NCBI RefSeq assembly: GCF_900177345.1
Contig: NZ_FWZT01000014.1
Location: forward strand, 1-64,000
Origin: Pseudobacteriovorax antillogorgiicola
GTDB lineage: Bacteria; Bdellovibrionota_B; Oligoflexia; Oligoflexales; Oligoflexaceae
DNA: 64,000 nt
Direction: 5' to 3'
The notes under the pieces were generated by a model. It saw only the letters and a program-made list of their open reading frames with translations, had not been told where the DNA came from and did not search any database. Positions 1 to 64,000 of this stretch are shown in pieces. A program made the position numbers and the translations under genes. Position 1 is the stretch's first letter; the number at the start of each line of letters is the position of its first letter.

Positions 1-813
1 AAAACATTCAGCATTAGGCTATCTTAGCCCCATGCAATTTGAAATAAACTGCGCTGTTCAGTAAACATTTGTCCGCATTTTTTGGGGAATTCCACGTCTA
101 TTTTATCGCCCGTGGCGAACTAAAGCATATATAGCTATTAGAAAGAACTAATGTCAGTAACTCTCGGTCTGATTCTGCCGGTGCTAATTCTCAGGTCTTC
201 TGGCTTTGAAAACCCCTATAAGAACTCACTGTGAGCATTTGTTATATCCATCATAGTAACTCTAATTTCAAGGTTTAATTGACCTAATTCGACTAGCAAG
301 ATTTTTAACAGACCTATGACTAATGCAGCATTTATTCCATGATGCTAAATCTCTAATATTACTTGAGATCGTAGAGCTGAGCGGGGAGAGACGCAGAGAT
401 AGTTCTAGGATTTAGTAAAAAGATTACTATGGTTTGAGAAGCCATATCGCCACATCCTTACATAGAGACTTCGACTAGGAATAGTTTTTTAACCTTCGAT
501 CAAAAGAAGCATTTGGGAAGAGGCATGGTAAGAACGTTATTCCTTTATCTTAACTGGTAGCAATTCTTGGACGAGACTTATCATTAAACTGGCCTGCTCG
601 ATATGAAACCAAACAGTCTGACTCTCGATTCCAAGAAAGGTGCAATATCGGAAATGAACACTTCTATTCAATGGCAAGGTAGTATCGATGTCAAAAACTA
701 AGAGTCCATTCTAGGTCGATATTCAGCTTCATGTTTTTAAGAAAGCTGAGCTTCTTCTCTTAGCGTGACAAATCTCAAATAACTGATGGGTAGGGATAAA
801 AAGGCGCGAACGC
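1..813. other. Gene-free stretch, no recognised content
   Basis: About 0.8 kb with no convincing reading frame on either strand and no ribosome binding site followed by a sustained ORF. It is visibly more A+T-rich than the neighbouring genes. Only short hairpins are seen, for example GGCTA/TAGCC near 18-30 and CCACG/CGTGG near 92-115. I do not recognise an RNA family, repeat or gene remnant in it. It could hold an unknown RNA or be the long upstream region of a gene outside the window. Confidence 0.5.
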
Positions 814-850
814 AAAAAAGCCGCTAATCAAATAAATTAGCGGCTTTTTT
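814..850 (-). terminator. Rho-independent terminator of tRNA-Pro
   Basis: Perfect 15-bp inverted repeat (arms 814-828 and 836-850) around a 7-nt loop. The stem core is GCCGCTAAT, flanked by A6 on one side and T6 on the other, so it can terminate in both directions. It begins 12 bp after the CCA end of the leftward tRNA-Pro gene, so its obvious job is to end that transcript. Confidence 0.9.
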
Positions 851-862
851 GATGTCTCTCAA

Positions 863-938
863 TGGTCGGGGCGACAGGGATCGAACCTGCGACCTCATGC
901 TCCCAAAGCACGCGCGCTACCAACTGCGCTACGCCCCG
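863..938 (-). tRNA. tRNA-Pro (anticodon TGG)
   Basis: A complete 76-nt cloverleaf read on the minus strand. The acceptor stem CGGGGCG pairs with CGCCCCG, followed by discriminator A and an encoded CCA. The D-arm contains AGCGCAGTTGGTAGCGC, the anticodon loop is TTTGGGA with TGG at positions 34-36, and the T-arm holds GGTTCGATCC. The 5'-terminal C is typical of bacterial proline tRNAs. A promoter-like pair lies just upstream and a strong terminator just downstream, so it is probably a single-gene unit. Confidence 0.97.
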
Positions 939-951
939 TCGAGAGATTAAG

Positions 952-981
952 CTTGTAACAGAATTTCAATTTGGTAGTCAA
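952..981 (-). promoter_or_regulatory. Promoter of tRNA-Pro
   Basis: On the minus strand a -35 TTGACT (976-981) is followed after 18 nt by TACAAG (952-957). This matches the sigma-70 consensus at 5/6 and 4/6. The expected transcription start falls a few bases before the tRNA 5' end at 938. Confidence 0.55.
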
Positions 982-1023
982 TGGGTGATGTGAATTTTTT
1001 TGTATTTTTTGGGGTGAAGGATC

Positions 1024-1740
1024 ATGAAGGGCGATAAAGAACTCGGTGTGTTAGTAAAAACGGCGGATGGGAGCCTGACGATTCGCAACCCTGACATAGA
1101 TGAAGAGTACCACTCAACTGCCGGCGCTGCCTTCGAGTCGTTGGAACTTTATATCAGGCAGTCGTGCTGGCTCACAGCCATTGAAGAAGCCCAAGATCTC
1201 CGAGTCCTCGATGTGGGACTGGGGCTTGGCTACAATGCCCTAACCACAATTGATAGTTGGATGTCCGGTAGTGGCATATGCAATGTAGACATGGTTAGCC
1301 TAGAGGTCCAAGAATCCCTTGTTCGGCATTTGGCTAGTGGCACGGCGCCATGGATCGAGGGCTGGTCTAGCCAGTGGCTGACTTGGGCTCAATCCCTAAA
1401 AGAGCAAGGTGATGGCACCTGGGTGGCTCAGATTCACCACACATCAGGTAAAGTTTGCCATTGGACGGTGATCGTTGGTGATAGCAGCAAGATGGAACTA
1501 CCTGCTAAGGGCTTTCACTTTGTTTGGCAAGATGCATTCTCTCCAAAGAAAAACCCTGAGCTTTGGTCTGCCCATTGGTTCTCCAAGCTTGCTGCAGTGT
1601 GCGACAAGAGCGTGGAGCTGTTGACTTATAGTGTGGCTCGGGTCGTGAAGGATGGGTTGACTGAGGGGGGCTGGGACTTTGAGAGAATCCCAGCTCCGGG
1701 TAAGAAAAAACACTGGCTCAAGGCTCGCCTGTCCCCCTGA
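1024..1740 (+). CDS. MnmD-like tRNA-modification methyltransferase
   Basis: A 238-residue protein resembling the methyltransferase half of MnmC (MnmC(D), Methyltransf_30/DUF752). That enzyme makes the final S-adenosylmethionine-dependent methylation of mnm5(s2)U at tRNA wobble uridine. The SAM site is seen as LDVGLGLGYN near residues 60-70, and the family motif as WQDAFSPKKNPELWS near 168-182. The FAD-dependent oxidase half of MnmC is absent, as in stand-alone MnmD proteins. A GAAGG ribosome binding site precedes the ATG. The gene faces the ABC exporter pair convergently. The family is clear; the exact tRNA substrate is inferred. Confidence 0.75.
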   Translation: MKGDKELGVLVKTADGSLTIRNPDIDEEYHSTAGAAFESLELYIRQSCWLTAIEEAQDLRVLDVGLGLGYNALTTIDSWMSGSGICNVDMVSLEVQESLVRHLASGTAPWIEGWSSQWLTWAQSLKEQGDGTWVAQIHHTSGKVCHWTVIVGDSSKMELPAKGFHFVWQDAFSPKKNPELWSAHWFSKLAAVCDKSVELLTYSVARVVKDGLTEGGWDFERIPAPGKKKHWLKARLSP

Positions 1741-1751
1741 TCGATGGCTTG

Positions 1752-1780
1752 GGAGTCTCCCTATCAAGCGTGGAGACTCC
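1752..1780. terminator. Hairpin between convergent genes
   Basis: Perfect 9-bp inverted repeat, GGAGTCTCC (1752-1760) and GGAGACTCC (1772-1780), in the 51-bp gap between two convergent genes. No U-tract follows on either strand, so termination efficiency is uncertain. Confidence 0.5.
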
Positions 1781-1791
1781 TCAGTAGGCCC

Positions 1792-2835
1792 CTAGTACCA
1801 CTTAAATAGGCGGTTTGATACCACTGTGCCCACAACCAAGTAGACGGCTAGGACTCCAAGCTCAAATCCAACTTGGGCCAGTCCTTGCCCCTCCAATGCA
1901 ATCTTGCGCAGGGCATCGTTGAGAGCGGTTAGGGGGAGAAAGTCGATAATTGTTTGGAAGCTCTCAGGGAAGTTGTTCTTAGAAAAGAAGACTCCCGAAA
2001 GCATCATCATAGGCAAGGTAATAAGGTTCACCACACCACCAATGGTGGGAATGCTCTTGGTTCGTGCTGCACAGGTGAGAGAGATGGCGGTGAATGCCCC
2101 GGCTCCCAGTATGGCGACGAATAAATAAGACCCTAGGTTGCCAAAGACCTTGAAATCGAACAGCAGAAAACCGCAAATCATCACGGCAGAGAACTCAAAC
2201 GCCAGCACCATATACCGGCCAAAGATATGAGAAACAACATATTCCCAGGGGCGCATAGGAGTCGCGATATATCGCTTGAGAAGGTTCTCCTTGCGGTTAG
2301 AAACAATCGTCATGCCCACCCCAAAAAGGCTGGAGGTCATGATACTTAAGCCTAGGAGGCCGGGTATCAGAAAATCAACATAGCGACTCCCCTTGGCGAT
2401 GATCTCCTCGTTGGCAGCGGGCAAGGGGTCGGTGCGTCCGGCTTTTTGCTGGACGATATTGTTGACGAAGTCCCTGGCTCGTTGAGCTTCGGGGTTGCGA
2501 GGATCGAATTGATAGACAACCTGCTGGCCATCCCATTTGGCGATCAGTGACACGTCACCTCGTTTGATCAAGGTCATAAGAGTCGCTTCATCAAACATCT
2601 TGAGGCGCACCTGAGGGTGATCGGCAATAGCCTGTCGGTACTCTTCGCCGCTTTCAGATTGGGAGTTGGTAGACCAACCCACACCATAGACTTCAGGTTT
2701 AGGCTCTGAAAATGCAAAGCCTAGAGCTACCATCCAGAGAATGGGCATGAACATGACCCAGAAAAATGCCGAAGGTTCCCGGCGAAACTCCCGCCACCGG
2801 CATTTAATTTGTTCTTTGAGGCTAGGGCTAAGCAT
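1792..2835 (-). CDS. ABC-2 type transporter permease
   Basis: A 347-residue inner-membrane protein of the ABC2_membrane family (DrrB/YadH/NodJ-like). It starts with a basic cytosolic segment and a membrane span near residues 22-45. A roughly 130-residue soluble loop follows, then five further hydrophobic segments from about residue 155 to the end. The partner ATPase lies directly upstream, and the two ORFs overlap by 8 nt (ATGCTTAG), which implies translational coupling. Such pairs export lipids, polysaccharides or drugs; the substrate cannot be read from the sequence. Confidence 0.85.
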   Translation of the reverse strand: MLSPSLKEQIKCRWREFRREPSAFFWVMFMPILWMVALGFAFSEPKPEVYGVGWSTNSQSESGEEYRQAIADHPQVRLKMFDEATLMTLIKRGDVSLIAKWDGQQVVYQFDPRNPEAQRARDFVNNIVQQKAGRTDPLPAANEEIIAKGSRYVDFLIPGLLGLSIMTSSLFGVGMTIVSNRKENLLKRYIATPMRPWEYVVSHIFGRYMVLAFEFSAVMICGFLLFDFKVFGNLGSYLFVAILGAGAFTAISLTCAARTKSIPTIGGVVNLITLPMMMLSGVFFSKNNFPESFQTIIDFLPLTALNDALRKIALEGQGLAQVGFELGVLAVYLVVGTVVSNRLFKWY

Positions 2836-3760
2836 CGCGAATGCTCCTTCCAGTGAGGGTTAAGAATACATCTTCAAGAGTCGAACGGCGCATTTCAATG
2901 CCAGCTAGTTTTAGTGAAAGTTTGCTTGTGGCTTGGGTCAAATCGTGGATGGCCGATACCAGATTTTGAGCGATAAACTCATAGCGGTTTTGCACCTTCT
3001 TGACCTGTTTAAACCAAGCAAGGTTTTCTTCAAGAAGGTTTTCATGCCGGGCATCGGTATCCTCGAAAGAAAAGCTCAGCACCTGCTCACCACAGTATTG
3101 TCTGATCAGCTCTTCGGGGCTACCCTCGGTGATAATCTTGCCGTGATCGACAATGGCCACGCGATCAGCCAGGTATTCTGCCTCGTCCATATAGTGGGTC
3201 GTAAGCAAAATACCACGGCCCTTACCCTTTTCCTTATCTAACAAGTCCCAGATCATGCGACGGGATTGTGGGTCTAGCCCCGTGGTCGGCTCATCTAGAA
3301 ATAGTAGCTCCGGCTCGTTCACCAGAGCACAGGCCAGAAAAGCCCGTTGTTTCTGGCCACCGGAAAGCTCTTCCAATCTAGCGTTTTGCTTATCCTCTAA
3401 TTGGACAATCTGAATCGCTTGTTGAACGTCGAGGCCCTGCTTAAAAAAGCTTCGAAACAAGCTTAAGGTTTCCTTGACGGTGAGCTTTTTATAGAGGTTG
3501 GTTTCTTGCAACATGACGCCCACCCGTTGCATCAAGTCTCGTTTCGAGCGCGGGGTCATATCTTGGCCAAACAACTTTACCGTTCCAGAGTCGGGAGACT
3601 GAAGGCCTTCCAATATCTCTACAGTTGTCGTCTTGCCGGCACCATTGGGACCAAGAAGGGCGAGACACTCGCCAGGAGCAACATGAAGTGATATATCATC
3701 AACCGCCGTGAGGGTCTGAAATTTCTTTTTTATATGGAGTGCTTCCAGTAGAGGTTTCAT
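2828..3760 (-). CDS. ABC transporter ATP-binding protein
   Basis: A 310-residue cytoplasmic ATPase of the DrrA/CcmA type. It shows Walker A GPNGAGKTT (about residues 38-46), the Q-loop in MLQETNLYKKL, the signature LSGGQKQR, Walker B LLFLDEPTTGLD and the switch His in LLTTHYMDEAEYL. A C-terminal extension of about 90 residues is typical of exporters working with ABC-2 permeases. It is the first gene of a two-gene operon and powers the permease encoded immediately downstream. Confidence 0.92.
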   Translation of the reverse strand: MKPLLEALHIKKKFQTLTAVDDISLHVAPGECLALLGPNGAGKTTTVEILEGLQSPDSGTVKLFGQDMTPRSKRDLMQRVGVMLQETNLYKKLTVKETLSLFRSFFKQGLDVQQAIQIVQLEDKQNARLEELSGGQKQRAFLACALVNEPELLFLDEPTTGLDPQSRRMIWDLLDKEKGKGRGILLTTHYMDEAEYLADRVAIVDHGKIITEGSPEELIRQYCGEQVLSFSFEDTDARHENLLEENLAWFKQVKKVQNRYEFIAQNLVSAIHDLTQATSKLSLKLAGIEMRRSTLEDVFLTLTGRSIRDA

Positions 3761-3851
3761 CCTAAGTCCTCAAGTGATAAAACCCCATTCTAGCGGGGCT
3801 TGTAGCAGTTTTCAACGGCCGGTATCAGCACTTTTTCCAGAACCGAGAAAA

Positions 3852-3880
3852 TTGACGTGCCTAAGGAAATTGCCTAATAT
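3852..3880 (+). promoter_or_regulatory. Promoter of the FAD oxidoreductase gene
   Basis: TTGACG (3852-3857) and TAATAT (3875-3880) are separated by exactly 17 nt. An AAGGAG ribosome binding site (3889-3894) follows, 8 nt before the ATG at 3903. This is one of the clearest sigma-70-like promoters in the window. Confidence 0.6.
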
Positions 3881-3902
3881 TCAGTGTTAAGGAGATCCGC
3901 CC

Positions 3903-5171
3903 ATGGAACAAATATATGACATAGCAATAGTTGGCGCAGGCTTGGCTGGCTCCTTAATGGCGTCTCGCCTTCACGAAGATCATCCCGAGTGGCAGATCTT
4001 GCTTCTTGAAAAAGAGCCCGCCCCAGGAGGGCGACTGCGAGCCACCGACCGCAAAAAAGGTCTTTGGTCTTACGGCTTGAATGCTGTTAGTCAGGAGCTT
4101 TATGAGTTTATTGACCATTCTCTGCGGATGAATCCAGAAACTCCCGATCTTGATGATTTGCTCGCCCATCATCGCAAATCCCTAGGCGTCCTAGCTGCAA
4201 ATAAGATCAGTACCACCCCCTTGGCGGAATCTTTTTCAGAAAGTGGAGCCAGGGCGATCGCTGGTGCCGCAGCAGCCCGTGACTGGACGCTAATCGATGA
4301 ACTGGCGAGTCGCGTCAAGGATGGCAAGAAGGGTGAGCAGGCCTTTGCTAGCAGCTGGAAGGGAACTCGAAAAAATCCATCTGCCATCGCCTTGGAGCAC
4401 CTATCTCGTCTTTATGGAATTCCGGATGTGTGGTCGACCGCTGCGAAGGATGTGGTTGGCAAGGTGGATGAGTTCCATAAAACAGCAACGATTGGTCATT
4501 GGGAAAGGGTCTGTGAAGAGTTTCTACAAAAAGGTTTGAATGCAGAAGCCATCGACTTTCGCACCCAATGCCGGATAGCTGATGCCAGTTTTAATGAGGA
4601 TCAGTGGCAGCTTACGAGCACGCAAGGTTCGTTTGTAAGCAAGCGCCTGGTGGTGGCTCAGAATCCTTGGGATGCAATTCAGTGGCTGCCAAAGCAACTC
4701 TGGCCCTCGAAATTGGTATCGGTGCCGTCTAAGGCCAAGCCAGTGAGTGTGGTGTTGCTCACCGATGAAATTGAAACCAAAGCCGACTTGCCAGATGTTA
4801 TCATTGTGCCTGCTGAGGGCGTTCAGATTTTTGTTGATGATTCGTCGATCACGATGCAAGCCACGTTGAGTTTTGAACTAACCCTGAGTGCTCCTGAAGT
4901 TGTAAAGGCTGTGAAACGCCTGAGGCGAGCTCGTAAAAAACTTCTAGCGGCTGTACCCGAGCTTAAAGTTGATGGCGATCACATCGCGCTCCTGCCGGTG
5001 GCATGGAGCCAGCCCCTAGCGCCTAGTGAGCGAAAAATGATGGCTAAGCTGCAAGACTACGGCTTCCAGGGAGACCAGCTCGTATTCTGTGGTGATGCCT
5101 ACGGACCTCACCTGCAAGGGGATCAGAATCTGATTGAGTCAGCCATTAAGGCATGCGAGGCCCTCTCCTAG
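3903..5171 (+). CDS. FAD-dependent NAD(P)-binding oxidoreductase, amine-oxidase/renalase-like
   Basis: A 422-residue flavoprotein. The N-terminal Rossmann dinucleotide-binding motif IAIVGAGLAGSLMASRL is followed by an acidic residue at the second strand end (LLLEKEPAPGGRLR), typical of the amine oxidase/renalase superfamily. A C-terminal FAD-contacting motif, FCGDAYGPHLQGDQNLIES, is also present. No signal peptide is seen, so the protein is probably cytoplasmic. The ATG has an AAGGAG site and its own promoter. The substrate is unknown; its position before folD suggests no specific pathway. Confidence 0.7.
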   Translation: MEQIYDIAIVGAGLAGSLMASRLHEDHPEWQILLLEKEPAPGGRLRATDRKKGLWSYGLNAVSQELYEFIDHSLRMNPETPDLDDLLAHHRKSLGVLAANKISTTPLAESFSESGARAIAGAAAARDWTLIDELASRVKDGKKGEQAFASSWKGTRKNPSAIALEHLSRLYGIPDVWSTAAKDVVGKVDEFHKTATIGHWERVCEEFLQKGLNAEAIDFRTQCRIADASFNEDQWQLTSTQGSFVSKRLVVAQNPWDAIQWLPKQLWPSKLVSVPSKAKPVSVVLLTDEIETKADLPDVIIVPAEGVQIFVDDSSITMQATLSFELTLSAPEVVKAVKRLRRARKKLLAAVPELKVDGDHIALLPVAWSQPLAPSERKMMAKLQDYGFQGDQLVFCGDAYGPHLQGDQNLIESAIKACEALS

Positions 5172-5190
5172 GTTGCAGAAATCTGCAGCC
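5171..5190 (+). terminator. Weak terminator-like hairpin after the oxidoreductase
   Basis: GGTTGCAGA and TCTGCAGCC form a 9-bp stem (one G-T pair) with a 2-nt loop right at the stop codon. Only TTCTC follows, not a real U-tract. The remaining bases up to folD (5191-5399) contain no supported gene. Confidence 0.35.
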
Positions 5191-5399
5191 TTCTCAATTC
5201 CCAATTGACCTTCATCGTAAAAAGCACTATGGAGTCCCTGCAATCTGCATCACGATGGGGAGCTTTTCTTTCTTGAAGCATTCGATATCACTTCGAACAA
5301 GCTTAGCCAAAAAAGGCATGATATCCCGCTGCGCGCTCCCACCCACGATACCAAAGACTTTTTCAACCCTATATATCAATCTCTTATGAGGACTTAGCC

Positions 5400-6251
5400 A
5401 TGTCTGCCAAGGTCATTGACGGAAAAGCGATCGCTCAAAATATTCGGCTCTCTATTAAGGAGCAGATCGAAAAGATTCGAGAGGATGGCAAGCGGGCCCC
5501 GTGTTTAGCGGTCATTCTAGTGGGGAACGATCCTGCTAGTGAAGTGTACGTGGGTCACAAGAAAAAAGCCTGTGCTTCCATTGGCATTGAAAGTCGTTCC
5601 CTTGAATTACCGGGCGACATTAGCCAAGACGAGCTATCGAAGCATGTGAAGGCTTTGAATGATGATCCCGCGATTGATGGGATCTTGCTCCAGTTGCCGT
5701 TGCCAAAGCACCTGATCCCCGAAATTGCGATCGATCTCATCGATCCTGATAAGGATGTGGATGGCTTAACAGCTATGAACCAGGGGCTTTTAGTATGGAA
5801 GCGGCCTGGGCTGGTATCTTGCACACCTGCTGGAGTTATGGAGTTGATTCGCTCAACCGGAGTTAAGGTGGAAGGTGCACGGGCGGTGGTCATGGGGCGC
5901 AGCGTCCTAGTTGGGGCTCCCATTGCTACGATGCTTTGTAACGCCGGTGCGACGGTTAACTGTCTCAATTCAAAAACGGTCAATGGCCCTGAGCTGACCC
6001 GGCAGGCAGATATTCTAGTAGTGGCAACGGGTGTTCATAGATTGGTAAGAGGCGATCATATTAAGCCAGGCGCGGTCGTTATCGACGTTGGGATGCATCG
6101 TCATGATGGGAAGCTATCCGGGGATGTCGTTTATGATGAAGCGAAGGACGTCGCTGGCCACATCACCCCCGTTCCCGGTGGTGTGGGGCCTATGACAATT
6201 GCTATGTTGATGCGCAATTGCTTGACGGCTTATTCTAAAAACAATCTTTAA
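5400..6251 (+). CDS. folD: Bifunctional methylenetetrahydrofolate dehydrogenase/cyclohydrolase FolD
   Basis: A 283-residue enzyme interconverting 5,10-methylene-, methenyl- and 10-formyl-tetrahydrofolate with NADP, supplying one-carbon units for purines and formyl-Met. Diagnostic motifs are VGNDPASEVYVGHKKKAC with the catalytic Lys (about residues 42-59), GILLQLPLPKHL, the nucleotide-binding GRSVLVGAPIATML and the C-terminal PVPGGVGPMTIAML. Length matches the family. A GAGG site precedes the ATG. It converges on the DUF2058 gene, with a hairpin across the gap. Confidence 0.97.
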   Translation: MSAKVIDGKAIAQNIRLSIKEQIEKIREDGKRAPCLAVILVGNDPASEVYVGHKKKACASIGIESRSLELPGDISQDELSKHVKALNDDPAIDGILLQLPLPKHLIPEIAIDLIDPDKDVDGLTAMNQGLLVWKRPGLVSCTPAGVMELIRSTGVKVEGARAVVMGRSVLVGAPIATMLCNAGATVNCLNSKTVNGPELTRQADILVVATGVHRLVRGDHIKPGAVVIDVGMHRHDGKLSGDVVYDEAKDVAGHITPVPGGVGPMTIAMLMRNCLTAYSKNNL

Positions 6252-6258
6252 TTATACC

Positions 6259-6276
6259 AAGCGGCGACAGCCGCTT
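6259..6276. terminator. Hairpin between folD and the DUF2058 gene
   Basis: AAGCGGC (6259-6265) and GCCGCTT (6270-6276) form a perfect 7-bp stem with a GACA tetraloop. It lies in the 23-bp gap between convergent genes and overlaps the stop codon of the leftward one. Likely a shared bidirectional terminator. Confidence 0.55.
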
Positions 6277-6775
6277 ACTTCTTTTCTTCCTCGTGAAGGC
6301 AGACAATCAGTTCCGGCTTCAAGGCCTTGACCTTGTAACAGTTCTCTTGACCAAGAAGATACCACTTGCCGTCATTGAGGGTGGCAATCCCTACTTTACC
6401 GAGAGACAAAACTCTTTGTAAACCTGGGCTCACGTGGATCACCTGGATCTTAGTGCTATTGGGATCGCGAAAATAATAGGGCACACGGCCACCAGTTTCC
6501 GCTTCTCCCTCGGAGTATACAATCGAGGTCGCCTGATAGCTTTTTTGATACTCCACCAGTTCAAGGTTACGCTGGCGATCAAGCTCTTTTTGTCTTTGCT
6601 GATCCTCTTCGATTTTCTTTTGAATATCGTCTTTTTGCAAAACTTCGGCGTCAGTCTCGCCCTTCGCCTTGGCTTTTTGCTTCTTATGTTGATTCTTCTT
6701 TGCGGCTCGTGCAGCCTTTTTGGCCTGCTGCTTGCTGGCGAGGCCTGATTTCAATAACTGATCTCTTAGACTCAT
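6275..6775 (-). CDS. DUF2058 (YaiL-type) protein
   Basis: A 166-residue protein matching the DUF2058/YaiL family. The N-terminus MSLRDQLLKSGLASKQQAKK is the family hallmark. It is followed by a highly basic Lys/Ala-rich helix (about residues 15-45) and a compact C-terminal domain (about 95-160) containing VPYYFRDPNSTKIQVIHVSP. Members are small cytoplasmic proteins, proposed to be nucleic-acid associated from their basic segment, but a biochemical role is not established. It is monocistronic and convergent with folD. Confidence 0.8.
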   Translation of the reverse strand: MSLRDQLLKSGLASKQQAKKAARAAKKNQHKKQKAKAKGETDAEVLQKDDIQKKIEEDQQRQKELDRQRNLELVEYQKSYQATSIVYSEGEAETGGRVPYYFRDPNSTKIQVIHVSPGLQRVLSLGKVGIATLNDGKWYLLGQENCYKVKALKPELIVCLHEEEKK

Positions 6776-6847
6776 TTACATTCCCCCCAATCCAAAACCC
6801 TACCATGTATAGCATTGCTCAAAACATTGATGAAAGGGTATTTTTTA

Positions 6848-7927
6848 CTAGGGATTATTGCCAGTTAATGGAGTATCGCGCTTCGCGAAGACAAGTACAG
6901 CCAAGGATTTTTGCGGGGTTGTCTGAGTCGCGAGGGAAAAGTGGGTGGCTCGGGGACTCATCAGCAGGGATCGATGGCGGGGAGAATTCCATAAGAGCCA
7001 GGCCATATCATTGGTGGAGCGGGCTTGCACGCGATTCTCACCCAGAAACTTGATCTGATTTTTCTTAAGGAAGGTTTTCTCTCGTTTGATAAGCCTTCGA
7101 TCGTGGCTTACGGTCATCTTCTGGCTCAGTCGCTCTCCCGTTTCTTGAAGCGCATCGAGCTGGTCGCTAAGGGGTGGCAAGCCCTCTCGAATACGAATCT
7201 CATTGACCCAGGCTTTGAGGGATGAGGGGCTTTCTTGGATCAGGTTTCTAGCAGGAAGGACTGGCTTCATATTGTGAACAGGATATAGCGCCCATAGCTC
7301 GGGCCCACGGTATTTATTCTTGGGCTTACAGGTAACCGACAGTGTTCCTGGTGGTAAAAACTTTGGCTCGATAGTTAGCGTGGGGCTGATGGCTTCATGT
7401 TGAGGCCATCGGTAGAGGGCTCTTGTGTCGCCGCCATAGGTGGCTGCAAAGTCGATCCGAACGGCACGGCAAGCTTCGGTGAGAGGTGTGAGTTTTATCT
7501 GCACAGAATGGTCAATGGTTTCCATAAGGGGTTGAGGTGCGGGAGTTGTGATCACCCAAGCCACTCGATTCGGGCAGATTCCAAACGCATAACCCTTGTG
7601 CCCAGAGCGGGTGGCAATCTTCTGGGCTGCTTGGGACAGCTGCTTGATACTTACAGACACATTGGTTTTAGGGCTCACACTTTGTATCTCAAGAGAGGTA
7701 TCAAATAAATCCGCTTGCCAGATCGCTTGACGATCAGGGATCTGCTGTTTCGGGCAGAATGTTTGGTTCATAAACTGTTGAAGTTCGGGGCGTAGGTGAA
7801 TATCTGGGGCTGCAATAGCTAAAGAATGGGAAAGAAGGAGCAGTGCTCCTCCTGCAATAATGTTAAGAGTATTCTTTTTCCATGAGCTTGAAGATTGTTT
7901 GTAGCTGCATGTTAGACGTGCCTTCAT
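6848..7927 (-). CDS. Secreted CAP (SCP/PR1)-domain protein
   Basis: About 359 residues. A Lys-containing N-terminus leads into the hydrophobic stretch IIAGGALLLLSHSLAIAA and a likely signal peptidase site, so it is exported. The C-terminal third (about residues 240-350) looks like a CAP/cysteine-rich secretory domain: VNEIRIREGLPPL, MTVSHDRR, LGENRVQ and WNSPRHRSLLMSP, with the CAP-type His and Glu positions retained. The central part is unassigned. The start is uncertain: I use the last ATG before the signal sequence, which overlaps the end of the upstream acyl-CoA dehydrogenase by 65 bp and lacks a strong ribosome binding site. Bacterial CAP proteins are surface proteins of mostly unknown activity. 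Confidence 0.65.
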   Translation of the reverse strand: MKARLTCSYKQSSSSWKKNTLNIIAGGALLLLSHSLAIAAPDIHLRPELQQFMNQTFCPKQQIPDRQAIWQADLFDTSLEIQSVSPKTNVSVSIKQLSQAAQKIATRSGHKGYAFGICPNRVAWVITTPAPQPLMETIDHSVQIKLTPLTEACRAVRIDFAATYGGDTRALYRWPQHEAISPTLTIEPKFLPPGTLSVTCKPKNKYRGPELWALYPVHNMKPVLPARNLIQESPSSLKAWVNEIRIREGLPPLSDQLDALQETGERLSQKMTVSHDRRLIKREKTFLKKNQIKFLGENRVQARSTNDMAWLLWNSPRHRSLLMSPRATHFSLATQTTPQKSLAVLVFAKRDTPLTGNNP

Positions 7928-9017
7928 ACAGCTTGCCAATCTTGGCATCGCGGTAGAATTTTTCTGCTGGGAATTCTTTGATGAACCCATAACCACCATA
8001 AATCTCTAGGCCTTGAGACGCGATTTTTTCGGCAATTTCCGACACATAATACTTAGCGATCGCAGCTTCTCTGATAAACGGTTTGCCGGCATCTTTTAGT
8101 CTTGCGGCGTTGTATACGGAAAGTTTGGCTGTTTCCAGCATCACTTCCATTTGTGCCAATTGGAACTGAATCCCTTGGAAGCCTTTGAGAGGTGATCCGA
8201 ACTGTTCCCGTTCACCGGCATACTTCATTGCTCCCGCTAGAGCACCACCTGCGAGTCCAAGCATTTGCGATGCGATGCCGATACGACCTTCATTCAAGGT
8301 TTCGATCGCAATTTTATAGCCTTTACCAATTTCGCCAACGACTGCATCTTTAGGTATTTTAACATTATCAAAGATAACTTCACAGGTGGAAGAAGCGCGA
8401 ATGCCGAGCTTAACTTCCTTCTTGCCGAGGCTTAATCCAGGGTTATCCTTTTCAACAACAAACGCGGTGATGCCTTTGTAGCCTTTTTCTGGGTCTAGGT
8501 TTGCGAAGACCACAAAAATTTCAGCTTCTTTGGCGTTGGTGATAAAGATCTTTTTGCCATCGATACGGTAGTGGTCGCCTTCATCATAGGCTCTTGTTTT
8601 CAAAGCGAAGGCATCAGAGCCTGAGTTGGGTTCAGTAAGGCAGTAGCAACCGACCTTACTTGTGCAAAGCTCCTTCAGATACTTTTGTTTTTGATCCTCC
8701 GTGCCCCAGTTGAGGAAGATGTTATTCACCAAAGTATTCTGGACATCGACCATCACAGAAACGGATGGATCAACTTTAGCGAGAGCTTCAATGGCGAGAA
8801 CAGCCAGGGTAAAGCTGGTGCCCGAGCCGCCGTATTGTTCAGGGACTTCGATGCCCATAAGGCCCATTTCAAAGCACTGTTTGATGATTGCGGGGTCCAT
8901 CAGCTCGGCCTCGTCCATTTCTAGGACTTTAGGGCCGATTTGGCTTTTAGCGAATTTTTCGACTTCGTCGACGAACATCTTTTCATCGTCGGTGAGAAGT
9001 GTGACTGGTGTTACCAT
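7863..9017 (-). CDS. Acyl-CoA dehydrogenase
   Basis: A 384-residue flavoprotein that introduces the alpha-beta double bond into acyl-CoA in fatty-acid or branched-chain amino-acid degradation, passing electrons to ETF. Family signatures are CYCLTEPNSGSDAFALKT (ACAD signature 1, about residues 130-147) and QGLEIYGGYGFIKEFPAEKF near the C-terminus. The catalytic Glu sits in KLYEGTSNMQ, the position used by short- and medium-chain enzymes. A second paralogue is encoded at 22152-23312. It heads a pair with the overlapping CAP gene, but a functional link is not evident. Confidence 0.93.
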   Translation of the reverse strand: MVTPVTLLTDDEKMFVDEVEKFAKSQIGPKVLEMDEAELMDPAIIKQCFEMGLMGIEVPEQYGGSGTSFTLAVLAIEALAKVDPSVSVMVDVQNTLVNNIFLNWGTEDQKQKYLKELCTSKVGCYCLTEPNSGSDAFALKTRAYDEGDHYRIDGKKIFITNAKEAEIFVVFANLDPEKGYKGITAFVVEKDNPGLSLGKKEVKLGIRASSTCEVIFDNVKIPKDAVVGEIGKGYKIAIETLNEGRIGIASQMLGLAGGALAGAMKYAGEREQFGSPLKGFQGIQFQLAQMEVMLETAKLSVYNAARLKDAGKPFIREAAIAKYYVSEIAEKIASQGLEIYGGYGFIKEFPAEKFYRDAKIGKLYEGTSNMQLQTIFKLMEKEYS

Positions 9018-9047
9018 ATTGGCTCCCCATGTTTCTATTGATCGATT

Positions 9048-9968
9048 TTATGACACATGTCCGGTCGTTGTTTTAACCTGGCTGCTGTTTTTTTTCAGCA
9101 AAATTGGTGACGATGCCTGGCTAAGAGGCATAGCTCTCAATGCCAATTTAGATGCGGTGGATTCCAAATGCCTTATTTTTTTTAAAGAATCTTTGATTCT
9201 TCGAACTTTACCGGGATCAAATTGCGGCCGAGCCAAGCGATCGTTATGCTCCATCAATGCGCGGCATTCGTCCATAATGGATTGCGACTTGCGATTGAAG
9301 TCTCGGCTAAGGATTTTTAGCTGGGTGGCTTCCTGAATTTTTGGGTTCGCCTTGAATGCAATGCCGAAAATGAGCTTTTCGATCTCACCGAGAATAGGGT
9401 TTCTCTGGGCTTTAACAGCTCCGATACCCCACTGTTTTTGTAGTGAGTGGCCAGCGAGAAAGTTTTGCTCTTCCGTTTGTAGTTGGTCGTAGGTGAGTCT
9501 TAGCTCTTTCTCAGCTTGTCGTAATTGAAAGTTCTTCTTATGAAGGTAGCCTTCCATCTGTTTGAGGGATCGGTAGCGCTCGCTTAGAGTTTCAAGTTCA
9601 AGGTCATCGATAAGATAGGATTTGCTTTCAGTGCCGTCGCCGAGGAAACGAATTTTGAAAAGTTGAATCCACATGTACTGCCGAAGGTATGCTTCGTAGT
9701 GGTTGAGTAGCGATTGGCCTTGATTCGAAAGCTCGCTGGCCCAGTACACTAAAGCTTTGGCCTTTTTTGGCTCTTGAGGCATGCTTTCGCCGAGCCGCTT
9801 ATACCTTGTCTGGAGTCGATCGACATAGTCTTGAACTTGATGGACAATTCTATATTTTTTTGCAACCTGGCCAATAAAAGTTTGTGCTCTGACATTGATT
9901 TTCCCTTCCACGGCTTTGATATCTTGGCAAATATCTTGAAATTCAATGTCCCAAAGATCAATCTCCAT
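9048..9968 (-). CDS. Coiled-coil protein of unknown function
   Basis: A 306-residue, highly charged, helix-rich protein with no signal peptide, no membrane span and no enzyme motif I recognise. Heptad-like segments occur around residues 130-190 (RYRSLKQMEGYLHKKNFQL) and near the C-terminus. The chosen ATG has AAGGAG 7 nt upstream and overlaps the preceding ORF by 11 nt, so the pair is almost certainly translationally coupled. An in-frame upstream start exists but has no such signal. Function unknown; a structural or adaptor role is a guess from the coiled coils. Confidence 0.6.
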   Translation of the reverse strand: MEIDLWDIEFQDICQDIKAVEGKINVRAQTFIGQVAKKYRIVHQVQDYVDRLQTRYKRLGESMPQEPKKAKALVYWASELSNQGQSLLNHYEAYLRQYMWIQLFKIRFLGDGTESKSYLIDDLELETLSERYRSLKQMEGYLHKKNFQLRQAEKELRLTYDQLQTEEQNFLAGHSLQKQWGIGAVKAQRNPILGEIEKLIFGIAFKANPKIQEATQLKILSRDFNRKSQSIMDECRALMEHNDRLARPQFDPGKVRRIKDSLKKIRHLESTASKLALRAMPLSQASSPILLKKNSSQVKTTTGHVS

Positions 9969-10845
9969 CGGCAACTCCTTGCTTGGCAAGGTGGTCCCAC
10001 TGGGCGTATTTTTTAACGTAGGAATGAACATAGACACTAGCTAAGGTGAGGCGCTCCTTCGATCGATTGAGTTGGTCGATACCATAGATTTCCATGTGAC
10101 TATTCAGTTCTCGAAGGGAGGAAAACTCAGGTGGTGGCTCAGGAACCTTTCGCCTGATATTGGACCGGGCTTCTTGGAGCCAGTTTTTCATATAGTGAAT
10201 TTCCTGTTTTTTCTGGCTAATCTTTCGCTCTAAGCTTGATATTTTACGGCGCAGGGTGTCTGCACCATGAAAGGCATCCGATATCTGGCGAGTTAACGAT
10301 GCTTTGGAGTTAAAGCTTGGCCCCAAAGTTATCTGGGCGAGCTTTTTAAGAAGCTTTCTCTGGAGCTGAATATCCAAGTGAACCTTGCGAGTCTCGTCCT
10401 TCAGTTTGTTGCGATAGCTACGAATCCGAGCAAGGCGAAATACCCCTTTAAAGCGGGCTTTACCAGCGACTGCATCCTCGACCCAAGGAGCCATCTTTGC
10501 AATGTTTTGATACATATCTCGGGCGGTCATGAAGCGGCCGTTGAAGTAGTCCTCAACAGCACCAGCCTCCAGAGGGGCAAGGCTTTCAAATTGAGGAAAT
10601 CCCAGCCCTATGGCATCTGATGATATCTTTGATTCATACTCCAGCTGCTGCTTCATAGCTCGGATTTTTTGCTTCTGATTTTTAATAGCCGCAGCGCGAC
10701 GATTGAATTGCTCGCGGCTAATTTTTTTGAAGGACCGAAGCTCTTGTAGGGAGATTTCCAACGCGCTGATCTGCTGCCATATATGATCGAGTTTGCGTCC
10801 CAAGCTGCGATGCTCTTTTTTTGCCTCGCTAATTGTCATGAGCAC
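9958..10845 (-). CDS. Coiled-coil protein, partner of the downstream coiled-coil gene
   Basis: A 295-residue basic, coiled-coil-rich protein. Helical heptads dominate residues 1-70 and 130-215, including SSLERKISQKKQEIHYMKNW. No signal peptide, membrane span or catalytic motif is visible. It is the first gene of a two-gene unit whose second member starts inside its final codons. The two proteins have similar size and character, but I cannot align them convincingly as paralogues. They may form a hetero-oligomer; that is inference only. Confidence 0.6.
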   Translation of the reverse strand: MLMTISEAKKEHRSLGRKLDHIWQQISALEISLQELRSFKKISREQFNRRAAAIKNQKQKIRAMKQQLEYESKISSDAIGLGFPQFESLAPLEAGAVEDYFNGRFMTARDMYQNIAKMAPWVEDAVAGKARFKGVFRLARIRSYRNKLKDETRKVHLDIQLQRKLLKKLAQITLGPSFNSKASLTRQISDAFHGADTLRRKISSLERKISQKKQEIHYMKNWLQEARSNIRRKVPEPPPEFSSLRELNSHMEIYGIDQLNRSKERLTLASVYVHSYVKKYAQWDHLAKQGVADGD

Positions 10846-10957
10846 GACCTAAGAATAGGGTCTTCGGGATTCGATATTCTTTTCCTCGATTTTCTCATGG
10901 TAAGCTTGTACTTGTCTAGGCAAGGGCTAGGCAATTATGTATGATGCGTCGGCGGTC

Positions 10958-11006
10958 GCCAGGCCACTGCAAACGCAGCTTCCCGTGATCCAAGAAGGGC
11001 TCTGGC
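10958..11006 (+). promoter_or_regulatory. Possible structured leader of hemE
   Basis: A G+C-rich island in an otherwise A+T-rich gap. GCCAG (10958-10962) can pair with CTGGC (11002-11006), enclosing a CTGC-AAAC-GCAG hairpin (10967-10978). It contains GCCACTG, reminiscent of part of cobalamin riboswitches, but the other conserved boxes are missing. It may be a folded 5' leader; no riboswitch class can be assigned. Confidence 0.2.
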
Positions 11007-11045
11007 CGGGACGGAACCCAATGAAAAGAGGAGATCGATCAAGAT

Positions 11046-12089
11046 ATGACCACAAAACCTATGATAGAAGCGGCATTCGGACGGCCAACAAAGCGTAAGC
11101 CCATCTGGTTCTTGCGGCAGGCAGGTCGCTACCTTCCTGAGTATCGCGAGGTCCGCAAAAATGTCGAGTTTACCGAACTCTGCAAGACTCCGAAACTGGC
11201 TGCTGAGGTCACCCTGCAGCCGTTACGGCGATATGATCTGGATGCCTCCATTATCTTTTCCGATATATTGGTGCCATGCATGCCAATGGGCCAAGAGCTC
11301 ACTTTTGGCAAGGGCCATGGCCCTCAATTGAATCCTCCCATCCAGTCGGGAGCAGCACTGGCCAAGCTCAAAAAGCCAGATGCTGAAAAAGACCTAGGCT
11401 ATGTAGGCGAGGCCTTGCAGCTGGTGAAGGATCAGCTTCAGGATCACCAGACGATGATCGGCTTTGCAGGGGCGCCTTTCACAGTAGCGAGCTACATGAT
11501 CGAGGGTGCTGGCTCGAAAACATACACCGAGTTGAAAAGATTGAGGTACCAAGAGCCGGAGGCGTTCAAAGGGCTTTTAGACCTGCTTGTAGAGACTACT
11601 ATTGATTACTTGATCATGCAGGTCAATGCTGGTGCCGATTGCCTGATGTTGTTTGATACATGGGCCAATCAAATGACGGCCGTTGATTACAAAGACTTGG
11701 TCTTTCCCGCTGTTAATAAGGTGATTCGAGAGGTCAAAGACCGTTGCGATGTGCCTCTGATCTACTATCCGGGGCAGGGCACAGATCTATACTTCGAGCT
11801 GCAGGGATATGCTGGAGACGTGATTGCTGTGGACTGGCGGACGAGACTGTCTCGGGCTATTAGTTTTCTTGATAATGTGGGCCTTGATGTGAGCGTTCAA
11901 GGGAATCTCGATCCTCAGGTGCTCATCGCATCGGAAGATGTTGTTAGGGAACACACGCGACAAGTCTTGCAAGAGGCTGGTAAAGCTCGCGGACACATAT
12001 TTAATGTTGGGCATGGACTTCAGCCCCACTTAAACCCCGAAGCGGTCAATTGGGTGATCGACGAGGTTCGAAAGTCCGAGAAGTCCTAA
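11046..12089 (+). CDS. hemE: Uroporphyrinogen decarboxylase HemE
   Basis: A 347-residue cytoplasmic enzyme removing four carboxyl groups from uroporphyrinogen III to give coproporphyrinogen III in haem synthesis. Signature 1 is WFLRQAGRYLPEYREVR (about residues 22-38), with the substrate-binding Arg. Signature 2 is GFAGAPFTVASYMIEG (about 139-154). The catalytic Asp lies in IFSDILVPC. Length is standard. It is followed after 12 bp by a YciO-like gene and then lipB, a loosely spaced group of metabolic genes likely sharing transcription. Confidence 0.97.
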   Translation: MTTKPMIEAAFGRPTKRKPIWFLRQAGRYLPEYREVRKNVEFTELCKTPKLAAEVTLQPLRRYDLDASIIFSDILVPCMPMGQELTFGKGHGPQLNPPIQSGAALAKLKKPDAEKDLGYVGEALQLVKDQLQDHQTMIGFAGAPFTVASYMIEGAGSKTYTELKRLRYQEPEAFKGLLDLLVETTIDYLIMQVNAGADCLMLFDTWANQMTAVDYKDLVFPAVNKVIREVKDRCDVPLIYYPGQGTDLYFELQGYAGDVIAVDWRTRLSRAISFLDNVGLDVSVQGNLDPQVLIASEDVVREHTRQVLQEAGKARGHIFNVGHGLQPHLNPEAVNWVIDEVRKSEKS

Positions 12090-12101
12090 GTAGAGAACAC
12101 A

Positions 12102-12746
12102 ATGAGCGAACATTTATACACCTATGATGACCCTCCTTCACAACGAGATTTGGACAAAGCTTGTGCGGTCTTGGAGAAGGGTGGGGTCATCGGGGCTCCC
12201 ATGGGGCCTAACTGGTCATTTTGCTGTGATGCAGCGAACCGCAAAGCCTTGGATCGTATCCGAAGGCTGAAGCCATCCCACCCCAAAGACCGACCTTTTG
12301 CGTTAGTTTGTAGCGATATGGCTATGGCATCCACGGTCGGCAATATCGATCATCAGCTTTATCGCTATCTAAAAAAGGCTTGGCCAGGCCCGTTCACGGT
12401 CATTGTCAAACGCAACCGCTCTTTACCCCGGCAGATCAAGGACAAGCGGCAGGTGGTAGGGATACGAATACCTAAATGTGACATGATATTGGCCCTTGTA
12501 AGTCAGTTTGGAAGGCCGCTGGCTTCCAGCTCAATCCCCGACCAAGCGGATGGCGCGAAGCTCGGGATGGGGTATCAGATTTTCGATACTTACGGTCACG
12601 GGCTTGACTTATTGCTGGATCTAGGCGAGGAGTTGCCTTGTTTGGAATCGACAGTTATCGATTTTAGCGAGGGCTTTCCGGTGCTAGTCCGGGAAGGCGA
12701 GGGAGACCCATCGTTGTTTGGTGAACTTGCTGAGCCAGAAGACTAG
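12102..12746 (+). CDS. YciO-like Sua5/YrdC family protein
   Basis: A 214-residue member of the Sua5/YrdC/YciO superfamily, which bind ATP and make threonylcarbamoyl-AMP for tRNA t6A. The family features HPKDRPFALVCSD, WPGPFTVIVKRN and VVGIRIPKCDM are present. The overall layout, including FPVLVREGEGD at the C-terminus, resembles E. coli YciO more than TsaC. YciO proteins show weaker activity and their role is less clear. TsaD, a later step of the t6A pathway, is encoded at 35686 in this window. Confidence 0.8.
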   Translation: MSEHLYTYDDPPSQRDLDKACAVLEKGGVIGAPMGPNWSFCCDAANRKALDRIRRLKPSHPKDRPFALVCSDMAMASTVGNIDHQLYRYLKKAWPGPFTVIVKRNRSLPRQIKDKRQVVGIRIPKCDMILALVSQFGRPLASSSIPDQADGAKLGMGYQIFDTYGHGLDLLLDLGEELPCLESTVIDFSEGFPVLVREGEGDPSLFGELAEPED

Positions 12747-12824
12747 AGCCCAGTTTGAGCGATTATTTCGAGAATAGCGCGGAGACTTTGTTTTCGAGAG
12801 TCTCTCAATTAAGGCAATGACCTG

Positions 12825-13481
12825 ATGACACATAAAATTGTCCATGAAGACTTTCCGTCTATTGACTACCTGCGGGCGCTGGAACGTCAGCACGAGCTTC
12901 ATCAAATGGTGCTTGCGCAAGATATTGATGCAGCTTTCATGACCCTTCAGCATCCCCCGGTGCTGACTCTTGGCAAGCATGCAAGCTCTGAGAATTTTCT
13001 AAGAGATCGCCAGGCCATTGCCAAAGAGGGTGTGGCAATTGTAGAGACGGATCGCGGCGGTGAAGTCACAGCTCACATGCCGGGGCAGTTGGTTGTCTAT
13101 CCCATCGTTCCATTGAAAGCATTTGGATTGGGGCCCAGGGCATTGGTTGATGATGTGCTCCTAGGATCTGTGATCAGGACTCTGAGAGCTTATGGAATTG
13201 AAGGTCGTCTTGATTGTGACAACCCAGGGGTTTGGGTAGAGGATCGGAAAATCTGTGCCGTTGGCGTTAGGATTAGCCGACGAGTTTCTACCCATGGAAT
13301 CGCATTAAATGTTGATAATGACATGTCACTGTTCGATTGGATCATTCCCTGTGGAATTTCTAATAAAGGAGTCACATCCATGAGCTTGGAAAAGAAGCAA
13401 GCTGTGTCTCTTAACGAGGTCCAACAGGACTTATTGTCAAACATCTACGAAAGTCTTGGTATAACAACCTCTGAGGCTTGA
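12825..13481 (+). CDS. lipB: Octanoyltransferase LipB
   Basis: A 218-residue enzyme moving the octanoyl group from acyl carrier protein to lipoyl domains of 2-oxoacid dehydrogenases and GcvH. The family motifs are RGGEVTAHMPGQLVVYP (about residues 76-92), RKICAVGVRISRRVSTHG with the catalytic Lys, and IIPCGISNKGVTSM with the catalytic Cys. Length is normal. The gap before it holds a short GAGACT/AGTCTC hairpin (about 12779-12803) but no clear promoter. Confidence 0.95.
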   Translation: MTHKIVHEDFPSIDYLRALERQHELHQMVLAQDIDAAFMTLQHPPVLTLGKHASSENFLRDRQAIAKEGVAIVETDRGGEVTAHMPGQLVVYPIVPLKAFGLGPRALVDDVLLGSVIRTLRAYGIEGRLDCDNPGVWVEDRKICAVGVRISRRVSTHGIALNVDNDMSLFDWIIPCGISNKGVTSMSLEKKQAVSLNEVQQDLLSNIYESLGITTSEA

Positions 13482-13541
13482 AATGCTCAGATGAACTTCG
13501 TATGATCATCCTGTTATCTTATCTGACTCTGGAGGAGCTAT

Positions 13542-13838
13542 ATGGACGTTGTTGAGTCCACAGATTTTCGTTCACCTACACCTGGTCCTGCTGAAACTGG
13601 GGAACCACAAAACGGCCAACTTCTGAGTTGTTGTAAGCACACTATTGATATGCATGCTGCATACAATTCAATGATGGTATGCTCTGATTGTAAGCAAATT
13701 ATAAAATGTTTTGATGATGAGAAGGCTTTTAAAAATTATCAACGGTTCTGTGCGTCACGTCATAGAAAGATTCTAGCCACAGAGCATAGCGATCGATTTG
13801 TTGTAGTATTCAGCTCCTACGACACGTACTCTACCTAA
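13542..13838 (+). CDS. Small Cys/His protein, possible zinc ribbon
   Basis: A 98-residue protein with a strong ribosome binding site (GGAGGAG) before the ATG, so probably genuine. The central part has CCKH followed by CSDC about 14 residues later (residues 30-50) and two more Cys downstream. That pattern could bind one zinc ion. The N-terminal 25 residues are Pro/Gly-rich and likely disordered. The coding sequence is more A+T-rich than neighbouring lipB. I do not recognise a family; role unknown. Confidence 0.55.
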   Translation: MDVVESTDFRSPTPGPAETGEPQNGQLLSCCKHTIDMHAAYNSMMVCSDCKQIIKCFDDEKAFKNYQRFCASRHRKILATEHSDRFVVVFSSYDTYST

Positions 13839-13853
13839 TCAGCATGCATCGAC

Positions 13854-13903
13854 GCCTCGTGGCTCATATAGGATAAAATCACTGTGATCCTGAGCTATGA
13901 GGC
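13854..13903. terminator. Long imperfect hairpin between convergent genes
   Basis: The arms GCCTC..GCTCA..AGGAT and ATCCT..GAGC..GAGGC pair as about 15 bp interrupted by small internal loops, between a rightward and a leftward gene end. Neither side carries a clean U-tract. Confidence 0.4.
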
Positions 13904-13912
13904 TGTTCCCTT

Positions 13913-15196
13913 CTAAAGCTTGTTATCAATATCATTTTTCGATTTGATCCGTTTCCAACCTCGCAGGTAAGTATAGGCGACTTGCAATTGGCGATCGTTG
14001 CGGAAGATGTAAGGCCACTGGCTGAATTCTGACTGAATACCGCTATCGCGAGCCATATCGCTCAAGTCTTCGCCCTTGATATGCCCCTTAAGGTCGGATT
14101 CTTTTTTCATACGTGGCTTTTGATCGACTGCTGCTGAAACATAAACATCAGGTGCGATGCCCTTAGCCTGGATGGATCGATCCTTGGGCGTGAAGTAACG
14201 GGCTACCGTAATCTTCAGGCCAGAGCTATCAGGCAGTGACACAAGGGTTTGAACAGAGCCCTTGCCAAATGATGTTGTTCCCATGACGAGAGATCTTTCA
14301 TGGTCTTGCAAAGCACCTGCCACGATTTCCGAAGCACTGGCGCTTCCGCCATTAATGAGCGTCACGATAGGGAAGCTGCTAAAGGTCCCTCGCTTGTGGG
14401 CAAATTCCCGCTCAATATCCTTCTTGGTGCGGCCTACGGTAGAAACGATCAATCCACTTTCGACGAACATGTCTGTAATCCGCACAGCTTGGTCCAACAA
14501 GCCCCCAGGATTATCCCTAAGATCAAGGACGATACCTTTGATTTTATCTTTGTTTTTTGTCAGTGTGCCCTGCATTTCATCGGCCGTGTTGTCTTGAAAA
14601 CTTGCGATGCGGGTATAAAGTATACCTTGGCCCAAAAACTCAGATCTGACTGACTTAACTTTGATAATTTCACGGATGATCGTGAACTCCAGGGGCTCCT
14701 TTTGCTTTTCTCGCTTGATGGTCAGATTTATTTTTGTGTCGGGCTTGCCGCGCATCATCTCAGTGGCTTGGGAACCTTTCATATCTTCTACTTTTACGCC
14801 ATCAATGGCGATGATCTCGTCTCCTGACTTGATCCCTGCCTTGTGCGCTGGAGTATCCTCGATCGGCCGAACAATGATGAGCCTTTTGTTTTCAGTGGAC
14901 ACAATGATCCCAATTCCACCAAATTTCCCTTGGGTGTCGATCGTCAGCTGCTTGAAGGCCCGGCGCGGCATCACTACCGTGTGAGGGTCTAGCTGTGTCA
15001 CGACTCCTTTCATCGCCTCATAGACCATATCTTCATAGACGACTTTATTGGGGTCTACATAAAGATTTTCTAGGTAGAATAGACCTTTTGCTAGGGTCTC
15101 TATAGACTTATAGCGATTCCCTGAAGGGTTTTTTTCCGCGGCAGAAACGCTCAACGCAAGGCCGAGAGTTACTGCGAGGCTCAAATTCTTAAACAT
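13913..15196 (-). CDS. S41 family carboxy-terminal processing protease
   Basis: A 427-residue periplasmic serine protease of the CtpA type. An N-terminal signal peptide (NLSLAVTLGLALSVSAAE) leads to a PDZ domain (about residues 90-175, with GGIGIIVSTE and AGIKSGDEIIAIDG). The S41 catalytic core follows, with the nucleophile Ser in INGGSASASEIVAG and the general-base Lys in TTSFGKGSVQT. Length fits CtpA rather than the longer Prc. Such enzymes trim cell-envelope proteins and cell-wall hydrolases. It follows the TPR lipoprotein gene on the same strand, across a gap filled by an inverted repeat. Confidence 0.93.
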   Translation of the reverse strand: MFKNLSLAVTLGLALSVSAAEKNPSGNRYKSIETLAKGLFYLENLYVDPNKVVYEDMVYEAMKGVVTQLDPHTVVMPRRAFKQLTIDTQGKFGGIGIIVSTENKRLIIVRPIEDTPAHKAGIKSGDEIIAIDGVKVEDMKGSQATEMMRGKPDTKINLTIKREKQKEPLEFTIIREIIKVKSVRSEFLGQGILYTRIASFQDNTADEMQGTLTKNKDKIKGIVLDLRDNPGGLLDQAVRITDMFVESGLIVSTVGRTKKDIEREFAHKRGTFSSFPIVTLINGGSASASEIVAGALQDHERSLVMGTTSFGKGSVQTLVSLPDSSGLKITVARYFTPKDRSIQAKGIAPDVYVSAAVDQKPRMKKESDLKGHIKGEDLSDMARDSGIQSEFSQWPYIFRNDRQLQVAYTYLRGWKRIKSKNDIDNKL

Positions 15197-15238
15197 AAGT
15201 TACTTCGCCAAAAAATGATGTCATCACGATATTGCTAT

Positions 15239-15350
15239 TGGGAGCAAAACCTATAAGACAAGGCTTGCTCAAAAAACTGTGGGAAGATTGTACAAATCGT
15301 CTAGAGACGATTTTTTTGAGCGTAACGAAGTGTGATAGGTTTTGCTCCCA
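15239..15350. repeat. 112-bp inverted-repeat element
   Basis: Perfect 16-bp outer arms (15239-15254 and 15335-15350), starting TGGGAGCAAAACC on the left, enclose further imperfect pairing around GCTCAAAAAA. A central 8-bp hairpin, AAATCGTC-TAGA-GACGATTT, lies at 15294-15313. It almost fills the gap between two leftward genes. It looks like a palindromic repeat unit or a double terminator rather than a promoter region. Confidence 0.6.
15294..15317 (+). terminator. Rightward terminator hairpin inside the inverted repeat
   Basis: An 8-bp stem with a TAGA loop followed on the plus strand by seven T residues. Both flanking genes read leftward, so in this orientation it would stop antisense transcription. 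On the minus strand only a three-T tract follows the stem, so it may also act weakly there. Confidence 0.5.
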
Positions 15351-15367
15351 TAGATAATTATATACAT

Positions 15368-16246
15368 CTAAAACGATTTTGGGGATGATTTTTGCTTGCC
15401 ATTATTTTCAGCGCGGTTTTTCCGCGCACGAGCATTGGCCATGTCACGCTTGGCCCGGCTGCGGGCGATCTTCTTTACCATAGTGATCAGTTTTTCAGCT
15501 TTTTGACGACCATCGTCTGGGATTTCTTTCTTATTAAGGTATCGGCGGAGAATGATGTATGCTGACTTGTGTTTTCCAGATGCAACAAAGCCCATGGCAA
15601 GGGCATTCACCGGATCGAAACATTTGGGGCATGCAGACTTAGCTTTACTAAATGTTTTCTGTGCGTCTACCGGGCGTTTGGTGCGTTCGTAGAGCTGGCC
15701 GAGTCTCATCAGTGATAAATAGTAATTGGGGTTCTCGCTCAGCGCTACTATGTAGTACTTTTCCGCCATGCGATTGTTTTGGTTTCGCTCTGCAGCCAGG
15801 GCGATATTGTGGAATATCCGCTCAGGATGTTGATAGTTCTGAGAAACTGGATCATCTTTGACTTTTTTCAAAACTTGAATCGCCTTGGCAAAGCGACCGG
15901 CTTCTATATAGGCAGAGCTAAGATTTAAGGCTACGGATGTTCGGGGGTGCACTGTATACGCCCGGCGAAAATATTTGATGGCTTGGTTGGGGTTTTCCAG
16001 TGCTAACTGTGTGAGTCCCATAAGGTTAAGGAAGTCTGGGTCTTTGGGGTGAAGTGTCAGCAAGCGCCGAAGTTCCTTGAGAGCCATGTTGGGAACTCCT
16101 TTGTTGAGAAAGTTTACAATCAAACTCTTTTGTGAGGCTAAGATCGCTTGCTCTTTCGACTGCTCTTCCTGGTTTTTGTGGATGGTTTGACAGCCAAAAA
16201 GAGGTATAATAAAAGTAAATATGACGCATAGAAGACGATGTTTCAT
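15368..16246 (-). CDS. TPR-repeat lipoprotein, PilF/PilW-like
   Basis: A 292-residue protein with a lipoprotein signal peptide (FIIPLFGC lipobox, Cys about residue 19). About five tetratricopeptide repeats span residues 45-235, for example DPDFLNLMGLTQLALENPNQ. The Lys/Arg/Asn-rich C-terminal tail (about 255-292) is probably disordered. The organisation resembles type IV pilus assembly lipoprotein PilF/PilW, but no pilus genes are adjacent, so a general envelope scaffold role is equally possible. The gene is divergent from the RodZ-like gene. Confidence 0.7.
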   Translation of the reverse strand: MKHRLLCVIFTFIIPLFGCQTIHKNQEEQSKEQAILASQKSLIVNFLNKGVPNMALKELRRLLTLHPKDPDFLNLMGLTQLALENPNQAIKYFRRAYTVHPRTSVALNLSSAYIEAGRFAKAIQVLKKVKDDPVSQNYQHPERIFHNIALAAERNQNNRMAEKYYIVALSENPNYYLSLMRLGQLYERTKRPVDAQKTFSKAKSACPKCFDPVNALAMGFVASGKHKSAYIILRRYLNKKEIPDDGRQKAEKLITMVKKIARSRAKRDMANARARKNRAENNGKQKSSPKSF

Positions 16247-16339
16247 GTGGTTTCCTCGCTTGGAATGCTGAGTAGACTTATTAATAGTTTAATACTCTTC
16301 AGGTTCTGAGGAAAGGTAACCCCAAAGAGAGGTAAGAAT

Positions 16340-17278
16340 ATGACGAAGCCGGAAGACAAAGGTCAAGAGCCTGCCGAAGAAAAAACCCTTTCTCCTGCTG
16401 AAGAACTTGCCACCAAGCTCTTAGAGTATCGTCAGGATCGAGGTCTTTCAATAGAGCAAGTTGCGATGTCGACTAAGATTTCTCTGCCGTTTATCGCAGC
16501 TCTTGAAAAAGCGTCAACCAAAGATTTGCCTGAAGAGGTTTTTACAAGAGGTTTTGTAAGAAACCTAGCGAAGCTCTACGATAAAGATCCCCAAGAGCTG
16601 TTACATCTTCTAGACAAAGCTTTAAAGCCTCAATCCACTCCCAAGTCCAATCAAAATCATGACAGAAAACCTTCTTTTGCAAAGTCTGCTAAACGGGCTA
16701 AGCCTCGCACCTTGGGAGTGGCAAGATCACGTTTTTCAGGGGTTAAACTTCTCAAGCCTGTACCCTTTGCTTTGCTCGCCGTGGGCTTGCTACTGGGAAT
16801 TGGTGTTACCTATTGGGGAGTGACGCAGAAAGATGATGGAGCAATCACCACAGAATTCAAGCCCAAAACCAGCCCTAATACAGCAGCAAAGCCTTCTGAT
16901 AGCGAGCCTGTCAACCCATCAGCACCTCCGGCTGCAAGTCCGCCACCACAAGAGTTGGTAATTTCGAAAAGTAAGCAGAAAAGCCAGGTGAAAAAAGTCT
17001 TGAATAAAGACAAGTCCGATCCCAATGGGCAGGTTGTGGAAGTTACAGTTCGAGAGAAAGTTCGTCTTCGGATTGCTAAGGATGGTGGTGCTTGGGTCAC
17101 AGAAACATTAGCGCCCGATTCCTATAAGTATCGATTTCAAAATCAAATGCGGATGTTTATCTACGACGCGGGAGCTGTCGACGTCTCTTACAACGGAGAT
17201 CCTCTAGGAAAATTAGGTGTCAAGGGTGATATTCGCCGCCTTGCATTTAAATCAGACAAGAGCAAAGGTATCGAATAG
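16340..17278 (+). CDS. RodZ-like helix-turn-helix membrane protein
   Basis: A 312-residue bitopic protein with RodZ architecture. It has an N-terminal HTH_25 domain (about residues 20-95, including GLSIEQVAMSTKISLPFIAA and the family motif FTRGFVRNLAKLY) and a basic juxtamembrane segment. One membrane span follows (PFALLAVGLLLGIGVTYWGV, about 138-157), then a Pro/Ser-rich periplasmic linker and a DUF4115 beta-domain (about 230-305). RodZ links MreB filaments to the cell-wall elongation machinery and maintains rod shape. GAGAGG lies before the ATG. The function is inferred from architecture. Confidence 0.8.
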   Translation: MTKPEDKGQEPAEEKTLSPAEELATKLLEYRQDRGLSIEQVAMSTKISLPFIAALEKASTKDLPEEVFTRGFVRNLAKLYDKDPQELLHLLDKALKPQSTPKSNQNHDRKPSFAKSAKRAKPRTLGVARSRFSGVKLLKPVPFALLAVGLLLGIGVTYWGVTQKDDGAITTEFKPKTSPNTAAKPSDSEPVNPSAPPAASPPPQELVISKSKQKSQVKKVLNKDKSDPNGQVVEVTVREKVRLRIAKDGGAWVTETLAPDSYKYRFQNQMRMFIYDAGAVDVSYNGDPLGKLGVKGDIRRLAFKSDKSKGIE

Positions 17279-17658
17279 GCCCTCACTTTTTGCAGGGATT
17301 GTGTTGTTTCCCAAGTTTGATCTCGCCTGAAAATTGACGCTCAGACTAAAGGTTTGTCCCCAGTAGCCGAACAGAAAAATGAAGATACACTCTTCAATTA
17401 CGAGAAGGACGAACCTGCTGGGGTTCATACGGAGTCGAGGGAGTGTGCAGGCCCAAGATGGGTCCCAATTGCCAAGAGGGCAGTTGCTCTTTCTCCTTAC
17501 CTCTCTTTTCCCTATGTCGAATAGCCTTAGAATGCCTGTCTAAATTTTTAAACAGCTAGAATAATTAGAATTTTACTTCCTGACTTTGATTGCCTGCATT
17601 TTGGAATGCGTGTAATACTAGTGGTCTTGTGATTTATACACCGGGCCGGAGGAAAAAT
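17279..17658. other. Gap with possible structured RNA before panC
   Basis: About 380 bp without a supported gene. Several short hairpins cluster at 17350-17500: CCCCAGTAG with CTGCTGGGG (one G-U pair), TGAAGA/TCTTCA, GAACC/GGTTC and ATTGCC/GGCAGT. This is more stem-forming capacity than the other gaps show. I could not match it to 6S RNA, tmRNA, SRP RNA or RNase P RNA. The 3' part presumably carries the promoter of the panC operon. Confidence 0.3.
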
Positions 17659-18510
17659 TTGTCCATTCGAAGCTTTATCGATCCCGTCGAGCTACGGCAG
17701 GAAATTGCAAATCTCAAGAAAGCAGGGGGGAAGATAGGGTTTGTACCAACAATGGGCGCCCTTCACCAAGGTCATCTTTCTCTTCTCCAGCAAGCGAAAT
17801 CTGAGTGTGATTACGTGGTGGCGAGCATCTTTGTCAATCCCAAACAGTTTGGGCCAAACGAGGACTTCTCTAGCTATCCACGGATGATTAAGGAAGACTT
17901 GGAGAAGCTTGAAGAGCAGAACGTTGATGCTGTGTTTTTACCCAACGCAAGGGATATGTATCCCGAGGGCTTTCAAACCTATGTGGATAACGAAGAGATG
18001 TCCCAGGTGCTGTGTGGAGCAAATCGCCCAGGGCACTTTCGCGGGGTTTTGACAGTTGTGATCAAGCTTCTGAATCTCGTTAATCCAGATCTCGCCATAT
18101 TCGGTAAGAAGGACTACCAGCAGCTCAAGGTGATTCAAGCGATGGCCCGAGATCTACATCTGCCGATGAGCATTGTGGGTGGTGAGATTGTGCGGGAGCC
18201 AGATGGCCTGGCGATGAGTAGCCGAAATCTTCGCCTGTCAGCAGAGGAACGGCAGCAAGCACCTCGATTGTACCAAGCTCTAGAAGGTGTTAGAGAAAGC
18301 TTCAACACAGGCAATCGCGAGCCTAAGTCCTTGCTAAGGAGCTTTCAAAAGCAAATGGAAGGGACTGGGTTTCGCTTGCAGTATGCAGAGATTCGCGACC
18401 AGGAGCACCTGGTCGAATTCACAGCTGAAATCGATAAGCCTGCAGTGCTTGCGGTGGCAGCGTTTTTAGGCTCAGTAAGGTTGATTGACAATATCGAGTT
18501 AGGAATATGA
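17659..18510 (+). CDS. panC: Pantothenate synthetase PanC
   Basis: A 283-residue enzyme joining pantoate and beta-alanine with ATP to form pantothenate, the precursor of coenzyme A. Key motifs are VPTMGALHQGHLSL (the HIGH-like ATP site, about residues 28-41), FVNPKQFGPNEDF, and FGKKDYQQLKVIQAM. MSSRNLRLS supplies the KMSKS-equivalent. The start is the TTG at 17659, placed after GGAGG, because it restores the family's exact N-terminus and length. An upstream in-frame ATG at 17590 would add 23 unsupported residues. It is the first gene of a five-gene operon and overlaps plsB by 4 nt. Confidence 0.95.
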   Translation: MSIRSFIDPVELRQEIANLKKAGGKIGFVPTMGALHQGHLSLLQQAKSECDYVVASIFVNPKQFGPNEDFSSYPRMIKEDLEKLEEQNVDAVFLPNARDMYPEGFQTYVDNEEMSQVLCGANRPGHFRGVLTVVIKLLNLVNPDLAIFGKKDYQQLKVIQAMARDLHLPMSIVGGEIVREPDGLAMSSRNLRLSAEERQQAPRLYQALEGVRESFNTGNREPKSLLRSFQKQMEGTGFRLQYAEIRDQEHLVEFTAEIDKPAVLAVAAFLGSVRLIDNIELGI

Positions 18511-20975
18511 GAATGAGTTTTGTTCGGCACCAAATATCCCAGCTGTGGACCCTGTTGCTAAAGCCTATGATGCTCTGGATTGTCAGTCGTGCTAATCCGG
18601 AAACCCCCGGCAAGGAGTTCGATTCTAAGGAAGCCTTGATTGTTTATATTCTGCCGAAGAAGTCCTATCTCGATCGGATGGTGCTTGAGAACATGTGTCG
18701 CAAGCATAAGCTACCCATCCCAGAATATACCCTAGACGTGAAAAAGAAGCGCTCAGCGACCGTTGCCTTTCTATCCAATCCTGGTTTGTTCCGAAACCGT
18801 GTCACCCGTAAGTCCGGTCAGGATATCAAGACGATTGTTGAGCTTCAAAAGAAGTTTCCAGATCGCAAGATTCATTTGGTTCCTGTGTCCCCCTTCTGGG
18901 GTAAAAACCCAGGCCGTGGGGAAAATTCCATTTGGAAGCTCTTGTTTAACGATGACGAGAGTGCTGGTCGCTTGCAACGATTTTTGATCGTATTATTTCA
19001 GGGGCGCAACAATGTTGTCTATTTCTCGACGCCGTTTTCCTTTGATGATATTGCTCGTGGGGAAACTGATGTTGAGCGCCTGAGCCGTAAAACCAGGCGT
19101 GTCCTCCGGGTGCACTTCCGTAGGCAGCGCAATACAGTATTGGGCAAAGAGTTATATATCCGTGAGCAAGTGGTCACACGGGTGGCCAAGGGCAAGATGG
19201 TGCGCACCGTCATCGATCATGAAGTCAAGACCAAGTCCAGCCGCTCAACGGCACGGTCTTTAGAAACCAAAGCGCGCCGCTATACCCGAGAGCTTGCCGC
19301 AGACCAAATGTATACGATGGTCAGGGTCTTCGAGATCGTCCTCGGAAGGCTCTGGAACAAGCTCTTCGATGGCGTTGAAATCCAAAACTTGGAAAATGTG
19401 CGAACTCTCGCTGAAAAAGACTTTGAGATCGTGTATGTGCCGACTCATCGAAGTCACTTAGACTACCTCTTGACTAGCTATACCATCTACCAAAGTGGGA
19501 TGCCTTCACCCCATATTGCGGCTGGGATCAATTTGAACTTCTGGCCTTTGGGGTGGTTTCTCAGGCGTGCCGGGGCATTCTTTATTCGTCGCTCATTCAA
19601 GGGTAACAGGCTCTACACTGCAGTAGTGAATGAGTATATTCACTACTTGCTGACCCATGGCTACCCGATGACTTTCTTTCCAGAAGGCGGGCGTAGCCGC
19701 ACCGGTAAGCTATTGCCTCTGAAGACGGGCATGCTGGCGATGATTGTGCATAGCTTTGTCAGAAGCTCCCAACGGCCTGTAGCTTTGGTACCTGTTTATC
19801 TTGGCTACGATAAGGTGATGGAAGTTGGCAGCTATATGAGCGAACTCAGTGGTAGCAGCAAGAAAAAAGAATCGATTTTTGCGCTGCTCAAGGCCAGGAA
19901 ACTCTTGCGATCTTACTATGGCAAGGCTTATGTCTCCTACGGTGAACCCATTGTGCTTTCAGAATATCTCGATCAACACCAACCTCAGTGGCGTGAAGTG
20001 GGTGACGAGGTGGAACGCCCTGACTGGCTTCCCCGTTTAGTCCAGAATCTGGGCTATGAGCTATCGGTTCGTATGAACCAGACAGCAGTGATGAGCCCCA
20101 TTTCAATGGTCTCTCTCAGTTTGTTGTCGTCTTGGCAAAAGGCCTTACCCAAATCTGGAGTGCTGAGCTTTATCGATACCTTGATGGAGCTTCAGAATCA
20201 TCATCCATACCATAGGAATCTCAAGTATCCGACCATGACGGCAGAGCAGGTTCTAGAGCAGGTGGGTAAGCTTAAAATGCATTCAGAGTTCAAGCACGCC
20301 GGCGGTGATGTCTTGCACTTGAGCGAAACGGAAAGCATTTTGATCTCCTACTACAGAAATAATGTGGTTCACTTGATTGCGATTCCGTCGTTGATTGCTC
20401 GGTTTTTCAAGCATCAGGAGCGTGTTCCACTTACTGAAATTGCTGAGGGGTGCTCTGAAATATATCCCTTCCTGAAGGAGGAGTTTTACCTTTCTTGGCC
20501 AGAATCTGAAGTTGTCAGCGTTGTTGAAGGGTATGCGGATGTGATGGTGAAGGTTGGGCTTCTGATGCGCGATGGTCCAGTGTTGGTAAGGCCGGTGCCG
20601 AGTTACGATCAGTCAGAAAACTTGAGCATCTTGGGTAACTCGTTGGGCCTCACCTTTGAGCGCTATACAATTACAGCAGCTCTTCTCGCGAGACATACCA
20701 AAGAGGGTTACGTGGATTCGAAGGCCTTTGAAATGCAGTGTCAAAAGATGGCGCAGAGGCTGGCGATATTGAATGGAGTTAATAATCCTGAGTTTGTTGA
20801 AAAGTCTTTTGTGGCCAAGCATGTGGCACTCCTTAAAAATAAGGGGCTTTTGAAACCCCAGGAAGACGGTAAGCTTCTCATCGATCCAAAAGTTTCTACT
20901 TTGGCTAGAAACGCGATGAAGCTGCTTAGCTACGATGCTCGGCATAGCATCGATCGTATTTTTGCAGGAAAGTAG
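18507..20975 (+). CDS. plsB: Glycerol-3-phosphate 1-O-acyltransferase PlsB
   Basis: An 822-residue membrane-associated enzyme acylating sn-glycerol 3-phosphate at position 1, the first step of phospholipid synthesis. The acyltransferase core holds the HX4D catalytic box in PTHRSHLDYLL (about residues 312-322), the GAFFIRRSFKGNRLY block and the substrate-binding FFPEGGRSRTGK. Length is close to E. coli PlsB. The ATG overlaps the panC stop by 4 nt, implying coupling. This long form is the gammaproteobacterial-type acyltransferase, rather than the PlsX/PlsY route. Confidence 0.95.
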   Translation: MRMSFVRHQISQLWTLLLKPMMLWIVSRANPETPGKEFDSKEALIVYILPKKSYLDRMVLENMCRKHKLPIPEYTLDVKKKRSATVAFLSNPGLFRNRVTRKSGQDIKTIVELQKKFPDRKIHLVPVSPFWGKNPGRGENSIWKLLFNDDESAGRLQRFLIVLFQGRNNVVYFSTPFSFDDIARGETDVERLSRKTRRVLRVHFRRQRNTVLGKELYIREQVVTRVAKGKMVRTVIDHEVKTKSSRSTARSLETKARRYTRELAADQMYTMVRVFEIVLGRLWNKLFDGVEIQNLENVRTLAEKDFEIVYVPTHRSHLDYLLTSYTIYQSGMPSPHIAAGINLNFWPLGWFLRRAGAFFIRRSFKGNRLYTAVVNEYIHYLLTHGYPMTFFPEGGRSRTGKLLPLKTGMLAMIVHSFVRSSQRPVALVPVYLGYDKVMEVGSYMSELSGSSKKKESIFALLKARKLLRSYYGKAYVSYGEPIVLSEYLDQHQPQWREVGDEVERPDWLPRLVQNLGYELSVRMNQTAVMSPISMVSLSLLSSWQKALPKSGVLSFIDTLMELQNHHPYHRNLKYPTMTAEQVLEQVGKLKMHSEFKHAGGDVLHLSETESILISYYRNNVVHLIAIPSLIARFFKHQERVPLTEIAEGCSEIYPFLKEEFYLSWPESEVVSVVEGYADVMVKVGLLMRDGPVLVRPVPSYDQSENLSILGNSLGLTFERYTITAALLARHTKEGYVDSKAFEMQCQKMAQRLAILNGVNNPEFVEKSFVAKHVALLKNKGLLKPQEDGKLLIDPKVSTLARNAMKLLSYDARHSIDRIFAGK

Positions 20976-22142
20976 ATGGCACGTTGGAAATATAATAAAA
21001 ATCGCGACGACGAGTACTTTCGCTATGACAAGATTCGCCGTGGCAAAGATAAGCGGAAGAAGAAGCAAGACGGCGAAGAAAAGTTCGTTCTCGACGAAGT
21101 GCAGTGGAAAAAGGAAGATGGTTGGTTCCGAGCCCGAGTGGTCGAGGTCCAGAAGCGATATGCCTTCGTTGCTCCTCAAGATGATGATGGCACGATTGAT
21201 ACCAAAGATGTTTGGTTGGGCACCGTCGCGAGAAAGTATCTTCAATCGAAGCGTATGGAACGCAACTCAGTTGCTGTAGGGGACGTTGTTCTGTGTCGCC
21301 CAACCGATGATCGAGAAGCTGATATCGAGACTGATATTCCCTGCTGTGTGATTGTAAACCTCGCTCCCCGGCATTCAGAAATCTCTCGCCGTGATCCTAC
21401 CTCTCAAGAACGAAGTCATGTATTGGCAAGCAATGTGGATCAACTGCTCGTAGTTGCTAGTTATCAGTCCCCCCTTGTGAAATGGGGCTTGGTTGATCGC
21501 TACCTCGTGCTAGCTGAAGAGCAAGGAATCGAGCCGATCATCGTTCTCAATAAAGAGGACCTTTTAAAAGAAGAGTCTGAGGAATTTCGGCAACGGTGTC
21601 GGGAAGAAATCGAAACCTACCGGCGGTTGGGCTACCGGATCTTTTCCCTTTCCGTGCTTACTAATTCTAAAGACCCTGCCATCACGGAGATTGGTGAGTT
21701 AATGAAGGATAAGGTGACGATCTTGAGCGGCCATTCCGGGGTTGGAAAGTCTTCCCTAGTAAATATGTATCGGCCGGAAATTGTTCAAGAGGTGGAGCCG
21801 GATGCTGATATCTTTTACAAAGGTCGCCATACCACCACCTATGCGAGCTTTATAGGGCTCGACACCGGGGGTTATGTGATTGACACTCCTGGCATTCGAA
21901 GTTTTTTGCTGGGTGATCGCAGTAGCATCGACCTTTCCTACAGCTTTCGAGAGTTCCGGCCCTATATGGGGGCGTGTAAGTTTCGCGAATGTCGGCACAT
22001 CGATGAGCCTGGCTGTGCAATTTTGGATGCCTTGCAGAAAGGTGAAATAACGAATAGAAGATATCGATCCTACAAAGGATTACTACTGGGTGATACAGGG
22101 CGAGAAGGGCGTACTCGCGATGATGAACTAGAAAAAGGATAG
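20976..22142 (+). CDS. rsgA: Ribosome-assembly GTPase RsgA
   Basis: A 388-residue circularly permuted GTPase that releases RbfA and checks late 30S maturation. The basic N-terminus and OB-fold (residues 1-150) precede a GTPase domain with permuted motif order: NKED (G4), then GHSGVGKSSLVN (G1), TTTY (G2) and DTPGIRSF (G3). A C-terminal zinc knuckle follows (CKFRECRHIDEPGC). Its ATG directly follows the plsB stop codon with no gap. The N-terminal extension of about 35 Lys/Asp-rich residues is longer than usual. Confidence 0.95.
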   Translation: MARWKYNKNRDDEYFRYDKIRRGKDKRKKKQDGEEKFVLDEVQWKKEDGWFRARVVEVQKRYAFVAPQDDDGTIDTKDVWLGTVARKYLQSKRMERNSVAVGDVVLCRPTDDREADIETDIPCCVIVNLAPRHSEISRRDPTSQERSHVLASNVDQLLVVASYQSPLVKWGLVDRYLVLAEEQGIEPIIVLNKEDLLKEESEEFRQRCREEIETYRRLGYRIFSLSVLTNSKDPAITEIGELMKDKVTILSGHSGVGKSSLVNMYRPEIVQEVEPDADIFYKGRHTTTYASFIGLDTGGYVIDTPGIRSFLLGDRSSIDLSYSFREFRPYMGACKFRECRHIDEPGCAILDALQKGEITNRRYRSYKGLLLGDTGREGRTRDDELEKG

Positions 22143-22151
22143 AGGTGAACT

Positions 22152-23312
22152 ATGTCATACTCGTTTGCGGATTCTGAAGAAATCAAGATGTTGCGTGAGT
22201 CAGTGCGAGACTTTGCGGAAAAGGAAATTGCACCCAAGGCACACGATCTCGATGAAAACGAAGAGTTTTCTGTTGAGCTTACCAAAAAGATGGGTGAGCT
22301 AGGACTTTTTGGAACTGTAATCCCTGCCGAGTACGGTGGCCAGGGGATGGACTACATCCAGTATGTAGTAGCAGTTGAAGAATTGGCCCGTGTAGATGGC
22401 TCTCACGCGGCGACCATTGCTGCTCATAACTCTCTGGGAGCAGCGCCCCTTTACTACTATGGTAACGAAGAGCAGAAGAAAGAATATCTGCCAAGCTTGT
22501 GTGACGGCAATGGGCTTTGGGCTTTTGGGCTTACAGAAGCTGACGCCGGTAGTGACGCTCAAGCAAGTAAGACCAAAGCTGAGTATGACGCAGCCAATGA
22601 CGAGTGGGTCATCAACGGCTCTAAAATCTGGATCACCAATAGTGCCAGTGAGCTGACCAAAGGGATCACTGTTCAGGCTATTACCGGAAAGCGTGATAAT
22701 GGCAAGAACGAGTTATCCTGCTTTATCGTTCCGGCAGATGCCAAAGGGCTAACGCGCAAGGTCATGCATGGTAAGATGATGTGGCGAGCTTCGAATACAG
22801 GTGAGCTGTACTTTGATAACGTTCGGGTGCCTAACTCTGCTATGCTAGGGAATAAGGGGGAAGGCTTTAAGCAGATGATGGAAACTCTCGACAATGGTCG
22901 CCTTTCCATCGGTGCTATGGGGCTTGGGCTTGCAAAAGGAGCCTTGGATCTCACGATTAAATATGCCAATGAACGACAAACTTTTGGGAAACCGATTGCC
23001 AAGCATCAGGCAGTGGCTTTCAAATTGGCTGAAATGGCAACTCGTATTGAGGCAGCAGAAGGCCTGCTTTACAAAGCAGCCTGGCTTAAGCAGGAAGGTC
23101 GCGACTTCCAAAAGCACGCGGCGATGGCGAAGCTCTACTGCTCAGAAGTTGCTGAATATTGTGCTCGGGAAGGCCAGCAAACCTTTGGTGGCTATGGATT
23201 GATGAAAGAGTACCCGATCGAACGACACTATCGTGATGCAGCACTACTACGGATTGGTGAAGGCACTAGTGAGATTCAAAGACTTGTTATTTCGCGATAT
23301 ATTGGCTGCTAG
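22152..23312 (+). CDS. Acyl-CoA dehydrogenase (second paralogue)
   Basis: A 386-residue FAD enzyme of fatty-acid beta-oxidation. It carries ACAD signature 1 (FGLTEADAGSDAQASKTKA, about residues 121-139) and signature 2 (EGQQTFGGYGLMKEYPIERH). The catalytic Glu in LRIGEGTSEIQR is at the short-chain position. The gene starts 9 bp after rsgA with GAGG before the ATG, and its 3' end overlaps the next reading frame. It is clearly diverged from the copy at 7863-9017, suggesting a different chain length or acyl branch. Confidence 0.93.
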   Translation: MSYSFADSEEIKMLRESVRDFAEKEIAPKAHDLDENEEFSVELTKKMGELGLFGTVIPAEYGGQGMDYIQYVVAVEELARVDGSHAATIAAHNSLGAAPLYYYGNEEQKKEYLPSLCDGNGLWAFGLTEADAGSDAQASKTKAEYDAANDEWVINGSKIWITNSASELTKGITVQAITGKRDNGKNELSCFIVPADAKGLTRKVMHGKMMWRASNTGELYFDNVRVPNSAMLGNKGEGFKQMMETLDNGRLSIGAMGLGLAKGALDLTIKYANERQTFGKPIAKHQAVAFKLAEMATRIEAAEGLLYKAAWLKQEGRDFQKHAAMAKLYCSEVAEYCAREGQQTFGGYGLMKEYPIERHYRDAALLRIGEGTSEIQRLVISRYIGC

Positions 23313-24279
23313 CTTTAAATGGAGCGCATGGATTGCGCTCCTCTATACTTTGCTTGGGTGCAGTCACTTTGGTGTTGGAACCCAGGCAAGCTACGATGAT
23401 CGTTCGATCTCGGTTCTTACATCAAGTCTTTTCAATCAGCGGCTCTCCCCGCGCTACTCAAAACAGTCTTGGAAAGGTGATTGGCTTTTCCGTCGAGAAC
23501 GATTGGAGCTGATCGATCGTGACTTGCAGGCCGTGCGGCCGGATTTGCTGGTTTTCCAGGAACTCCTTGCCCGACGAGGGAGCCCATCGGAATCTGATCG
23601 TAGTATCCTCTCTTATGGGGCTCTAGATGGCTATCAGTGGGAGATGCAGCTTGCTCGCTTTTATGAAGACACCCAGGAAGAGCAGTTTTTTGCTTTAGCT
23701 ATGGGCTTACCGTTGCGACCTGGAGATCGATCGAAGTCGTCGGTTTTCAAATTAGGGGTCGATGGTGCTTTTTCTATTAGCCAAATATTCCTTGAGGATG
23801 AGCCCATTTGGGTGGTGAATGTTGAGATGCCTCAGGACGCTCAGAAGGTCGACGTCTGGTATGATGTTCTTACCAAAAAGCTGCGCGAGTATGGAGCTAA
23901 GGAATCGATCTGCGAAAAGCGGCTGATTGTTGCTGGCTATCTTCCAGGGCGGCTATCGTGGCCATTCTACCAGAGGTTTCTTCGTCAATTTAATCTGAAA
24001 GATACCTCCACTGGTTTCTGCGAAGTAGCGACTGACTGTCAAACGGGAACCCCAAGCAATGAAATTTTCCTCAATACCTCGGAAGGAAAGTCAGGAACTC
24101 AGGTGGATCGAATTTTAGCTCACGCCGAGTCTGTGGTGTATGCGAGCAGCGCCGAGCTAGATAATGCTGATAAGGTTACAACCCGCGGAGAGGTTTACGG
24201 TCTCCATAGTCATTGGCCCACACGGAGATTTGCTTGGAACTCAATTTTGCGGCTTCCAAAATGCGTAGGAATTCTTTGA
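23269..24279 (+). CDS. Lipoprotein with degenerate endonuclease/exonuclease/phosphatase fold
   Basis: About 336 residues. A membrane segment ends in a lipobox (LLYTLLGCS), so it is probably a lipoprotein. The rest follows the EEP superfamily pattern: strand SVLTSSLF, a Glu in PDLLVFQELLAR, VDRILAHAE near the C-terminus and a final LHSHWPTRR. The canonical catalytic GDFN is replaced by AGYLPG and the terminal SDH by HSH, so nuclease or phosphatase activity is doubtful. The start is uncertain: GTG 23269 has AAGG upstream, TTG 23284 is also possible, and both lie inside the preceding gene. It is the last gene of the panC-plsB operon and converges on a response regulator 4 bp away. Confidence 0.6.
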   Translation: MRFKDLLFRDILAASFKWSAWIALLYTLLGCSHFGVGTQASYDDRSISVLTSSLFNQRLSPRYSKQSWKGDWLFRRERLELIDRDLQAVRPDLLVFQELLARRGSPSESDRSILSYGALDGYQWEMQLARFYEDTQEEQFFALAMGLPLRPGDRSKSSVFKLGVDGAFSISQIFLEDEPIWVVNVEMPQDAQKVDVWYDVLTKKLREYGAKESICEKRLIVAGYLPGRLSWPFYQRFLRQFNLKDTSTGFCEVATDCQTGTPSNEIFLNTSEGKSGTQVDRILAHAESVVYASSAELDNADKVTTRGEVYGLHSHWPTRRFAWNSILRLPKCVGIL

Positions 24280-24283
24280 CGTT

Positions 24284-24652
24284 TTAGCCCAAGTGAGGCT
24301 TAAGGGTTGCTATGAGATCATCTGGATCGAGAAACGGCTTGTGCAGTGCGGCCTGCGCGCCTATCGACAGGGCTGTTTGCACTTTGGGGTGCGCATGATC
24401 GTGACCCGTGCTGATGAAAATAGGGATGTTGTCATTGTTTTCGCGAACGGTCTTGATGATATTGATCCCGGAAATGTCAGGCATCTCTAGATCAGTAATG
24501 ATGGCCGAATACTGATTCGTCTGAATCTTGTTGAGCCCTTCCTCGCCGCTGACAACATACTCACACTCGAATTCGTCTTCCAGAAGAGTTGCCAAGATCT
24601 CGGCAATATCCCCTTCGTCATCGATAATTAAAAGTGATTTCTTTTCAGTCAT
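24284..24652 (-). CDS. Single-domain response regulator
   Basis: A receiver domain of about 122 residues with nothing attached, like CheY/Spo0F. The acidic pocket is LLIIDDEGD, the phospho-acceptor Asp lies in AIITDLEMPDISG, the conserved Thr in ISTGHDHAH and the Lys in ALHKPFLDP. The cognate kinase is not adjacent; the hybrid kinase at 56941 is too distant to link. The ATG at 24652 is chosen; an in-frame GTG 15 nt upstream is possible. Confidence 0.9.
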   Translation of the reverse strand: MTEKKSLLIIDDEGDIAEILATLLEDEFECEYVVSGEEGLNKIQTNQYSAIITDLEMPDISGINIIKTVRENNDNIPIFISTGHDHAHPKVQTALSIGAQAALHKPFLDPDDLIATLKPHLG

Positions 24653-24715
24653 TTGAAGCCAGTCCACGCAATCCCAATTGAGCCTTATTATAGCGGAGTC
24701 TCTAGTAAATATCGC

Positions 24716-25303
24716 CTATTTTTTGAGTCTATAGCTAATACCCACGGCAACTTCAAAGCCGTGAAGCTTATTGGTTTTGGTGCCGCGCCAACGATCGATA
24801 CGTAGGGAATAGACAAATGGGCCTTGGATGTGAGCCAAACGAGCCGCGACCCCCACCCCAATTTCGGTTTCAAAATCAGGCTCCTTGACCAGAGGAAAAC
24901 GGGATTTTTCATTGGGAGTCATGTAGATAAATTTGGTTCCCAACATCAAGTAGGTGGGGTGATACAGGCGAATGACATAAAGCGAATGATTGGATACCGA
25001 AAGGAGCGCAAGCTCCTTATTCAAAGCATCACGATAGTAGCTTTTGAAGCCAAGGCTGATACCCACGTTCCAGTGTCGATTGAGATAGTGATCGTAGCCG
25101 AGAAACCAAGTTTTTTTGTAAGGAGAAAATAGCTCCTGCGATCGAGCGATGGGAAAGTTTCCAGCAAGTTCTAAGGTTACATAGTCTTTGTCGAAGGGAT
25201 TCAGTGGATCTGGTTTGCCAGATTTCCCGAAAAGGTTATGGTGGAACAGAAGCCCCCATAGGAAAAAGCAGAGGTATATTCGATAGGATCGCGAGGTTTT
25301 CAT
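24716..25303 (-). CDS. Probable outer-membrane beta-barrel protein
   Basis: About 195 residues with an N-terminal signal peptide (IYLCFFLWGLLFHHNLFG). Alternating amphipathic strands follow, such as HWNVGISLGFKSYY, YLMLGTKFIYM, TEIGVGVAARLA and GFEVAVGISYRLKK, ending close to the C-terminus in a barrel-like strand. It fits a small eight-stranded outer-membrane barrel but I cannot name a family. Its ATG (25303-25301) overlaps the ATG of the divergent O-antigen ligase gene within the tetranucleotide CATG, so each gene's promoter must lie in the other's coding region. Confidence 0.6.
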   Translation of the reverse strand: MKTSRSYRIYLCFFLWGLLFHHNLFGKSGKPDPLNPFDKDYVTLELAGNFPIARSQELFSPYKKTWFLGYDHYLNRHWNVGISLGFKSYYRDALNKELALLSVSNHSLYVIRLYHPTYLMLGTKFIYMTPNEKSRFPLVKEPDFETEIGVGVAARLAHIQGPFVYSLRIDRWRGTKTNKLHGFEVAVGISYRLKK

Positions 25304-26642
25304 GTCCAATTCATCTTTCTCTAGTCATAAGGCCTGTGCGTCTGTGCCTTTGGCCCCCTGGGAAAATATTCTACTAATTCTTGCCGTATTTTCCATGGTA
25401 TTACCACCTGCTTTTCAAGCAATCTCGACGGGGTTTGTGGCACTCTGGTGGCTATTTAGGCGTGGTTGGCGCCAAATTTTCCCCGAAGGTGAAGGGGTTG
25501 AGTCATCCGATCGGGTGCTCCACCTGATTCTAAAAGTGCTCCTCATAGGTCTTTTGGTATCCATCGCCTTTCGCTTGGCGTCGATGGTTGCAGAAATCCA
25601 CCAGTACGGATGGAGCAATGCAGCGACTATTATTCAGCAGAATCTGAAGCTTATGGGAAAGTACGGCATTTGGGGGAGTTTTTTAGTGCTAGCCTTCCAG
25701 TATGCTGTGAGTCGCGGCTGGTCGATCGACGGCATCGTCAAACCTTTGGCGGTGTTACTCTCCCTGCTAGCCATCTACATGATTGCGCAACGCTACACTG
25801 GCATTCATTGGGTTCACGGTTTTAGTGGAACCTTGCCGGAGAATCGCTTTGCCTATGGGGTCTATCGAGCCTCGGGCTTTATGGCTCATCCCTTAACACT
25901 GGCCTATAACTTGATGCTAGTCATTTCTTTGTGCTTCGGCCTCGCCACTTTCCACCCTCAACGCCACACAGCTCGATACTGGTATCTTTGCGCCCTGATG
26001 GGGCTGGTTTGCCTATTTTTGACCAATTCAAGATTTCCGGTAATTCTGACCCTGGCTATGATTGCCATATATTGTGGGATCGGCCTCCGGCGCTCCATGC
26101 GGCTCTGGGCCATTGGAGGCTTTATTGTGCTTAGCCTTCTCGCTTCTTGGAGTATCAAAGATCGGTTTGGTGAGATATTCGATGAGCAAAGATCCTTGGA
26201 AGACCGCATCCCTCGTTTAGTTTTCTGGGAAGTCCACTGGCAAATGTTCAAGGACCAGCCTGTTTTCGGGGTTGGTTATGTCTTCAAAGACCAGCAGACT
26301 GTGGCCTACTACAACAAGCTTGGGTACAATGATCTAAAGAGAAAGTATTCGGCTCACAATATCTATCTGCAAACCTTGGCGGACTCGGGTATTACAGGTC
26401 TTCTTTCAATGTTCTCAATGATTTTAGCCCTTGTGATCGTCGCTTGGCAGCTATGGTATCGGTGGCACCTGCCGACACTAGGCATCATTGTCCTCTCCAT
26501 GCTCCTAGCCGGTATGATGCAGAATATACTAAGGGACAGTGAGTTTCTTTCCGCGCTTTGGATGTCCTTAGCGCTCCTTTTAGTTTTCTTTAGGGAACGT
26601 ATCTTTGCAGCAGGAAGTCAAATCAAAGATATCCAATCCTGA
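25302..26642 (+). CDS. O-antigen ligase family membrane protein
   Basis: A 446-residue polytopic protein with about 11 hydrophobic spans and the Wzy_C domain. The large periplasmic loop (about residues 285-360) contains RLVFWEVHWQMFKDQPVFG and YSAHNIYLQTLADSGITGLL, the hallmarks of WaaL/Wzy ligases and polymerases. These attach O-polysaccharide to lipid A-core or polymerise repeat units in the periplasm. Which of the two cannot be told from sequence. No glycosyltransferases are adjacent. GAGG lies 5 nt before the ATG. Confidence 0.85.
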   Translation: MSNSSFSSHKACASVPLAPWENILLILAVFSMVLPPAFQAISTGFVALWWLFRRGWRQIFPEGEGVESSDRVLHLILKVLLIGLLVSIAFRLASMVAEIHQYGWSNAATIIQQNLKLMGKYGIWGSFLVLAFQYAVSRGWSIDGIVKPLAVLLSLLAIYMIAQRYTGIHWVHGFSGTLPENRFAYGVYRASGFMAHPLTLAYNLMLVISLCFGLATFHPQRHTARYWYLCALMGLVCLFLTNSRFPVILTLAMIAIYCGIGLRRSMRLWAIGGFIVLSLLASWSIKDRFGEIFDEQRSLEDRIPRLVFWEVHWQMFKDQPVFGVGYVFKDQQTVAYYNKLGYNDLKRKYSAHNIYLQTLADSGITGLLSMFSMILALVIVAWQLWYRWHLPTLGIIVLSMLLAGMMQNILRDSEFLSALWMSLALLLVFFRERIFAAGSQIKDIQS

Positions 26643-27381
26643 CCGAATCATTCGCATCTTTATGCGAATGTGCGAAGGGGGAATGTATGCCTTAATTCGC
26701 ACCAAAGCCAATTCGAAGGTAGGGATTCGCTGCAACTTCAATACGGTTGATCCTGGTAGAAGCCCTCCTCAGGTGTTTTTCTCGGGTGTATCAGAATTTG
26801 GTCTTTCAAAACTCAGAGTTGGTGAAGTCGTCCGCTTTGAGGTGATTGGAATGCCGTCGAAGGTTATTTTTCAATCGAAAATTAGCGGAATGGGCAGCGG
26901 CTCAATCTGTTGCGATCTACCTAAATCTCTGGTGAGCATTGAAAGACGTTCGGCGGCTCGGTCGAGTACGAGACGAAATTTGATGGCTTATATGAAGCTA
27001 GGCATCTGGAACCCAGCCCAAAACGAAGCTGGCGCGCCGCCAGTATTTGATCACCATCACGAAATATTTAATTGGATTCCGGTGTTTGACATTAGCATTG
27101 GTGGAGTTTGTCTGCGCACGCACTTTCCATCGGTTCTGTCTTCATTGATGGCCGTCGACAGCGATCGCAATGCCCAACTTATCCTGCCTATGAACGAACC
27201 ACTTATGATACCGTCCACGTTCCGTTGGCAACGACGAATCAAGAATCGCTTTGTAGAGGCTGGTGAGGAACGGTATCAATTAGATTTTCGTATTGGAGTT
27301 GAATTTAATCATCTGCGTGATGAGCAGCTGATGAAAATCAAACAATTTATTCGTCAACTCAGTGTGGCTGATGCCATTTAA
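26605..27381 (+). CDS. YcgR-like PilZ-domain protein
   Basis: A 258-residue cytoplasmic protein. An N-terminal YcgR-type beta domain (about residues 30-110) is followed by a PilZ domain (about 112-250). The cyclic-di-GMP contacts are present: RSSTR as RxxxR and DISIGG as DxSxxG. YcgR proteins act as a flagellar brake when c-di-GMP is high. The TTG start has AGGGA 8 nt upstream and overlaps the O-antigen ligase gene by 38 nt; an ATG at 26662 is an alternative. The target in this organism is not known. Confidence 0.75.
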   Translation: MQQEVKSKISNPDRIIRIFMRMCEGGMYALIRTKANSKVGIRCNFNTVDPGRSPPQVFFSGVSEFGLSKLRVGEVVRFEVIGMPSKVIFQSKISGMGSGSICCDLPKSLVSIERRSAARSSTRRNLMAYMKLGIWNPAQNEAGAPPVFDHHHEIFNWIPVFDISIGGVCLRTHFPSVLSSLMAVDSDRNAQLILPMNEPLMIPSTFRWQRRIKNRFVEAGEERYQLDFRIGVEFNHLRDEQLMKIKQFIRQLSVADAI

Positions 27382-27396
27382 AGGGAGGTCGCTATC

Positions 27397-28128
27397 TTGC
27401 AAAAGCTAGCAATCATAATCTTCAGTATCATCTGGAGTGCTCCAGGCTGGGCTGGCGATGACCTTGAACTCAAGCTTGCCAAACTTTGGGGTAAGATTGA
27501 CGAGCTAGAAATTAAAGTTCAGAGGCAGGAAGAAAAAATACGGATTCTCGAACGAGGCTTAATGCTAGGGGTGATCCCGGAAGAACTACTAAAAGGCAAG
27601 CTTAACTTTGAATCTGAAACTAGGCCCCCTATTGCGTGGGATGATCACCATGATAGGCAAAGCCATTCGGTAAAACCAGAACCATCGGAGAGGACGGATA
27701 GCCCTCCTCAGGCGCAGAAGCTTCTAGACCAAAAGTACACTGAAGCCGACTATAGTCGTATGATAAAGGAAGCGCAGAGCTTGTTTAGTAGTGGCAAGTA
27801 TGGACAGGCAATTACCATTTATCAAGAGATTGAAAGGAGCTTTCCTGCTCGTAATGGAGAAGGACAAAGCTTCTATTGGATTGGATTGTCTTGGTACTAT
27901 CTCAAGGAGTATGACCTCGCTGAGGCGAGCCTGCTCAAATTAATAGCTCACCATTCCGATAGTCCTTGGATTCCTAGTGCCCGCTTGTTTCAGGGTAAAA
28001 TCCTTGTTCAGAGAGGGCTTCCTGAGCAAGCTCTGCAAGCCTTTCGTCGAATCATCGACGCCTACCCTGAAAGTGATACATCTGAGATGGCCCGTCACGA
28101 AATCAAGCTGATTCGTGAGAGGATCTGA
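27397..28128 (+). CDS. Periplasmic CpoB/YbgF-like coiled-coil TPR protein
   Basis: A 243-residue exported protein. A short signal peptide ends in SAPGWAG, then a coiled coil (about residues 22-60, KIDELEIKVQRQEEKIRIL), a polar linker and three TPR-like repeats (about 125-240). The order matches CpoB, which couples the Tol system to septal peptidoglycan synthesis, but tol and pal genes are not nearby. The TTG start is supported by GGGAGG at the right spacing. It is followed after 3 bp by the LysM gene, so the two are cotranscribed. A similar protein is encoded at 34765. Confidence 0.75.
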   Translation: MQKLAIIIFSIIWSAPGWAGDDLELKLAKLWGKIDELEIKVQRQEEKIRILERGLMLGVIPEELLKGKLNFESETRPPIAWDDHHDRQSHSVKPEPSERTDSPPQAQKLLDQKYTEADYSRMIKEAQSLFSSGKYGQAITIYQEIERSFPARNGEGQSFYWIGLSWYYLKEYDLAEASLLKLIAHHSDSPWIPSARLFQGKILVQRGLPEQALQAFRRIIDAYPESDTSEMARHEIKLIRERI

Positions 28129-28131
28129 TCC

Positions 28132-29844
28132 ATGGCTAAGCTCATAATCTTCCCTCTATTGCTTCTCATCACCACTCATGAACTCATGGGTCAGAACCAA
28201 GAGATCAACGTCGGTGAGCTTGATAACTTGGAGCAAGGGTTTGATGACGATCAACAGTTTCAGAACCAGCAGGAAGGGCAAGATCAGTTTCAGAACCAGC
28301 AGCAAGAACAGTTTCAAAATCAAGGGAACGGCTTTGAAAATAATGGTCCCATTAATTTCGGCAATCAGGCTAATTTTGGTGATGGTAACCCTCTGAATTT
28401 TGGTGTCGAAAATGGAAGCCAGGGAAATAATCTAAACTTTGGCAATGGCGACGATTTTCCCGATAATTCTCCTGCTCAAGCTGCATCGGAGCAAGGGGCA
28501 ATGGATGAAGGGTTTAATCAAGAGATGAGCGAACAGAACTTCCTCAATAACAGCTTGAACCAGCCAGCTGATCAAATGAATATGAATACGAACAACACGA
28601 TGATGAATAATCCTGCGTTGGATATGGAAGATGTGGCCACTTCGGAGTCTCCTATGAATCAAGCGACTCCTTTTCGCTTGCGGGGGCCTCTCATCAAAAA
28701 AGTAACGGAACCGAATCTATTCTCAGGGGCGCCTCCTTTGCCAGGAACGATGAGACAAATGGCTGTGGGTGAAGCGCCCGAAGAATATCCGGTGGAGGTT
28801 GGTGATACGCTGTTCGATATCTGTGACCAACTCATTGATGAGCCAGGCTACTGGCCAAAACTTTGGGCATTGAACCCGTATATCCGAAACCCGCACTTTA
28901 TCTATCCCGGAATGAAACTGCGATTTTACCCAGGCGATGAGTCAAATCCTCCGTTTTTGAGGGTTGTCACCGAGGATGATGTGGTGCCGGTCGACCGGGG
29001 AGCGATAGTTGAAGATGAGCTTCTAGCTGAAGATGTCACCCCGCTGCTAACAAAGGCTGAAAAGCCCAATAGAACGCCGGTGATCTCGCCAGATGAATTG
29101 CGGGAGTTTCCCGAGCTTGACGAAGCCTTCATCCGTGAGGGAGATGTCTTTCGAACAGACCACCAGAAAGTGATTATCCCAGCCTTTGTTTTTGAAGAGG
29201 AGCAAAAAGCACTGGCAACCATTCGAGGTGGAACAGCGGGCTCTTTTCTCCTTGATAAGGGGCAAGATATCGTTATTGAAAAGGAAGAAGGTGTCGAAGT
29301 AGGAGCGACTTTATCAGTGATTCGTCCCTCAGGAGCAGTGATCAATCCAGCTACCGAGGAGAGGGTGGGGTATCGCTATGAATTTGTAGGTCATATCAGA
29401 GTGTTTCGCCAGTTCCCTGATGATGAGGATCTCTATGGAGCTAAAGTTGTCTTTAATCGCACAGGAATTAGGCCCATGGATCTTGTGGTGCCATTCCTAT
29501 CGGTGAAACGCAAGGTTCCCTACGACTTACAATCAAGGGAAGCAGGAGACCACTTAGTTGTTGGCTTCGACTTCCCCTACTCCTTTTTGGGAGGGCGTGG
29601 TTCATTTATCTTTCTAGAACAGAAAAACGGAAAACTTGAAGTCGGTGATACGATCAAGCTTTTTCAGGACGTAAGGAAGGCGTCATTGGGAAGTGAGGCT
29701 AAGAATCTTCCATTGTTTCAGAAGTTTGTTGCCGAAGCGCATATAGTCGACAATCGTGGCACCGCAGCGACAGCTTTTGTGATACGAGACATGTTCGAAG
29801 TGCGTCTTGGTGATAGCACCAAAAGTCAGGTCCTAGAGCAATAA
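28132..29844 (+). CDS. Exported LysM protein with Asn/Gln-rich region
   Basis: A 570-residue protein with a signal peptide (LIIFPLLLLITTHELMG). Residues about 20-175 are strongly biased to Asn, Gln, Phe and Gly, with short repeats such as QDQFQNQQ and NFGNQANFGDGN. A LysM peptidoglycan-binding domain follows near 220-265 (YPVEVGDTLFDICDQL, HFIYPGMKLRFYPGD). The C-terminal 300 residues form an acidic, beta-rich region of unknown fold, similar in layout to LysM proteins of deltaproteobacteria and predators. It probably binds the cell wall in the periplasm, next to the CpoB-like protein encoded just upstream. Confidence 0.75.
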   Translation: MAKLIIFPLLLLITTHELMGQNQEINVGELDNLEQGFDDDQQFQNQQEGQDQFQNQQQEQFQNQGNGFENNGPINFGNQANFGDGNPLNFGVENGSQGNNLNFGNGDDFPDNSPAQAASEQGAMDEGFNQEMSEQNFLNNSLNQPADQMNMNTNNTMMNNPALDMEDVATSESPMNQATPFRLRGPLIKKVTEPNLFSGAPPLPGTMRQMAVGEAPEEYPVEVGDTLFDICDQLIDEPGYWPKLWALNPYIRNPHFIYPGMKLRFYPGDESNPPFLRVVTEDDVVPVDRGAIVEDELLAEDVTPLLTKAEKPNRTPVISPDELREFPELDEAFIREGDVFRTDHQKVIIPAFVFEEEQKALATIRGGTAGSFLLDKGQDIVIEKEEGVEVGATLSVIRPSGAVINPATEERVGYRYEFVGHIRVFRQFPDDEDLYGAKVVFNRTGIRPMDLVVPFLSVKRKVPYDLQSREAGDHLVVGFDFPYSFLGGRGSFIFLEQKNGKLEVGDTIKLFQDVRKASLGSEAKNLPLFQKFVAEAHIVDNRGTAATAFVIRDMFEVRLGDSTKSQVLEQ

Positions 29845-29897
29845 GTCTCTCGTGACGATAAAACTGCTTTGATATTCAAGCAACCAGGAGGTTGCTG

Positions 29898-30806
29898 ATG
29901 AATATTCTTGATACAACCCTTTGTCACATTGTTTCACAGCTCACATATAAATGGATTCCGATCGGTGATGAATGGGAATCGACGTCAACGGATGTGCTTC
30001 ACACAATACCCTGGTTGGAGTGGAGGCGTTATATTCGTTGTGAGCAGAATCGAGGGACCCCATGGGGACAGGTTCTTCATAAGCACCTTGACGGTGCATA
30101 TGATGTCGTATTGAAAGAACTAGAAATCCTCATGACTTCCATAAAACAAGGGTATCACTATTTATCCATATGCGATCCGCGCTATCCCTACTTATTACGT
30201 CAAATTAAAGATGCCCCTTTTGGGCTCAGCTATCGAGGAAATCTTGATGCGTTGCATAACCCATGTCTCGCTATTGTTGGCTCACGGAAAGCGGCAGTCG
30301 ATGCTGTTCGTGAGGCGCAGGATTTGGCAATGCGCCTTGCCTACGAAGGAGCCACGATTGTGAGTGGTGGCGCCATCGGTTGTGATACCGCAGCCCATCT
30401 TGGAGCCCTTTGTTCTGGTGTAAGACCGAGTCCCACGATTGCCGTGATGGCTGGTTCCATCGATAAGCTTTACCCCCGTTGCAATGATGTCCTGTTCCAT
30501 AGAATATTGGAGTATGGCGGAATGATTATCAGCGAGCGTTTAACAGGGACGCAGCCAAGACCGATGGACTTCCCCATTCGGAATCGCATCATTTCGGGCA
30601 TAGCCAATAGGGTATTGTTGATGCAGGCAGCGAATCGATCTGGAGCGATGTCTACTGCAAATCTAGCATTAGCCCAAGGACGAGATGTCATGGTGTATGA
30701 ACCCAGACGCACAGACGTGCGTTTTACAGGTAATCAGGCGTTGATGGAGCAAGGCGCACCTTGGTTCTCTTCGGCAGATGATTATTTTCAATTGAAATGG
30801 GAGTGA
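29898..30806 (+). CDS. dprA: DNA-processing protein DprA
   Basis: A 302-residue protein that loads RecA onto incoming single-stranded DNA during natural transformation. The Rossmann-like core is clear: LAIVGSRKAAVDAV (about residues 123-136), IVSGGAIGCDTAAHLGAL, FPIRNRIISGIANRVLLMQA and GAMSTANLALAQGRDV. The ATG at 29898 lies 6 nt after GGAGG and is preferred over the upstream TTG. Unlike many DprA proteins, no C-terminal winged-helix extension is seen. A terminator follows, then smg, echoing the dprA-smg neighbourhood of many proteobacteria. Confidence 0.93.
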   Translation: MNILDTTLCHIVSQLTYKWIPIGDEWESTSTDVLHTIPWLEWRRYIRCEQNRGTPWGQVLHKHLDGAYDVVLKELEILMTSIKQGYHYLSICDPRYPYLLRQIKDAPFGLSYRGNLDALHNPCLAIVGSRKAAVDAVREAQDLAMRLAYEGATIVSGGAIGCDTAAHLGALCSGVRPSPTIAVMAGSIDKLYPRCNDVLFHRILEYGGMIISERLTGTQPRPMDFPIRNRIISGIANRVLLMQAANRSGAMSTANLALAQGRDVMVYEPRRTDVRFTGNQALMEQGAPWFSSADDYFQLKWE

Positions 30807-30831
30807 TAATCAAACCTTGATTATTTTATTT
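30806..30831 (+). terminator. Terminator after dprA
   Basis: ATAATCAA (30806-30813) pairs with TTGATTAT (30817-30824) over a 3-nt loop, followed by TTTATTTT. It starts at the dprA stop codon, so smg probably has its own promoter. Confidence 0.65.
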
Positions 30832-30940
30832 TGCTTTCCGTAGGACAAAGCTTTAGTCTTATTAAGAGAGTATTTCCAACTAGGCACATATCGCCCAATG
30901 TCTTTGAGTCTAAGCTCGAAGTTCCTTGGAGGAGATCCAG

Positions 30941-31441
30941 ATGAAGAAGGCTGCTGGTAGCCATCCCCATTGGTGGGCTGTTGTAAAATCCATGGCTGAT
31001 TTGGTCGCCTCTGGCTATGACGAGCTTGAACTTACTGAGCACTATGTAAAGGATGAACTCATTGGCAAAGGCTTTGACGAATCTCAGATCAACTTAGCGG
31101 TTACATGGGTTGAGAAAGCTGTTAATTCTGGAACGGTGAACGAATGCTTAGCCATGTTGCAAAAGCAGTCTGAAGGTGTTCGAGTGATCAACCCTTTGGA
31201 GAAGGTTTGTTTTTCTTCCTCGATCTGGTCGCGGCTTGAGATTTGTCGCCAGAAGGGCTTGATTTCTGATGAAGCCGTAGAACGGATTTTAGAAGGAGCG
31301 AGGGTCATCGACACAAGAGACTGGGAAGATGATGAAGTTTCTAATCTTCTCGCTGAAATGCTATTCACCTTCAATCCGAACAATACAGAAACAGAATATT
31401 TGGAAATGCTGCAACGATGTGTCCCACAATTCTATTGTTAA
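30941..31441 (+). CDS. Smg family protein (DUF494)
   Basis: A 166-residue protein resembling Smg/DUF494. It is helix-rich, with GFDESQINLAVTWVEKAVNS in the first half and LISDEAVERILEGARVID plus EVSNLLAEMLFTF in the second, matching the family's two blocks. In many proteobacteria smg lies between dprA and topA, and the dprA neighbour here supports the call. The molecular function of Smg is not established. The ATG at 30941 is chosen because GGAGGAG lies just upstream. Confidence 0.72.
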   Translation: MKKAAGSHPHWWAVVKSMADLVASGYDELELTEHYVKDELIGKGFDESQINLAVTWVEKAVNSGTVNECLAMLQKQSEGVRVINPLEKVCFSSSIWSRLEICRQKGLISDEAVERILEGARVIDTRDWEDDEVSNLLAEMLFTFNPNNTETEYLEMLQRCVPQFYC

Positions 31442-31535
31442 CAACGAAATATTTGACTTTAAAAGTCTTTATCACAGCCTGACAGTAGGATGTCCTTAGG
31501 AAAGCTTCCCTTACGCAAATCTAAAAGGGAGCTTG

Positions 31536-32444
31536 ATGCGAACTATCCAAACATTGATTGATCGTATGATCGATGAGTCTTGGCAAGAACTTTTGGTCAA
31601 TGGCACAACATCCATGACCTTGATTGCCCAGGATCAGAAAGCGACATGCACGGCATCGCCGTTCTCAGACGCGTATGATATGAGTCGTTTGATCCAAGAT
31701 TTTGCGAGAAGTCACAAGGTGCGTGTTGATCCTATGCGACCCGCCGGCGGCGGCATCATTGACATCGATGGCGATTGCTCGGTTCGCTGGCACGTGATGA
31801 TGCCTCCGGTGGCATCAACAGGCCCTCAATTAAGCCTTCGGCAATTAAGCTGGAGTCACATCAGTTTATCTAGCTTCCATCACCTGCCTGAGAATCAAAA
31901 AATGCTTGAGGAACTAAGGCACAGAGGGTGTGTTTTTTTCTCTGGTCCGACTGGCTCTGGCAAAACAACTCTCATGACAAAGCTCATTGACAATAGTTTT
32001 TCTGAGGAACGATTATTTATTCTGGAAACATTGCCAGAGATTCCCCTTTTATCAGACCGCTGGGTGCGGTTGGTGGAGCAGTTGCCTAATATGGAAGGGC
32101 AGGGTGCGTTTAGCCTGACAGACCTTCTTCGTGAGTCTCTCAGGATGAGGCCTGATCGCTTTGTGCTGGGCGAAATCCGTGGGCAGGAGGCCCTAGCTCT
32201 ATTTCAGATGCTGATGGCATCTCATGAGGGGGTCTGGGCTACCATTCATGCTTCCGGCCCCGACATGCTAGTGCCGCGTCTTTCGCAATTGAGTGGGGTC
32301 CATGAAGCCGAATGGCAACAGCTTTTTGAAGGACTGAAGCCTTGCTATGTGCAAATGCAAAGAAAAAAGCCCCGCGTGGCGGGGCTTTTTCAATTTGAAA
32401 ATGGAACGTTTCATCCTATTTTTTTCGACCAAAAACCAGCTTGA
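31536..32444 (+). CDS. Orphan CpaF/VirB11-type secretion ATPase
   Basis: A 302-residue ATPase of the type II/IV secretion superfamily, with N-terminal domain about residues 1-115. The catalytic core has Walker A SGPTGSGKTT (about 134-143), the Asp box around LRESLRMRPDR, Walker B FVLGEIRGQEAL and the His box GVWATIHAS. CpaF proteins drive Tad pilus assembly, and relatives drive conjugation and DNA uptake, but no pilin, TadC or secretin gene is nearby. Its 3' end overlaps the convergent helicase gene by 29 bp, and a terminator hairpin lies within its last codons. Neighbouring dprA makes a DNA-uptake role tempting but unproven. Confidence 0.85.
   Translation: MRTIQTLIDRMIDESWQELLVNGTTSMTLIAQDQKATCTASPFSDAYDMSRLIQDFARSHKVRVDPMRPAGGGIIDIDGDCSVRWHVMMPPVASTGPQLSLRQLSWSHISLSSFHHLPENQKMLEELRHRGCVFFSGPTGSGKTTLMTKLIDNSFSEERLFILETLPEIPLLSDRWVRLVEQLPNMEGQGAFSLTDLLRESLRMRPDRFVLGEIRGQEALALFQMLMASHEGVWATIHASGPDMLVPRLSQLSGVHEAEWQQLFEGLKPCYVQMQRKKPRVAGLFQFENGTFHPIFFDQKPA
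32363..32390. terminator. Bidirectional terminator inside the CpaF-like coding sequence
   Basis: GCCCCGC (32369-32375), a GTG loop and GCGGGGC (32379-32385) form a perfect 7-bp G+C stem, with A6 before and T5 after. It lies 26 bp past the stop codon of the leftward helicase gene, an ideal place for that transcript's terminator. It is also 54 bp before the stop codon of the rightward ATPase gene, so it falls within its reading frame. Confidence 0.75.
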
Positions 32445-34218
32445 GGAACTTTTTGACCACACCACCCAATGACTGGTTTTGCTTGGCTGCTACTTGTGGC
32501 TCTCTGGTTTTTTCTTTCACCCTTTGGCGATTACGTTGTTGGTTGCCCTTCTTACCATCCTTTCGGTTGTCGTGGCGATCCTGAGGCCGCTTGCGCCCCT
32601 TATTCCCTTGGTGGGTCGATTTTTTCTTACGGGTATCTTGCTCATCCGAGCGGCCTTTGCCGCGGCTATGTTTCTTACGGCTACGATCTTGGCCGTCTCT
32701 GCCTTTAGCAGAGCTAGCGCCTTTGCGATTGTCTGGCTTTCCGCCACGCTTGTTGCCGCCCTTGCGGTCCTTGTTGCGATCACCGGAGCCAGCTTTTGTG
32801 ACTGAGGTAGTGCCTTTGAATTCAGGGTCTTTATATGGATTCAAAGCCTTGTCTTCAATGGCGAGGTGCTCCTCATCAGCCATAGTGACTTTTATGTCTA
32901 TCTGGGAGCCTAAGTACTCCCGTATGGCTTCCAAGTTGTGGCCATAGTCTTCGCAGATGAGAGAGTAGGCGGAACCCTGAGCGCCAGCACGTGCCGTACG
33001 TCCGATACGGTGAACATAGTTGGCAGCCTCTCCTGGGAGGTCGAAGTTATAAACGTGGGTTATGTCCGAGATGTGTAGCCCTCGACTTGCTACATCAGTG
33101 GCAATGAGTGCCTTGACCTTGCCCTCTTTAATTCGCTCGATCAGATTGATACGCTTACGCTGAGGTAAGTCCCCTGTAATCAAATCTGCTTCAATGCCGT
33201 TGTTGACAAGTTTGTAGTGAACCCATTCGGCAACCAGTTTTGTATTGGTGAAAATGATCGAGCACTTGGGTTGGTGCTCCCGAATCAGCCCAAGTAATAC
33301 TTGCAATTTTTCCGTGGATTCGCAAACGATCGCCTTTTGATCAATGCGTTCTGGAGTCATGACTTCAGGGTTGACGGAAATGTATTTTGGATCTTCTAAA
33401 TACTCAAAGGCCAGCTCTTTCACCTGGTCATTGGTGGTCGCTGAGAATAGGAGCTTTTGGGTTTCTTCACCGAGGTGGCGTAAAAAGAACTCCACATCTT
33501 CGATAAAGCCCATATCAAACATGCGATCAGCTTCATCGCAGACAAACTGAAGACAGTGCTGCAAAGACAGGATCTTCTTCTGGCGATAGTCTTTCAGTCG
33601 GCCTGGTGTGGCAACGATGACGTCTACACCATCCTTGATGGCTTTGGCTTGCTTATCGTAGTCGACCCCACCATAGACGGCCATAGACCTAATATTGGTA
33701 GCTTTGAAAAGCTCTTCCGCATCGGAGTGGATCTGTACTGCGAGTTCCCTTGTGGGAACCAGAATAATAGCTAAGGGATCACGACTTTTGATTTCGCCCT
33801 TTTTAAGCTTGCTGATCTCATTGGCAATGGAAATCAAAAAGACTCCGGTTTTGCCTGTTCCGGTTTGGGCAAAGCCAGCTACATCGCGACCGGGGATCGT
33901 GTACGGCAAGCATTTGCTCTGCACTGGTGTAGGGGCTGTCCAGCCCATCTGGCGAATGGCGTCGAGAACCGTTGGCTCTAAGTTTAGGGTCTCAAAACTG
34001 CCTACCTCTTCCGTGCCCTCGTCAGAAACAAGCTCGGCTGACTCATCCTCGAAATCGGGATCATCATCCTTGTCGGCAAGATCTTTATCGGCAAGATCTT
34101 CATTGTCGAGTTGGGTTTGCTTAAGGTTTTCGTCGGTTGCTGTTACAGTTTCTTGGGTGGTTTCGTCATCTGAAGCGATGCTTAAGCCGGTGTCGTTATT
34201 TTCTTGGTTTTTATTCAT
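32416..34218 (-). CDS. DEAD-box ATP-dependent RNA helicase
   Basis: A 600-residue cytoplasmic helicase. A very acidic extension (residues 1-75) precedes the core: Q motif PTPVQSK, AQTGTGKT (motif I), PTRELA (Ia), DEAD (II), SAT (III) and HRIGRTARAG (VI). The C-terminal 130 residues are Lys/Arg/Gly-rich, probably for RNA binding, ending near GGVVKKFLKLVFGRKK. The wording around motif I (GRDVAGFAQTGTGKT) resembles RhlB. Likely roles are mRNA turnover or ribosome assembly. Confidence 0.93.
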   Translation of the reverse strand: MNKNQENNDTGLSIASDDETTQETVTATDENLKQTQLDNEDLADKDLADKDDDPDFEDESAELVSDEGTEEVGSFETLNLEPTVLDAIRQMGWTAPTPVQSKCLPYTIPGRDVAGFAQTGTGKTGVFLISIANEISKLKKGEIKSRDPLAIILVPTRELAVQIHSDAEELFKATNIRSMAVYGGVDYDKQAKAIKDGVDVIVATPGRLKDYRQKKILSLQHCLQFVCDEADRMFDMGFIEDVEFFLRHLGEETQKLLFSATTNDQVKELAFEYLEDPKYISVNPEVMTPERIDQKAIVCESTEKLQVLLGLIREHQPKCSIIFTNTKLVAEWVHYKLVNNGIEADLITGDLPQRKRINLIERIKEGKVKALIATDVASRGLHISDITHVYNFDLPGEAANYVHRIGRTARAGAQGSAYSLICEDYGHNLEAIREYLGSQIDIKVTMADEEHLAIEDKALNPYKDPEFKGTTSVTKAGSGDRNKDRKGGNKRGGKPDNRKGASSAKGRDGQDRSRKKHSRGKGRSDEQDTRKKKSTHQGNKGRKRPQDRHDNRKDGKKGNQQRNRQRVKEKTREPQVAAKQNQSLGGVVKKFLKLVFGRKK

Positions 34219-34313
34219 ATACTTCTTTTACTCAATTCGAACATTTTTGAAGCCCGAAGCGCTTAATCTTTGCGAAATCGATCCGATAAAACTGACAAAA
34301 AGTCAGGTGTGCC

Positions 34314-34763
34314 ATGATAGACAACGAAGACCAAAATCCTAGTGACGCAATCGATTCCGAGGAATCGGAGTCTCCGCAGCTTGATCAAAAGACTACGGAT
34401 GATAACCCAGAATCGGCTTCTCTCCAAGGAGAAGAAGCTATAGCCAGCCGATCTGAGCCCACTGAGACTGCCAGTCCTGATGAAGATGATAACAAAGATG
34501 ACGGTAGAGTCCACGACAATGACGAAAATTTGGCAATCGATGAACCTGCTGACCTACGGGATGTCTTGTCCGAATTGGCGCAGTTTAGTCATGCGACCGA
34601 GGACTACCTTCGTTGGAAAGAAGAGTTGAAGCTATTGACCATGGATGCAGTCTTGAATCTTCCTTACTACGAGCTATGGCGTGCTGAAGCCAACGATTGG
34701 TTTAGACGATCAGTTATACTAAGATCTCGAAGACGAAAATTGGAGAAGAAGAAAGGAGCCTAG
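34314..34763 (+). CDS. Acidic protein of unknown function
   Basis: A 149-residue protein. The first 85 residues are almost entirely Asp, Glu, Ser, Asn and Pro and probably disordered. Residues about 85-149 form a conserved-looking helical domain (LSELAQFSHATEDYLRWKEE, YYELWRAEANDWF) ending in a basic RSRRRKLEKKKG tail. No known family comes to mind. It is divergent from the helicase and followed after 1 bp by a CpoB-like lipoprotein gene, so the two are coupled. The acidic-then-basic pattern mirrors the helicase's own N- and C-termini. Confidence 0.6.
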   Translation: MIDNEDQNPSDAIDSEESESPQLDQKTTDDNPESASLQGEEAIASRSEPTETASPDEDDNKDDGRVHDNDENLAIDEPADLRDVLSELAQFSHATEDYLRWKEELKLLTMDAVLNLPYYELWRAEANDWFRRSVILRSRRRKLEKKKGA

Positions 34764-34764
34764 T

Positions 34765-35574
34765 TTGTTCGGTTACAAAGCGCAGTTGTTGGTTGTGGTT
34801 TTCGCTCTTGTTGGGTGCGTAACTCCTCAAGAGGAAAGACAAATCAAAGAGGATATCGCTCGGCTCCAAGCTCAGTTGGTGCAGATGCAGAACGACTTTC
34901 AAGACTCAGATTCCAGCCTTAAGTCGAGCACCAATAAGCGTGCTGCCAGCACCAACTCGCGACTTGAGCGGATGACCATTGATATTCAGAAGCTTAAAGG
35001 TGAGGTTGATGCTCTAAGAGTGGGGGTGATTACAGGACAGTTACCAGGTCAAACCGACGATGAAGGCCCCTCCATGGCAACCAAACTCTTGGCGGTGATC
35101 GAGCGTCTTGAGGCTCTTGAGGAGCAACAAAAGAAGATCATGACGGCGATCGAGAAGGCAGGTAGCCCTTCTAAAAAAGTAGAGTCGAAACGTTCGAGCA
35201 AGGTGGCCACCAATATCAAAGGCTTGCGTCGGGCATTTAAGGAAAAACGCTACCGACACGTGAAAGAGGATGCCCCCGCTGTGATTAAAAAGCTCAAGAA
35301 AGGCACCAAGCTCCGCAAAGAGGCCCAGTTTTTATTCGCGGAAAGTCTTTACAAACTCGGCGATATTAAATCAGCGGCTCTCGAATTTGACGAGTACCTC
35401 AAGTCAGATCCGGACAACAAGGTTGCCCATGCTAATTTGCGCCTGGGAGACTGTTTTCGTCACCTCGGAGACTCAGCTACGGCCAAGATTTACTATGACG
35501 AATTAGTGAGTCGGTATAGCAGTAGCGAAGAGGCTCGCATTGCGAAGCAGCGACTTGAAAAGCTTAGTATTTGA
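34765..35574 (+). CDS. CpoB/YbgF-like TPR lipoprotein
   Basis: A 269-residue envelope protein. The short signal ends in a lipobox (VVFALVGCVTP), followed by a coiled coil (about residues 25-95, IARLQAQLVQMQNDF) and a Lys/Ser-rich linker. TPR repeats span about 150-268, typical of Tol-Pal-associated CpoB. A TTG start after AAGGAG gives the correct signal peptide. It is one of two such proteins in the window (see 27397). The operon partner is the acidic protein upstream. A link to cell division is inferred from the family. Confidence 0.75.
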   Translation: MFGYKAQLLVVVFALVGCVTPQEERQIKEDIARLQAQLVQMQNDFQDSDSSLKSSTNKRAASTNSRLERMTIDIQKLKGEVDALRVGVITGQLPGQTDDEGPSMATKLLAVIERLEALEEQQKKIMTAIEKAGSPSKKVESKRSSKVATNIKGLRRAFKEKRYRHVKEDAPAVIKKLKKGTKLRKEAQFLFAESLYKLGDIKSAALEFDEYLKSDPDNKVAHANLRLGDCFRHLGDSATAKIYYDELVSRYSSSEEARIAKQRLEKLSI

Positions 35575-35685
35575 GTCGAAGCTTTCTGTGTTATCCGACA
35601 AGCTATCCTTCCAGCTTGATAAAGCTTGATCCATCTCCTATAAGTACTGTGTAGTTTTGTAGCGTCAATTATACGTGAATCGAAC

Positions 35686-36702
35686 ATGCTAGTACTAGGA
35701 ATTGAGTCAAGCTGCGATGAGACCGCAGCGGCAGTTGTTGAAGATGGTCGCAAGGTTTTATCCTCGCAAGTCTTTTCCCAAATAGAGACCCATAAGGTCT
35801 TCGGCGGTGTGGTGCCAGAGATTGCAGCGCGGGAGCATCTGAAGGTTATTCAACCGATGGTGCAAGCTGCCTTGGATGAGGCTTCGTGCACCTTGGAAGA
35901 TATCGATGCCATCGCAGTGACCCAAGGCCCAGGCTTAGTTGGAGCCCTTTTAGTCGGCATAACCTACGCCAAGGGTCTGGCATTAGGAACAGGAAAGCCA
36001 CTGATTCCGGTGAATCACGTTCATGCCCATATTCACGGCGCTCTCTTGGGCCTCGATGCTCCATTGGAGTCGCTATTTCCAGGCTTAGCGCTGGTGGTAT
36101 CCGGCGGGCATACCAACATCTACTATATGGCAAACCCAACAGACTTTGAGCTTCTAGCGCAGACCATCGACGATGCCTGTGGTGAAAGTTTTGATAAAGT
36201 CGCCAAGCTTTTTGGTCTTGGATATCCTGGTGGGCCAAGGATCGAAGCCCTCGCAAAACAAGGAAATCCAAACCACTTTCAAATGCCGAGGATGGTCGAA
36301 GAGAAGAAACGCTTGCTGTTTAGCTATTCTGGATTGAAGACACATATGGTAAACTTACGTCACAGGAACAAGGGAGTTTTTACCGATGAAGAAACTGCCG
36401 ACCTGTGTGCTGCGTTTCAGGAAGAAGCTTTAGGGCAGCTTGTTCGCAAGCTGGAATCAGCCCTTGCTTTGAAGCCAGCATCATCCATTCTGGTCGCTGG
36501 CGGCGTAGCAGCTAATCAGCGGTTCCGGGCTATGGTGGATGAAGCCATCAATGTTCCGGTTTATTTTCCGCACCTGCGGTATTGCTCTGACAATGCAGCT
36601 ATGATCGCAGCTCTGGGATACCATCAATTTAACACTCAAACCCATCCTCAGTCAGTCTTCAGTGACTACGATTGGGATGCATTTTCCCGCTACCATCGGT
36701 AG
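35686..36702 (+). CDS. tsaD: tRNA N6-threonylcarbamoyladenosine transferase TsaD
   Basis: A 338-residue ASKHA-fold enzyme that, with TsaB and TsaE, transfers the threonylcarbamoyl group to A37 of ANN-decoding tRNAs. The N-terminal GIESSCDETAAAVV, the metal-binding HVHAHIHG (His residues about 111 and 115), VVSGGHTNIYYM and LVAGGVAANQRFR are all present. Length is standard. A 111-bp gap separates it from the upstream lipoprotein gene and it is followed by rsmA, so translation-accuracy genes are grouped here. Confidence 0.97.
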   Translation: MLVLGIESSCDETAAAVVEDGRKVLSSQVFSQIETHKVFGGVVPEIAAREHLKVIQPMVQAALDEASCTLEDIDAIAVTQGPGLVGALLVGITYAKGLALGTGKPLIPVNHVHAHIHGALLGLDAPLESLFPGLALVVSGGHTNIYYMANPTDFELLAQTIDDACGESFDKVAKLFGLGYPGGPRIEALAKQGNPNHFQMPRMVEEKKRLLFSYSGLKTHMVNLRHRNKGVFTDEETADLCAAFQEEALGQLVRKLESALALKPASSILVAGGVAANQRFRAMVDEAINVPVYFPHLRYCSDNAAMIAALGYHQFNTQTHPQSVFSDYDWDAFSRYHR

Positions 36703-36748
36703 TGGCAGGCGCGGTTGATGAACTTCTGAAAACGAGGAAAAATGGGCT

Positions 36749-37570
36749 ATGGGTCGGCGACAGCATTCGGGGCTGGTACAGAAAAAATCGTTAGGACAGG
36801 TGTTTCTCAACACCGATTGGCCGGTGCAGAAGGTCGTGGATCGCTTGCAAGAGTGGGGGGTGCGACGCACCATCGAGATTGGACCAGGACCAGGTATTCT
36901 TACGCGAGCGCTTCTTGAAGCGGGCTTTGACGTAACAGCCGTTGAACGTGATGATCGCTTCGTCGAACGTCTAGCGGACTACAAGCGTGCCCGGGGTGAT
37001 AACCTCAAAGGCAAACTCGAAATCGTTGGCGAAGATGTTTTGAAATTCGACTTGGAGGCTTGGGTGGGCTCGTCCCACGAGCCCGCAGCGGTCTGCGGAA
37101 ATATTCCGTACAATATCTCATCGCCAATTCTCATGTGGGCCTTACCCCATTTGCCTCAGCTGAAAGGCATCAATTTTCTCACTCAGCTAGAGTTTGCCGC
37201 TCGCCTAGCAGGTCAGGTAGGGACCAAGGCTTATGGTAGTTTAAGCGTGTTTGCTCAGTTGCGAGCTAAGGTTACCATGGACTGCAAGGTTGATCGCAGT
37301 TGCTTCACGCCGGTTCCGAAAGTCGATAGTGCTCTTGTTTCTCTCAAGCCCAAATCTATTGGGATCAGTGATGAGCTACTCAAGCAGGTTGAAACCCTCA
37401 CGAGGGGCGCATTCACCCAGCGTCGTAAAATTCTAAAAAATGCGATCAGTCAGTTTCTAAGTGAAGAAGATTTGATCAAAAACTGCCCAATCGATTTAAA
37501 TCGTCGCCCCGACTCTTTACGTCCGGAAGAGTATGTGCAAATCGCAAAGTACATTTTCGACAATCGCTGA
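36749..37570 (+). CDS. rsmA: 16S rRNA dimethyladenosine transferase RsmA
   Basis: A 273-residue methyltransferase (KsgA) that dimethylates two adjacent adenosines near the 3' end of 16S rRNA, a late 30S assembly step. Motifs are KKSLGQVFLNTD (about residues 12-23), the SAM site IEIGPGPGILTRALL and the catalytic NIPYNISSPI. The C-terminal substrate region includes FTQRRKILKNAI. An out-of-frame ATG just before the start should not be confused with it. A hairpin (AAGGGG/CCCCTT, about 37586-37599) follows. Confidence 0.96.
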   Translation: MGRRQHSGLVQKKSLGQVFLNTDWPVQKVVDRLQEWGVRRTIEIGPGPGILTRALLEAGFDVTAVERDDRFVERLADYKRARGDNLKGKLEIVGEDVLKFDLEAWVGSSHEPAAVCGNIPYNISSPILMWALPHLPQLKGINFLTQLEFAARLAGQVGTKAYGSLSVFAQLRAKVTMDCKVDRSCFTPVPKVDSALVSLKPKSIGISDELLKQVETLTRGAFTQRRKILKNAISQFLSEEDLIKNCPIDLNRRPDSLRPEEYVQIAKYIFDNR

Positions 37571-37646
37571 TACATCCCGTTGAGGAAGGGGTTTTCCCCT
37601 TTCGATCTGGATTCGGTACACTATTATAGCGGACTGAATTCAGGAG

Positions 37647-37964
37647 GTGTTCATGCCAAGGGTAATATTCAAGCCAAGTGGCAATGTTTCTGAGGTGCCC
37701 GAAAATACAAAAATACTGGTTGCTGCCAATCGCATCAAGCAAGATATTGAATTCGGCTGCGCTTCATGTCGCTGTGGTACTTGTGGGGTTCGTATTCGCG
37801 GCTCCTTAAGCCCAATGAAAGCCAATGAAAAAGATCTACTGGAAAAGATGCATCTTTCCCTTGATGGTACGATTCGCTTGGCTTGCCAGGCGCGGGTATT
37901 GGATTCTGATGTGGAAGTTGATCTTGATTTTCAGAGAGAGTACAGCCCAGACCAAGGCTCCTGA
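37647..37964 (+). CDS. 2Fe-2S ferredoxin
   Basis: A 105-residue plant-type ferredoxin. The four cluster Cys are in FGCASCRCGTCGVRI (pattern C-x4-5-C-x2-C, about residues 36-45) and RLACQARV near residue 78. It is a cytoplasmic one-electron carrier; the partner enzyme is not evident. GGAGG lies before the ATG, and TATTAT (about 37621-37626) may be its -10 element. A palindromic repeat element starts directly at its stop codon. Confidence 0.9.
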   Translation: MFMPRVIFKPSGNVSEVPENTKILVAANRIKQDIEFGCASCRCGTCGVRIRGSLSPMKANEKDLLEKMHLSLDGTIRLACQARVLDSDVEVDLDFQREYSPDQGS

Positions 37965-38121
37965 GGGACTCGAAAAACTCTTCGTGTGCTGCGTTATGCC
38001 TCGCTTGTGAAATCCTCACGCACCTTTGTGCGCTGCGTTTTCATAATCGAGCCATGCCTTGCCCCCGAAGTTTTTTCGAGCCCCTCAAACCTGAGAATCT
38101 TCGTGTGCTGCGTTATGCCTC
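37965..38121. repeat. Palindromic repeat element between fdx and dapD
   Basis: Outer arms of about 19 bp (37965-37984 and 38066-38084) are near-perfect inverted copies built on CTCGAAAAA and CTTCG. Inner arms of about 17 bp around TTATGCCTCGCTTGTG and its diverged inverse follow, with a central CGCAC/GTGCG hairpin. A 24-bp direct repeat (TCTTCGTGTGCTGCGTTATG plus CCTC) occurs at 37979-38002 and again at 38098-38121. The element exactly fills the space between the stop codons of two convergent genes. It resembles dispersed palindromic repeats that double as bidirectional terminators. Confidence 0.65.
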
Positions 38122-38951
38122 TATACGGAAAGGGCGAATTCCCTTAGCACATCGTTTAGTGATGTTTTGAGGTCTGTGGACGGCTTCCGATCGCCAATGA
38201 TGTAGGCACAGGATGTGTAGATCTTACCACCTGGAACCTCTTTTTCCTTTGTCCCTGGAACTACTACAGACCGTGCTGGAATACGGCCTTTGCTCTCTTT
38301 GATCTCGCCACCACGGATGTCGATGATTGGAGTCGATGAGGTGATCGTGACATTGGCAGCGAGAACCGCCTCATTGCCGATTTCAACACCTTCTACTACG
38401 ATCGCTCGTGAGCCGATAAATGCACCGTCACCAATGATGACTGGTTTTGCTCCGGCTGGCTCTAAAACACCACCAATGCCGACGCCCCCTGATAGGTGAA
38501 CATTTGCCCCGATCTGGGCACATGATCCAACTGTTGCCCAAGTATCAACCATTGACCCTTTGCCAATATAGGCTCCAATATTTACGTAAGAAGGCATCAA
38601 CACTACACCCTCTTCCATAAATGTGCCGTACCGTGCAGTAGCTGGTGGCACAACCCGGACCTTGAGGTCTTCGAAATTGGTCTTCAATGGGATCTTATCA
38701 AAGTAGGTAAACGGCCCCACCTCGATTTTTTCCATCTTGGTGATTTTGAAATATAGTAAGATCGCTTGCTTGATCCAGGCATGGGTGGTCCACTCATCGC
38801 CATCACGGGTGGCTACTCGAATGGCACCGGTATCGAGGAGCTTGATTGCCTCATGTACATACGGTTCCACCTGCGACAGAGCATCCTGCTGACCGCCTTC
38901 TAAGGCTGCAACGGCATCTTCAATTTTGGCTTGAACGGTTGAAATTTCCAT
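38121..38951 (-). CDS. dapD: Tetrahydrodipicolinate N-succinyltransferase DapD
   Basis: A 276-residue trimeric enzyme of the succinylase branch of lysine/diaminopimelate synthesis, using succinyl-CoA. The left-handed beta-helix hexapeptide repeats run from about residues 100-225 (IGAYIGKGSMVDTWATVGS, GVGIGGVLEPAGAKPVIIGD), with the signature FIGSRAIVVEGV. The ATG at 38951 lies 7 nt after AGGAG; longer N-terminal versions lack this. It overlaps dapC by a few bases on the same strand and is the second gene of that operon, supplying the substrate for DapC. Confidence 0.95.
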   Translation of the reverse strand: MEISTVQAKIEDAVAALEGGQQDALSQVEPYVHEAIKLLDTGAIRVATRDGDEWTTHAWIKQAILLYFKITKMEKIEVGPFTYFDKIPLKTNFEDLKVRVVPPATARYGTFMEEGVVLMPSYVNIGAYIGKGSMVDTWATVGSCAQIGANVHLSGGVGIGGVLEPAGAKPVIIGDGAFIGSRAIVVEGVEIGNEAVLAANVTITSSTPIIDIRGGEIKESKGRIPARSVVVPGTKEKEVPGGKIYTSCAYIIGDRKPSTDLKTSLNDVLREFALSV

Positions 38952-38961
38952 TGTTTGACTC

Positions 38962-40137
38962 CTAATATCTCTTGGTAACAAAAGTTTCCATAATGTCCAT
39001 AGCTGGTTTTAAATCTTGTTGGTCGGGGACCATTGCAAGGCGAACATAGCCCTTAATGCCTTCACTCAGCCATTGAGAAGGGCTAGTAATAACGCCATGC
39101 TTAGCAAGGTCCAAGCTGAAGGTAATATCGTCGTCATCCTCCCGCAGGGGGCACCACAGATAAAAGCCAGCCTGAGGTCGATCTTGGATCATGTTCATTT
39201 TTTGGAGGCGCTCGAAGCAATAGTCGAGGCGCTCGGTAAATATTTTTCGCCTTTCGGCTACATGCTCGTCATCATTCCAGGCAACCGTCGCAGCGGCTTG
39301 AATGGGCAGGGGAGTACCCACTCCGAAATTAGCCCGTGCCTTGCGGATCGAGCCGATCAATTTACGATCACCCAGGATAAATCCACTGCGATAACCGGTG
39401 AGGCCGGATCGCTTTGAAAGGCTCATGAAAGATAAGATATTTTTGTGACCATATTTTAAGATGTGATGAGGTCGCTCACCGCTATTATCCCAAGAGCTAT
39501 GATAAATATCGGTATAGCAGTCGTCGGAAAGAAGGATCACATCTCGCTTTTGGCACCAAGCAATAATCTCTTTCAGGTATCCCTCATCGGCAGTAGAACC
39601 CGTAGGGTTATGGGGGTAATTAATCCAAAGTGCAGCTGCATCAGCTTGAACGCTCTCTGGCAAGTCCCAAGGCTTGATTTTGAAGCCGTCGTCGGCATCT
39701 AGGTTGATGGGTACCGGAGTCCCTCCTGAAAAAAGGATTGAGCTTTTGTAAACGGGGTACCCCGGATTGGGATACAGGATACTCTTGCGGCCACCGGCAC
39801 GACCAACCAAGGATAGAGCTATATGGAACACAGCCTCCTTGCTGCCATTCGTCGGAATCAAGTCGAGGTCATCGCTTTCCTGGTAAGAAAATCGTCTCTC
39901 GCAATAACCCCAGATACTTTTTCGTAGCTCCGGGCTACCGTTGATACTTGGGTATTGACTGATTTCCGGAATACTATCTTTCATGGCCTGTTTGATAGGG
40001 GCCCAAGTTGGGATACGGGGGTCTCCGGTCCCAAAGTCAAAAACTCTTGTCCCGGCATCCACCAGGTCCTGACGAATTTTGGCCAGGGCTTCCATTGGGT
40101 AGGTCGGTAAATTCATGGTGACATCATTGAGGGTCAT
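38962..40137 (-). CDS. dapC: Class I/II aminotransferase, probable succinyldiaminopimelate transaminase DapC
   Basis: A 391-residue PLP enzyme. The Schiff-base Lys is in SLSKRSGLTGYRSGF (about residue 240), with DFGTGDPRIPTWAPI near the N-terminus and LWINYPHNPTGSTADEGY carrying the PLP-binding Asn. Its coupling to dapD strongly supports the succinyldiaminopimelate aminotransferase assignment, the next step in diaminopimelate synthesis for peptidoglycan and lysine. AAAGGA precedes the ATG. Other class I/II aminotransferase roles cannot be excluded from sequence alone. Confidence 0.85.
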   Translation of the reverse strand: MTLNDVTMNLPTYPMEALAKIRQDLVDAGTRVFDFGTGDPRIPTWAPIKQAMKDSIPEISQYPSINGSPELRKSIWGYCERRFSYQESDDLDLIPTNGSKEAVFHIALSLVGRAGGRKSILYPNPGYPVYKSSILFSGGTPVPINLDADDGFKIKPWDLPESVQADAAALWINYPHNPTGSTADEGYLKEIIAWCQKRDVILLSDDCYTDIYHSSWDNSGERPHHILKYGHKNILSFMSLSKRSGLTGYRSGFILGDRKLIGSIRKARANFGVGTPLPIQAAATVAWNDDEHVAERRKIFTERLDYCFERLQKMNMIQDRPQAGFYLWCPLREDDDDITFSLDLAKHGVITSPSQWLSEGIKGYVRLAMVPDQQDLKPAMDIMETFVTKRY

Positions 40138-40176
40138 GGGTGATCCTTTATCAATTGAGCAGGAGGTCGTCTCGAC

Positions 40177-41022
40177 CTATTTTTTGACACCGAGTTGATT
40201 ACGAACGTTCCATATTTCGGGGAACAATGTTTTCTCTAAGGTCGTTGCGAGGTACTTCGCCCCTAGAGAGCCTCCCGTGCCCGTTAGAGAGCCGATCATC
40301 CGGGAAACCATTAACATATGACGATAACGCCAGATTGTAAATTGCTCATCGAGGTCGACTAAGGACTCTAGAAAACTATATATTTCGTAATGGTTTAAGT
40401 GGTTTCTGTAAATGTCTTCGAAAATATCTACGACTTTGGGATTCGCCTGGTGAGGCTGGGTAAGATCTCGCTGGAGAACCTCTTCGGGGACCTGATATCC
40501 TTGGCGTGCTAGAAATGCAAAAAAGGAGTCGTAAAGGCTTGGCTCCTTCAATGTCTTCTCTAATTTGGCCAGAGTGTCAGGCTCATGTTGGTGGTATTTG
40601 AAGTAGCCCTTATTTTTTAGCCCTAGCTTGTATTCTAAGATTCGAAACTGATGAGATTGAAAGCCACTGGCCGGATTGAGTCTATCACGAAAGCGATTGA
40701 ATTCATCCGGTGCCATAGTTTCTAGGATGTCAACCTTCTGTATGAGGACCTTCTGGATGGTGTCAATCCGCTTCATAGAACGCAATACTGGCAGTATCTC
40801 ATCTCGGTCAAGGAGGCTTTGGCAACGGAGGACCTCGTGTAGAATTTGCTTAAACCACAGCTCATAAGATTGGTGAATGATGATGAAAAGAGTCTCATCA
40901 TGCTCCTTCGGCTCGGAAAGCTCCTGCTGCAAGGACAAGAGTTCGTGAATTTTTAGGTATTTGTCGTAGGTCAGTGTTTTTTCGTCTGGTTGGATCAGAC
41001 GATCTTCATTCGCTCGTTCCAT
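40177..41022 (-). CDS. kynA: Tryptophan 2,3-dioxygenase
   Basis: A 281-residue haem enzyme opening the indole ring of L-tryptophan to N-formylkynurenine. Family motifs are FIIIHQSYELWFKQILHE (substrate-pocket His, about residues 45-60), FQSHQFRILEYKLG and YRHMLMVSRMIGSLTGTGGS with the haem-ligand His. The ATG at 41022 follows AGGGGA; an upstream in-frame ATG would add 12 residues. No kynureninase or formamidase is adjacent, so the pathway is only partly represented here. It follows the lysine genes' direction but is probably independent of them. Confidence 0.94.
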   Translation of the reverse strand: MERANEDRLIQPDEKTLTYDKYLKIHELLSLQQELSEPKEHDETLFIIIHQSYELWFKQILHEVLRCQSLLDRDEILPVLRSMKRIDTIQKVLIQKVDILETMAPDEFNRFRDRLNPASGFQSHQFRILEYKLGLKNKGYFKYHQHEPDTLAKLEKTLKEPSLYDSFFAFLARQGYQVPEEVLQRDLTQPHQANPKVVDIFEDIYRNHLNHYEIYSFLESLVDLDEQFTIWRYRHMLMVSRMIGSLTGTGGSLGAKYLATTLEKTLFPEIWNVRNQLGVKK

Positions 41023-41111
41023 AAGCATCCCCTTGTCATGATTTAGTCTGACATTCATACGAAGTCAGCGCTCAAAAGACAAGGGGAGCCTCGCAGAAGG
41101 GAGTCGGCCCT

Positions 41112-42395
41112 TTAGTTTAGGACCGCAAGCCACTCCATCTTATCGGTGAATGGAAACATATCGAAGGCATCGAGCTGAACGACACGTTTGCCGGTGCTCT
41201 TGAGGTCGTCGAGGTCTCGAACGAGGGTGTTGATATCGCAGGAGACATAAATAAGACGGGATTGAGACCGAGCCATGGTTGACTTTAGAAACTCTCGAAC
41301 AGAATCCGATAGCCCTTTTCTCGATGGGTTGACTACAATCAGGCGAGGCTCTTGAGCCCAGCTTGGAAAGTTTTCTGTAATCTCTTCGACGCGCCCAGCT
41401 ACGAACTGAGGGGTATTTTCTACGCGGTTCCGCACCACATTTTTTTGAGCATCGCGGGTCGCCTGTGGGTTCTCTTCGATACCAATGGTACGATACCCGG
41501 CGTTGGCGAGAAGCATGGAGATTTGGCCAGTGCCACAGTAAAGATCCCAGGCAACCGAATGACTGCGATCGGGCCCCGCGATTTGCTCCACACGGCGATA
41601 GACATTTTCAGCCTGCCATGGGTTCACTTGAAAGAATGACGTTGGGCCAATCTCAAAGCTCAGATCACAAAGCTCTTCACGAAGGCGATCACTTCCTGCA
41701 AGCCGTTTGGAAACGCCACCAAAAATAGTATTAGTTTGTTCCCCGTTGACGTTCAGATGAGCGGCGCTGATGGTGTGGCCTAAGTTGCGAAGCTGAAGAA
41801 TCATGCTCTTCAGTTCGAGCCTCTTGCTATCGTTCATGCAAATAAATGTCACCATCACTTCTTCAGTGAGATGAGAGGCACGAATCGCAATGTATCTTAG
41901 ATCCCCAGTATGGGTTTCTTCGTCATATGGAGTAAGGCTAGAGTCATTGAGAGCTGGTTTTAGATCCCGAATTAGGCGATTGATGCTGTTTCGATGCAGT
42001 GGGCAGAACGAAATATCAACTACCTTATGTGACTTGGGCTGGAATAACCCAATCGCGAAGCGACCGTCTTTGGCATGAGGAGTTACAGATTTGGTCGCCG
42101 GTCTAACAGCAAGCTTTGCATGGGTTCGGTAGGCTTGGCTTCTTGGCGATGGAATCGGGGACGTTACCTGGGTTCCCTGGAGAAGCGTCTTATCCGTGAG
42201 CTTTTCTAGGCCAGCCCTATATTTGATATCCAAACTGTTCTGATAATCCCCATTGATGAACTGGCAAGTTCCACATACATCCTTGATACGGCAGGTCTTT
42301 TGCTCAATGGGTTTAACGCTGCGACTATGGTCTTTCTTCCAACGCTCACTTCGGTAGACAATAGTCTTTGAATTTGGTCTGTTACGTTCTGCCAT
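41112..42395 (-). CDS. RlmD/TrmA-type RNA (uracil-5-)-methyltransferase
   Basis: A 427-residue enzyme. The four [4Fe-4S] ligands of the RlmD group are visible (CRIKDVCGTC, then a Cys in ISFCPLHRN). The TRAM domain usually at the N-terminus is missing, replaced by a basic segment. The SAM site is LYCGTGQISMLLANAGY, the nucleophilic Cys is in YVSCDINTL, and the general-base Glu near the end is in KMEWLAVLN. The usual DPPR-type motif reads NPSRKG. It should methylate U in 23S rRNA; which position is not determined. Confidence 0.85.
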   Translation of the reverse strand: MAERNRPNSKTIVYRSERWKKDHSRSVKPIEQKTCRIKDVCGTCQFINGDYQNSLDIKYRAGLEKLTDKTLLQGTQVTSPIPSPRSQAYRTHAKLAVRPATKSVTPHAKDGRFAIGLFQPKSHKVVDISFCPLHRNSINRLIRDLKPALNDSSLTPYDEETHTGDLRYIAIRASHLTEEVMVTFICMNDSKRLELKSMILQLRNLGHTISAAHLNVNGEQTNTIFGGVSKRLAGSDRLREELCDLSFEIGPTSFFQVNPWQAENVYRRVEQIAGPDRSHSVAWDLYCGTGQISMLLANAGYRTIGIEENPQATRDAQKNVVRNRVENTPQFVAGRVEEITENFPSWAQEPRLIVVNPSRKGLSDSVREFLKSTMARSQSRLIYVSCDINTLVRDLDDLKSTGKRVVQLDAFDMFPFTDKMEWLAVLN

Positions 42396-42426
42396 GGGTT
42401 GATTTACATCCTATCGTGGGATTTGA

Positions 42427-42469
42427 CGGAAAATGCCAAAGGAAATTGTAAATACCATCCTTTTTGGCA
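42427..42469 (-). terminator. Terminator of the papain-like protein gene
   Basis: On the minus strand TGCCAAAAAGGA and TCCTTTGGCA form a 10-bp stem with a 2-nt bulge, followed by TTTTCC. It lies 52 bp past the stop codon at 42521 and before the RNA methyltransferase gene. Confidence 0.5.
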
Positions 42470-42520
42470 GAACAAAAGGCTTAGTTTACATTCCCTTAAA
42501 AAACTGATTTTATTGCTGAT

Positions 42521-43627
42521 TTAGAAGATCCAATCCGTCAAATCTTCTGGGGTGGACTTAATTTTCCGGCCGTGGGCACGGCGGAAGACTCGGACGCCTA
42601 GATTTTTGGTATAACGCTCCCAGGTACCCCACTCTTCATTGAGTGTTTTTACGGTATAAGGGGTATTGGGTGATTTACTTCCTTTGGAGAAGGTGTATTC
42701 ATCAAAAAGGTAAGTTGCTGTGTGGCGAATCCAACGGAAGTTGACCTGGCTAGGATTTTCTTTTGGAATATTGAAAAAAACTAGCATATCTCCATATTTA
42801 AGTTCGGACTTTTTAGGGTCGACCTCATAGAAGTGGCGATTGATAGCCCGCCATAGCTCATCATAGTTTATCATCGCCCGGTGGTAGCCTTTTTCCCGTT
42901 TGACATTGATCGACGATGAGCGAGTCAGGCTCTGGCCGTGGAACGCTAGAGCAGCATGAAAACAGTTGGGTCCACGAAACACGATAAAACGCTTTGCCAT
43001 CTTCCGCGCAAATCGGGGAAGAAGGTCATCGTGGACGATAAGGTCCTCGTCTTTTTTTAGTTTTCGGACGATACGGATTCGCTCCCGTGTGCTTAGGAAC
43101 AGCTTCATCTGGCTTAGAAACTCTCGCCTTTGCCTTGGGTTATCATTGAGCTTTTCAGCGAGGACTTTGACATTGTGGTGGCCGCGACTCATTTCATGGG
43201 CGATTGCTTTGAGGCGCATGAACTTTAAGATGCTTAAGTCAAGGTCGACAAGAACCCTCTTTTTGGTGGGTTTCGCTTCACTTAATTTTTTGCGGTAGAA
43301 CTCAAGAACTTCTTTGGCTCGGCCTCGCTTAGCTGTCTTCTTTACCAGTTCTATAAGCTTATCTTCATCACGATGAACGTAGATCTGAACGGGATCAATT
43401 CTCTCGTCGCGATCGAAGTTACGGGCTCGTACACGAAGTTTCTTAAGTGGAATTTCTAAATCTTCTGACTTAGATTCAGTTTCGATGCTGAGTGATGACT
43501 TTAGATCCTTGAGTGAGGTGGTAAACCTTAGCTCAATATCCTTATACTCGGTAACAGCAGATGCTGACCAAGGTGATAGCAGAATGTATGCAGCAGCTAA
43601 GAAAATCAATTTCGGAGCTAAGGTCAT
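42521..43627 (-). CDS. Exported protein with possible NlpC/P60-like (papain-fold) domain
   Basis: A 368-residue protein with a signal peptide ending ILLSPWSASA. Residues 25-215 are very rich in Lys, Arg, Asp and Glu, probably helical. The last 150 residues hold GPNCFHAALAFHG, then KYGDMLVFFNI and WIRHTATYLFDEYTFSKGS. That Cys...His arrangement matches NlpC/P60-type papain-like hydrolases, which cut peptidoglycan peptides. Catalysis is inferred from this pattern only; no close family is recognised. It is monocistronic with its own terminator. Confidence 0.55.
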   Translation of the reverse strand: MTLAPKLIFLAAAYILLSPWSASAVTEYKDIELRFTTSLKDLKSSLSIETESKSEDLEIPLKKLRVRARNFDRDERIDPVQIYVHRDEDKLIELVKKTAKRGRAKEVLEFYRKKLSEAKPTKKRVLVDLDLSILKFMRLKAIAHEMSRGHHNVKVLAEKLNDNPRQRREFLSQMKLFLSTRERIRIVRKLKKDEDLIVHDDLLPRFARKMAKRFIVFRGPNCFHAALAFHGQSLTRSSSINVKREKGYHRAMINYDELWRAINRHFYEVDPKKSELKYGDMLVFFNIPKENPSQVNFRWIRHTATYLFDEYTFSKGSKSPNTPYTVKTLNEEWGTWERYTKNLGVRVFRRAHGRKIKSTPEDLTDWIF

Positions 43628-43825
43628 ATGCTTCCCAAAAACATAAGCTCAAACAATTTGGATTGTGATCTGTAAACCAGCATCCTCATCGGCCCAATTT
43701 CGCTTTGCTTTAGCTTGATACTAGCAAAATAAACTAGGCAAATACTTCGTATTGAATCGGAGTATAATAGCTCTAGGCACTATCAAAAGCTTCGATCCCA
43801 TGATCGCTAGTGTAAGGAGACCTTG

Positions 43826-44566
43826 ATGACTACCGTACTGATCGTTGATGCATGCAAACCCAGTCTGGTGATGACCTCTGAAATCTTTAAGGATAAGATG
43901 TCTGGTACCATTGTAGATGTGGCACAATCTGGGAAAGAGACTCTTGAATACCTCAATGATAAGAAGCCAGACCTTTGCGTGATCGACTTTGATTTGCCGG
44001 ATGTTGATGGCCCTGCTTTAGTAGAAGCCATGCGAAAGGTTTTTCAAGGGCCGATTCTCATGACCGCATATCCCGAAAGAATGGTGGAAGAGGCAGTTAG
44101 CGATCACTTGTTTGCCTTCAATGATGCGAGTGCTTGGGTTTCAAAACCAATCAAGTCGGAAGAATTAGAGCAAAAAATCGATAAGTTTCTACTCGATGGC
44201 TATCGGTTGGGAAAGCGATTTGCCAGCGACATGGAAACCCAGCTCGTTGGCAAAGCAGCAGGTCGTGGCAAGAGAGCCCCGAAAGCCAGTGGTCGCATCA
44301 TTAATCTGAGCCTTGGGGGGGCTAAGGTTAAGCTCGAAGGGGCTCTCAAAGTTAAAAAGTCCCAGGAGCTTACACTTACTCTGGCTTTACCCGTAGCCGA
44401 TCCCCGCAAAGGTGGGAGTCGCGTGGCAGCGGGAGAGACCAAAATCAAGGCTACCATTGCCTGGACCAACACCAGCCAAGGGGAGTTGGGTCTCAAGTTT
44501 CTCCGGCTAACTGAAGTTCAGAAACGGGGTTTAGAGAATTTTTTTCGTGATAAACAACCGGTTTAA
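43826..44566 (+). CDS. Response regulator with PilZ output domain
   Basis: A 246-residue protein: receiver domain (residues 1-120), then a PilZ domain (about 140-240). The phospho-acceptor Asp lies in CVIDFDLPDVDG, and Thr and Lys occur in ILMTAYPE and WVSKPIKS. The PilZ motif NLSLGGAKV matches NxSxxG, but a clean RxxxR is not obvious, so cyclic-di-GMP binding is uncertain. The ATG at 43826 follows AAGGAG. A TATAAT (43763-43768) may be part of its promoter. It precedes cheV, so it may belong to a chemotaxis or motility circuit. Confidence 0.82.
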   Translation: MTTVLIVDACKPSLVMTSEIFKDKMSGTIVDVAQSGKETLEYLNDKKPDLCVIDFDLPDVDGPALVEAMRKVFQGPILMTAYPERMVEEAVSDHLFAFNDASAWVSKPIKSEELEQKIDKFLLDGYRLGKRFASDMETQLVGKAAGRGKRAPKASGRIINLSLGGAKVKLEGALKVKKSQELTLTLALPVADPRKGGSRVAAGETKIKATIAWTNTSQGELGLKFLRLTEVQKRGLENFFRDKQPV

Positions 44567-44715
44567 GGTGGGAATATCATCGCAATAGTTCTGACCTTCA
44601 AAGCCTTCAGCTATTTTTCCGTAGTGCTTCATCAAGTTCTGCCAGGTAGATCCGAAACCCCAAGGGAAACGGTCGCGTTGAAACATGGGTGAAAATCCTC
44701 CTGGGATAATAACGG

Positions 44716-45708
44716 ATGATGAGCAACAATCGAGATCTCCTGAACCAGTTTGAAATTGGCGGTAACTTCTTCGAGCTGATTGAGTTTTCGCTAGTCCGTC
44801 GCATCAGTTCCGACAAGGTGTATAAAGGCACTTATGGAGTGAACGTTGCGAAAGTTCGTGAGGTCGTTCATATGCCTTCCATCAACCCTCTTGCCTCGTC
44901 TGTTTCTGGTGTTGCCGGAGTATTTGAACTTCGTGGTATTCCAATTCCGGCAGTGAACTTGTGTCAGATTCTGGGGGATGTTGAAGCCCCGATCACCAAA
45001 GAGCAGCAAATCATAGTCACCGAGTTTAGCCAAAAGCGTGCTGGATTCATTGTCAATTCCACACATCGGATTCGCCGCGTTTCGTGGGATAAGGTGTTGC
45101 CGCCATCATCGGACTCCTCGTCTTGTATGACAGGTATGATATTAATGGATGATCGTGAGTTCTTGTTCATCTTAGATCTTGAAAAGATTCTAGCCAATAT
45201 TGAATCACGTGGTTCTGGTCAGGTATCGAACATCTATCGTGGAGTGCCCAATCAGGAACAGGGCAGCTTGGGTGCTAGCCTTAAAGGTGACCCACTTGCA
45301 CCTGGAGTATTGGTCGTCGACGATTCACGTCTCATTCTAAATAATTTAGAGCGAGTTTTGACGAACAAGGGCTACCGCGTTCTTACAGCAGATAATGGCC
45401 AGAAGGCCTTAGAGCGGGTTCTGGAAATTCACTCCGGGCGAAATCGCAATTTTGGCCGTGTTCATGCCATCATTACCGATGTGGAGATGCCCCAGATGGA
45501 TGGTATCACATTCGTTAAGAAGGTCAGAGAGATCCGAGAGCTTCAAGAGTTGCCGATTCTGCTTCATTCGTCACTGGATGGCGATGCAACTAAGGAAGCG
45601 GCTCGTAAGGTTGGGGCCAACGGTTATGTCGTTAAGAACGACATAACCAATATCATGCAATCTCTAGAAGATCTGATTTCGAAAGCTCCTATGGTGCTAG
45701 GTGCCTAG
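44716..45708 (+). CDS. cheV: Chemotaxis coupling protein CheV
   Basis: A 330-residue fusion of a CheW-like adaptor (about residues 15-165, with GVNVAKVREVVHMPSINPL and FELRGIPIPAVNLCQIL) and a receiver domain (about 190-320). The phospho-acceptor Asp lies in AIITDVEMPQMDG and the Lys in YVVKNDITN. CheV couples chemoreceptors to CheA and is tuned by phosphorylation. CheA and receptors are not in the window. Its stop codon overlaps that of the convergent S9 peptidase gene by 4 bp. Confidence 0.9.
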   Translation: MMSNNRDLLNQFEIGGNFFELIEFSLVRRISSDKVYKGTYGVNVAKVREVVHMPSINPLASSVSGVAGVFELRGIPIPAVNLCQILGDVEAPITKEQQIIVTEFSQKRAGFIVNSTHRIRRVSWDKVLPPSSDSSSCMTGMILMDDREFLFILDLEKILANIESRGSGQVSNIYRGVPNQEQGSLGASLKGDPLAPGVLVVDDSRLILNNLERVLTNKGYRVLTADNGQKALERVLEIHSGRNRNFGRVHAIITDVEMPQMDGITFVKKVREIRELQELPILLHSSLDGDATKEAARKVGANGYVVKNDITNIMQSLEDLISKAPMVLGA

Positions 45709-48089
45709 CCTGCTCTCTTGGGCTGACTATACTTACGTAGCCATTGCAACTCTTCCCAAAGCATGTGCTTTAGAGACTCACTCGCTCGGTATCCATGACT
45801 CTCATTAGGAAACATGACAAGACGAACGGTACCTCCCAAGCCGCTGATGGCATGGTAGAGTCGCTCGCTCTGCATGGGAAACGTTCCTGAGTTATTGTCA
45901 TTGGCGCCGTGTATGAGCAAAAGTGGTTCGTTGATTTTGTGGGCATTTTGAAAGGGAGACATGGTGTTGTAAATGTCAGGAGCTTGCCAATAGGTTCGTT
46001 CTTCAGCCTGGAAACCGAAGGGGGTAAACGTACGATTGTAGGCACCACTTCGTGCGATCCCACCCACAAATAAGTCGGAATGAGCTAGAAGATTTGCGGT
46101 CATAAAGGCTCCATAAGAGTGGCCTCCTATAAATGCCCGTGAAGTGTCGATGACTCCGCTCTCAGCCGCCGTATCCAGAGCGGCCTTTGCGTTGGCAACC
46201 AACTGTCGGACAAAGGTGTCGTTGGGTTCATCACCACCTTCTCCCACGATAGGCATCGCGACCCGATCCATAACTGCAAAGCCTTGGCTTAAGAATGGTA
46301 GTGGCCCCCAGTAGGAAACGCGGTTGAATTGGTGAGGAGATGTTCTGATCTGCCCAGCGGCTTTCTTAGATTTGTACTCTCGTGGATAGGCCCATAGAAG
46401 AATGGGAAGCTTTTGAGAGGAGCTTGCGCCCTTAGGCAAGTAAAGGGTGGCGGATAGATCAAGTCCATCATCACGCTTGTAACGCAGTTCCCGTCTTTCG
46501 ATGTCTTTGAACTCAGGGTAAGGGTGTGGAAACTCGGTCATGGCCAACATTTTGTCTTTACTGCGGTTCATGCGGAAGTAGTTTGGTGGCTCTAGATTAG
46601 TTTCCCGGCGAACGAGAAACCTCTGGCCTTTCTGGTCGAGAGGGGCGACGACACGGCTATAGGTTTGTGCTGGGGTTTGCCAAATTTTCTCTAATTCACC
46701 TGACTTGAGGTCAAGCGTTTGGAGGAACGGCAGATTCCCTTCTGATGAATAACCAATACTACTTAAAAATATTTTTCCATCAACCACGGGAACTAGTGAC
46801 TCACCTGAACCAAGATTTATTTTCGTAGGATTGCCAGGATCGGTATAGACATCCTCATAGGAGCGCTGCCAAAACGTTTTCTTCTCCAGGCTCTTCAGGT
46901 TTAACAGATAAGCTGCCTCTTGTCGGGAAGACCACCAGCGGTCCTCGACGTATGCCTGCATACCATCTAGCCAGGAAACGTCAGAAAAGCGGAACTTAAG
47001 ATCAAGTGCAGCTTCTGGCTTTTTGTGAAGCCCTCGCAAAATCATCACTTGATCTCTGACTTTTACGTTATTCTTCGGATCCCCCTGATCGCGCGCTTCC
47101 ACCCATAGCAACCAGTTGTTTGATTTGGGAATCCACTGCACCGATCTCGGGCCTTCGTAGGTTGCAGAAAAGCCCTGTGGAATATCATCGCTAGCCTTCA
47201 ATCTTGCGATATTTCTCGCCACTTTCCCGTCGCGATAGACATTGATAACTTTGGGAAAGCGATAGTAGGGGACAAGATATGAAAAAGGCTCTTGCAGGAT
47301 CGTAGCGAGGATCTCTTCTCCTTGAGGGGCAGGGTAGAAGCTTTGGTAGAGATCTGGTTTTAGGAGCTGTTGATCGCGACCCTTGAAGTTGACTTGCCGA
47401 ATTTCAGATTCAAATAGGTAAGTGAAATAGGCTTCATCTGATGGAGTTTTAAGCAGGTCTTGGTAAGTACGGACAGCCGTTTTAGTATTCTTACTTTCTT
47501 GGATCACGGGCTGAAGTTTGCCGGCTTCTTGGTTGAATTTGTTTCTGACTCGGGCCATGTAAAGCAGGTGTTTGCTGTCTGAAGACCAATGATAGCTTCG
47601 TTCTCCATGAAGGGCATTTAGCTGCTTCGTCTTTAGCAGCTTGGTCTTAAATTTAGGGCCTTCTGCTATGAACAAGCTTGCCTTGTTATCTTGTACGAGG
47701 ATATAGGCCAGTTTTTTACCGTCATGAGACCATTTAGGGTAGGCGATCTTAGATTTTTGAGGAGCCTTGATTGTTGCTAAAGTCTTGTTGCTCTTAATAT
47801 CTAAAACACTCAATTCCTTGTAAGACTGTCGAATCCGACTTGGCGTAAAATTTTTGGGATTGATGCGCATGCCACCAAGTCGGACTTCATTCTGAGCGAG
47901 GTCCTCTACGGATGGATTGGCAACGCGAGTCATCAGCAGAAGGTAGGTCTCTTGTGGTGAAACGAGTTGGTTGGGAAGCCTGGGGGCGTCGATCAGCTTT
48001 GATAAAGCAGGAGGGGGTTCTTTGTAGGCTGCCAAAGCAGCTAGGGGACTGCCTAAGATCGCGAGGATCAGGGTTAGTTTTCGTGCCAT
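45705..48089 (-). CDS. S9 family (prolyl-oligopeptidase fold) serine peptidase
   Basis: A 794-residue exported peptidase. A signal peptide (KLTLILAILGSPLAALA) precedes a beta-propeller region (about residues 50-520, with repeated WSHDGKKLAYI-type blades). The alpha/beta-hydrolase domain has Ser in GGHSYGAFMTANL, Asp in HGANDNNSGTF and His in NESHGYR. The layout resembles the glutamyl-endopeptidase branch of S9. The ATG at 48089 lies 5 nt after AAGGAG; a longer in-frame extension upstream lacks any signal. It likely degrades peptides in the periplasm. Confidence 0.9.
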   Translation of the reverse strand: MARKLTLILAILGSPLAALAAYKEPPPALSKLIDAPRLPNQLVSPQETYLLLMTRVANPSVEDLAQNEVRLGGMRINPKNFTPSRIRQSYKELSVLDIKSNKTLATIKAPQKSKIAYPKWSHDGKKLAYILVQDNKASLFIAEGPKFKTKLLKTKQLNALHGERSYHWSSDSKHLLYMARVRNKFNQEAGKLQPVIQESKNTKTAVRTYQDLLKTPSDEAYFTYLFESEIRQVNFKGRDQQLLKPDLYQSFYPAPQGEEILATILQEPFSYLVPYYRFPKVINVYRDGKVARNIARLKASDDIPQGFSATYEGPRSVQWIPKSNNWLLWVEARDQGDPKNNVKVRDQVMILRGLHKKPEAALDLKFRFSDVSWLDGMQAYVEDRWWSSRQEAAYLLNLKSLEKKTFWQRSYEDVYTDPGNPTKINLGSGESLVPVVDGKIFLSSIGYSSEGNLPFLQTLDLKSGELEKIWQTPAQTYSRVVAPLDQKGQRFLVRRETNLEPPNYFRMNRSKDKMLAMTEFPHPYPEFKDIERRELRYKRDDGLDLSATLYLPKGASSSQKLPILLWAYPREYKSKKAAGQIRTSPHQFNRVSYWGPLPFLSQGFAVMDRVAMPIVGEGGDEPNDTFVRQLVANAKAALDTAAESGVIDTSRAFIGGHSYGAFMTANLLAHSDLFVGGIARSGAYNRTFTPFGFQAEERTYWQAPDIYNTMSPFQNAHKINEPLLLIHGANDNNSGTFPMQSERLYHAISGLGGTVRLVMFPNESHGYRASESLKHMLWEELQWLRKYSQPKRAG

Positions 48090-48193
48090 ATCGACTCCTT
48101 CTGCTGGGATGCGTGGGATTGAACTGACTGAGAAATATGTCATAGGATGAGAAGGCATCCAAGAGGCATTTTGCGCCGGAACGTTGCGGGATC

Positions 48194-48233
48194 GAGCCTT
48201 GGAGAGGATTCCTCCAAGGCTCTTGGTTTTTTT
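48194..48233 (+). terminator. Rightward terminator facing against its neighbours
   Basis: A perfect 10-bp stem, GAGCCTTGGA (48194-48203) and TCCAAGGCTC (48213-48222), followed by TTGG and seven T residues on the plus strand. Both flanking genes read leftward. It therefore marks the end of an unannotated plus-strand transcript, or protects the gene at 48248 from antisense transcription. Confidence 0.6.
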
Positions 48234-48247
48234 AGGCGAATATTTGC

Positions 48248-48778
48248 TTAGTCGAGTTGCGAGCACATCTCTTGAGTGACACGGTAGTTGGCGAGCTTGT
48301 CTTGGCTGTCACAGCCAGTATCACCGTCCGAAAAAGCATAGACACCCACAGTGATGGAAGGAAATTTATCGGCATCGATAAATCTCATCCAGGCATCACA
48401 GGCCCCGCGCTCAATCTGCGATTTAATATCGACATCCTCAGCAGTGTAATGCTTCACTTTTGAGCTGAGGCAAGCATCAGGAAGAAGGTCACGATCGTAC
48501 TCCTTCCAAGTTGACCAGCGATCGGCCCAATGGGTCTTGAGACACTTCATGATCTGCCTTTTGGCTCGCCGTCTCGCCTCGTTAGGTCGACCGGTGGGAG
48601 CATCCCCTTTCACTGTAAAATCTGATACTAGCTTCTGAGTGGGCAAGTATTGAATACTGCTTGGTGGAACCCATTTAAGCTTAACCGCGCCTGCGCAGTG
48701 TCGATAGACCCGAGCTGAAGCGACTTCTGTGAGGGACAAGGTGGCAAACATAATGGCTGCAATTTTTGCTTTGTTCAT
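48248..48778 (-). CDS. Secreted Cys-containing protein of unknown function
   Basis: A 176-residue protein with a signal peptide (AAIMFATLSLTEVASA). The mature part has six Cys, including HCAGAVKLKW, MKCLKTHW, ACLSSKVK, RGACDAWM and GCDSQDK, suggesting disulfides formed in the periplasm. No family is recognised. A 200-bp upstream gap contains nothing identifiable. The disulfide-handling genes at 48979-51636 are the nearest neighbours upstream, but a functional link is speculative. Confidence 0.6.
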   Translation of the reverse strand: MNKAKIAAIMFATLSLTEVASARVYRHCAGAVKLKWVPPSSIQYLPTQKLVSDFTVKGDAPTGRPNEARRRAKRQIMKCLKTHWADRWSTWKEYDRDLLPDACLSSKVKHYTAEDVDIKSQIERGACDAWMRFIDADKFPSITVGVYAFSDGDTGCDSQDKLANYRVTQEMCSQLD

Positions 48779-48978
48779 TTCTCATCTCCGATTGCTATGG
48801 CTTAATGCCAATAAGGTTGATTTCTGTTCTGAAGGCAAGCTACTTCAGATTGAGAACGGAGTGAGAGAGGAAAATGCTGATCGTGGCTTTTTCTAGGTTA
48901 CAAATTGTAGCGGGCCAAGATGCAGTTCCGACGGTGTGAAAAGTGGGGGGTAGCCCCCCACTTTCGGAATGTCTAGCC

Positions 48979-49608
48979 TTAGTATTTCACACTACAGCCA
49001 TAGGGTTCTGTTTTGCTTGGGTTCACAGACTTGCTTGCCATAAGATTGCCAAGCCCATCGGAGACATAGTTTTGCAGTCCATCAGCTTTGAGTGCTGCTA
49101 AGCGTGGTGAGGTCTTGTTATCGATAGCACCGTCGTAGCGAAGGATCCCTTGCGGGTCGATGATGAACATATGTGGAGTCGTCTTGGCGTTATACATCCT
49201 ACCTACGGTACCCTTAGGGTCCAGAAGGATCGCTGTCATGTGAGCCTTGCGTGCTTCCTCCTTAATCTTCGTGGCTTGTGCAGCAGTGAGGTAACCCTGC
49301 TTGCCTGGTGCAGACGAAATGATTGCCAGCCAAACAACATCTTTTTTACCGGTCCAATTTTTTTGCAGTGTTTGCATGTTGCGATACTTCTCGTGGTAAT
49401 GCTTGTCCACATAGGGACAGTCATTGTTGAACCACTCTAGGACAACGTGCTTGCCTTTGAACTTCTCTAAGGAGTACATCTTCCCATCATGGCCGGGAAG
49501 AGAAAAGGTTGGGGCAGGTTTGCCAACGACAGCGCTGGCTTCAGCCCTGTGGGCTAAGATGCTCTGAGAGAGTAGCAAAGCTGTAACAACGGAAATGAAA
49601 CGCTTCAT
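48979..49608 (-). CDS. Exported redoxin (AhpC/TSA-like thioredoxin-fold protein)
   Basis: A 209-residue protein with a signal peptide (VVTALLLSQSILAHRAEA) and a redoxin domain (about residues 30-165: APTFSLPGHDGKMYSL and EWFNNDCPYVDKHY). The active site has one Cys, with Val in place of the second (CPYV). Another Cys occurs near the C-terminus (YGCSVKY), which may act as a resolving Cys. It lies 12 bp downstream of dsbD on the same strand, so it is a plausible receiver of DsbD electrons. A role as periplasmic peroxidase or thiol reductant is inferred. Confidence 0.8.
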   Translation of the reverse strand: MKRFISVVTALLLSQSILAHRAEASAVVGKPAPTFSLPGHDGKMYSLEKFKGKHVVLEWFNNDCPYVDKHYHEKYRNMQTLQKNWTGKKDVVWLAIISSAPGKQGYLTAAQATKIKEEARKAHMTAILLDPKGTVGRMYNAKTTPHMFIIDPQGILRYDGAIDNKTSPRLAALKADGLQNYVSDGLGNLMASKSVNPSKTEPYGCSVKY

Positions 49609-49620
49609 CGGAATCTCCTA

Positions 49621-51636
49621 TCATAGTGATATGGAATCAATAAATATTTTAGGGCTAAGAACCTCTGGAAGAACCTGAGCTGTTCGTGACCCTGAGGGAT
49701 AAAACAAGTAAAGTGGCACCCCCGCGCGATCATAACGGGCTAGAAACTCAGCGATGTGTGGATCACGGTTGGTCCAGTCAGCCTTGAGCATTTTGATCTC
49801 GTGTTGATTGACATAAGACTTTATTTTTTCCGTTTGAAATGTCGTTTTCTCATTGACTTGGCAAGTGATACACCAAGCAGCAGTGAAGTTGATAAAGACG
49901 GCGCTTCCTTCGTCAAGCTGGGACTCCAGGGTTTCTGCCTGGTATGGCGTCCAAAGATCATCAACCGCAAGCGCGTCTTCTGGGTTGGGTGTGCTTTGTA
50001 AGGTATACACCAGCACTGCAAGGCCTCCAATGCTGGCTACGGAGGATAAAACCCATGATACCGGACTTGTTAGTGACCGATAAAGCCACATGGCAAACAC
50101 CAATATCATCAAGCTGAAAAGCACTCCAATAATGGCCATCATGGATAACTGTTGCCCGAGTACTGTGAGCAACCAAAGGCAGGTGCCCCAGAGGGGAAAG
50201 GCCATGAACTCCTTGAGGCGAACCATCCACAAACCCGGTCTTGGCAGTAAAAGGCTTACTTTAGGTAGCAAAGCTGCAATGATATACGGTGCTCCAAGGC
50301 CCAACCCTAGCGCTGTAAAGACACTTAAATTGACGAGCCAATGCTGGCCTAAAGCATAGCCAAGAGCGACTCCCATGAAGGGCGCGGTACAGGGTGAGGC
50401 GACGACTACAGCGAGTACCCCGGTAAAATAAGAACCGAGCCAACCTTTTTTCTCTGTAAGGCCTTGGCCAGCACCCGTCCAACGACCAGCGATTTCAAAG
50501 TAGCCAGCAAAGTTCAAACCAAGAAAGAAGAACAAGATGATCAGAACGCTTACAAATGCTGGAGATTGAAGCTGAAAGCCCCAACCAACGACGCTTCCCG
50601 CAGCCTTGAGTGCCATGATCCCAAGGCTCATAATCCAAAAGCAGCTGAGTATTCCAGCCAGGTAGATTAACTGGGAGCGGATCAAAGCGCCACGATCCTG
50701 GCTCGCTGCTTTTGCAAAACTAAAAAGCTTGAGTGTAAGGATGGGGAAGACGCAGGGCATCAGGTTGAGGATCAAACCTCCTAGAAAGGCGAAAAGTAGC
50801 ATTTGACCAATGGCAGGACCGCTTTTCAGCTTGGTTTGGAGGACGATCCCGTTGGTTTGATCAGTGTCAGCTAGCTTACTGATCAGCAAGAACTGAGGTA
50901 GCTGCTCCGTATTGGAAACATCGGAGCTTTGGTGAGTGATAATCCAGCTACCAGCACCATTTTGGGTGATCATCGGCATTTGATGATTCACTCCAGAACC
51001 GGGAAAGGGGAGGCTGTCTAGAATCTGAACTTCCGTTGGAAGCCCAGATATTTCAAGCCTCATAGTTTTTTCCTGATGCTCTAATTCAGCTGTGTGAGTC
51101 TGCGAAGCGATCGTGGAATCATATTCGGTAAAGAGAGACATATGCTCAGTTGCAGACGCTGTTTCTGCGATGGGCAGTTCAAACTCGAAAAGCTCAAAGG
51201 CTGGTATACATTCCTCCTTACAAACCAGCCATTCAGCATCTAGCGCCAGAGATCGTCGTTCTCCCAAGTGAGCCGATTCAGAAGATGGGATTTGAATGGT
51301 ACTACTGAGTAGGACCTCACCTTCGTATCCAAAACTCATTAAAGGACCAACTGGAATTCTCTGGGGTAAGGGGAACTGGATCGGCGAGGATTTATAGCCA
51401 TCAGGAGTTTTGAATGCGAAAACAGCCGAGCTAGCTGAGTCCCCTGGATTCTCCCAGTATGTATGCCAGTGGTCCTCCAGTTTGATCCACACTCCCAGTC
51501 GCAGGGAGCCCCCCGGAACCAAAGCTGACTTATCCATGATTAAGCGAGCTTGCGAATGGTCTTGCTGTCGCCAAGCTGACTCTGATGCGTGGCTTACGGA
51601 ACTTATTATGGTTAGAAGAAGGACCAAATACTTCAT
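49621..51636 (-). CDS. Thiol:disulfide interchange protein DsbD/ScsB-like
   Basis: A 671-residue inner-membrane protein moving electrons from cytoplasmic thioredoxin to the periplasm. A signal peptide and an N-terminal domain (about residues 20-250, with the Cys pair around LVCKEECIP) come first. The CcdA-like membrane domain (about 270-540) carries redox Cys in NLMPCVFPILTLK and VASPCTAPFMGVALG. The C-terminal thioredoxin domain has the CxxC motif TAAWCITCQVN. It forms an operon with the redoxin downstream, a likely substrate. Confidence 0.92.
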   Translation of the reverse strand: MKYLVLLLTIISSVSHASESAWRQQDHSQARLIMDKSALVPGGSLRLGVWIKLEDHWHTYWENPGDSASSAVFAFKTPDGYKSSPIQFPLPQRIPVGPLMSFGYEGEVLLSSTIQIPSSESAHLGERRSLALDAEWLVCKEECIPAFELFEFELPIAETASATEHMSLFTEYDSTIASQTHTAELEHQEKTMRLEISGLPTEVQILDSLPFPGSGVNHQMPMITQNGAGSWIITHQSSDVSNTEQLPQFLLISKLADTDQTNGIVLQTKLKSGPAIGQMLLFAFLGGLILNLMPCVFPILTLKLFSFAKAASQDRGALIRSQLIYLAGILSCFWIMSLGIMALKAAGSVVGWGFQLQSPAFVSVLIILFFFLGLNFAGYFEIAGRWTGAGQGLTEKKGWLGSYFTGVLAVVVASPCTAPFMGVALGYALGQHWLVNLSVFTALGLGLGAPYIIAALLPKVSLLLPRPGLWMVRLKEFMAFPLWGTCLWLLTVLGQQLSMMAIIGVLFSLMILVFAMWLYRSLTSPVSWVLSSVASIGGLAVLVYTLQSTPNPEDALAVDDLWTPYQAETLESQLDEGSAVFINFTAAWCITCQVNEKTTFQTEKIKSYVNQHEIKMLKADWTNRDPHIAEFLARYDRAGVPLYLFYPSGSRTAQVLPEVLSPKIFIDSISL

Positions 51637-51772
51637 GGGTGAGAACCTTTTAGGGAGTTTGAACGCATATGTTATCCTAGATTAGCTGCCTTGCTAAGGC
51701 ATAAAATGGAGCGGTGCCGCCGTTAGGCACTTGGCGTATAAAGATTTCGTCTAGCGAGAGGAAAAGGTTTCG

Positions 51773-52435
51773 TTGCACCGGCAGGATATTTTAAAAACCG
51801 TTGGGCTATGGTGCGGAGTTTCCTTAATTTTGGGGGAGCTTTACTATTGGGTAAGAGAGTTGGGGGGCTTGCCCGCAGTTCCGGCTTCGGCTTTTCTATC
51901 CTCTTTTTTCGCGATTGCTGTTGTGATCTGGTTTTACCAAAAGGGTGACAGAGAGGTGTTCTCTGTGCTTGGTGGCCGATGGTTCTGGTGGTTGCTGGCC
52001 CTAAGCCCAGCGCTGTTGGCTGCCATTGTCGCTGGCTTAAGTGGTTTGAACTATAATAAATCTATTGCTCCTAGCCTTCATCAGCTGCTCATCAGTGTGT
52101 TTTGGGTGCCTTTGGTCGAAGAGCTGATGTTTAGGCTGGGCTTGACCGATCTATTGAAAGCGAAGAGTCCGGTGCTCTTTGCTGGGTACGGCTCTGGCAT
52201 CATCTTTGCCTTGATGCACACCGGATTCAGCTGGAGGCATCTGGTGAATCTAGAGTTTGGGCTCCCCTTAGGCCCTTTGCTGCTGGCTTGGGCTAGCTCA
52301 TGGCTCCTTTGGAAGACGAATCGCATTTGCTTTTGTGTCATTTTTCATGCAAGTTGTAATGGTACAGTAGCCATATTTCAGTACCTCGATCCACGCTGGC
52401 TATCATGGCTGAATATGCTTTATATCAAGGGATAA
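51773..52435 (+). CDS. CPBP family intramembrane metalloprotease
   Basis: A 220-residue polytopic protein with about six spans. The Abi/CPBP motifs are present: EExxxR as VPLVEELMFRLG (about residues 115-126), FALMHTGF with the second His motif, and FHASCNG. These glutamic-type intramembrane proteases (CaaX-like, abortive-infection related) are cut or regulate membrane proteins; a substrate cannot be named. The TTG start follows GAGAGGAAAAGG. The gene is divergent from dsbD. Confidence 0.8.
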   Translation: MHRQDILKTVGLWCGVSLILGELYYWVRELGGLPAVPASAFLSSFFAIAVVIWFYQKGDREVFSVLGGRWFWWLLALSPALLAAIVAGLSGLNYNKSIAPSLHQLLISVFWVPLVEELMFRLGLTDLLKAKSPVLFAGYGSGIIFALMHTGFSWRHLVNLEFGLPLGPLLLAWASSWLLWKTNRICFCVIFHASCNGTVAIFQYLDPRWLSWLNMLYIKG

Positions 52436-52499
52436 AATCCTTTATTTACTGGGTTTTTGATAGAAATTAACAAGTAAGCTGGGATCCAAAGAAGTTTTG

Positions 52500-52736
52500 A
52501 TGACCGATCAAGATGATAAAAAAACACCGGACAAAGCCAAGATCTTGTCGCGCGTGGTTTGCATATGCAAGGGTATTCCCCTATCTAAGGTGCTTGAAGG
52601 CCTAGAAGGCTCCGACACTGTGGCTGATGTTAACCGCAAGGTTGGCACAGGTTGCGGTGGCTGCAAAGGCGAGCGGTGCGGTCCTAGGATCAAGACCCTG
52701 TTAAGAAAATACAAGGATCAGAAGCAAAAAGACTAG
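52500..52736 (+). CDS. BFD-like [2Fe-2S]-binding protein
   Basis: A 78-residue protein with a bacterioferritin-associated-ferredoxin-type fold. The ligands are Cys-x-Cys in RVVCICKGIP and Cys-x2-Cys in TGCGGCKGERCG, with a third Cys nearby. BFD domains mobilise iron or serve as small electron-transfer modules. No bacterioferritin gene is adjacent. The first 20 residues and last 10 are very charged. The gap that follows (52737-52895) contains nothing I can support. Confidence 0.75.
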   Translation: MTDQDDKKTPDKAKILSRVVCICKGIPLSKVLEGLEGSDTVADVNRKVGTGCGGCKGERCGPRIKTLLRKYKDQKQKD

Positions 52737-52895
52737 ATACTTTTAGCGTTTGTGGAGCATAAGCATCTGATATGCCTTGATAAATGCAATCCGATGTTGC
52801 CCGTCGTCAACATATTCCTGACATGCCTCTTCTTCTCTCCTAGCCTTGCCTCGATTCAGTCAGACCAGCTACCGTGTTCCTAAGATCAACAGCCC

Positions 52896-53456
52896 CTAAG
52901 TCGCTGTTAGGATAATCTCCACTGCCTCAGCAAAGCTAGTGACGAGACCAAAAGCCTTTTCATCCTTAGGATACTGCCCTCGATCGATCTGTATGCCTCG
53001 GATACCCGCAGCCCGACCACATTCTATATCAGAGGCTTTATCACCAATGATGAAACTCTTGTCCATTACCGTGCCGAACTCTTTATTAGCCTGCTCAAGT
53101 AATCCAGGCTTTGGCTTGCGGCAAGAGCAGGTGACGTTCCAGGGGGCCGTGTTGCCTTTTGGGTGATGAGGGCAGATGAAATAGCTGTCGATAGTCACGT
53201 CATGGGCTTGCAATTGGCGGTCTATTTCGTCATGACAACGGTGAACAGCATCAATTTCAAAGTAACCCCGTGCGACTCCCGACTGGTTCGTCACCACCAA
53301 GAGTCGAAATCCCTCTGCTCGAAGGGCTTTCAAGCCTTCTGCCACATCTGGGAAAAGCTTGACGTCTTCGATGCGGTGAACATAACCGAAGTCTTCAATG
53401 AGAACACCATCTCGATCTAAAAAAATGGCTGGTTTGCTAACGTTTTTCACTTCCAT
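52896..53456 (-). CDS. gmhB: Heptose-1,7-bisphosphate 7-phosphatase GmhB
   Basis: A HAD-superfamily phosphatase of about 186 residues acting on D-glycero-beta-D-manno-heptose 1,7-bisphosphate in ADP-heptose synthesis for LPS inner core. HAD motif I is FLDRDGVLIEDFG, motif II VVTNQSGVARGYF and motif IV IIGDKASDIECGRAAG. The family zinc-binding loop CPHHPKGN...CSCRKP is intact. The ATG at 53456 overlaps the upstream ORF end by 20 nt. Together with the O-antigen ligase it supports an LPS-bearing outer membrane. Confidence 0.9.
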   Translation of the reverse strand: MEVKNVSKPAIFLDRDGVLIEDFGYVHRIEDVKLFPDVAEGLKALRAEGFRLLVVTNQSGVARGYFEIDAVHRCHDEIDRQLQAHDVTIDSYFICPHHPKGNTAPWNVTCSCRKPKPGLLEQANKEFGTVMDKSFIIGDKASDIECGRAAGIRGIQIDRGQYPKDEKAFGLVTSFAEAVEIILTAT

Positions 53457-53721
53457 GAAGGTATAACCATAAGCGATCATCTTCCTTTGTGGCATACTGC
53501 GCACAGCTTCGAAGAACTTTCCGGTAGGCCGTAACAATCTCGGAGGACGACTCACCAGCAGAAAGCAGGTAGTTCACCTCCTTGATATCCTCCTCAATAT
53601 CCCAAAAATTCCGGATGGGCAGCTGCAGCTCGATGACTTTGCCAATTTCGCTAAATCCTTCGATAATCTGCTGTTGCAGATAAAGCTGTTGCTTACCGCA
53701 AACCAGGAATTTTCGGATCAA
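53437..53721 (-). CDS. Small protein of unknown function
   Basis: A 94-residue acidic-neutral protein with predicted helices (YLQQQIIEGFSEIGKVIEL, SSSEIVTAYRKVLRSCAQYA) and no signal peptide or known motif. It sits between gmhB, whose start lies within its last codons, and the Lys-tail protein gene 9 bp upstream. The spacing implies a leftward operon VKOR-duplicated domain-Lys-tail-this gene-gmhB. Its function cannot be guessed from sequence. Confidence 0.5.
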   Translation of the reverse strand: MIRKFLVCGKQQLYLQQQIIEGFSEIGKVIELQLPIRNFWDIEEDIKEVNYLLSAGESSSEIVTAYRKVLRSCAQYATKEDDRLWLYLHGSEKR

Positions 53722-53730
53722 GAGGCTCTC

Positions 53731-54291
53731 CTACTTGGCGGCCTTTTTCGCTGCCTTCTTCTTAGCGGCCTTCTTCTTTGCCGCTTTTTTCTTGGCAGGC
53801 TTCGTTTCAGCCTTTTTCGCTGCCTTCTTTTTAGCAGGCTTAGGCTCGGCTTTTTTGGCAGCCTTTTTCTTAGTTGCTTTCTTTTTGCTTGCTGCTTTCT
53901 TTGCTACCGGCGTTTCACCGTCGTCACTTGTGTCTGACTCTTCGTCTTCATGGCTATCAGCTGGGGCATCCGCACTTGGGGCATCCGCACTTGGCGCCTC
54001 CTCTGAGTTACTTTCTGCTACTGACTCTGCAGCGTTTTCATCGACTTCAATTTCGTTCATTATAACATGATATAGCCGCTTCCAAAGGCTTTTATCTTTT
54101 CTGAGCCAAGCTTCGAACAGCTTCCGAGCGGGGCGATTGATAAGCGCTTCTTGCATGAAAAAGTTGGCGAATTTTTTAGGCTCACTAAGCTTTTTTAGCT
54201 CGATAATATACTGGGGTAGGATGAGCAACTCAGAGCCTCTAGCTCTCAATACTAGGGATCCTTGTACAGGTATAAGTTCAACTGGGCTCAC
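53731..54291 (-). CDS. Protein with histone-H1-like Lys/Ala tail
   Basis: A 186-residue protein in three parts. Residues 1-85 form a folded-looking domain (LIPVQGSLVLRARGSELLIL, LFEAWLRKDKSLWKRLYHVI). An acidic Ser/Ala/Glu/Asp linker spans about 86-127. The 55-residue tail is built of repeated KKAAKK and KPAKKKAAKK units, like eukaryotic H1 and bacterial nucleoid proteins. The tail could bind DNA or RNA, with the acidic linker modulating it. The GTG start has AAAGGA upstream. The N-terminal domain is not a family I recognise. Confidence 0.65.
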   Translation of the reverse strand: MSPVELIPVQGSLVLRARGSELLILPQYIIELKKLSEPKKFANFFMQEALINRPARKLFEAWLRKDKSLWKRLYHVIMNEIEVDENAAESVAESNSEEAPSADAPSADAPADSHEDEESDTSDDGETPVAKKAASKKKATKKKAAKKAEPKPAKKKAAKKAETKPAKKKAAKKKAAKKKAAKKAAK

Positions 54292-54335
54292 GATTCGATT
54301 TCCTTTCCGTAACCTCTAGGGATTTAGTTAAAGCG

Positions 54336-55103
54336 TTATTTTCGACTTTGACAATTAGCGTCTTCACCTGAAAAATGACCTTCCGATTCAAGTCTGCCAG
54401 CAGCTGCATGGCGAGAACGATAGACTTTGAATGGGTAAAACAGCCCTTTCTCCTTCGGAGTGTAGCCAAGAATCTCTTTGAGAAAGAAGCCTTTGAAGAA
54501 GCGAATCATACTATTGAATTCCTCCTCCATATCCTGGCTGAATTCAAGCTTCGAGCAATCGATCAAAAGATTCCAGGCGGAATGCCATTGCATCAAATTA
54601 TTGGTGATTTTGCTTCGCAGAGCCATGACCTTATCTTTGCTATCGATATGGACAGGGGCTTCGAAGGATAGCTCCATAACGTGCTGCTTGAAGTGATTTT
54701 GCAGAGTGATGGCGGATCGAAAATCCGTCGCTACTTTGGGGCCTGTGTCGCGAACACCGGCCAGCTTGTAGGCTTCGTCCTTGTCTGCGGCAGGCTCAAA
54801 GGGGAAAAGGGCTTGATCATCGTTGGGCAGGCCGTAGATGACAGCCTTTTTCAGGAAGAAGCCAGACAAGAGCTTAGCCATGCGCTCCAGAGCGTCCTGA
54901 ATCTCCTGGTGATTGCTGTCAGGGTCCACCCTAATGCCTTCGCCATTGATGATGGCCTTGTATGGGGAATGCCAGGAGCTAAGCCCGGCAAGCCACTGCT
55001 GCCGAAGTTCCATAATGTCGTCACTACTACGAATCGTCAGCGGCTCTTCAAAGCTGATTTCTAAGTACTTTTGCTGGTAATGGTGCTCAAACACAAGCTT
55101 CAT
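54336..55103 (-). CDS. Protein with two tandem copies of an unknown domain
   Basis: A 255-residue soluble protein with a clear internal duplication. Copy 1 (about residues 8-115) contains LEISFEEPLTIRSSDDIMEL, WHSPYKAIING, LLSGFFLKKAVIYG and LFPFE. Copy 2 (about 135-232) contains MELSFEAPVHIDSKDKVMAL, WHSAWNLLIDCS, FFKGFFLKEILGY and LFYPFKVY. Each repeat's strand-helix pattern is reminiscent of STAS-type folds, but no key residue confirms this. The ATG lies 3 bp after the VKOR gene's end, so the two are cotranscribed. Confidence 0.65.
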   Translation of the reverse strand: MKLVFEHHYQQKYLEISFEEPLTIRSSDDIMELRQQWLAGLSSWHSPYKAIINGEGIRVDPDSNHQEIQDALERMAKLLSGFFLKKAVIYGLPNDDQALFPFEPAADKDEAYKLAGVRDTGPKVATDFRSAITLQNHFKQHVMELSFEAPVHIDSKDKVMALRSKITNNLMQWHSAWNLLIDCSKLEFSQDMEEEFNSMIRFFKGFFLKEILGYTPKEKGLFYPFKVYRSRHAAAGRLESEGHFSGEDANCQSRK

Positions 55104-55106
55104 ATT

Positions 55107-56306
55107 TTAAAGGTCCAAGTGCATAAGGATTTGACTGCGGATGGCCTCATAGGAGCGATTACCCGCGGGCATGCTATTAATAAATATGGCTGGCGTTCCT
55201 TGGATGTTTAGCTGCGTTGCTTGCTCAATGTCAGCTTGGATCTTTGCTATGATATCTTTAGAGCTGAGGCACTCGTTGAGTTGCTCTTTGGTGATACCCA
55301 TTTCAAGAGCCCATAGCTCTAAACGCGAAGCATCGATTTTTCTCTGCTCAGCGAAGATGCGGTCATGCATGGGCCAGAACTTTCCATAGCGACCTGCGCA
55401 ACGTGCGACAACTGCCGCCTTACAGGCGTGCTCGTGAAGATTGCCGCCGATATTCTTGTTGCAAGAGCCGTCGAGGGGGTAGTTCTTGAACACCACGAGA
55501 ACCTGGTTGCCGAACTCTTTATAGATCTGATGAAGGGTCTGCGAGGCTTGCTGGCAAGCAGGGCATTGGAAATCCGCAAACTCGACAATGGTGACTTTAG
55601 CATCGTCGCCACCTTTTCGATAATCCTCACCCATCCCCGAATATGCCGAACGATCGACTTTGATCTGTGGGACCTTCATATTTTTTAAGATCTCACGGAC
55701 CTCTTCTGCAGATTTGGGAACATCTGGAGTGAAGTTATTCTGAGGCATTGGCTCCACAACCTGATAACCACCAATAGCGCCAAGCAGGGCGATCAGCATG
55801 TAGAATCCACCGTTGTAGAGACCCTTCAGGCTCCACGAACTTGGGATCTCGTCTCTGAGGAAGAAGGTGACAAGGCCTTGGATGAGGCAAACCGTATAAA
55901 CGCCGATGCAGCTTAAACAAAGAGCGCCAACTTGAAAGTATGAGATGCCAAAGAGTGCCAGTGACGAGACAATTCCCAAGCCAGACATCAGTGCATAGGT
56001 TGGTAAAGTGTCGCGGCGATACTCGTCCTTCACCATAGCGGCGATCAGAAGGAGGATCAGTCCTAAGAAGTAGGCGATGCCCCACAAGCCGAGTGGGTTG
56101 CCAAATAGCTCGCTGTACTCGCTATTGGCCACATCGTCGCAGCTGAATGTGGCATTGATATTACAAAACGCATCGGTCTGGCCGACTTGCTTGACTTCAA
56201 TGTGATGTATCAGAGCGTAGGCGCTGATGGCTAAGCCTATCACTGCCAAAATGATACCTAAAATGGGTAGATTATTTTTAGGTGCTGTAGGGGTTGCCTC
56301 TGCCAT
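55107..56306 (-). CDS. VKOR-DsbA fusion, oxidative protein-folding enzyme
   Basis: A 399-residue membrane protein. The vitamin K epoxide reductase domain (about residues 15-165) has a loop Cys region (FCNINATFSCDDVANSEY) and the quinone-site CLSCIGVYTVC. It is followed by a periplasmic DsbA-like thioredoxin domain (about 215-395) with CPAC in EFADFQCPACQQ and the cis-Pro in IQGTPAIFIN. Such fusions replace DsbB/DsbA, using quinone to make protein disulfides. The ATG at 56306 follows GGAGG. It is first in a leftward gene run ending at gmhB. Confidence 0.92.
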   Translation of the reverse strand: MAEATPTAPKNNLPILGIILAVIGLAISAYALIHHIEVKQVGQTDAFCNINATFSCDDVANSEYSELFGNPLGLWGIAYFLGLILLLIAAMVKDEYRRDTLPTYALMSGLGIVSSLALFGISYFQVGALCLSCIGVYTVCLIQGLVTFFLRDEIPSSWSLKGLYNGGFYMLIALLGAIGGYQVVEPMPQNNFTPDVPKSAEEVREILKNMKVPQIKVDRSAYSGMGEDYRKGGDDAKVTIVEFADFQCPACQQASQTLHQIYKEFGNQVLVVFKNYPLDGSCNKNIGGNLHEHACKAAVVARCAGRYGKFWPMHDRIFAEQRKIDASRLELWALEMGITKEQLNECLSSKDIIAKIQADIEQATQLNIQGTPAIFINSMPAGNRSYEAIRSQILMHLDL

Positions 56307-56610
56307 AATTCCTCCGCAAGTATGAGCACAAGGTGCTATCCTAATTAACTCGTTCAGCAAGTTCAAGCTAAGCGCGAAACGGCCTTATGTTGTGTGAGGC
56401 TCCCTTGGAACCCAAAAACTTAATCCCGCTAATTTTGCTAGCTAATTCAAAATGCCAACAGTCTCCCAGGCAGTTCTAGTCTTTACAGCAAAACACATCC
56501 ACAAGAATCTTCACTTTTTTGGAAGAGAGTCTCTGGTTTTCCTATTTTCGTGCTTCATAAAGCTTGACAAAGAAATGATGATGGGCAATATATTCAATTC
56601 CTTCGGGAAT
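56307..56610. other. Divergent intergenic region, VKOR-DsbA to tRNA-Ala
   Basis: A 304-bp gap. The right end carries the tRNA-Ala promoter; the left end must hold the promoter of the VKOR operon, but I see no clear consensus for it. Nothing else is recognised. Confidence 0.5.
56564..56594 (+). promoter_or_regulatory. Promoter of tRNA-Ala
   Basis: Perfect TTGACA (56564-56569) and TATATT (56589-56594, 5/6 match) are separated by 19 nt, slightly longer than ideal. The tRNA starts 17 nt after the -10 element. Confidence 0.6.
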
Positions 56611-56686
56611 GGGGGTATAGCTCAGTTGGTAGAGCACTGCGCTGGCAGCGCAGTTGTCAGCGGTTCGACTCCGCTTACCTCCACCA
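56611..56686 (+). tRNA. tRNA-Ala (anticodon GGC)
   Basis: A complete 76-nt cloverleaf. The acceptor stem GGGGGTA pairs with TACCTCC, including a G-U pair at the third position, the classic alanine identity element. The D-arm is AGCTCAGTTGGTAGAGC, the anticodon stem CTGCG/CGCAG encloses a loop with GGC, the T-arm has GGTTCGACTCC, and CCA is encoded. A terminator follows directly. Confidence 0.98.
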
Positions 56687-56725
56687 AAAAAAGCCGCACA
56701 GTATTAAAACTGTACGGCTTTTTTT
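56687..56725 (+). terminator. Terminator after tRNA-Ala
   Basis: A6, then GCCG-c-ACAGT paired with ACTGT-a-CGGC over a short A/T loop, then T7. It begins one base after the CCA end. Confidence 0.88.
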
Positions 56726-56940
56726 GATTGGAATTAATCTCAATCCCCGCCTAGCCCACGGTCACGCTCATTCCATTAAAAATTTCCTTAAGTAAGAATC
56801 TGTAAGCTACCAAAACGATACATAACAAGCTGATTTTGTGGGTTCTCCGTAGTCTGTGGCTCGCCAAGCCTACAGAACAAGACTAGGGTCCCGATAATAG
56901 AGATGCGAATCCGAGGAATGTGTAGTGCATTGAGGTAACC

Positions 56941-59346
56941 ATGAATCATTTCCCCATGCATAGGATTATTGGCGGCATCATTATGCTGACTTTAGGGGTT
57001 CATTTTTTGTCGTGGTTTCTCTCCCAGTCAAGCCTCCAAGGAGTCACACTCGTTCAGGAGCCTTTGCACGCAGCGGTGGAAGTTGCTGGATCGTTGATCG
57101 CCCTTGCAGTGGGGTTGGCACTACTCTCCCGATGGGGAGAGATCTTTTCGGATTCAGGCAATACCAAACCAGTGGCTTGGGCCATGATTGCTATGGGCGT
57201 GATTGATGGTATGCACGGCGTCATTAGCCCCGGGAACAATTTTGTTTTTTTGCATAGCCTGGCTAGTTTTGTTGGTGGTTTGTTTTTTTTGAGCGTATTT
57301 TTCCCGAAGCTGATCGATCCCATTCCGCCCAAGCCGGGCCTAGCTATCCTGGGGGTTGTGCTCAGTGCAATTTTTTTATGCACTCAAACTTGGCCAGAAC
57401 TGATCCCGAGAATGCTTACGGACAGTGGCCATTTTAGCAGCAATGCGATCTTCCTGAACTGGGGAGGTGGTCTTGGGCTAGCGCTGGCTGGAGGTAAACT
57501 TCTCCGAGACTATTATCGGCAAAGATGTATCCACGATCTCCTATTTAGCCTTCATTGTCTGTCGTTTGCAGCTGCTGCAATGATGTTTGAGGCGAGCAAG
57601 CTCTGGGATGTGTCTTGGTGGGCCTGGCATATCCTGAGGTTGTTCGCCTATGGAATTGCCCTGGCGGTGCTCCTCCACGAGAAAGTTGAAAGTGATCAGT
57701 CATCTTGGCAAAGTTTGAGCCGAACGATCGCCAAACAATCGAAAAAGCTAGGCCGTGTTGCGGATAATTTAAATCTAACTCTTGAAGCTGCGAATATTGG
57801 CATCTGGGAGTTCGACCCAATCCAGCTATCGTTGCGAGGGGATGAGCGCTTTCGAGCCCTTACGGAACAAGATCAAGGAGACTCCCTGATATCTTTTACG
57901 CGGCTGAAGTCATCGATTCACCCTGACGACTACGCATCGTTAAAGAAAAAGCTTTTGTCTGTGGAATCCATCGTCGACATTGAGCTGGATGTTCGCGTTG
58001 GAAACGAGCACGAGTTTGTGCGCTACTTGAGGCTGAAAGGGAAGGTGCGTCGACATGAAGAGCGATCTGTCATACTCGGAGTCTGCTGGGAAATCACCGA
58101 TATCAAAACCCATGAGCACCGCTTGGTCCAAGCGCGGCTCGAAGCTGAAAAAGCTAAGTCTGCCGCTGAACAGGCGAGTCGAGCAAAGTCGATGTTTCTA
58201 TCGAATATGAGCCATGAAATTCGTACACCTTTAAATGGAGTGATGGGCCTATCGGAGGAGATTCTGGAAGAGACCCCGAAGGACCACCCTCACTATCAAG
58301 CGATCCATTCCATCGTCGCTAGCGGGCAGTCCTTGCTATCGATTATTAACGATATTCTCGACTACTCGAAATTAGAGGCGGGCAAAGTCGAGCTTGAGCC
58401 AGCACCGGTTGATATGCGGGATTTACTGGAAAACCTGATCAATCTTTTTAGCTCTACAGCATCCAGAAATAGTGTCAGTTTGAGTTATTCTTTGGACATG
58501 AATACGGCTGAATATCCTGTTTGCGACCGTTATCGGCTTCAGCAAGTGCTCAATAATCTCATATCCAATGCTATCAAATTTTCTCCTGGGGGGTCGGTTA
58601 GAGTCGAGGCGAAGCTTATTGTAGCCAATGATGAAACTCATGGTGGCAAGGATCGTGTGCTTGAAATTATCATTGAAGATAGTGGGATCGGTATCAATGA
58701 AGAGAACCTCCAAAAACTATTCACCCCGTTTTCACAGGCGGATATGTCCACAACAAGACGATTCGGGGGCACCGGCTTAGGGCTGTCTATCTGTAGCAGC
58801 CTCGTTCAGCTGATGGGTGGCAAGATTGATGTCGAAACTGAAATTGGCTTTGGTAGTACTTTTAAGGTGTCGCTTCCAGTGAGCATTGCTCAGCTGCGAC
58901 CCATGCGACAAAAAGCTAAGATGGACCTGGAGCTGTTAGACTCTGACCTGAAGATCTTGGTGGCTGAAGACAACAATGTCAATCAGATGGTGATAGAAAT
59001 GAGCCTTAAGTCGCTTGGATTCAGCCCAACGATTGTTGAAAACGGTCAACTCGCTTGTGCAGCAGAATCTAGATCAAATTTTGATGTGATTTTTATGGAT
59101 TGCCACATGCCGGTGATGGATGGTTTTGAGGCGACAGCAGAGATTCTAAAAGATCGAAAGGGGCGGCATACTCCACTGGTTTGTGCATTGACTGCAAGTG
59201 TTATGAAAGATGATATCGATCGCTGCCATCAATGCGGAATGGAACGGGTTTTATCAAAGCCTGTGCGGAAGCACGACCTTTATGAAGTTTTACTTCAGGC
59301 TAGCCACATTCGTGGACATTCAGATAAATTAAAGGCGAGCGCTTAA
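56941..59346 (+). CDS. Membrane-bound hybrid sensor histidine kinase
   Basis: An 801-residue protein. About seven hydrophobic spans (residues 8-240) form an integral sensor like MASE domains. A PAS-like segment follows (about 275-395, IGIWEFDPIQLSLRGDERFR). The kinase has the phospho-His in FLSNMSHEIRTPLNGVMG, N box NLISNAIKFSPGG and G boxes DSGIGI and GTGLGLSI. A C-terminal receiver (about 675-795) has Asp in DVIFMDCHMPVMDG and Lys in VLSKPV. No phosphotransfer partner is encoded nearby. Confidence 0.93.
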   Translation: MNHFPMHRIIGGIIMLTLGVHFLSWFLSQSSLQGVTLVQEPLHAAVEVAGSLIALAVGLALLSRWGEIFSDSGNTKPVAWAMIAMGVIDGMHGVISPGNNFVFLHSLASFVGGLFFLSVFFPKLIDPIPPKPGLAILGVVLSAIFLCTQTWPELIPRMLTDSGHFSSNAIFLNWGGGLGLALAGGKLLRDYYRQRCIHDLLFSLHCLSFAAAAMMFEASKLWDVSWWAWHILRLFAYGIALAVLLHEKVESDQSSWQSLSRTIAKQSKKLGRVADNLNLTLEAANIGIWEFDPIQLSLRGDERFRALTEQDQGDSLISFTRLKSSIHPDDYASLKKKLLSVESIVDIELDVRVGNEHEFVRYLRLKGKVRRHEERSVILGVCWEITDIKTHEHRLVQARLEAEKAKSAAEQASRAKSMFLSNMSHEIRTPLNGVMGLSEEILEETPKDHPHYQAIHSIVASGQSLLSIINDILDYSKLEAGKVELEPAPVDMRDLLENLINLFSSTASRNSVSLSYSLDMNTAEYPVCDRYRLQQVLNNLISNAIKFSPGGSVRVEAKLIVANDETHGGKDRVLEIIIEDSGIGINEENLQKLFTPFSQADMSTTRRFGGTGLGLSICSSLVQLMGGKIDVETEIGFGSTFKVSLPVSIAQLRPMRQKAKMDLELLDSDLKILVAEDNNVNQMVIEMSLKSLGFSPTIVENGQLACAAESRSNFDVIFMDCHMPVMDGFEATAEILKDRKGRHTPLVCALTASVMKDDIDRCHQCGMERVLSKPVRKHDLYEVLLQASHIRGHSDKLKASA

Positions 59347-59374
59347 ACATAGCAGTTTATCTTCGGCTCGGAGG

Positions 59375-59405
59375 ACATACCAGCTAAATTTTTTAGATGG
59401 TATGT
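59375..59405 (+). terminator. Hairpin after the hybrid kinase gene
   Basis: ACATACCA (59375-59382) pairs perfectly with TGGTATGT (59398-59405) around an A/T-rich loop. It follows the kinase stop codon by 29 bp, but no U-tract follows the stem. Confidence 0.35.
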
Positions 59406-59460
59406 AAGATGGAGTATTCACTAAGTCATGAGCGAGATGCCCAAGTTTGATCAATGCAAT

Positions 59461-59826
59461 CTATCCTGCTTTGGTGAAGCAGCGTTTTCTTGAAACTCGG
59501 CGATGAATCTCTAAAGCAATCACACCTTGGATGACGGTTTCGATATCAAAATCGTGGGATCTAAAACCTATGTCTTGATATAGATCGCTGCTATGAAGCC
59601 AAGACACCTGCAGTGGAATAAAAATTTGATGCTTTGCAATGGCTAACGTTACGAAGTCACCTAGCTTGAAACAAGCTTTTTTGGGAATACTGAGTTTAAT
59701 TCCGGAAGGGCAGACGTCGCGCACTTTACATGGGAAAGACTGGCTGCATACCTGAAGGCTAAGCTGTTGATCAATTGTTGCTAACGATACGAATTTACGG
59801 GCGACAGAACGTTTTTCCTCTAACAT
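59461..59826 (-). CDS. Single-domain PilZ-like protein
   Basis: A 121-residue protein consisting of one PilZ-like domain. RSVAR near the N-terminus matches RxxxR. The second motif reads DVCPSGIKL, with Cys where Ser is usual in DxSxxG, so cyclic-di-GMP affinity is uncertain. The beta-strand pattern (FVTLAIAKHQIFIPLQVSWL) fits PilZ. The ATG at 59826 follows AAGGAA. It is one of three PilZ-type proteins in the window and is convergent with the hybrid kinase gene. Confidence 0.65.
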   Translation of the reverse strand: MLEEKRSVARKFVSLATIDQQLSLQVCSQSFPCKVRDVCPSGIKLSIPKKACFKLGDFVTLAIAKHQIFIPLQVSWLHSSDLYQDIGFRSHDFDIETVIQGVIALEIHRRVSRKRCFTKAG

Positions 59827-59832
59827 AAGCAA

Positions 59833-60025
59833 GGTTCCTTATCGTAGTCCTCTAAACAAAATATGCTGCTGTCGAAACGACGTTTGCATAAAACTAGTAT
59901 CGACTCCGCCCACGAGGAGTTAGACGAAGAATTCTTTGGATCGGCGACAATTGGATTGGTGTTACGGTGAAGGTTTCTTCGTTGTGCAGTAAGGGGGCTT
60001 GGCCGTAGAGAAAGGAGTAGCAAGG
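59833..60025. other. Gap upstream of the PilZ gene, no gene recognised
   Basis: About 190 bp of the 343-bp gap between the leftward PilZ and ABC-F genes. It contains no sustained reading frame with a ribosome binding site on either strand. It must carry the PilZ gene's promoter, but I see no clear consensus. Confidence 0.4.
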
Positions 60026-60127
60026 ATGGAGCTACCCAATAATTTCAAGGAAGCTCAACCTGCCGACCTAAAACTACCAGCCAAGCAATGTAGATGTGCC
60101 TTCCAAGTTATCTTCCAAACAGGGTAG
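60026..60127 (+). CDS. Candidate 33-residue small protein
   Basis: An ATG preceded by AAGGAG at 8 nt opens a 33-codon frame (begins MELPNNFKEAQPADLKLPAK, contains CRCAF, ends FQTG). Its stop codon lies inside a terminator-like hairpin. The combination of ribosome binding site, ORF and hairpin is suggestive but the frame is short and has no known relatives to my knowledge. It could equally be chance. Confidence 0.25.
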   Translation: MELPNNFKEAQPADLKLPAKQCRCAFQVIFQTG

Positions 60128-60149
60128 AAAAATACCCTGCCACCTTTTT
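60120..60149. terminator. Hairpin between the small ORF and the ABC-F gene
   Basis: CAGGGTA (60120-60126) and TACCCTG (60133-60139) form a 7-bp stem over a GAAAAA loop. Five T residues follow 5 nt later on the plus strand; three T residues follow directly on the minus strand. It lies 37 bp past the ABC-F stop codon and probably ends that transcript. Confidence 0.5.
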
Positions 60150-60175
60150 CTTAAATCTGAAAACCTACTGCTGAC

Positions 60176-61681
60176 TTAGTCTCTGATAAGCTCAGAGCCG
60201 TCATTGACCCGCTCAATCCTAAAGAAATCTCGGCAAATTCTCTGTCTGAACGCTCTGTCATGACTCACAAGAAGAATGGCTATCGGGGCATCGGCCAATG
60301 CACTTTCAAGTCTCCGCATGGAATCCAGGTCGAGGTGGTTGGTAGGCTCGTCCAGGATCAACAGCTCTTGCTTGCTCGCAATAGCCCAGGCCGTTGCTAT
60401 TTTCCTCACTTCACCGGGAGAAAATGATGGAGTTCGAAGTAATTTCTTCGTATCAGCCCCTAAGCGAGCGAGAATGTGGATACTTTGTGTGAAAGACTCT
60501 TTTGTTTGGCCTTGCCAATTGTCGATGATCGCTTGTTGCTGATCAAGAGCTAGCTCTTGACCCAGATAGAAATATTTCTGGGTGCGAAGATTTTGAGAGG
60601 TCAAAACCCATTGGAGAAAGCTCGACTTGCCAGAGCCATTGGGGCCAGATATGGCTACCTTATCCAAACTTTTTATCGTCAGCTCTGGATTCCTCAGGAG
60701 ACGGCCGCTTGCCATCGATCCAAGGCCAGATGGCAAGTGTAAAAGTGTTCGCTGGGCCTGCTCGGGATTGTCAAAAAAGACCTTCCCTTCGAAGGATTTT
60801 TGATAGCCGATACGAGCTTTCTCGTGATGGATCTTCTCCTTGTCGCGGATTAGCTTCGATTTTTTACCCGCGAGGCTCCCGTCTTTGGCAGTGAGTTTGG
60901 CGAGGTTGATTTTCTCTTTTGTTGAGTGGTCTTTGCCATCGACAGAGCGCTTGCTCAACTTACCTTTTGATCGAGACTCTTCCTGACGAACCCTCTGCAG
61001 CTCTCGCTCTACTTTTTTTATTTTTTGCGCTGCTACCTGGGCCATGTGTTCTTGAGTGGAGGCCTGAGAATCAAGCAAATCCTGAATTTGCTGGTAGTTA
61101 CCAGCCATCAAGCCTGCTGACCCGTCCTTAAAAACAATACACTGCTGACATAATTCATTGAGCAGCAGACGATCGTGGCTAACGAGCAAGCCTAAACCCT
61201 TAAAACTTTGAAGAAGTTCTAGAAGAGCAAGCCTATTTTTTTCATCCAGGTGATTGCTCGGTTCATCGAGAAGCAGGATATCAGGTTGGAAATAGAATGC
61301 GCAGCCTAGCTGCAATCGTTTTCGTTCCCCGAAACTTAAGGCCTCAAAAGGCTGGAGTAGGATTTCGAAGAGATCAAGTTTTTCCTTGATCATCATTGCG
61401 TAGCCAGAGTAGTCCTCCTGGAAATCATCGATCCTGGGAGGAGGCGTTAGAGCTTCCTGGGGGCAGGATGTGACTAGCCCCTTGCTTTGAATGCTACCCT
61501 GGGTGGGCTGCAAAGCTCCACTAGCAATCTTTAGGAGAGTCGACTTTCCACAACCGTTGGGTCCTACAATGCCGGTCCATCCTGGTGAAAGATGACAGGA
61601 GATATCTGTAAATGTGGGATACTCTTGCTGATGGTGTGTATGGCCAATGCTAGATAGGCGCAAATATATAGTCGCAGTCAT
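60176..61681 (-). CDS. ABC-F ATPase (ribosome-associated)
   Basis: A 501-residue soluble protein with two ABC cassettes and no membrane segments. Cassette 1 has GPNGCGKSTLL (about residues 40-50), signature LSFGERKRLQLG and Walker B LLLDEPSNHLD. A charged interdomain linker (about 215-300) follows. Cassette 2 has GPNGSGKSSFL, an unusual signature FSPGEVRK and LLILDEPTNHLD. ABC-F proteins act in the ribosomal E site, as translation factors or by displacing antibiotics. Size and linker fit the antibiotic-protection type, and the leader described separately is also typical of it, but resistance is not shown. GAGG lies 6 nt before the ATG. Confidence 0.85.
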   Translation of the reverse strand: MTATIYLRLSSIGHTHHQQEYPTFTDISCHLSPGWTGIVGPNGCGKSTLLKIASGALQPTQGSIQSKGLVTSCPQEALTPPPRIDDFQEDYSGYAMMIKEKLDLFEILLQPFEALSFGERKRLQLGCAFYFQPDILLLDEPSNHLDEKNRLALLELLQSFKGLGLLVSHDRLLLNELCQQCIVFKDGSAGLMAGNYQQIQDLLDSQASTQEHMAQVAAQKIKKVERELQRVRQEESRSKGKLSKRSVDGKDHSTKEKINLAKLTAKDGSLAGKKSKLIRDKEKIHHEKARIGYQKSFEGKVFFDNPEQAQRTLLHLPSGLGSMASGRLLRNPELTIKSLDKVAISGPNGSGKSSFLQWVLTSQNLRTQKYFYLGQELALDQQQAIIDNWQGQTKESFTQSIHILARLGADTKKLLRTPSFSPGEVRKIATAWAIASKQELLILDEPTNHLDLDSMRRLESALADAPIAILLVSHDRAFRQRICRDFFRIERVNDGSELIRD

Positions 61682-61733
61682 AACTTACCTCGGTAGTCGA
61701 TTAGAGTTTGATCGAGTGGTTTGGGTAAGTTAT
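61680..61733 (-). promoter_or_regulatory. Ribosome-binding-site-sequestering hairpin in the ABC-F leader
   Basis: Perfect 10-bp inverted repeat on the mRNA: ATAACTTACC (61733 to 61724) and GGTAAGTTAT (61689 to 61680). The 3' arm covers part of the GAGG Shine-Dalgarno sequence (61691-61688) and the first two bases of the ATG. The 34-nt loop contains a nested TCGAT/ATCGA hairpin. Folding would block translation of the ABC-F gene. Confidence 0.6.
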
Positions 61734-61768
61734 TTGTTCATGGGCCCTCTACCTAGGTTAAGCAACAT
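61730..61768 (-). CDS. Candidate leader peptide of the ABC-F gene
   Basis: A 12-codon frame reading MLLNLGRGPMNK, with a second in-frame ATG that would give just MNK. The stop codon TAA (61732-61730) lies inside the 5' arm of the hairpin that hides the ABC-F start. A ribosome stalled near this stop would keep the arm from pairing and free the downstream ribosome binding site. AGTAGG (for the long version) or GAGGG (for the short one) precede the starts, both at non-ideal spacing. Function is inferred from this geometry. Confidence 0.4.
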   Translation of the reverse strand: MLLNLGRGPMNK

Positions 61769-62245
61769 TCAGCCTACTCTAAATCGGCTAAATTAGCAAG
61801 GTCCTTGAGTCCCAATTACCGGCTTCCTCCCGCTCCTATACCATTGGGTGCTAGAAATATTCCTTCCAGTAAAATTGGCCAGATAGCAACTTGCGATTGG
61901 TAAGGTTGACTGCCATAACGCTAGGCGCCGGTTGCTTTCTCTGAAATTCAATGGCATTCAACTGCCTCCTTCAAGAGTTGATTGCTGTCGCAATGTCCAT
62001 TGCACGAAGACACGAGTTAGCATGCCCTCTCCAGCACCAAAGGCTGGTGAAAATCCCGTTTCCTAGTGGAAGGCCACTTCGTATCGGTGATGTGAAGTGG
62101 TCATTCTTATCTAACCATAACCAAAATTCAGGCTATTCTACAGTCCACTTCGAAAACTTGTTTGAGAAGACCGGCCGTCACCGCTAAGATGCCTCCAAGC
62201 AAGGATGATCGTAGGCAACTGACTTAAAGTCTTTTAGGAGACACT
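61769..62245. other. Gap between the ABC-F leader and the aldehyde dehydrogenase gene
   Basis: About 475 bp with no supported gene. It includes a CCACTTC/GAAGTGG hairpin (about 62079-62101) without a U-tract, and on the minus strand TTTAGCC/GGCTGAA just before the leader peptide. Promoters for both divergent genes must be here, but none stands out. A 78-codon frame at 61951-62187 has no ribosome binding site and looks fortuitous. Confidence 0.4.
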
Positions 62246-63667
62246 ATGGAAACGGCTATAGCTAGGACGCACGACAACGATATTAAAAGTGTTTCAGGGC
62301 TTTCACTGCCCCGCATTTTGGAGTTGCAACGGTCATACTTTGAATCGGGCCGAACCCAGGAATACGGCTTTCGGATGGAACAGCTGCGCCGTTTTCAAGA
62401 TTTAGTTCAAAAATACGAACCGAAAATATTTAAGGCGCTCGAAAAAGACTTGGGCAAGGGGCGCCGAGAAGCCCTGATGACCGAGATTGGGTTGATTCGA
62501 CATGAAATCACTTATCTTCGTAAACACCTGAAGAGCCTCATGAAGGTAAAGCGCGTGGCGACACCGGTACACTTGGCTCCATCGAAGTCCTACATCAGGC
62601 CCGAACCCCTTGGACTCGTTTTAGTGATTAGTCCTTGGAACTATCCCTTCTACCTCTCCTTAGTTCCCATCATTGGGGCTCTAGCTGCGGGCAATTGTGT
62701 AGTACTCAAGCCGTCAGAGCTATCACCTTCATGCTCAGAGCTGATGGCAGAGATGCTTGCCGATATTTTTCCTGAAGAGTATGTCACCACGTTTTTGGGT
62801 GGTATCGAGGTTGGGACAAACTTGATCGATAGGCCATGGGACCACCTGTTTTTTACTGGTAGCACCCAAGTAGGAGCGTCCATAGCTGAAGTAGCTGGTC
62901 GGCATCTCACACCCCTAACCTTAGAGTTAGGTGGCAAAAGCCCCTGTATCGTTACTTCATCTGCAAAGATAGATGTTGCTGCCAAACGAATTGCCTTTGG
63001 AAAATTAACCAATGCTGGTCAGACTTGTGTAGCGCCTGACTATATTTTGGTCGATGAGCAGGTTCGAGACTCGTTCATCCCAGCTTTACAAAATGAGCTT
63101 AGCCAAGGCTTTCAAGCCGACAATCCGCAGGATACTAGCTATGGTCGGATTATTTCCGAAAGGCATTTCAATCGTCTTCTTCAAATGAAGGAACAATGTC
63201 GTGTGATCTGGGAAGGACCTGTGCGAGCTGAAGATCGGTTTATGGCACCTTGCTTGCTAGAAGCCGAATCTGATTCAGCAGTCCTAAATGAAGAGATCTT
63301 TGGCCCTTTGCTGCCTGTTGTCAGCTATCAATCTTGGGACGAAGCTATCGAATTTATCAAGAGATATCCCAAACCTCTTTCTGCCTATCTTTTCAGTGAA
63401 GATGCTTCGGATATGGAACAGTTTCAGTCTAGGCTCAGCTTTGGCGGTGGCTGTATCAACGATACTATGATTCACTTGGCTAATAATAAAATGTCATTTG
63501 GTGGAGTGGGTCCGAGTGGTATGGGTGGCTACCACGGCAAGTATTCGTTTGAAACATTCTCTCACCAAAAGCCTATCGTCCAGTCCTCAAGCCTTATTGA
63601 TCCTCCGTTTCGCTATTTGCCGTTCAGCTCGTGGAAGGAAAAAGCCTTACGATTGTTTCTGCGTTAG
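62246..63667 (+). CDS. Class 3-type aldehyde dehydrogenase
   Basis: A 473-residue NAD(P)-dependent enzyme oxidising aldehydes to acids. It carries LVISPWNYPFYLSLVPIIGAL (nucleotide and substrate site, about residues 125-145), FFTGSTQVGASIAE, the catalytic Glu in LELGGKSPCIV and the catalytic Cys in LTNAGQTCVAPDYI. The short N-terminus and ending FLR, without the class 1/2 oligomerisation extension, match the class 3/fatty-aldehyde group. GGAG lies before the ATG. Its stop overlaps that of the convergent SpoU gene by 4 bp. Confidence 0.93.
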   Translation: METAIARTHDNDIKSVSGLSLPRILELQRSYFESGRTQEYGFRMEQLRRFQDLVQKYEPKIFKALEKDLGKGRREALMTEIGLIRHEITYLRKHLKSLMKVKRVATPVHLAPSKSYIRPEPLGLVLVISPWNYPFYLSLVPIIGALAAGNCVVLKPSELSPSCSELMAEMLADIFPEEYVTTFLGGIEVGTNLIDRPWDHLFFTGSTQVGASIAEVAGRHLTPLTLELGGKSPCIVTSSAKIDVAAKRIAFGKLTNAGQTCVAPDYILVDEQVRDSFIPALQNELSQGFQADNPQDTSYGRIISERHFNRLLQMKEQCRVIWEGPVRAEDRFMAPCLLEAESDSAVLNEEIFGPLLPVVSYQSWDEAIEFIKRYPKPLSAYLFSEDASDMEQFQSRLSFGGGCINDTMIHLANNKMSFGGVGPSGMGGYHGKYSFETFSHQKPIVQSSSLIDPPFRYLPFSSWKEKALRLFLR

Positions 63668-64000
63668 AGTTGCGTGGGGTTGCTGCCTTGATGCTGCCTA
63701 AGGACTTCACCAAGGGTCGTTCCTAGGGCGACCCCCACATTCAGAGAATTCTTCCTGCCACGAAGCGGTATCTGAATCACTCCATCACAAGCCTTTATAA
63801 CACTGGGGTTCATTCCGTGGCGTTCATTACCAACGACGATTCCTATAGGTCCAGTTAGGCTGGCTTGGTAAAGATTTTCCGCATTCGATGCTGTTTCCAA
63901 CGCATAGACCCTAATGCCTTCGTCCTGGAGCTTCTTGATGGCCTCATGACTCGTCTTGAAGTGCTCCCAGGGCACCAGGTCGCTCGTTCCCATAGCTGTT
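63664..64000 (-). CDS. SpoU/TrmH-family RNA methyltransferase, truncated by the window edge
   Basis: The C-terminal 110 or so residues of an RNA 2'-O-ribose methyltransferase with a SPOUT knot. Motif 2 is PIGIVVGNERHGMN, and motif 3 covers IQIPLRGRKNSLNVGVALGTTLGEVL with the conserved Asn-Ser-Leu-Asn-Val. The reading frame stays open to the window edge, so the N-terminal part lies outside. Both rRNA- and tRNA-modifying members exist; the target cannot be told from this fragment. Confidence 0.88.
   Translation of the reverse strand, partial: TAMGTSDLVPWEHFKTSHEAIKKLQDEGIRVYALETASNAENLYQASLTGPIGIVVGNERHGMNPSVIKACDGVIQIPLRGRKNSLNVGVALGTTLGEVLRQHQGSNPTQL

Follow-up and report, generated by a model that had tools for sequence, protein, structure and literature searches.

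The leader of vmlR in Bacillus subtilis carries an upstream open reading frame (uORF) of three codons, MIN, replaced by MDN, MDK or MRK in relatives, and controls its gene through an intrinsic terminator, pausing and an antiterminator (PMC9226507). The uORF encodes MRI in cplR of Clostridioides difficile (generalized as MR[I/M]) and MK[L/Q] in vmlR2, and translational attenuation by sequestration of the Shine-Dalgarno (SD) sequence suffices for cplR control without a terminator (PMC10201436). The Streptomyces leaders of are5sc and tiaA, with uORFs such as MLV (are5sc), act by terminator/antiterminator control of transcription, and toeprints show ribosomes halted by lincosamide, streptogramin A and pleuromutilin antibiotics on the start codon of such 3-codon uORFs (PMC12421871). 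The ribosome-protection gene msrD is regulated by termination, through a leader peptide on which the drug stalls the ribosome (PMC10314930). The published cases of inducible uORF control of ABC-F resistance genes compared here come from Gram-positive bacteria only. In ermC-type leaders, a drug-stalled ribosome on a longer leader peptide, held by macrolide-specific arrest, controls a ribosome-protection gene.

In the window, the 64,000-nucleotide stretch of Pseudobacteriovorax antillogorgiicola DNA analysed here, an ABC-F gene and an aldehyde dehydrogenase gene diverge from a 564-bp intergenic region, and the ABC-F leader lies inside this region on the minus strand:

60176..61681, minus strand: ABC-F gene with its ATG at 61681, encoding a protein of 501 aa that has two ABC ATPase domains and, between them, a long two-helix linker
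62246-63667, plus strand: aldehyde dehydrogenase gene, divergent neighbour of the ABC-F gene
61680..61689, minus strand: 3′ arm GGTAAGTTAT, lying over part of the SD and over the first two bases (AT) of the ABC-F start codon
61687..61691, minus strand: SD of the ABC-F gene, GAGGT, read from the sequence
61697..61715, minus strand: nested loop hairpin TCGAT-9 nt-ATCGA, 5 bp, taken from the fold
61724..61733, minus strand: 5′ arm ATAACTTACC, holding the uORF stop codon
61730..61741, minus strand: 3-codon uORF ATG AAC AAA TAA (Met-Asn-Lys), the proposed sensor, read from the sequence
61745..61750, minus strand: candidate SD of the 3-codon uORF, AGAGGG, with a rather short 3-nt spacer
61730..61768, minus strand: 12-codon in-frame ORF MLLNLGRGPMNK, which shares its stop codon with the 3-codon uORF
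61749..61758 with 61696-61687, minus strand: alternative pairing of ACCTAGGTAG with CTACCGAGGT, 9/10 complementary, also covering the SD

The ABC-F start codon stands in the context TAA GTT ATG, where the in-frame TAA two codons upstream fixes its assignment. The encoded protein has two ABC ATPase domains and an ABC-F linker with no transmembrane domain; it is matched by Pfam ABC_tran, and the Pfam and NCBIfam matches span its full length. The NCBIfam model NF000355, "ribosomal protection-like ABC-F", matches with E=6e-86 and 289 bits, below its cutoff of 380, and the protein falls far under every cutoff of the named Vga, Msr, Lsa, Sal and CplR models. Because the score lies under the curated ribosomal-protection cutoff, we infer from sequence, and do not assign, a role in resistance by ribosome protection. 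The best profile matches to solved structures are VmlR2 (8buu, E=5.5e-67) and VmlR (6ha8, E=2e-59), which places VmlR among the nearest solved relatives. An AlphaFold model of low confidence (pTM only 0.38) puts the linker helices at residues 196-243 and 254-293. ABC-F paralogues from the same genome match the protein only at E=2e-20 to 2e-16, and in the tree it forms a separate clade with two homologues from the phylum, L004 and L005 (support 100/100). These comparisons identify it as a genuine ABC-F that is clearly distinct from the housekeeping (EttA/Uup-type) paralogues in its genome.

Read 5′ to 3′ on the minus strand, the leader runs AGAGGG CCC ATG AAC AAA TAA CTTACC ... 34-nt loop ... 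GAGGTAAGTT ATG. The two 10-nt arms are 100% complementary, confirming the perfect inverted repeat that an earlier, sequence-only reading of this DNA had described over the SD and AUG; the 3′ arm covers the SD in part, overlapping the GGT of GAGGT together with the AT of the ATG (61681-61679). The same reading had reported a 12-codon ORF with an internal 3-codon ORF and a nested 5-bp hairpin in the loop. Both ORFs are present and share one TAA that falls within the 5′ arm, and the minimum-energy fold of the leader consists of exactly the 10-bp stem and the nested hairpin. The footprint of a ribosome on the uORF would overlap the arm that pairs with the main SD. Pairing of GGTAG (61753-61749) with CTACC (61696-61692), also put forward there, is possible and mutually exclusive with the main stem in its extended form, ACCTAGGTAG with CTACCGAGGT. 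As an opening switch it was ruled out: the extension covers the SD as well and would therefore make a second closed form.

No terminator-like site was found on the minus strand between 61500 and 62300, so control would be purely translational. On the plus strand of the same intergenic region, a hairpin of 14 pairs with a T-rich run behind it (62072-62102) resembles a terminator in pattern. A search of Rfam returned no family match with E<=1 in 59300-63000. The ABC-F gene has no visibly strong promoter; the best candidates are weak and start at about -83 or -67.

Set beside the described systems, the locus shares with vmlR a chromosomal PLSA-type ABC-F gene, a 3-codon uORF with a nearby SD and a stem over the main SD; it differs from vmlR, with its intrinsic terminator, pausing and antiterminator (PMC9226507), in having no detected terminator and in placing the uORF stop inside the SD-hiding stem. 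With cplR it shares a 3-codon uORF and, as proposed here, translational attenuation by SD sequestration. The cplR stem, however, doubles as a terminator and comes from another phylum, and the likeness is drawn at the level of description. The leaders of Are5sc and tiaA are set apart by their terminator/antiterminator control of transcription (PMC12421871), and msrD (PMC10314930) and ermC-type leaders by longer peptides and macrolide-specific arrest, for which the window has no such motif. Met-Asn-Lys itself would fit well into the published set of 3-codon uORFs. That several ABC-F resistance genes are induced through short leader ORFs, as the sequence-only reading had noted, agrees with the published PLSA-type genes, which use the same device.

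We consider it somewhat better than an even bet, at a probability of roughly 0.58, that the leader is a PLSA-type translational attenuator without a recognisable terminator, in which the Met-Asn-Lys uORF is the likely sensor. By default, the 10-bp stem would hide the SD and AUG and hold the ABC-F protein at a low level. In drug-free cells, a ribosome on AUG AAC AAA UAA would finish at once and the stem would re-form. A drug acting at the peptidyl-transferase centre would instead freeze the ribosome at or just after initiation, the pattern of pleuromutilins, lincosamides and streptogramin A; parked there, the ribosome would cover the 5′ arm, whose start lies within the uORF stop codon. This would free the ABC-F start, and the ABC-F protein made would then clear the drug or the stalled state. 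The sequence-only reading, that the gene is induced when ribosomes slow on the leader and may protect them from a drug, is thus partly supported. The mechanism is of a known kind; the lineage and the terminator-free layout are new.

A parked ribosome has a large computed effect in the window. With a ribosome on the uORF, the cost of opening the ABC-F start site falls from 10.7 to 3.5-4.6 kcal/mol; a stall at the stop codon gives 4.6 kcal/mol, and relief this large occurs in 3% of background genes when the ribosome is parked at the same position. In the leader of the phylum homologue L005, the cost falls from 10.7 to 9.2 or 8.8, a slight relief. Among ABC-F leaders from Enterobacteriaceae plasmids, described below, it falls from 10.5 to 5.3 or 4.8 at L067 and from 18.4 to 5.0 or 4.2 at L065, the strongest computed switch among the leaders. 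By calculation, the switch model thus performs well at the window locus and at L065 but is less convincing at L005.

The foremost competing explanation is coincidence, under which the 10-bp repeat and the short ORF would stand before the ABC-F gene by accident and have no regulatory role. The repeat by itself is not special, because the window holds 15 perfect inverted repeats of at least 10 bp with loops <=60, where simulated sequence gives 1-6. Another such 10-bp repeat, with a 35-nt loop, lies at 15267-15321 in an intergenic region upstream of a minus-strand gene (15196-13913). The folding energy of the leader is ordinary (z of -0.54 and -0.74 against shuffles), and start-site pairing is equal or stronger in 31% of other genes. 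The joint anatomy, scored as a repeat of at least 9/10 over the SD together with an ATG uORF whose stop lies in the 5′ arm, is scarcer: among 305 genes sampled from the same genome it occurs at the window ABC-F alone (0/304 of the others), in none of 60 genes in G040 and in 0.22% of shuffles. Over the roughly 55 genes of the window, that shuffle rate predicts about 0.1 such coincidences. An accident of about one in ten per window calls for independent evidence, which we sought in homologous leaders.

Only two ABC-F homologues, each about 39% identical to the window protein, were found among 58 genomes of the phylum. The ABC-F gene of L005 starts with GTG at 1320, a position set by the in-frame TAG that precedes it by nine bases. 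The L005 leader differs in sequence from that of the window and has the same layout: a 3-codon uORF, ATG AAG TCT TAA (MKS), is followed by ACTACCTA, which pairs with the SD TAGGTAG. The pairing of this SD with AAACTACCTA is 9/10, and the end of the uORF falls in the AAACTACCTA arm. This layout arises in 0.10% of shuffles, and in 0.03% with a 3-codon uORF. A good promoter-like TTGACA-18-TATTTT lies upstream of the L005 uORF. The leader of L004, which belongs to the same clade as the window protein and L005, lacks the layout. A candidate 9-codon uORF there, which stops within an 8-bp arm, was discarded because it lacks an SD and because that arm ends a long way from the start codon. A strong local hairpin (1380-1500, z -2.65) encloses the L004 start codon, with start-site pairing that ranks among the top 5%, and may represent control of another kind. 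Leader ORF and start-site pairing thus recur at L005, as a layout in unrelated sequence, and this layout is absent from L004.

Searching relatives and plasmids with the leader DNA gave nothing useful, a scan of the genome collection with the window protein returned only distant ABC proteins, scans of Pseudomonadota, which had low sensitivity, were empty, and viral contigs held no homologue. The comparison was then widened to more distantly related ABC-F genes, located on plasmids and on one phage contig. Three of these, from Enterobacteriaceae plasmids, encode proteins about 30% identical to the window protein and, like it, are preceded by 3-codon uORFs, whose peptides, like MKS at L005, resemble Met-Asn-Lys:

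L065, WP_136655509.1, plasmid NZ_CP079854.1: uORF ATG AAC AAT TAA (MNN) at -52
L080, WP_094315248.1, plasmid NZ_CP044962.1: uORF ATG AAT AAG TAA (MNK) at -50
L067, WP_065813436.1, plasmid NZ_CP041104.1: uORF ATG CGC AAT TAA (MRN) at -90

The three form one clade (100/99), separate from that of the window protein. At L065 the entire uORF is folded onto the SD and AUG (z=-3.1), L067 shows moderate pairing between uORF and start site, and L080 keeps the uORF with no start-site pairing. In all, a uORF together with the pairing is found in L005, L065 and L067, the uORF only in L080, and no such combination in L004 and 12 others. Under a pairing score that was fixed after L005 and L065 had been seen, a 3-codon uORF that pairs with the ribosome-binding site occurs in 4/18 ABC-F leaders against 1/304 background genes, and 3/16 leaders pass when the window and L080 are left out (Fisher p=4e-4). 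Among the loci scored blind, L067 is the sole pass with a 3-codon uORF, and the 3-codon uORF alone is weakly enriched in ABC-F leaders (p about 0.08).

Taken as a comparison of leader sequences, these results lend moderate support to the attenuator arrangement. Coincidence is a serious rival because we infer transcription through the leader and translation of the uORF, L004 lacks the layout and the nearest homologues are 39% identical. The independent recurrence of the layout in different sequence at L005, the 3-codon uORFs across the L065/L067/L080 clade, and the fact that ABC-F genes are exactly the class known for such leaders argue against it, and we regard it as unlikely, though the best placed of the alternatives.

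It is considerably less probable that the uORF answers to another signal, with the 12-codon peptide, or a general slowing caused by amino-acid shortage or assembly stress, halting the ribosome at their common stop codon. Since the 12- and 3-codon ORFs end together, a ribosome terminating on either would cover the 5′ arm, and a stall at that codon also lowers the computed opening cost, to 4.6 kcal/mol. The 12-codon peptide also contains Arg-Gly-Pro, which resembles part of RAPP/RGPP, a ribosome arrest motif named in two reports (PMC10951233, PMC12992588). However, the peptide contains neither a +X+ macrolide motif nor a complete RGPP, and the 12-codon ORF recurs at no homologue, unlike the 3-codon uORFs. 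Of the two ORFs, the Met-Asn-Lys uORF is the better sensor candidate.

A reading of the repeat as a DNA operator for a transcription factor, and not an RNA stem, is suggested by its place in a divergent intergenic region and is the least probable of all, given that exact copies of its half-site occur nowhere else in the window or in the other DNA stretches compared and that its arms cover the start site and the stop codon of the uORF, not a recognisable promoter.

If the leader is the attenuator we propose, a minimal sensor made of three codons and a single stem also serves a distant lineage and probably pig and human enterobacterial plasmids as well, where it would identify an unnamed ABC-F gene as one for drug-induced ribosome protection. 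The leader alone would then predict the class of inducing drug. A broader and distinctly more tentative proposal, which we think doubtful on present comparisons, is that a terminator-free translational PLSA switch with the stop of a 3-codon uORF in the SD-hiding stem may be a Gram-negative ABC-F design shared between this phylum and enterobacterial plasmids; were it so, the unnamed plasmid ABC-Fs would be inducible ribosome-protection genes. L065 is represented by 83 near-identical records. Many entries for L065, L080 and L067 come from pigs; their annotation goes no further than ATP-binding protein, and no resistance-gene prediction is listed for them. A small G040 contig carries another, interrupted stretch of this ABC-F linker (L061, G040:C507:98-484), a possible second or decayed ABC-F copy.
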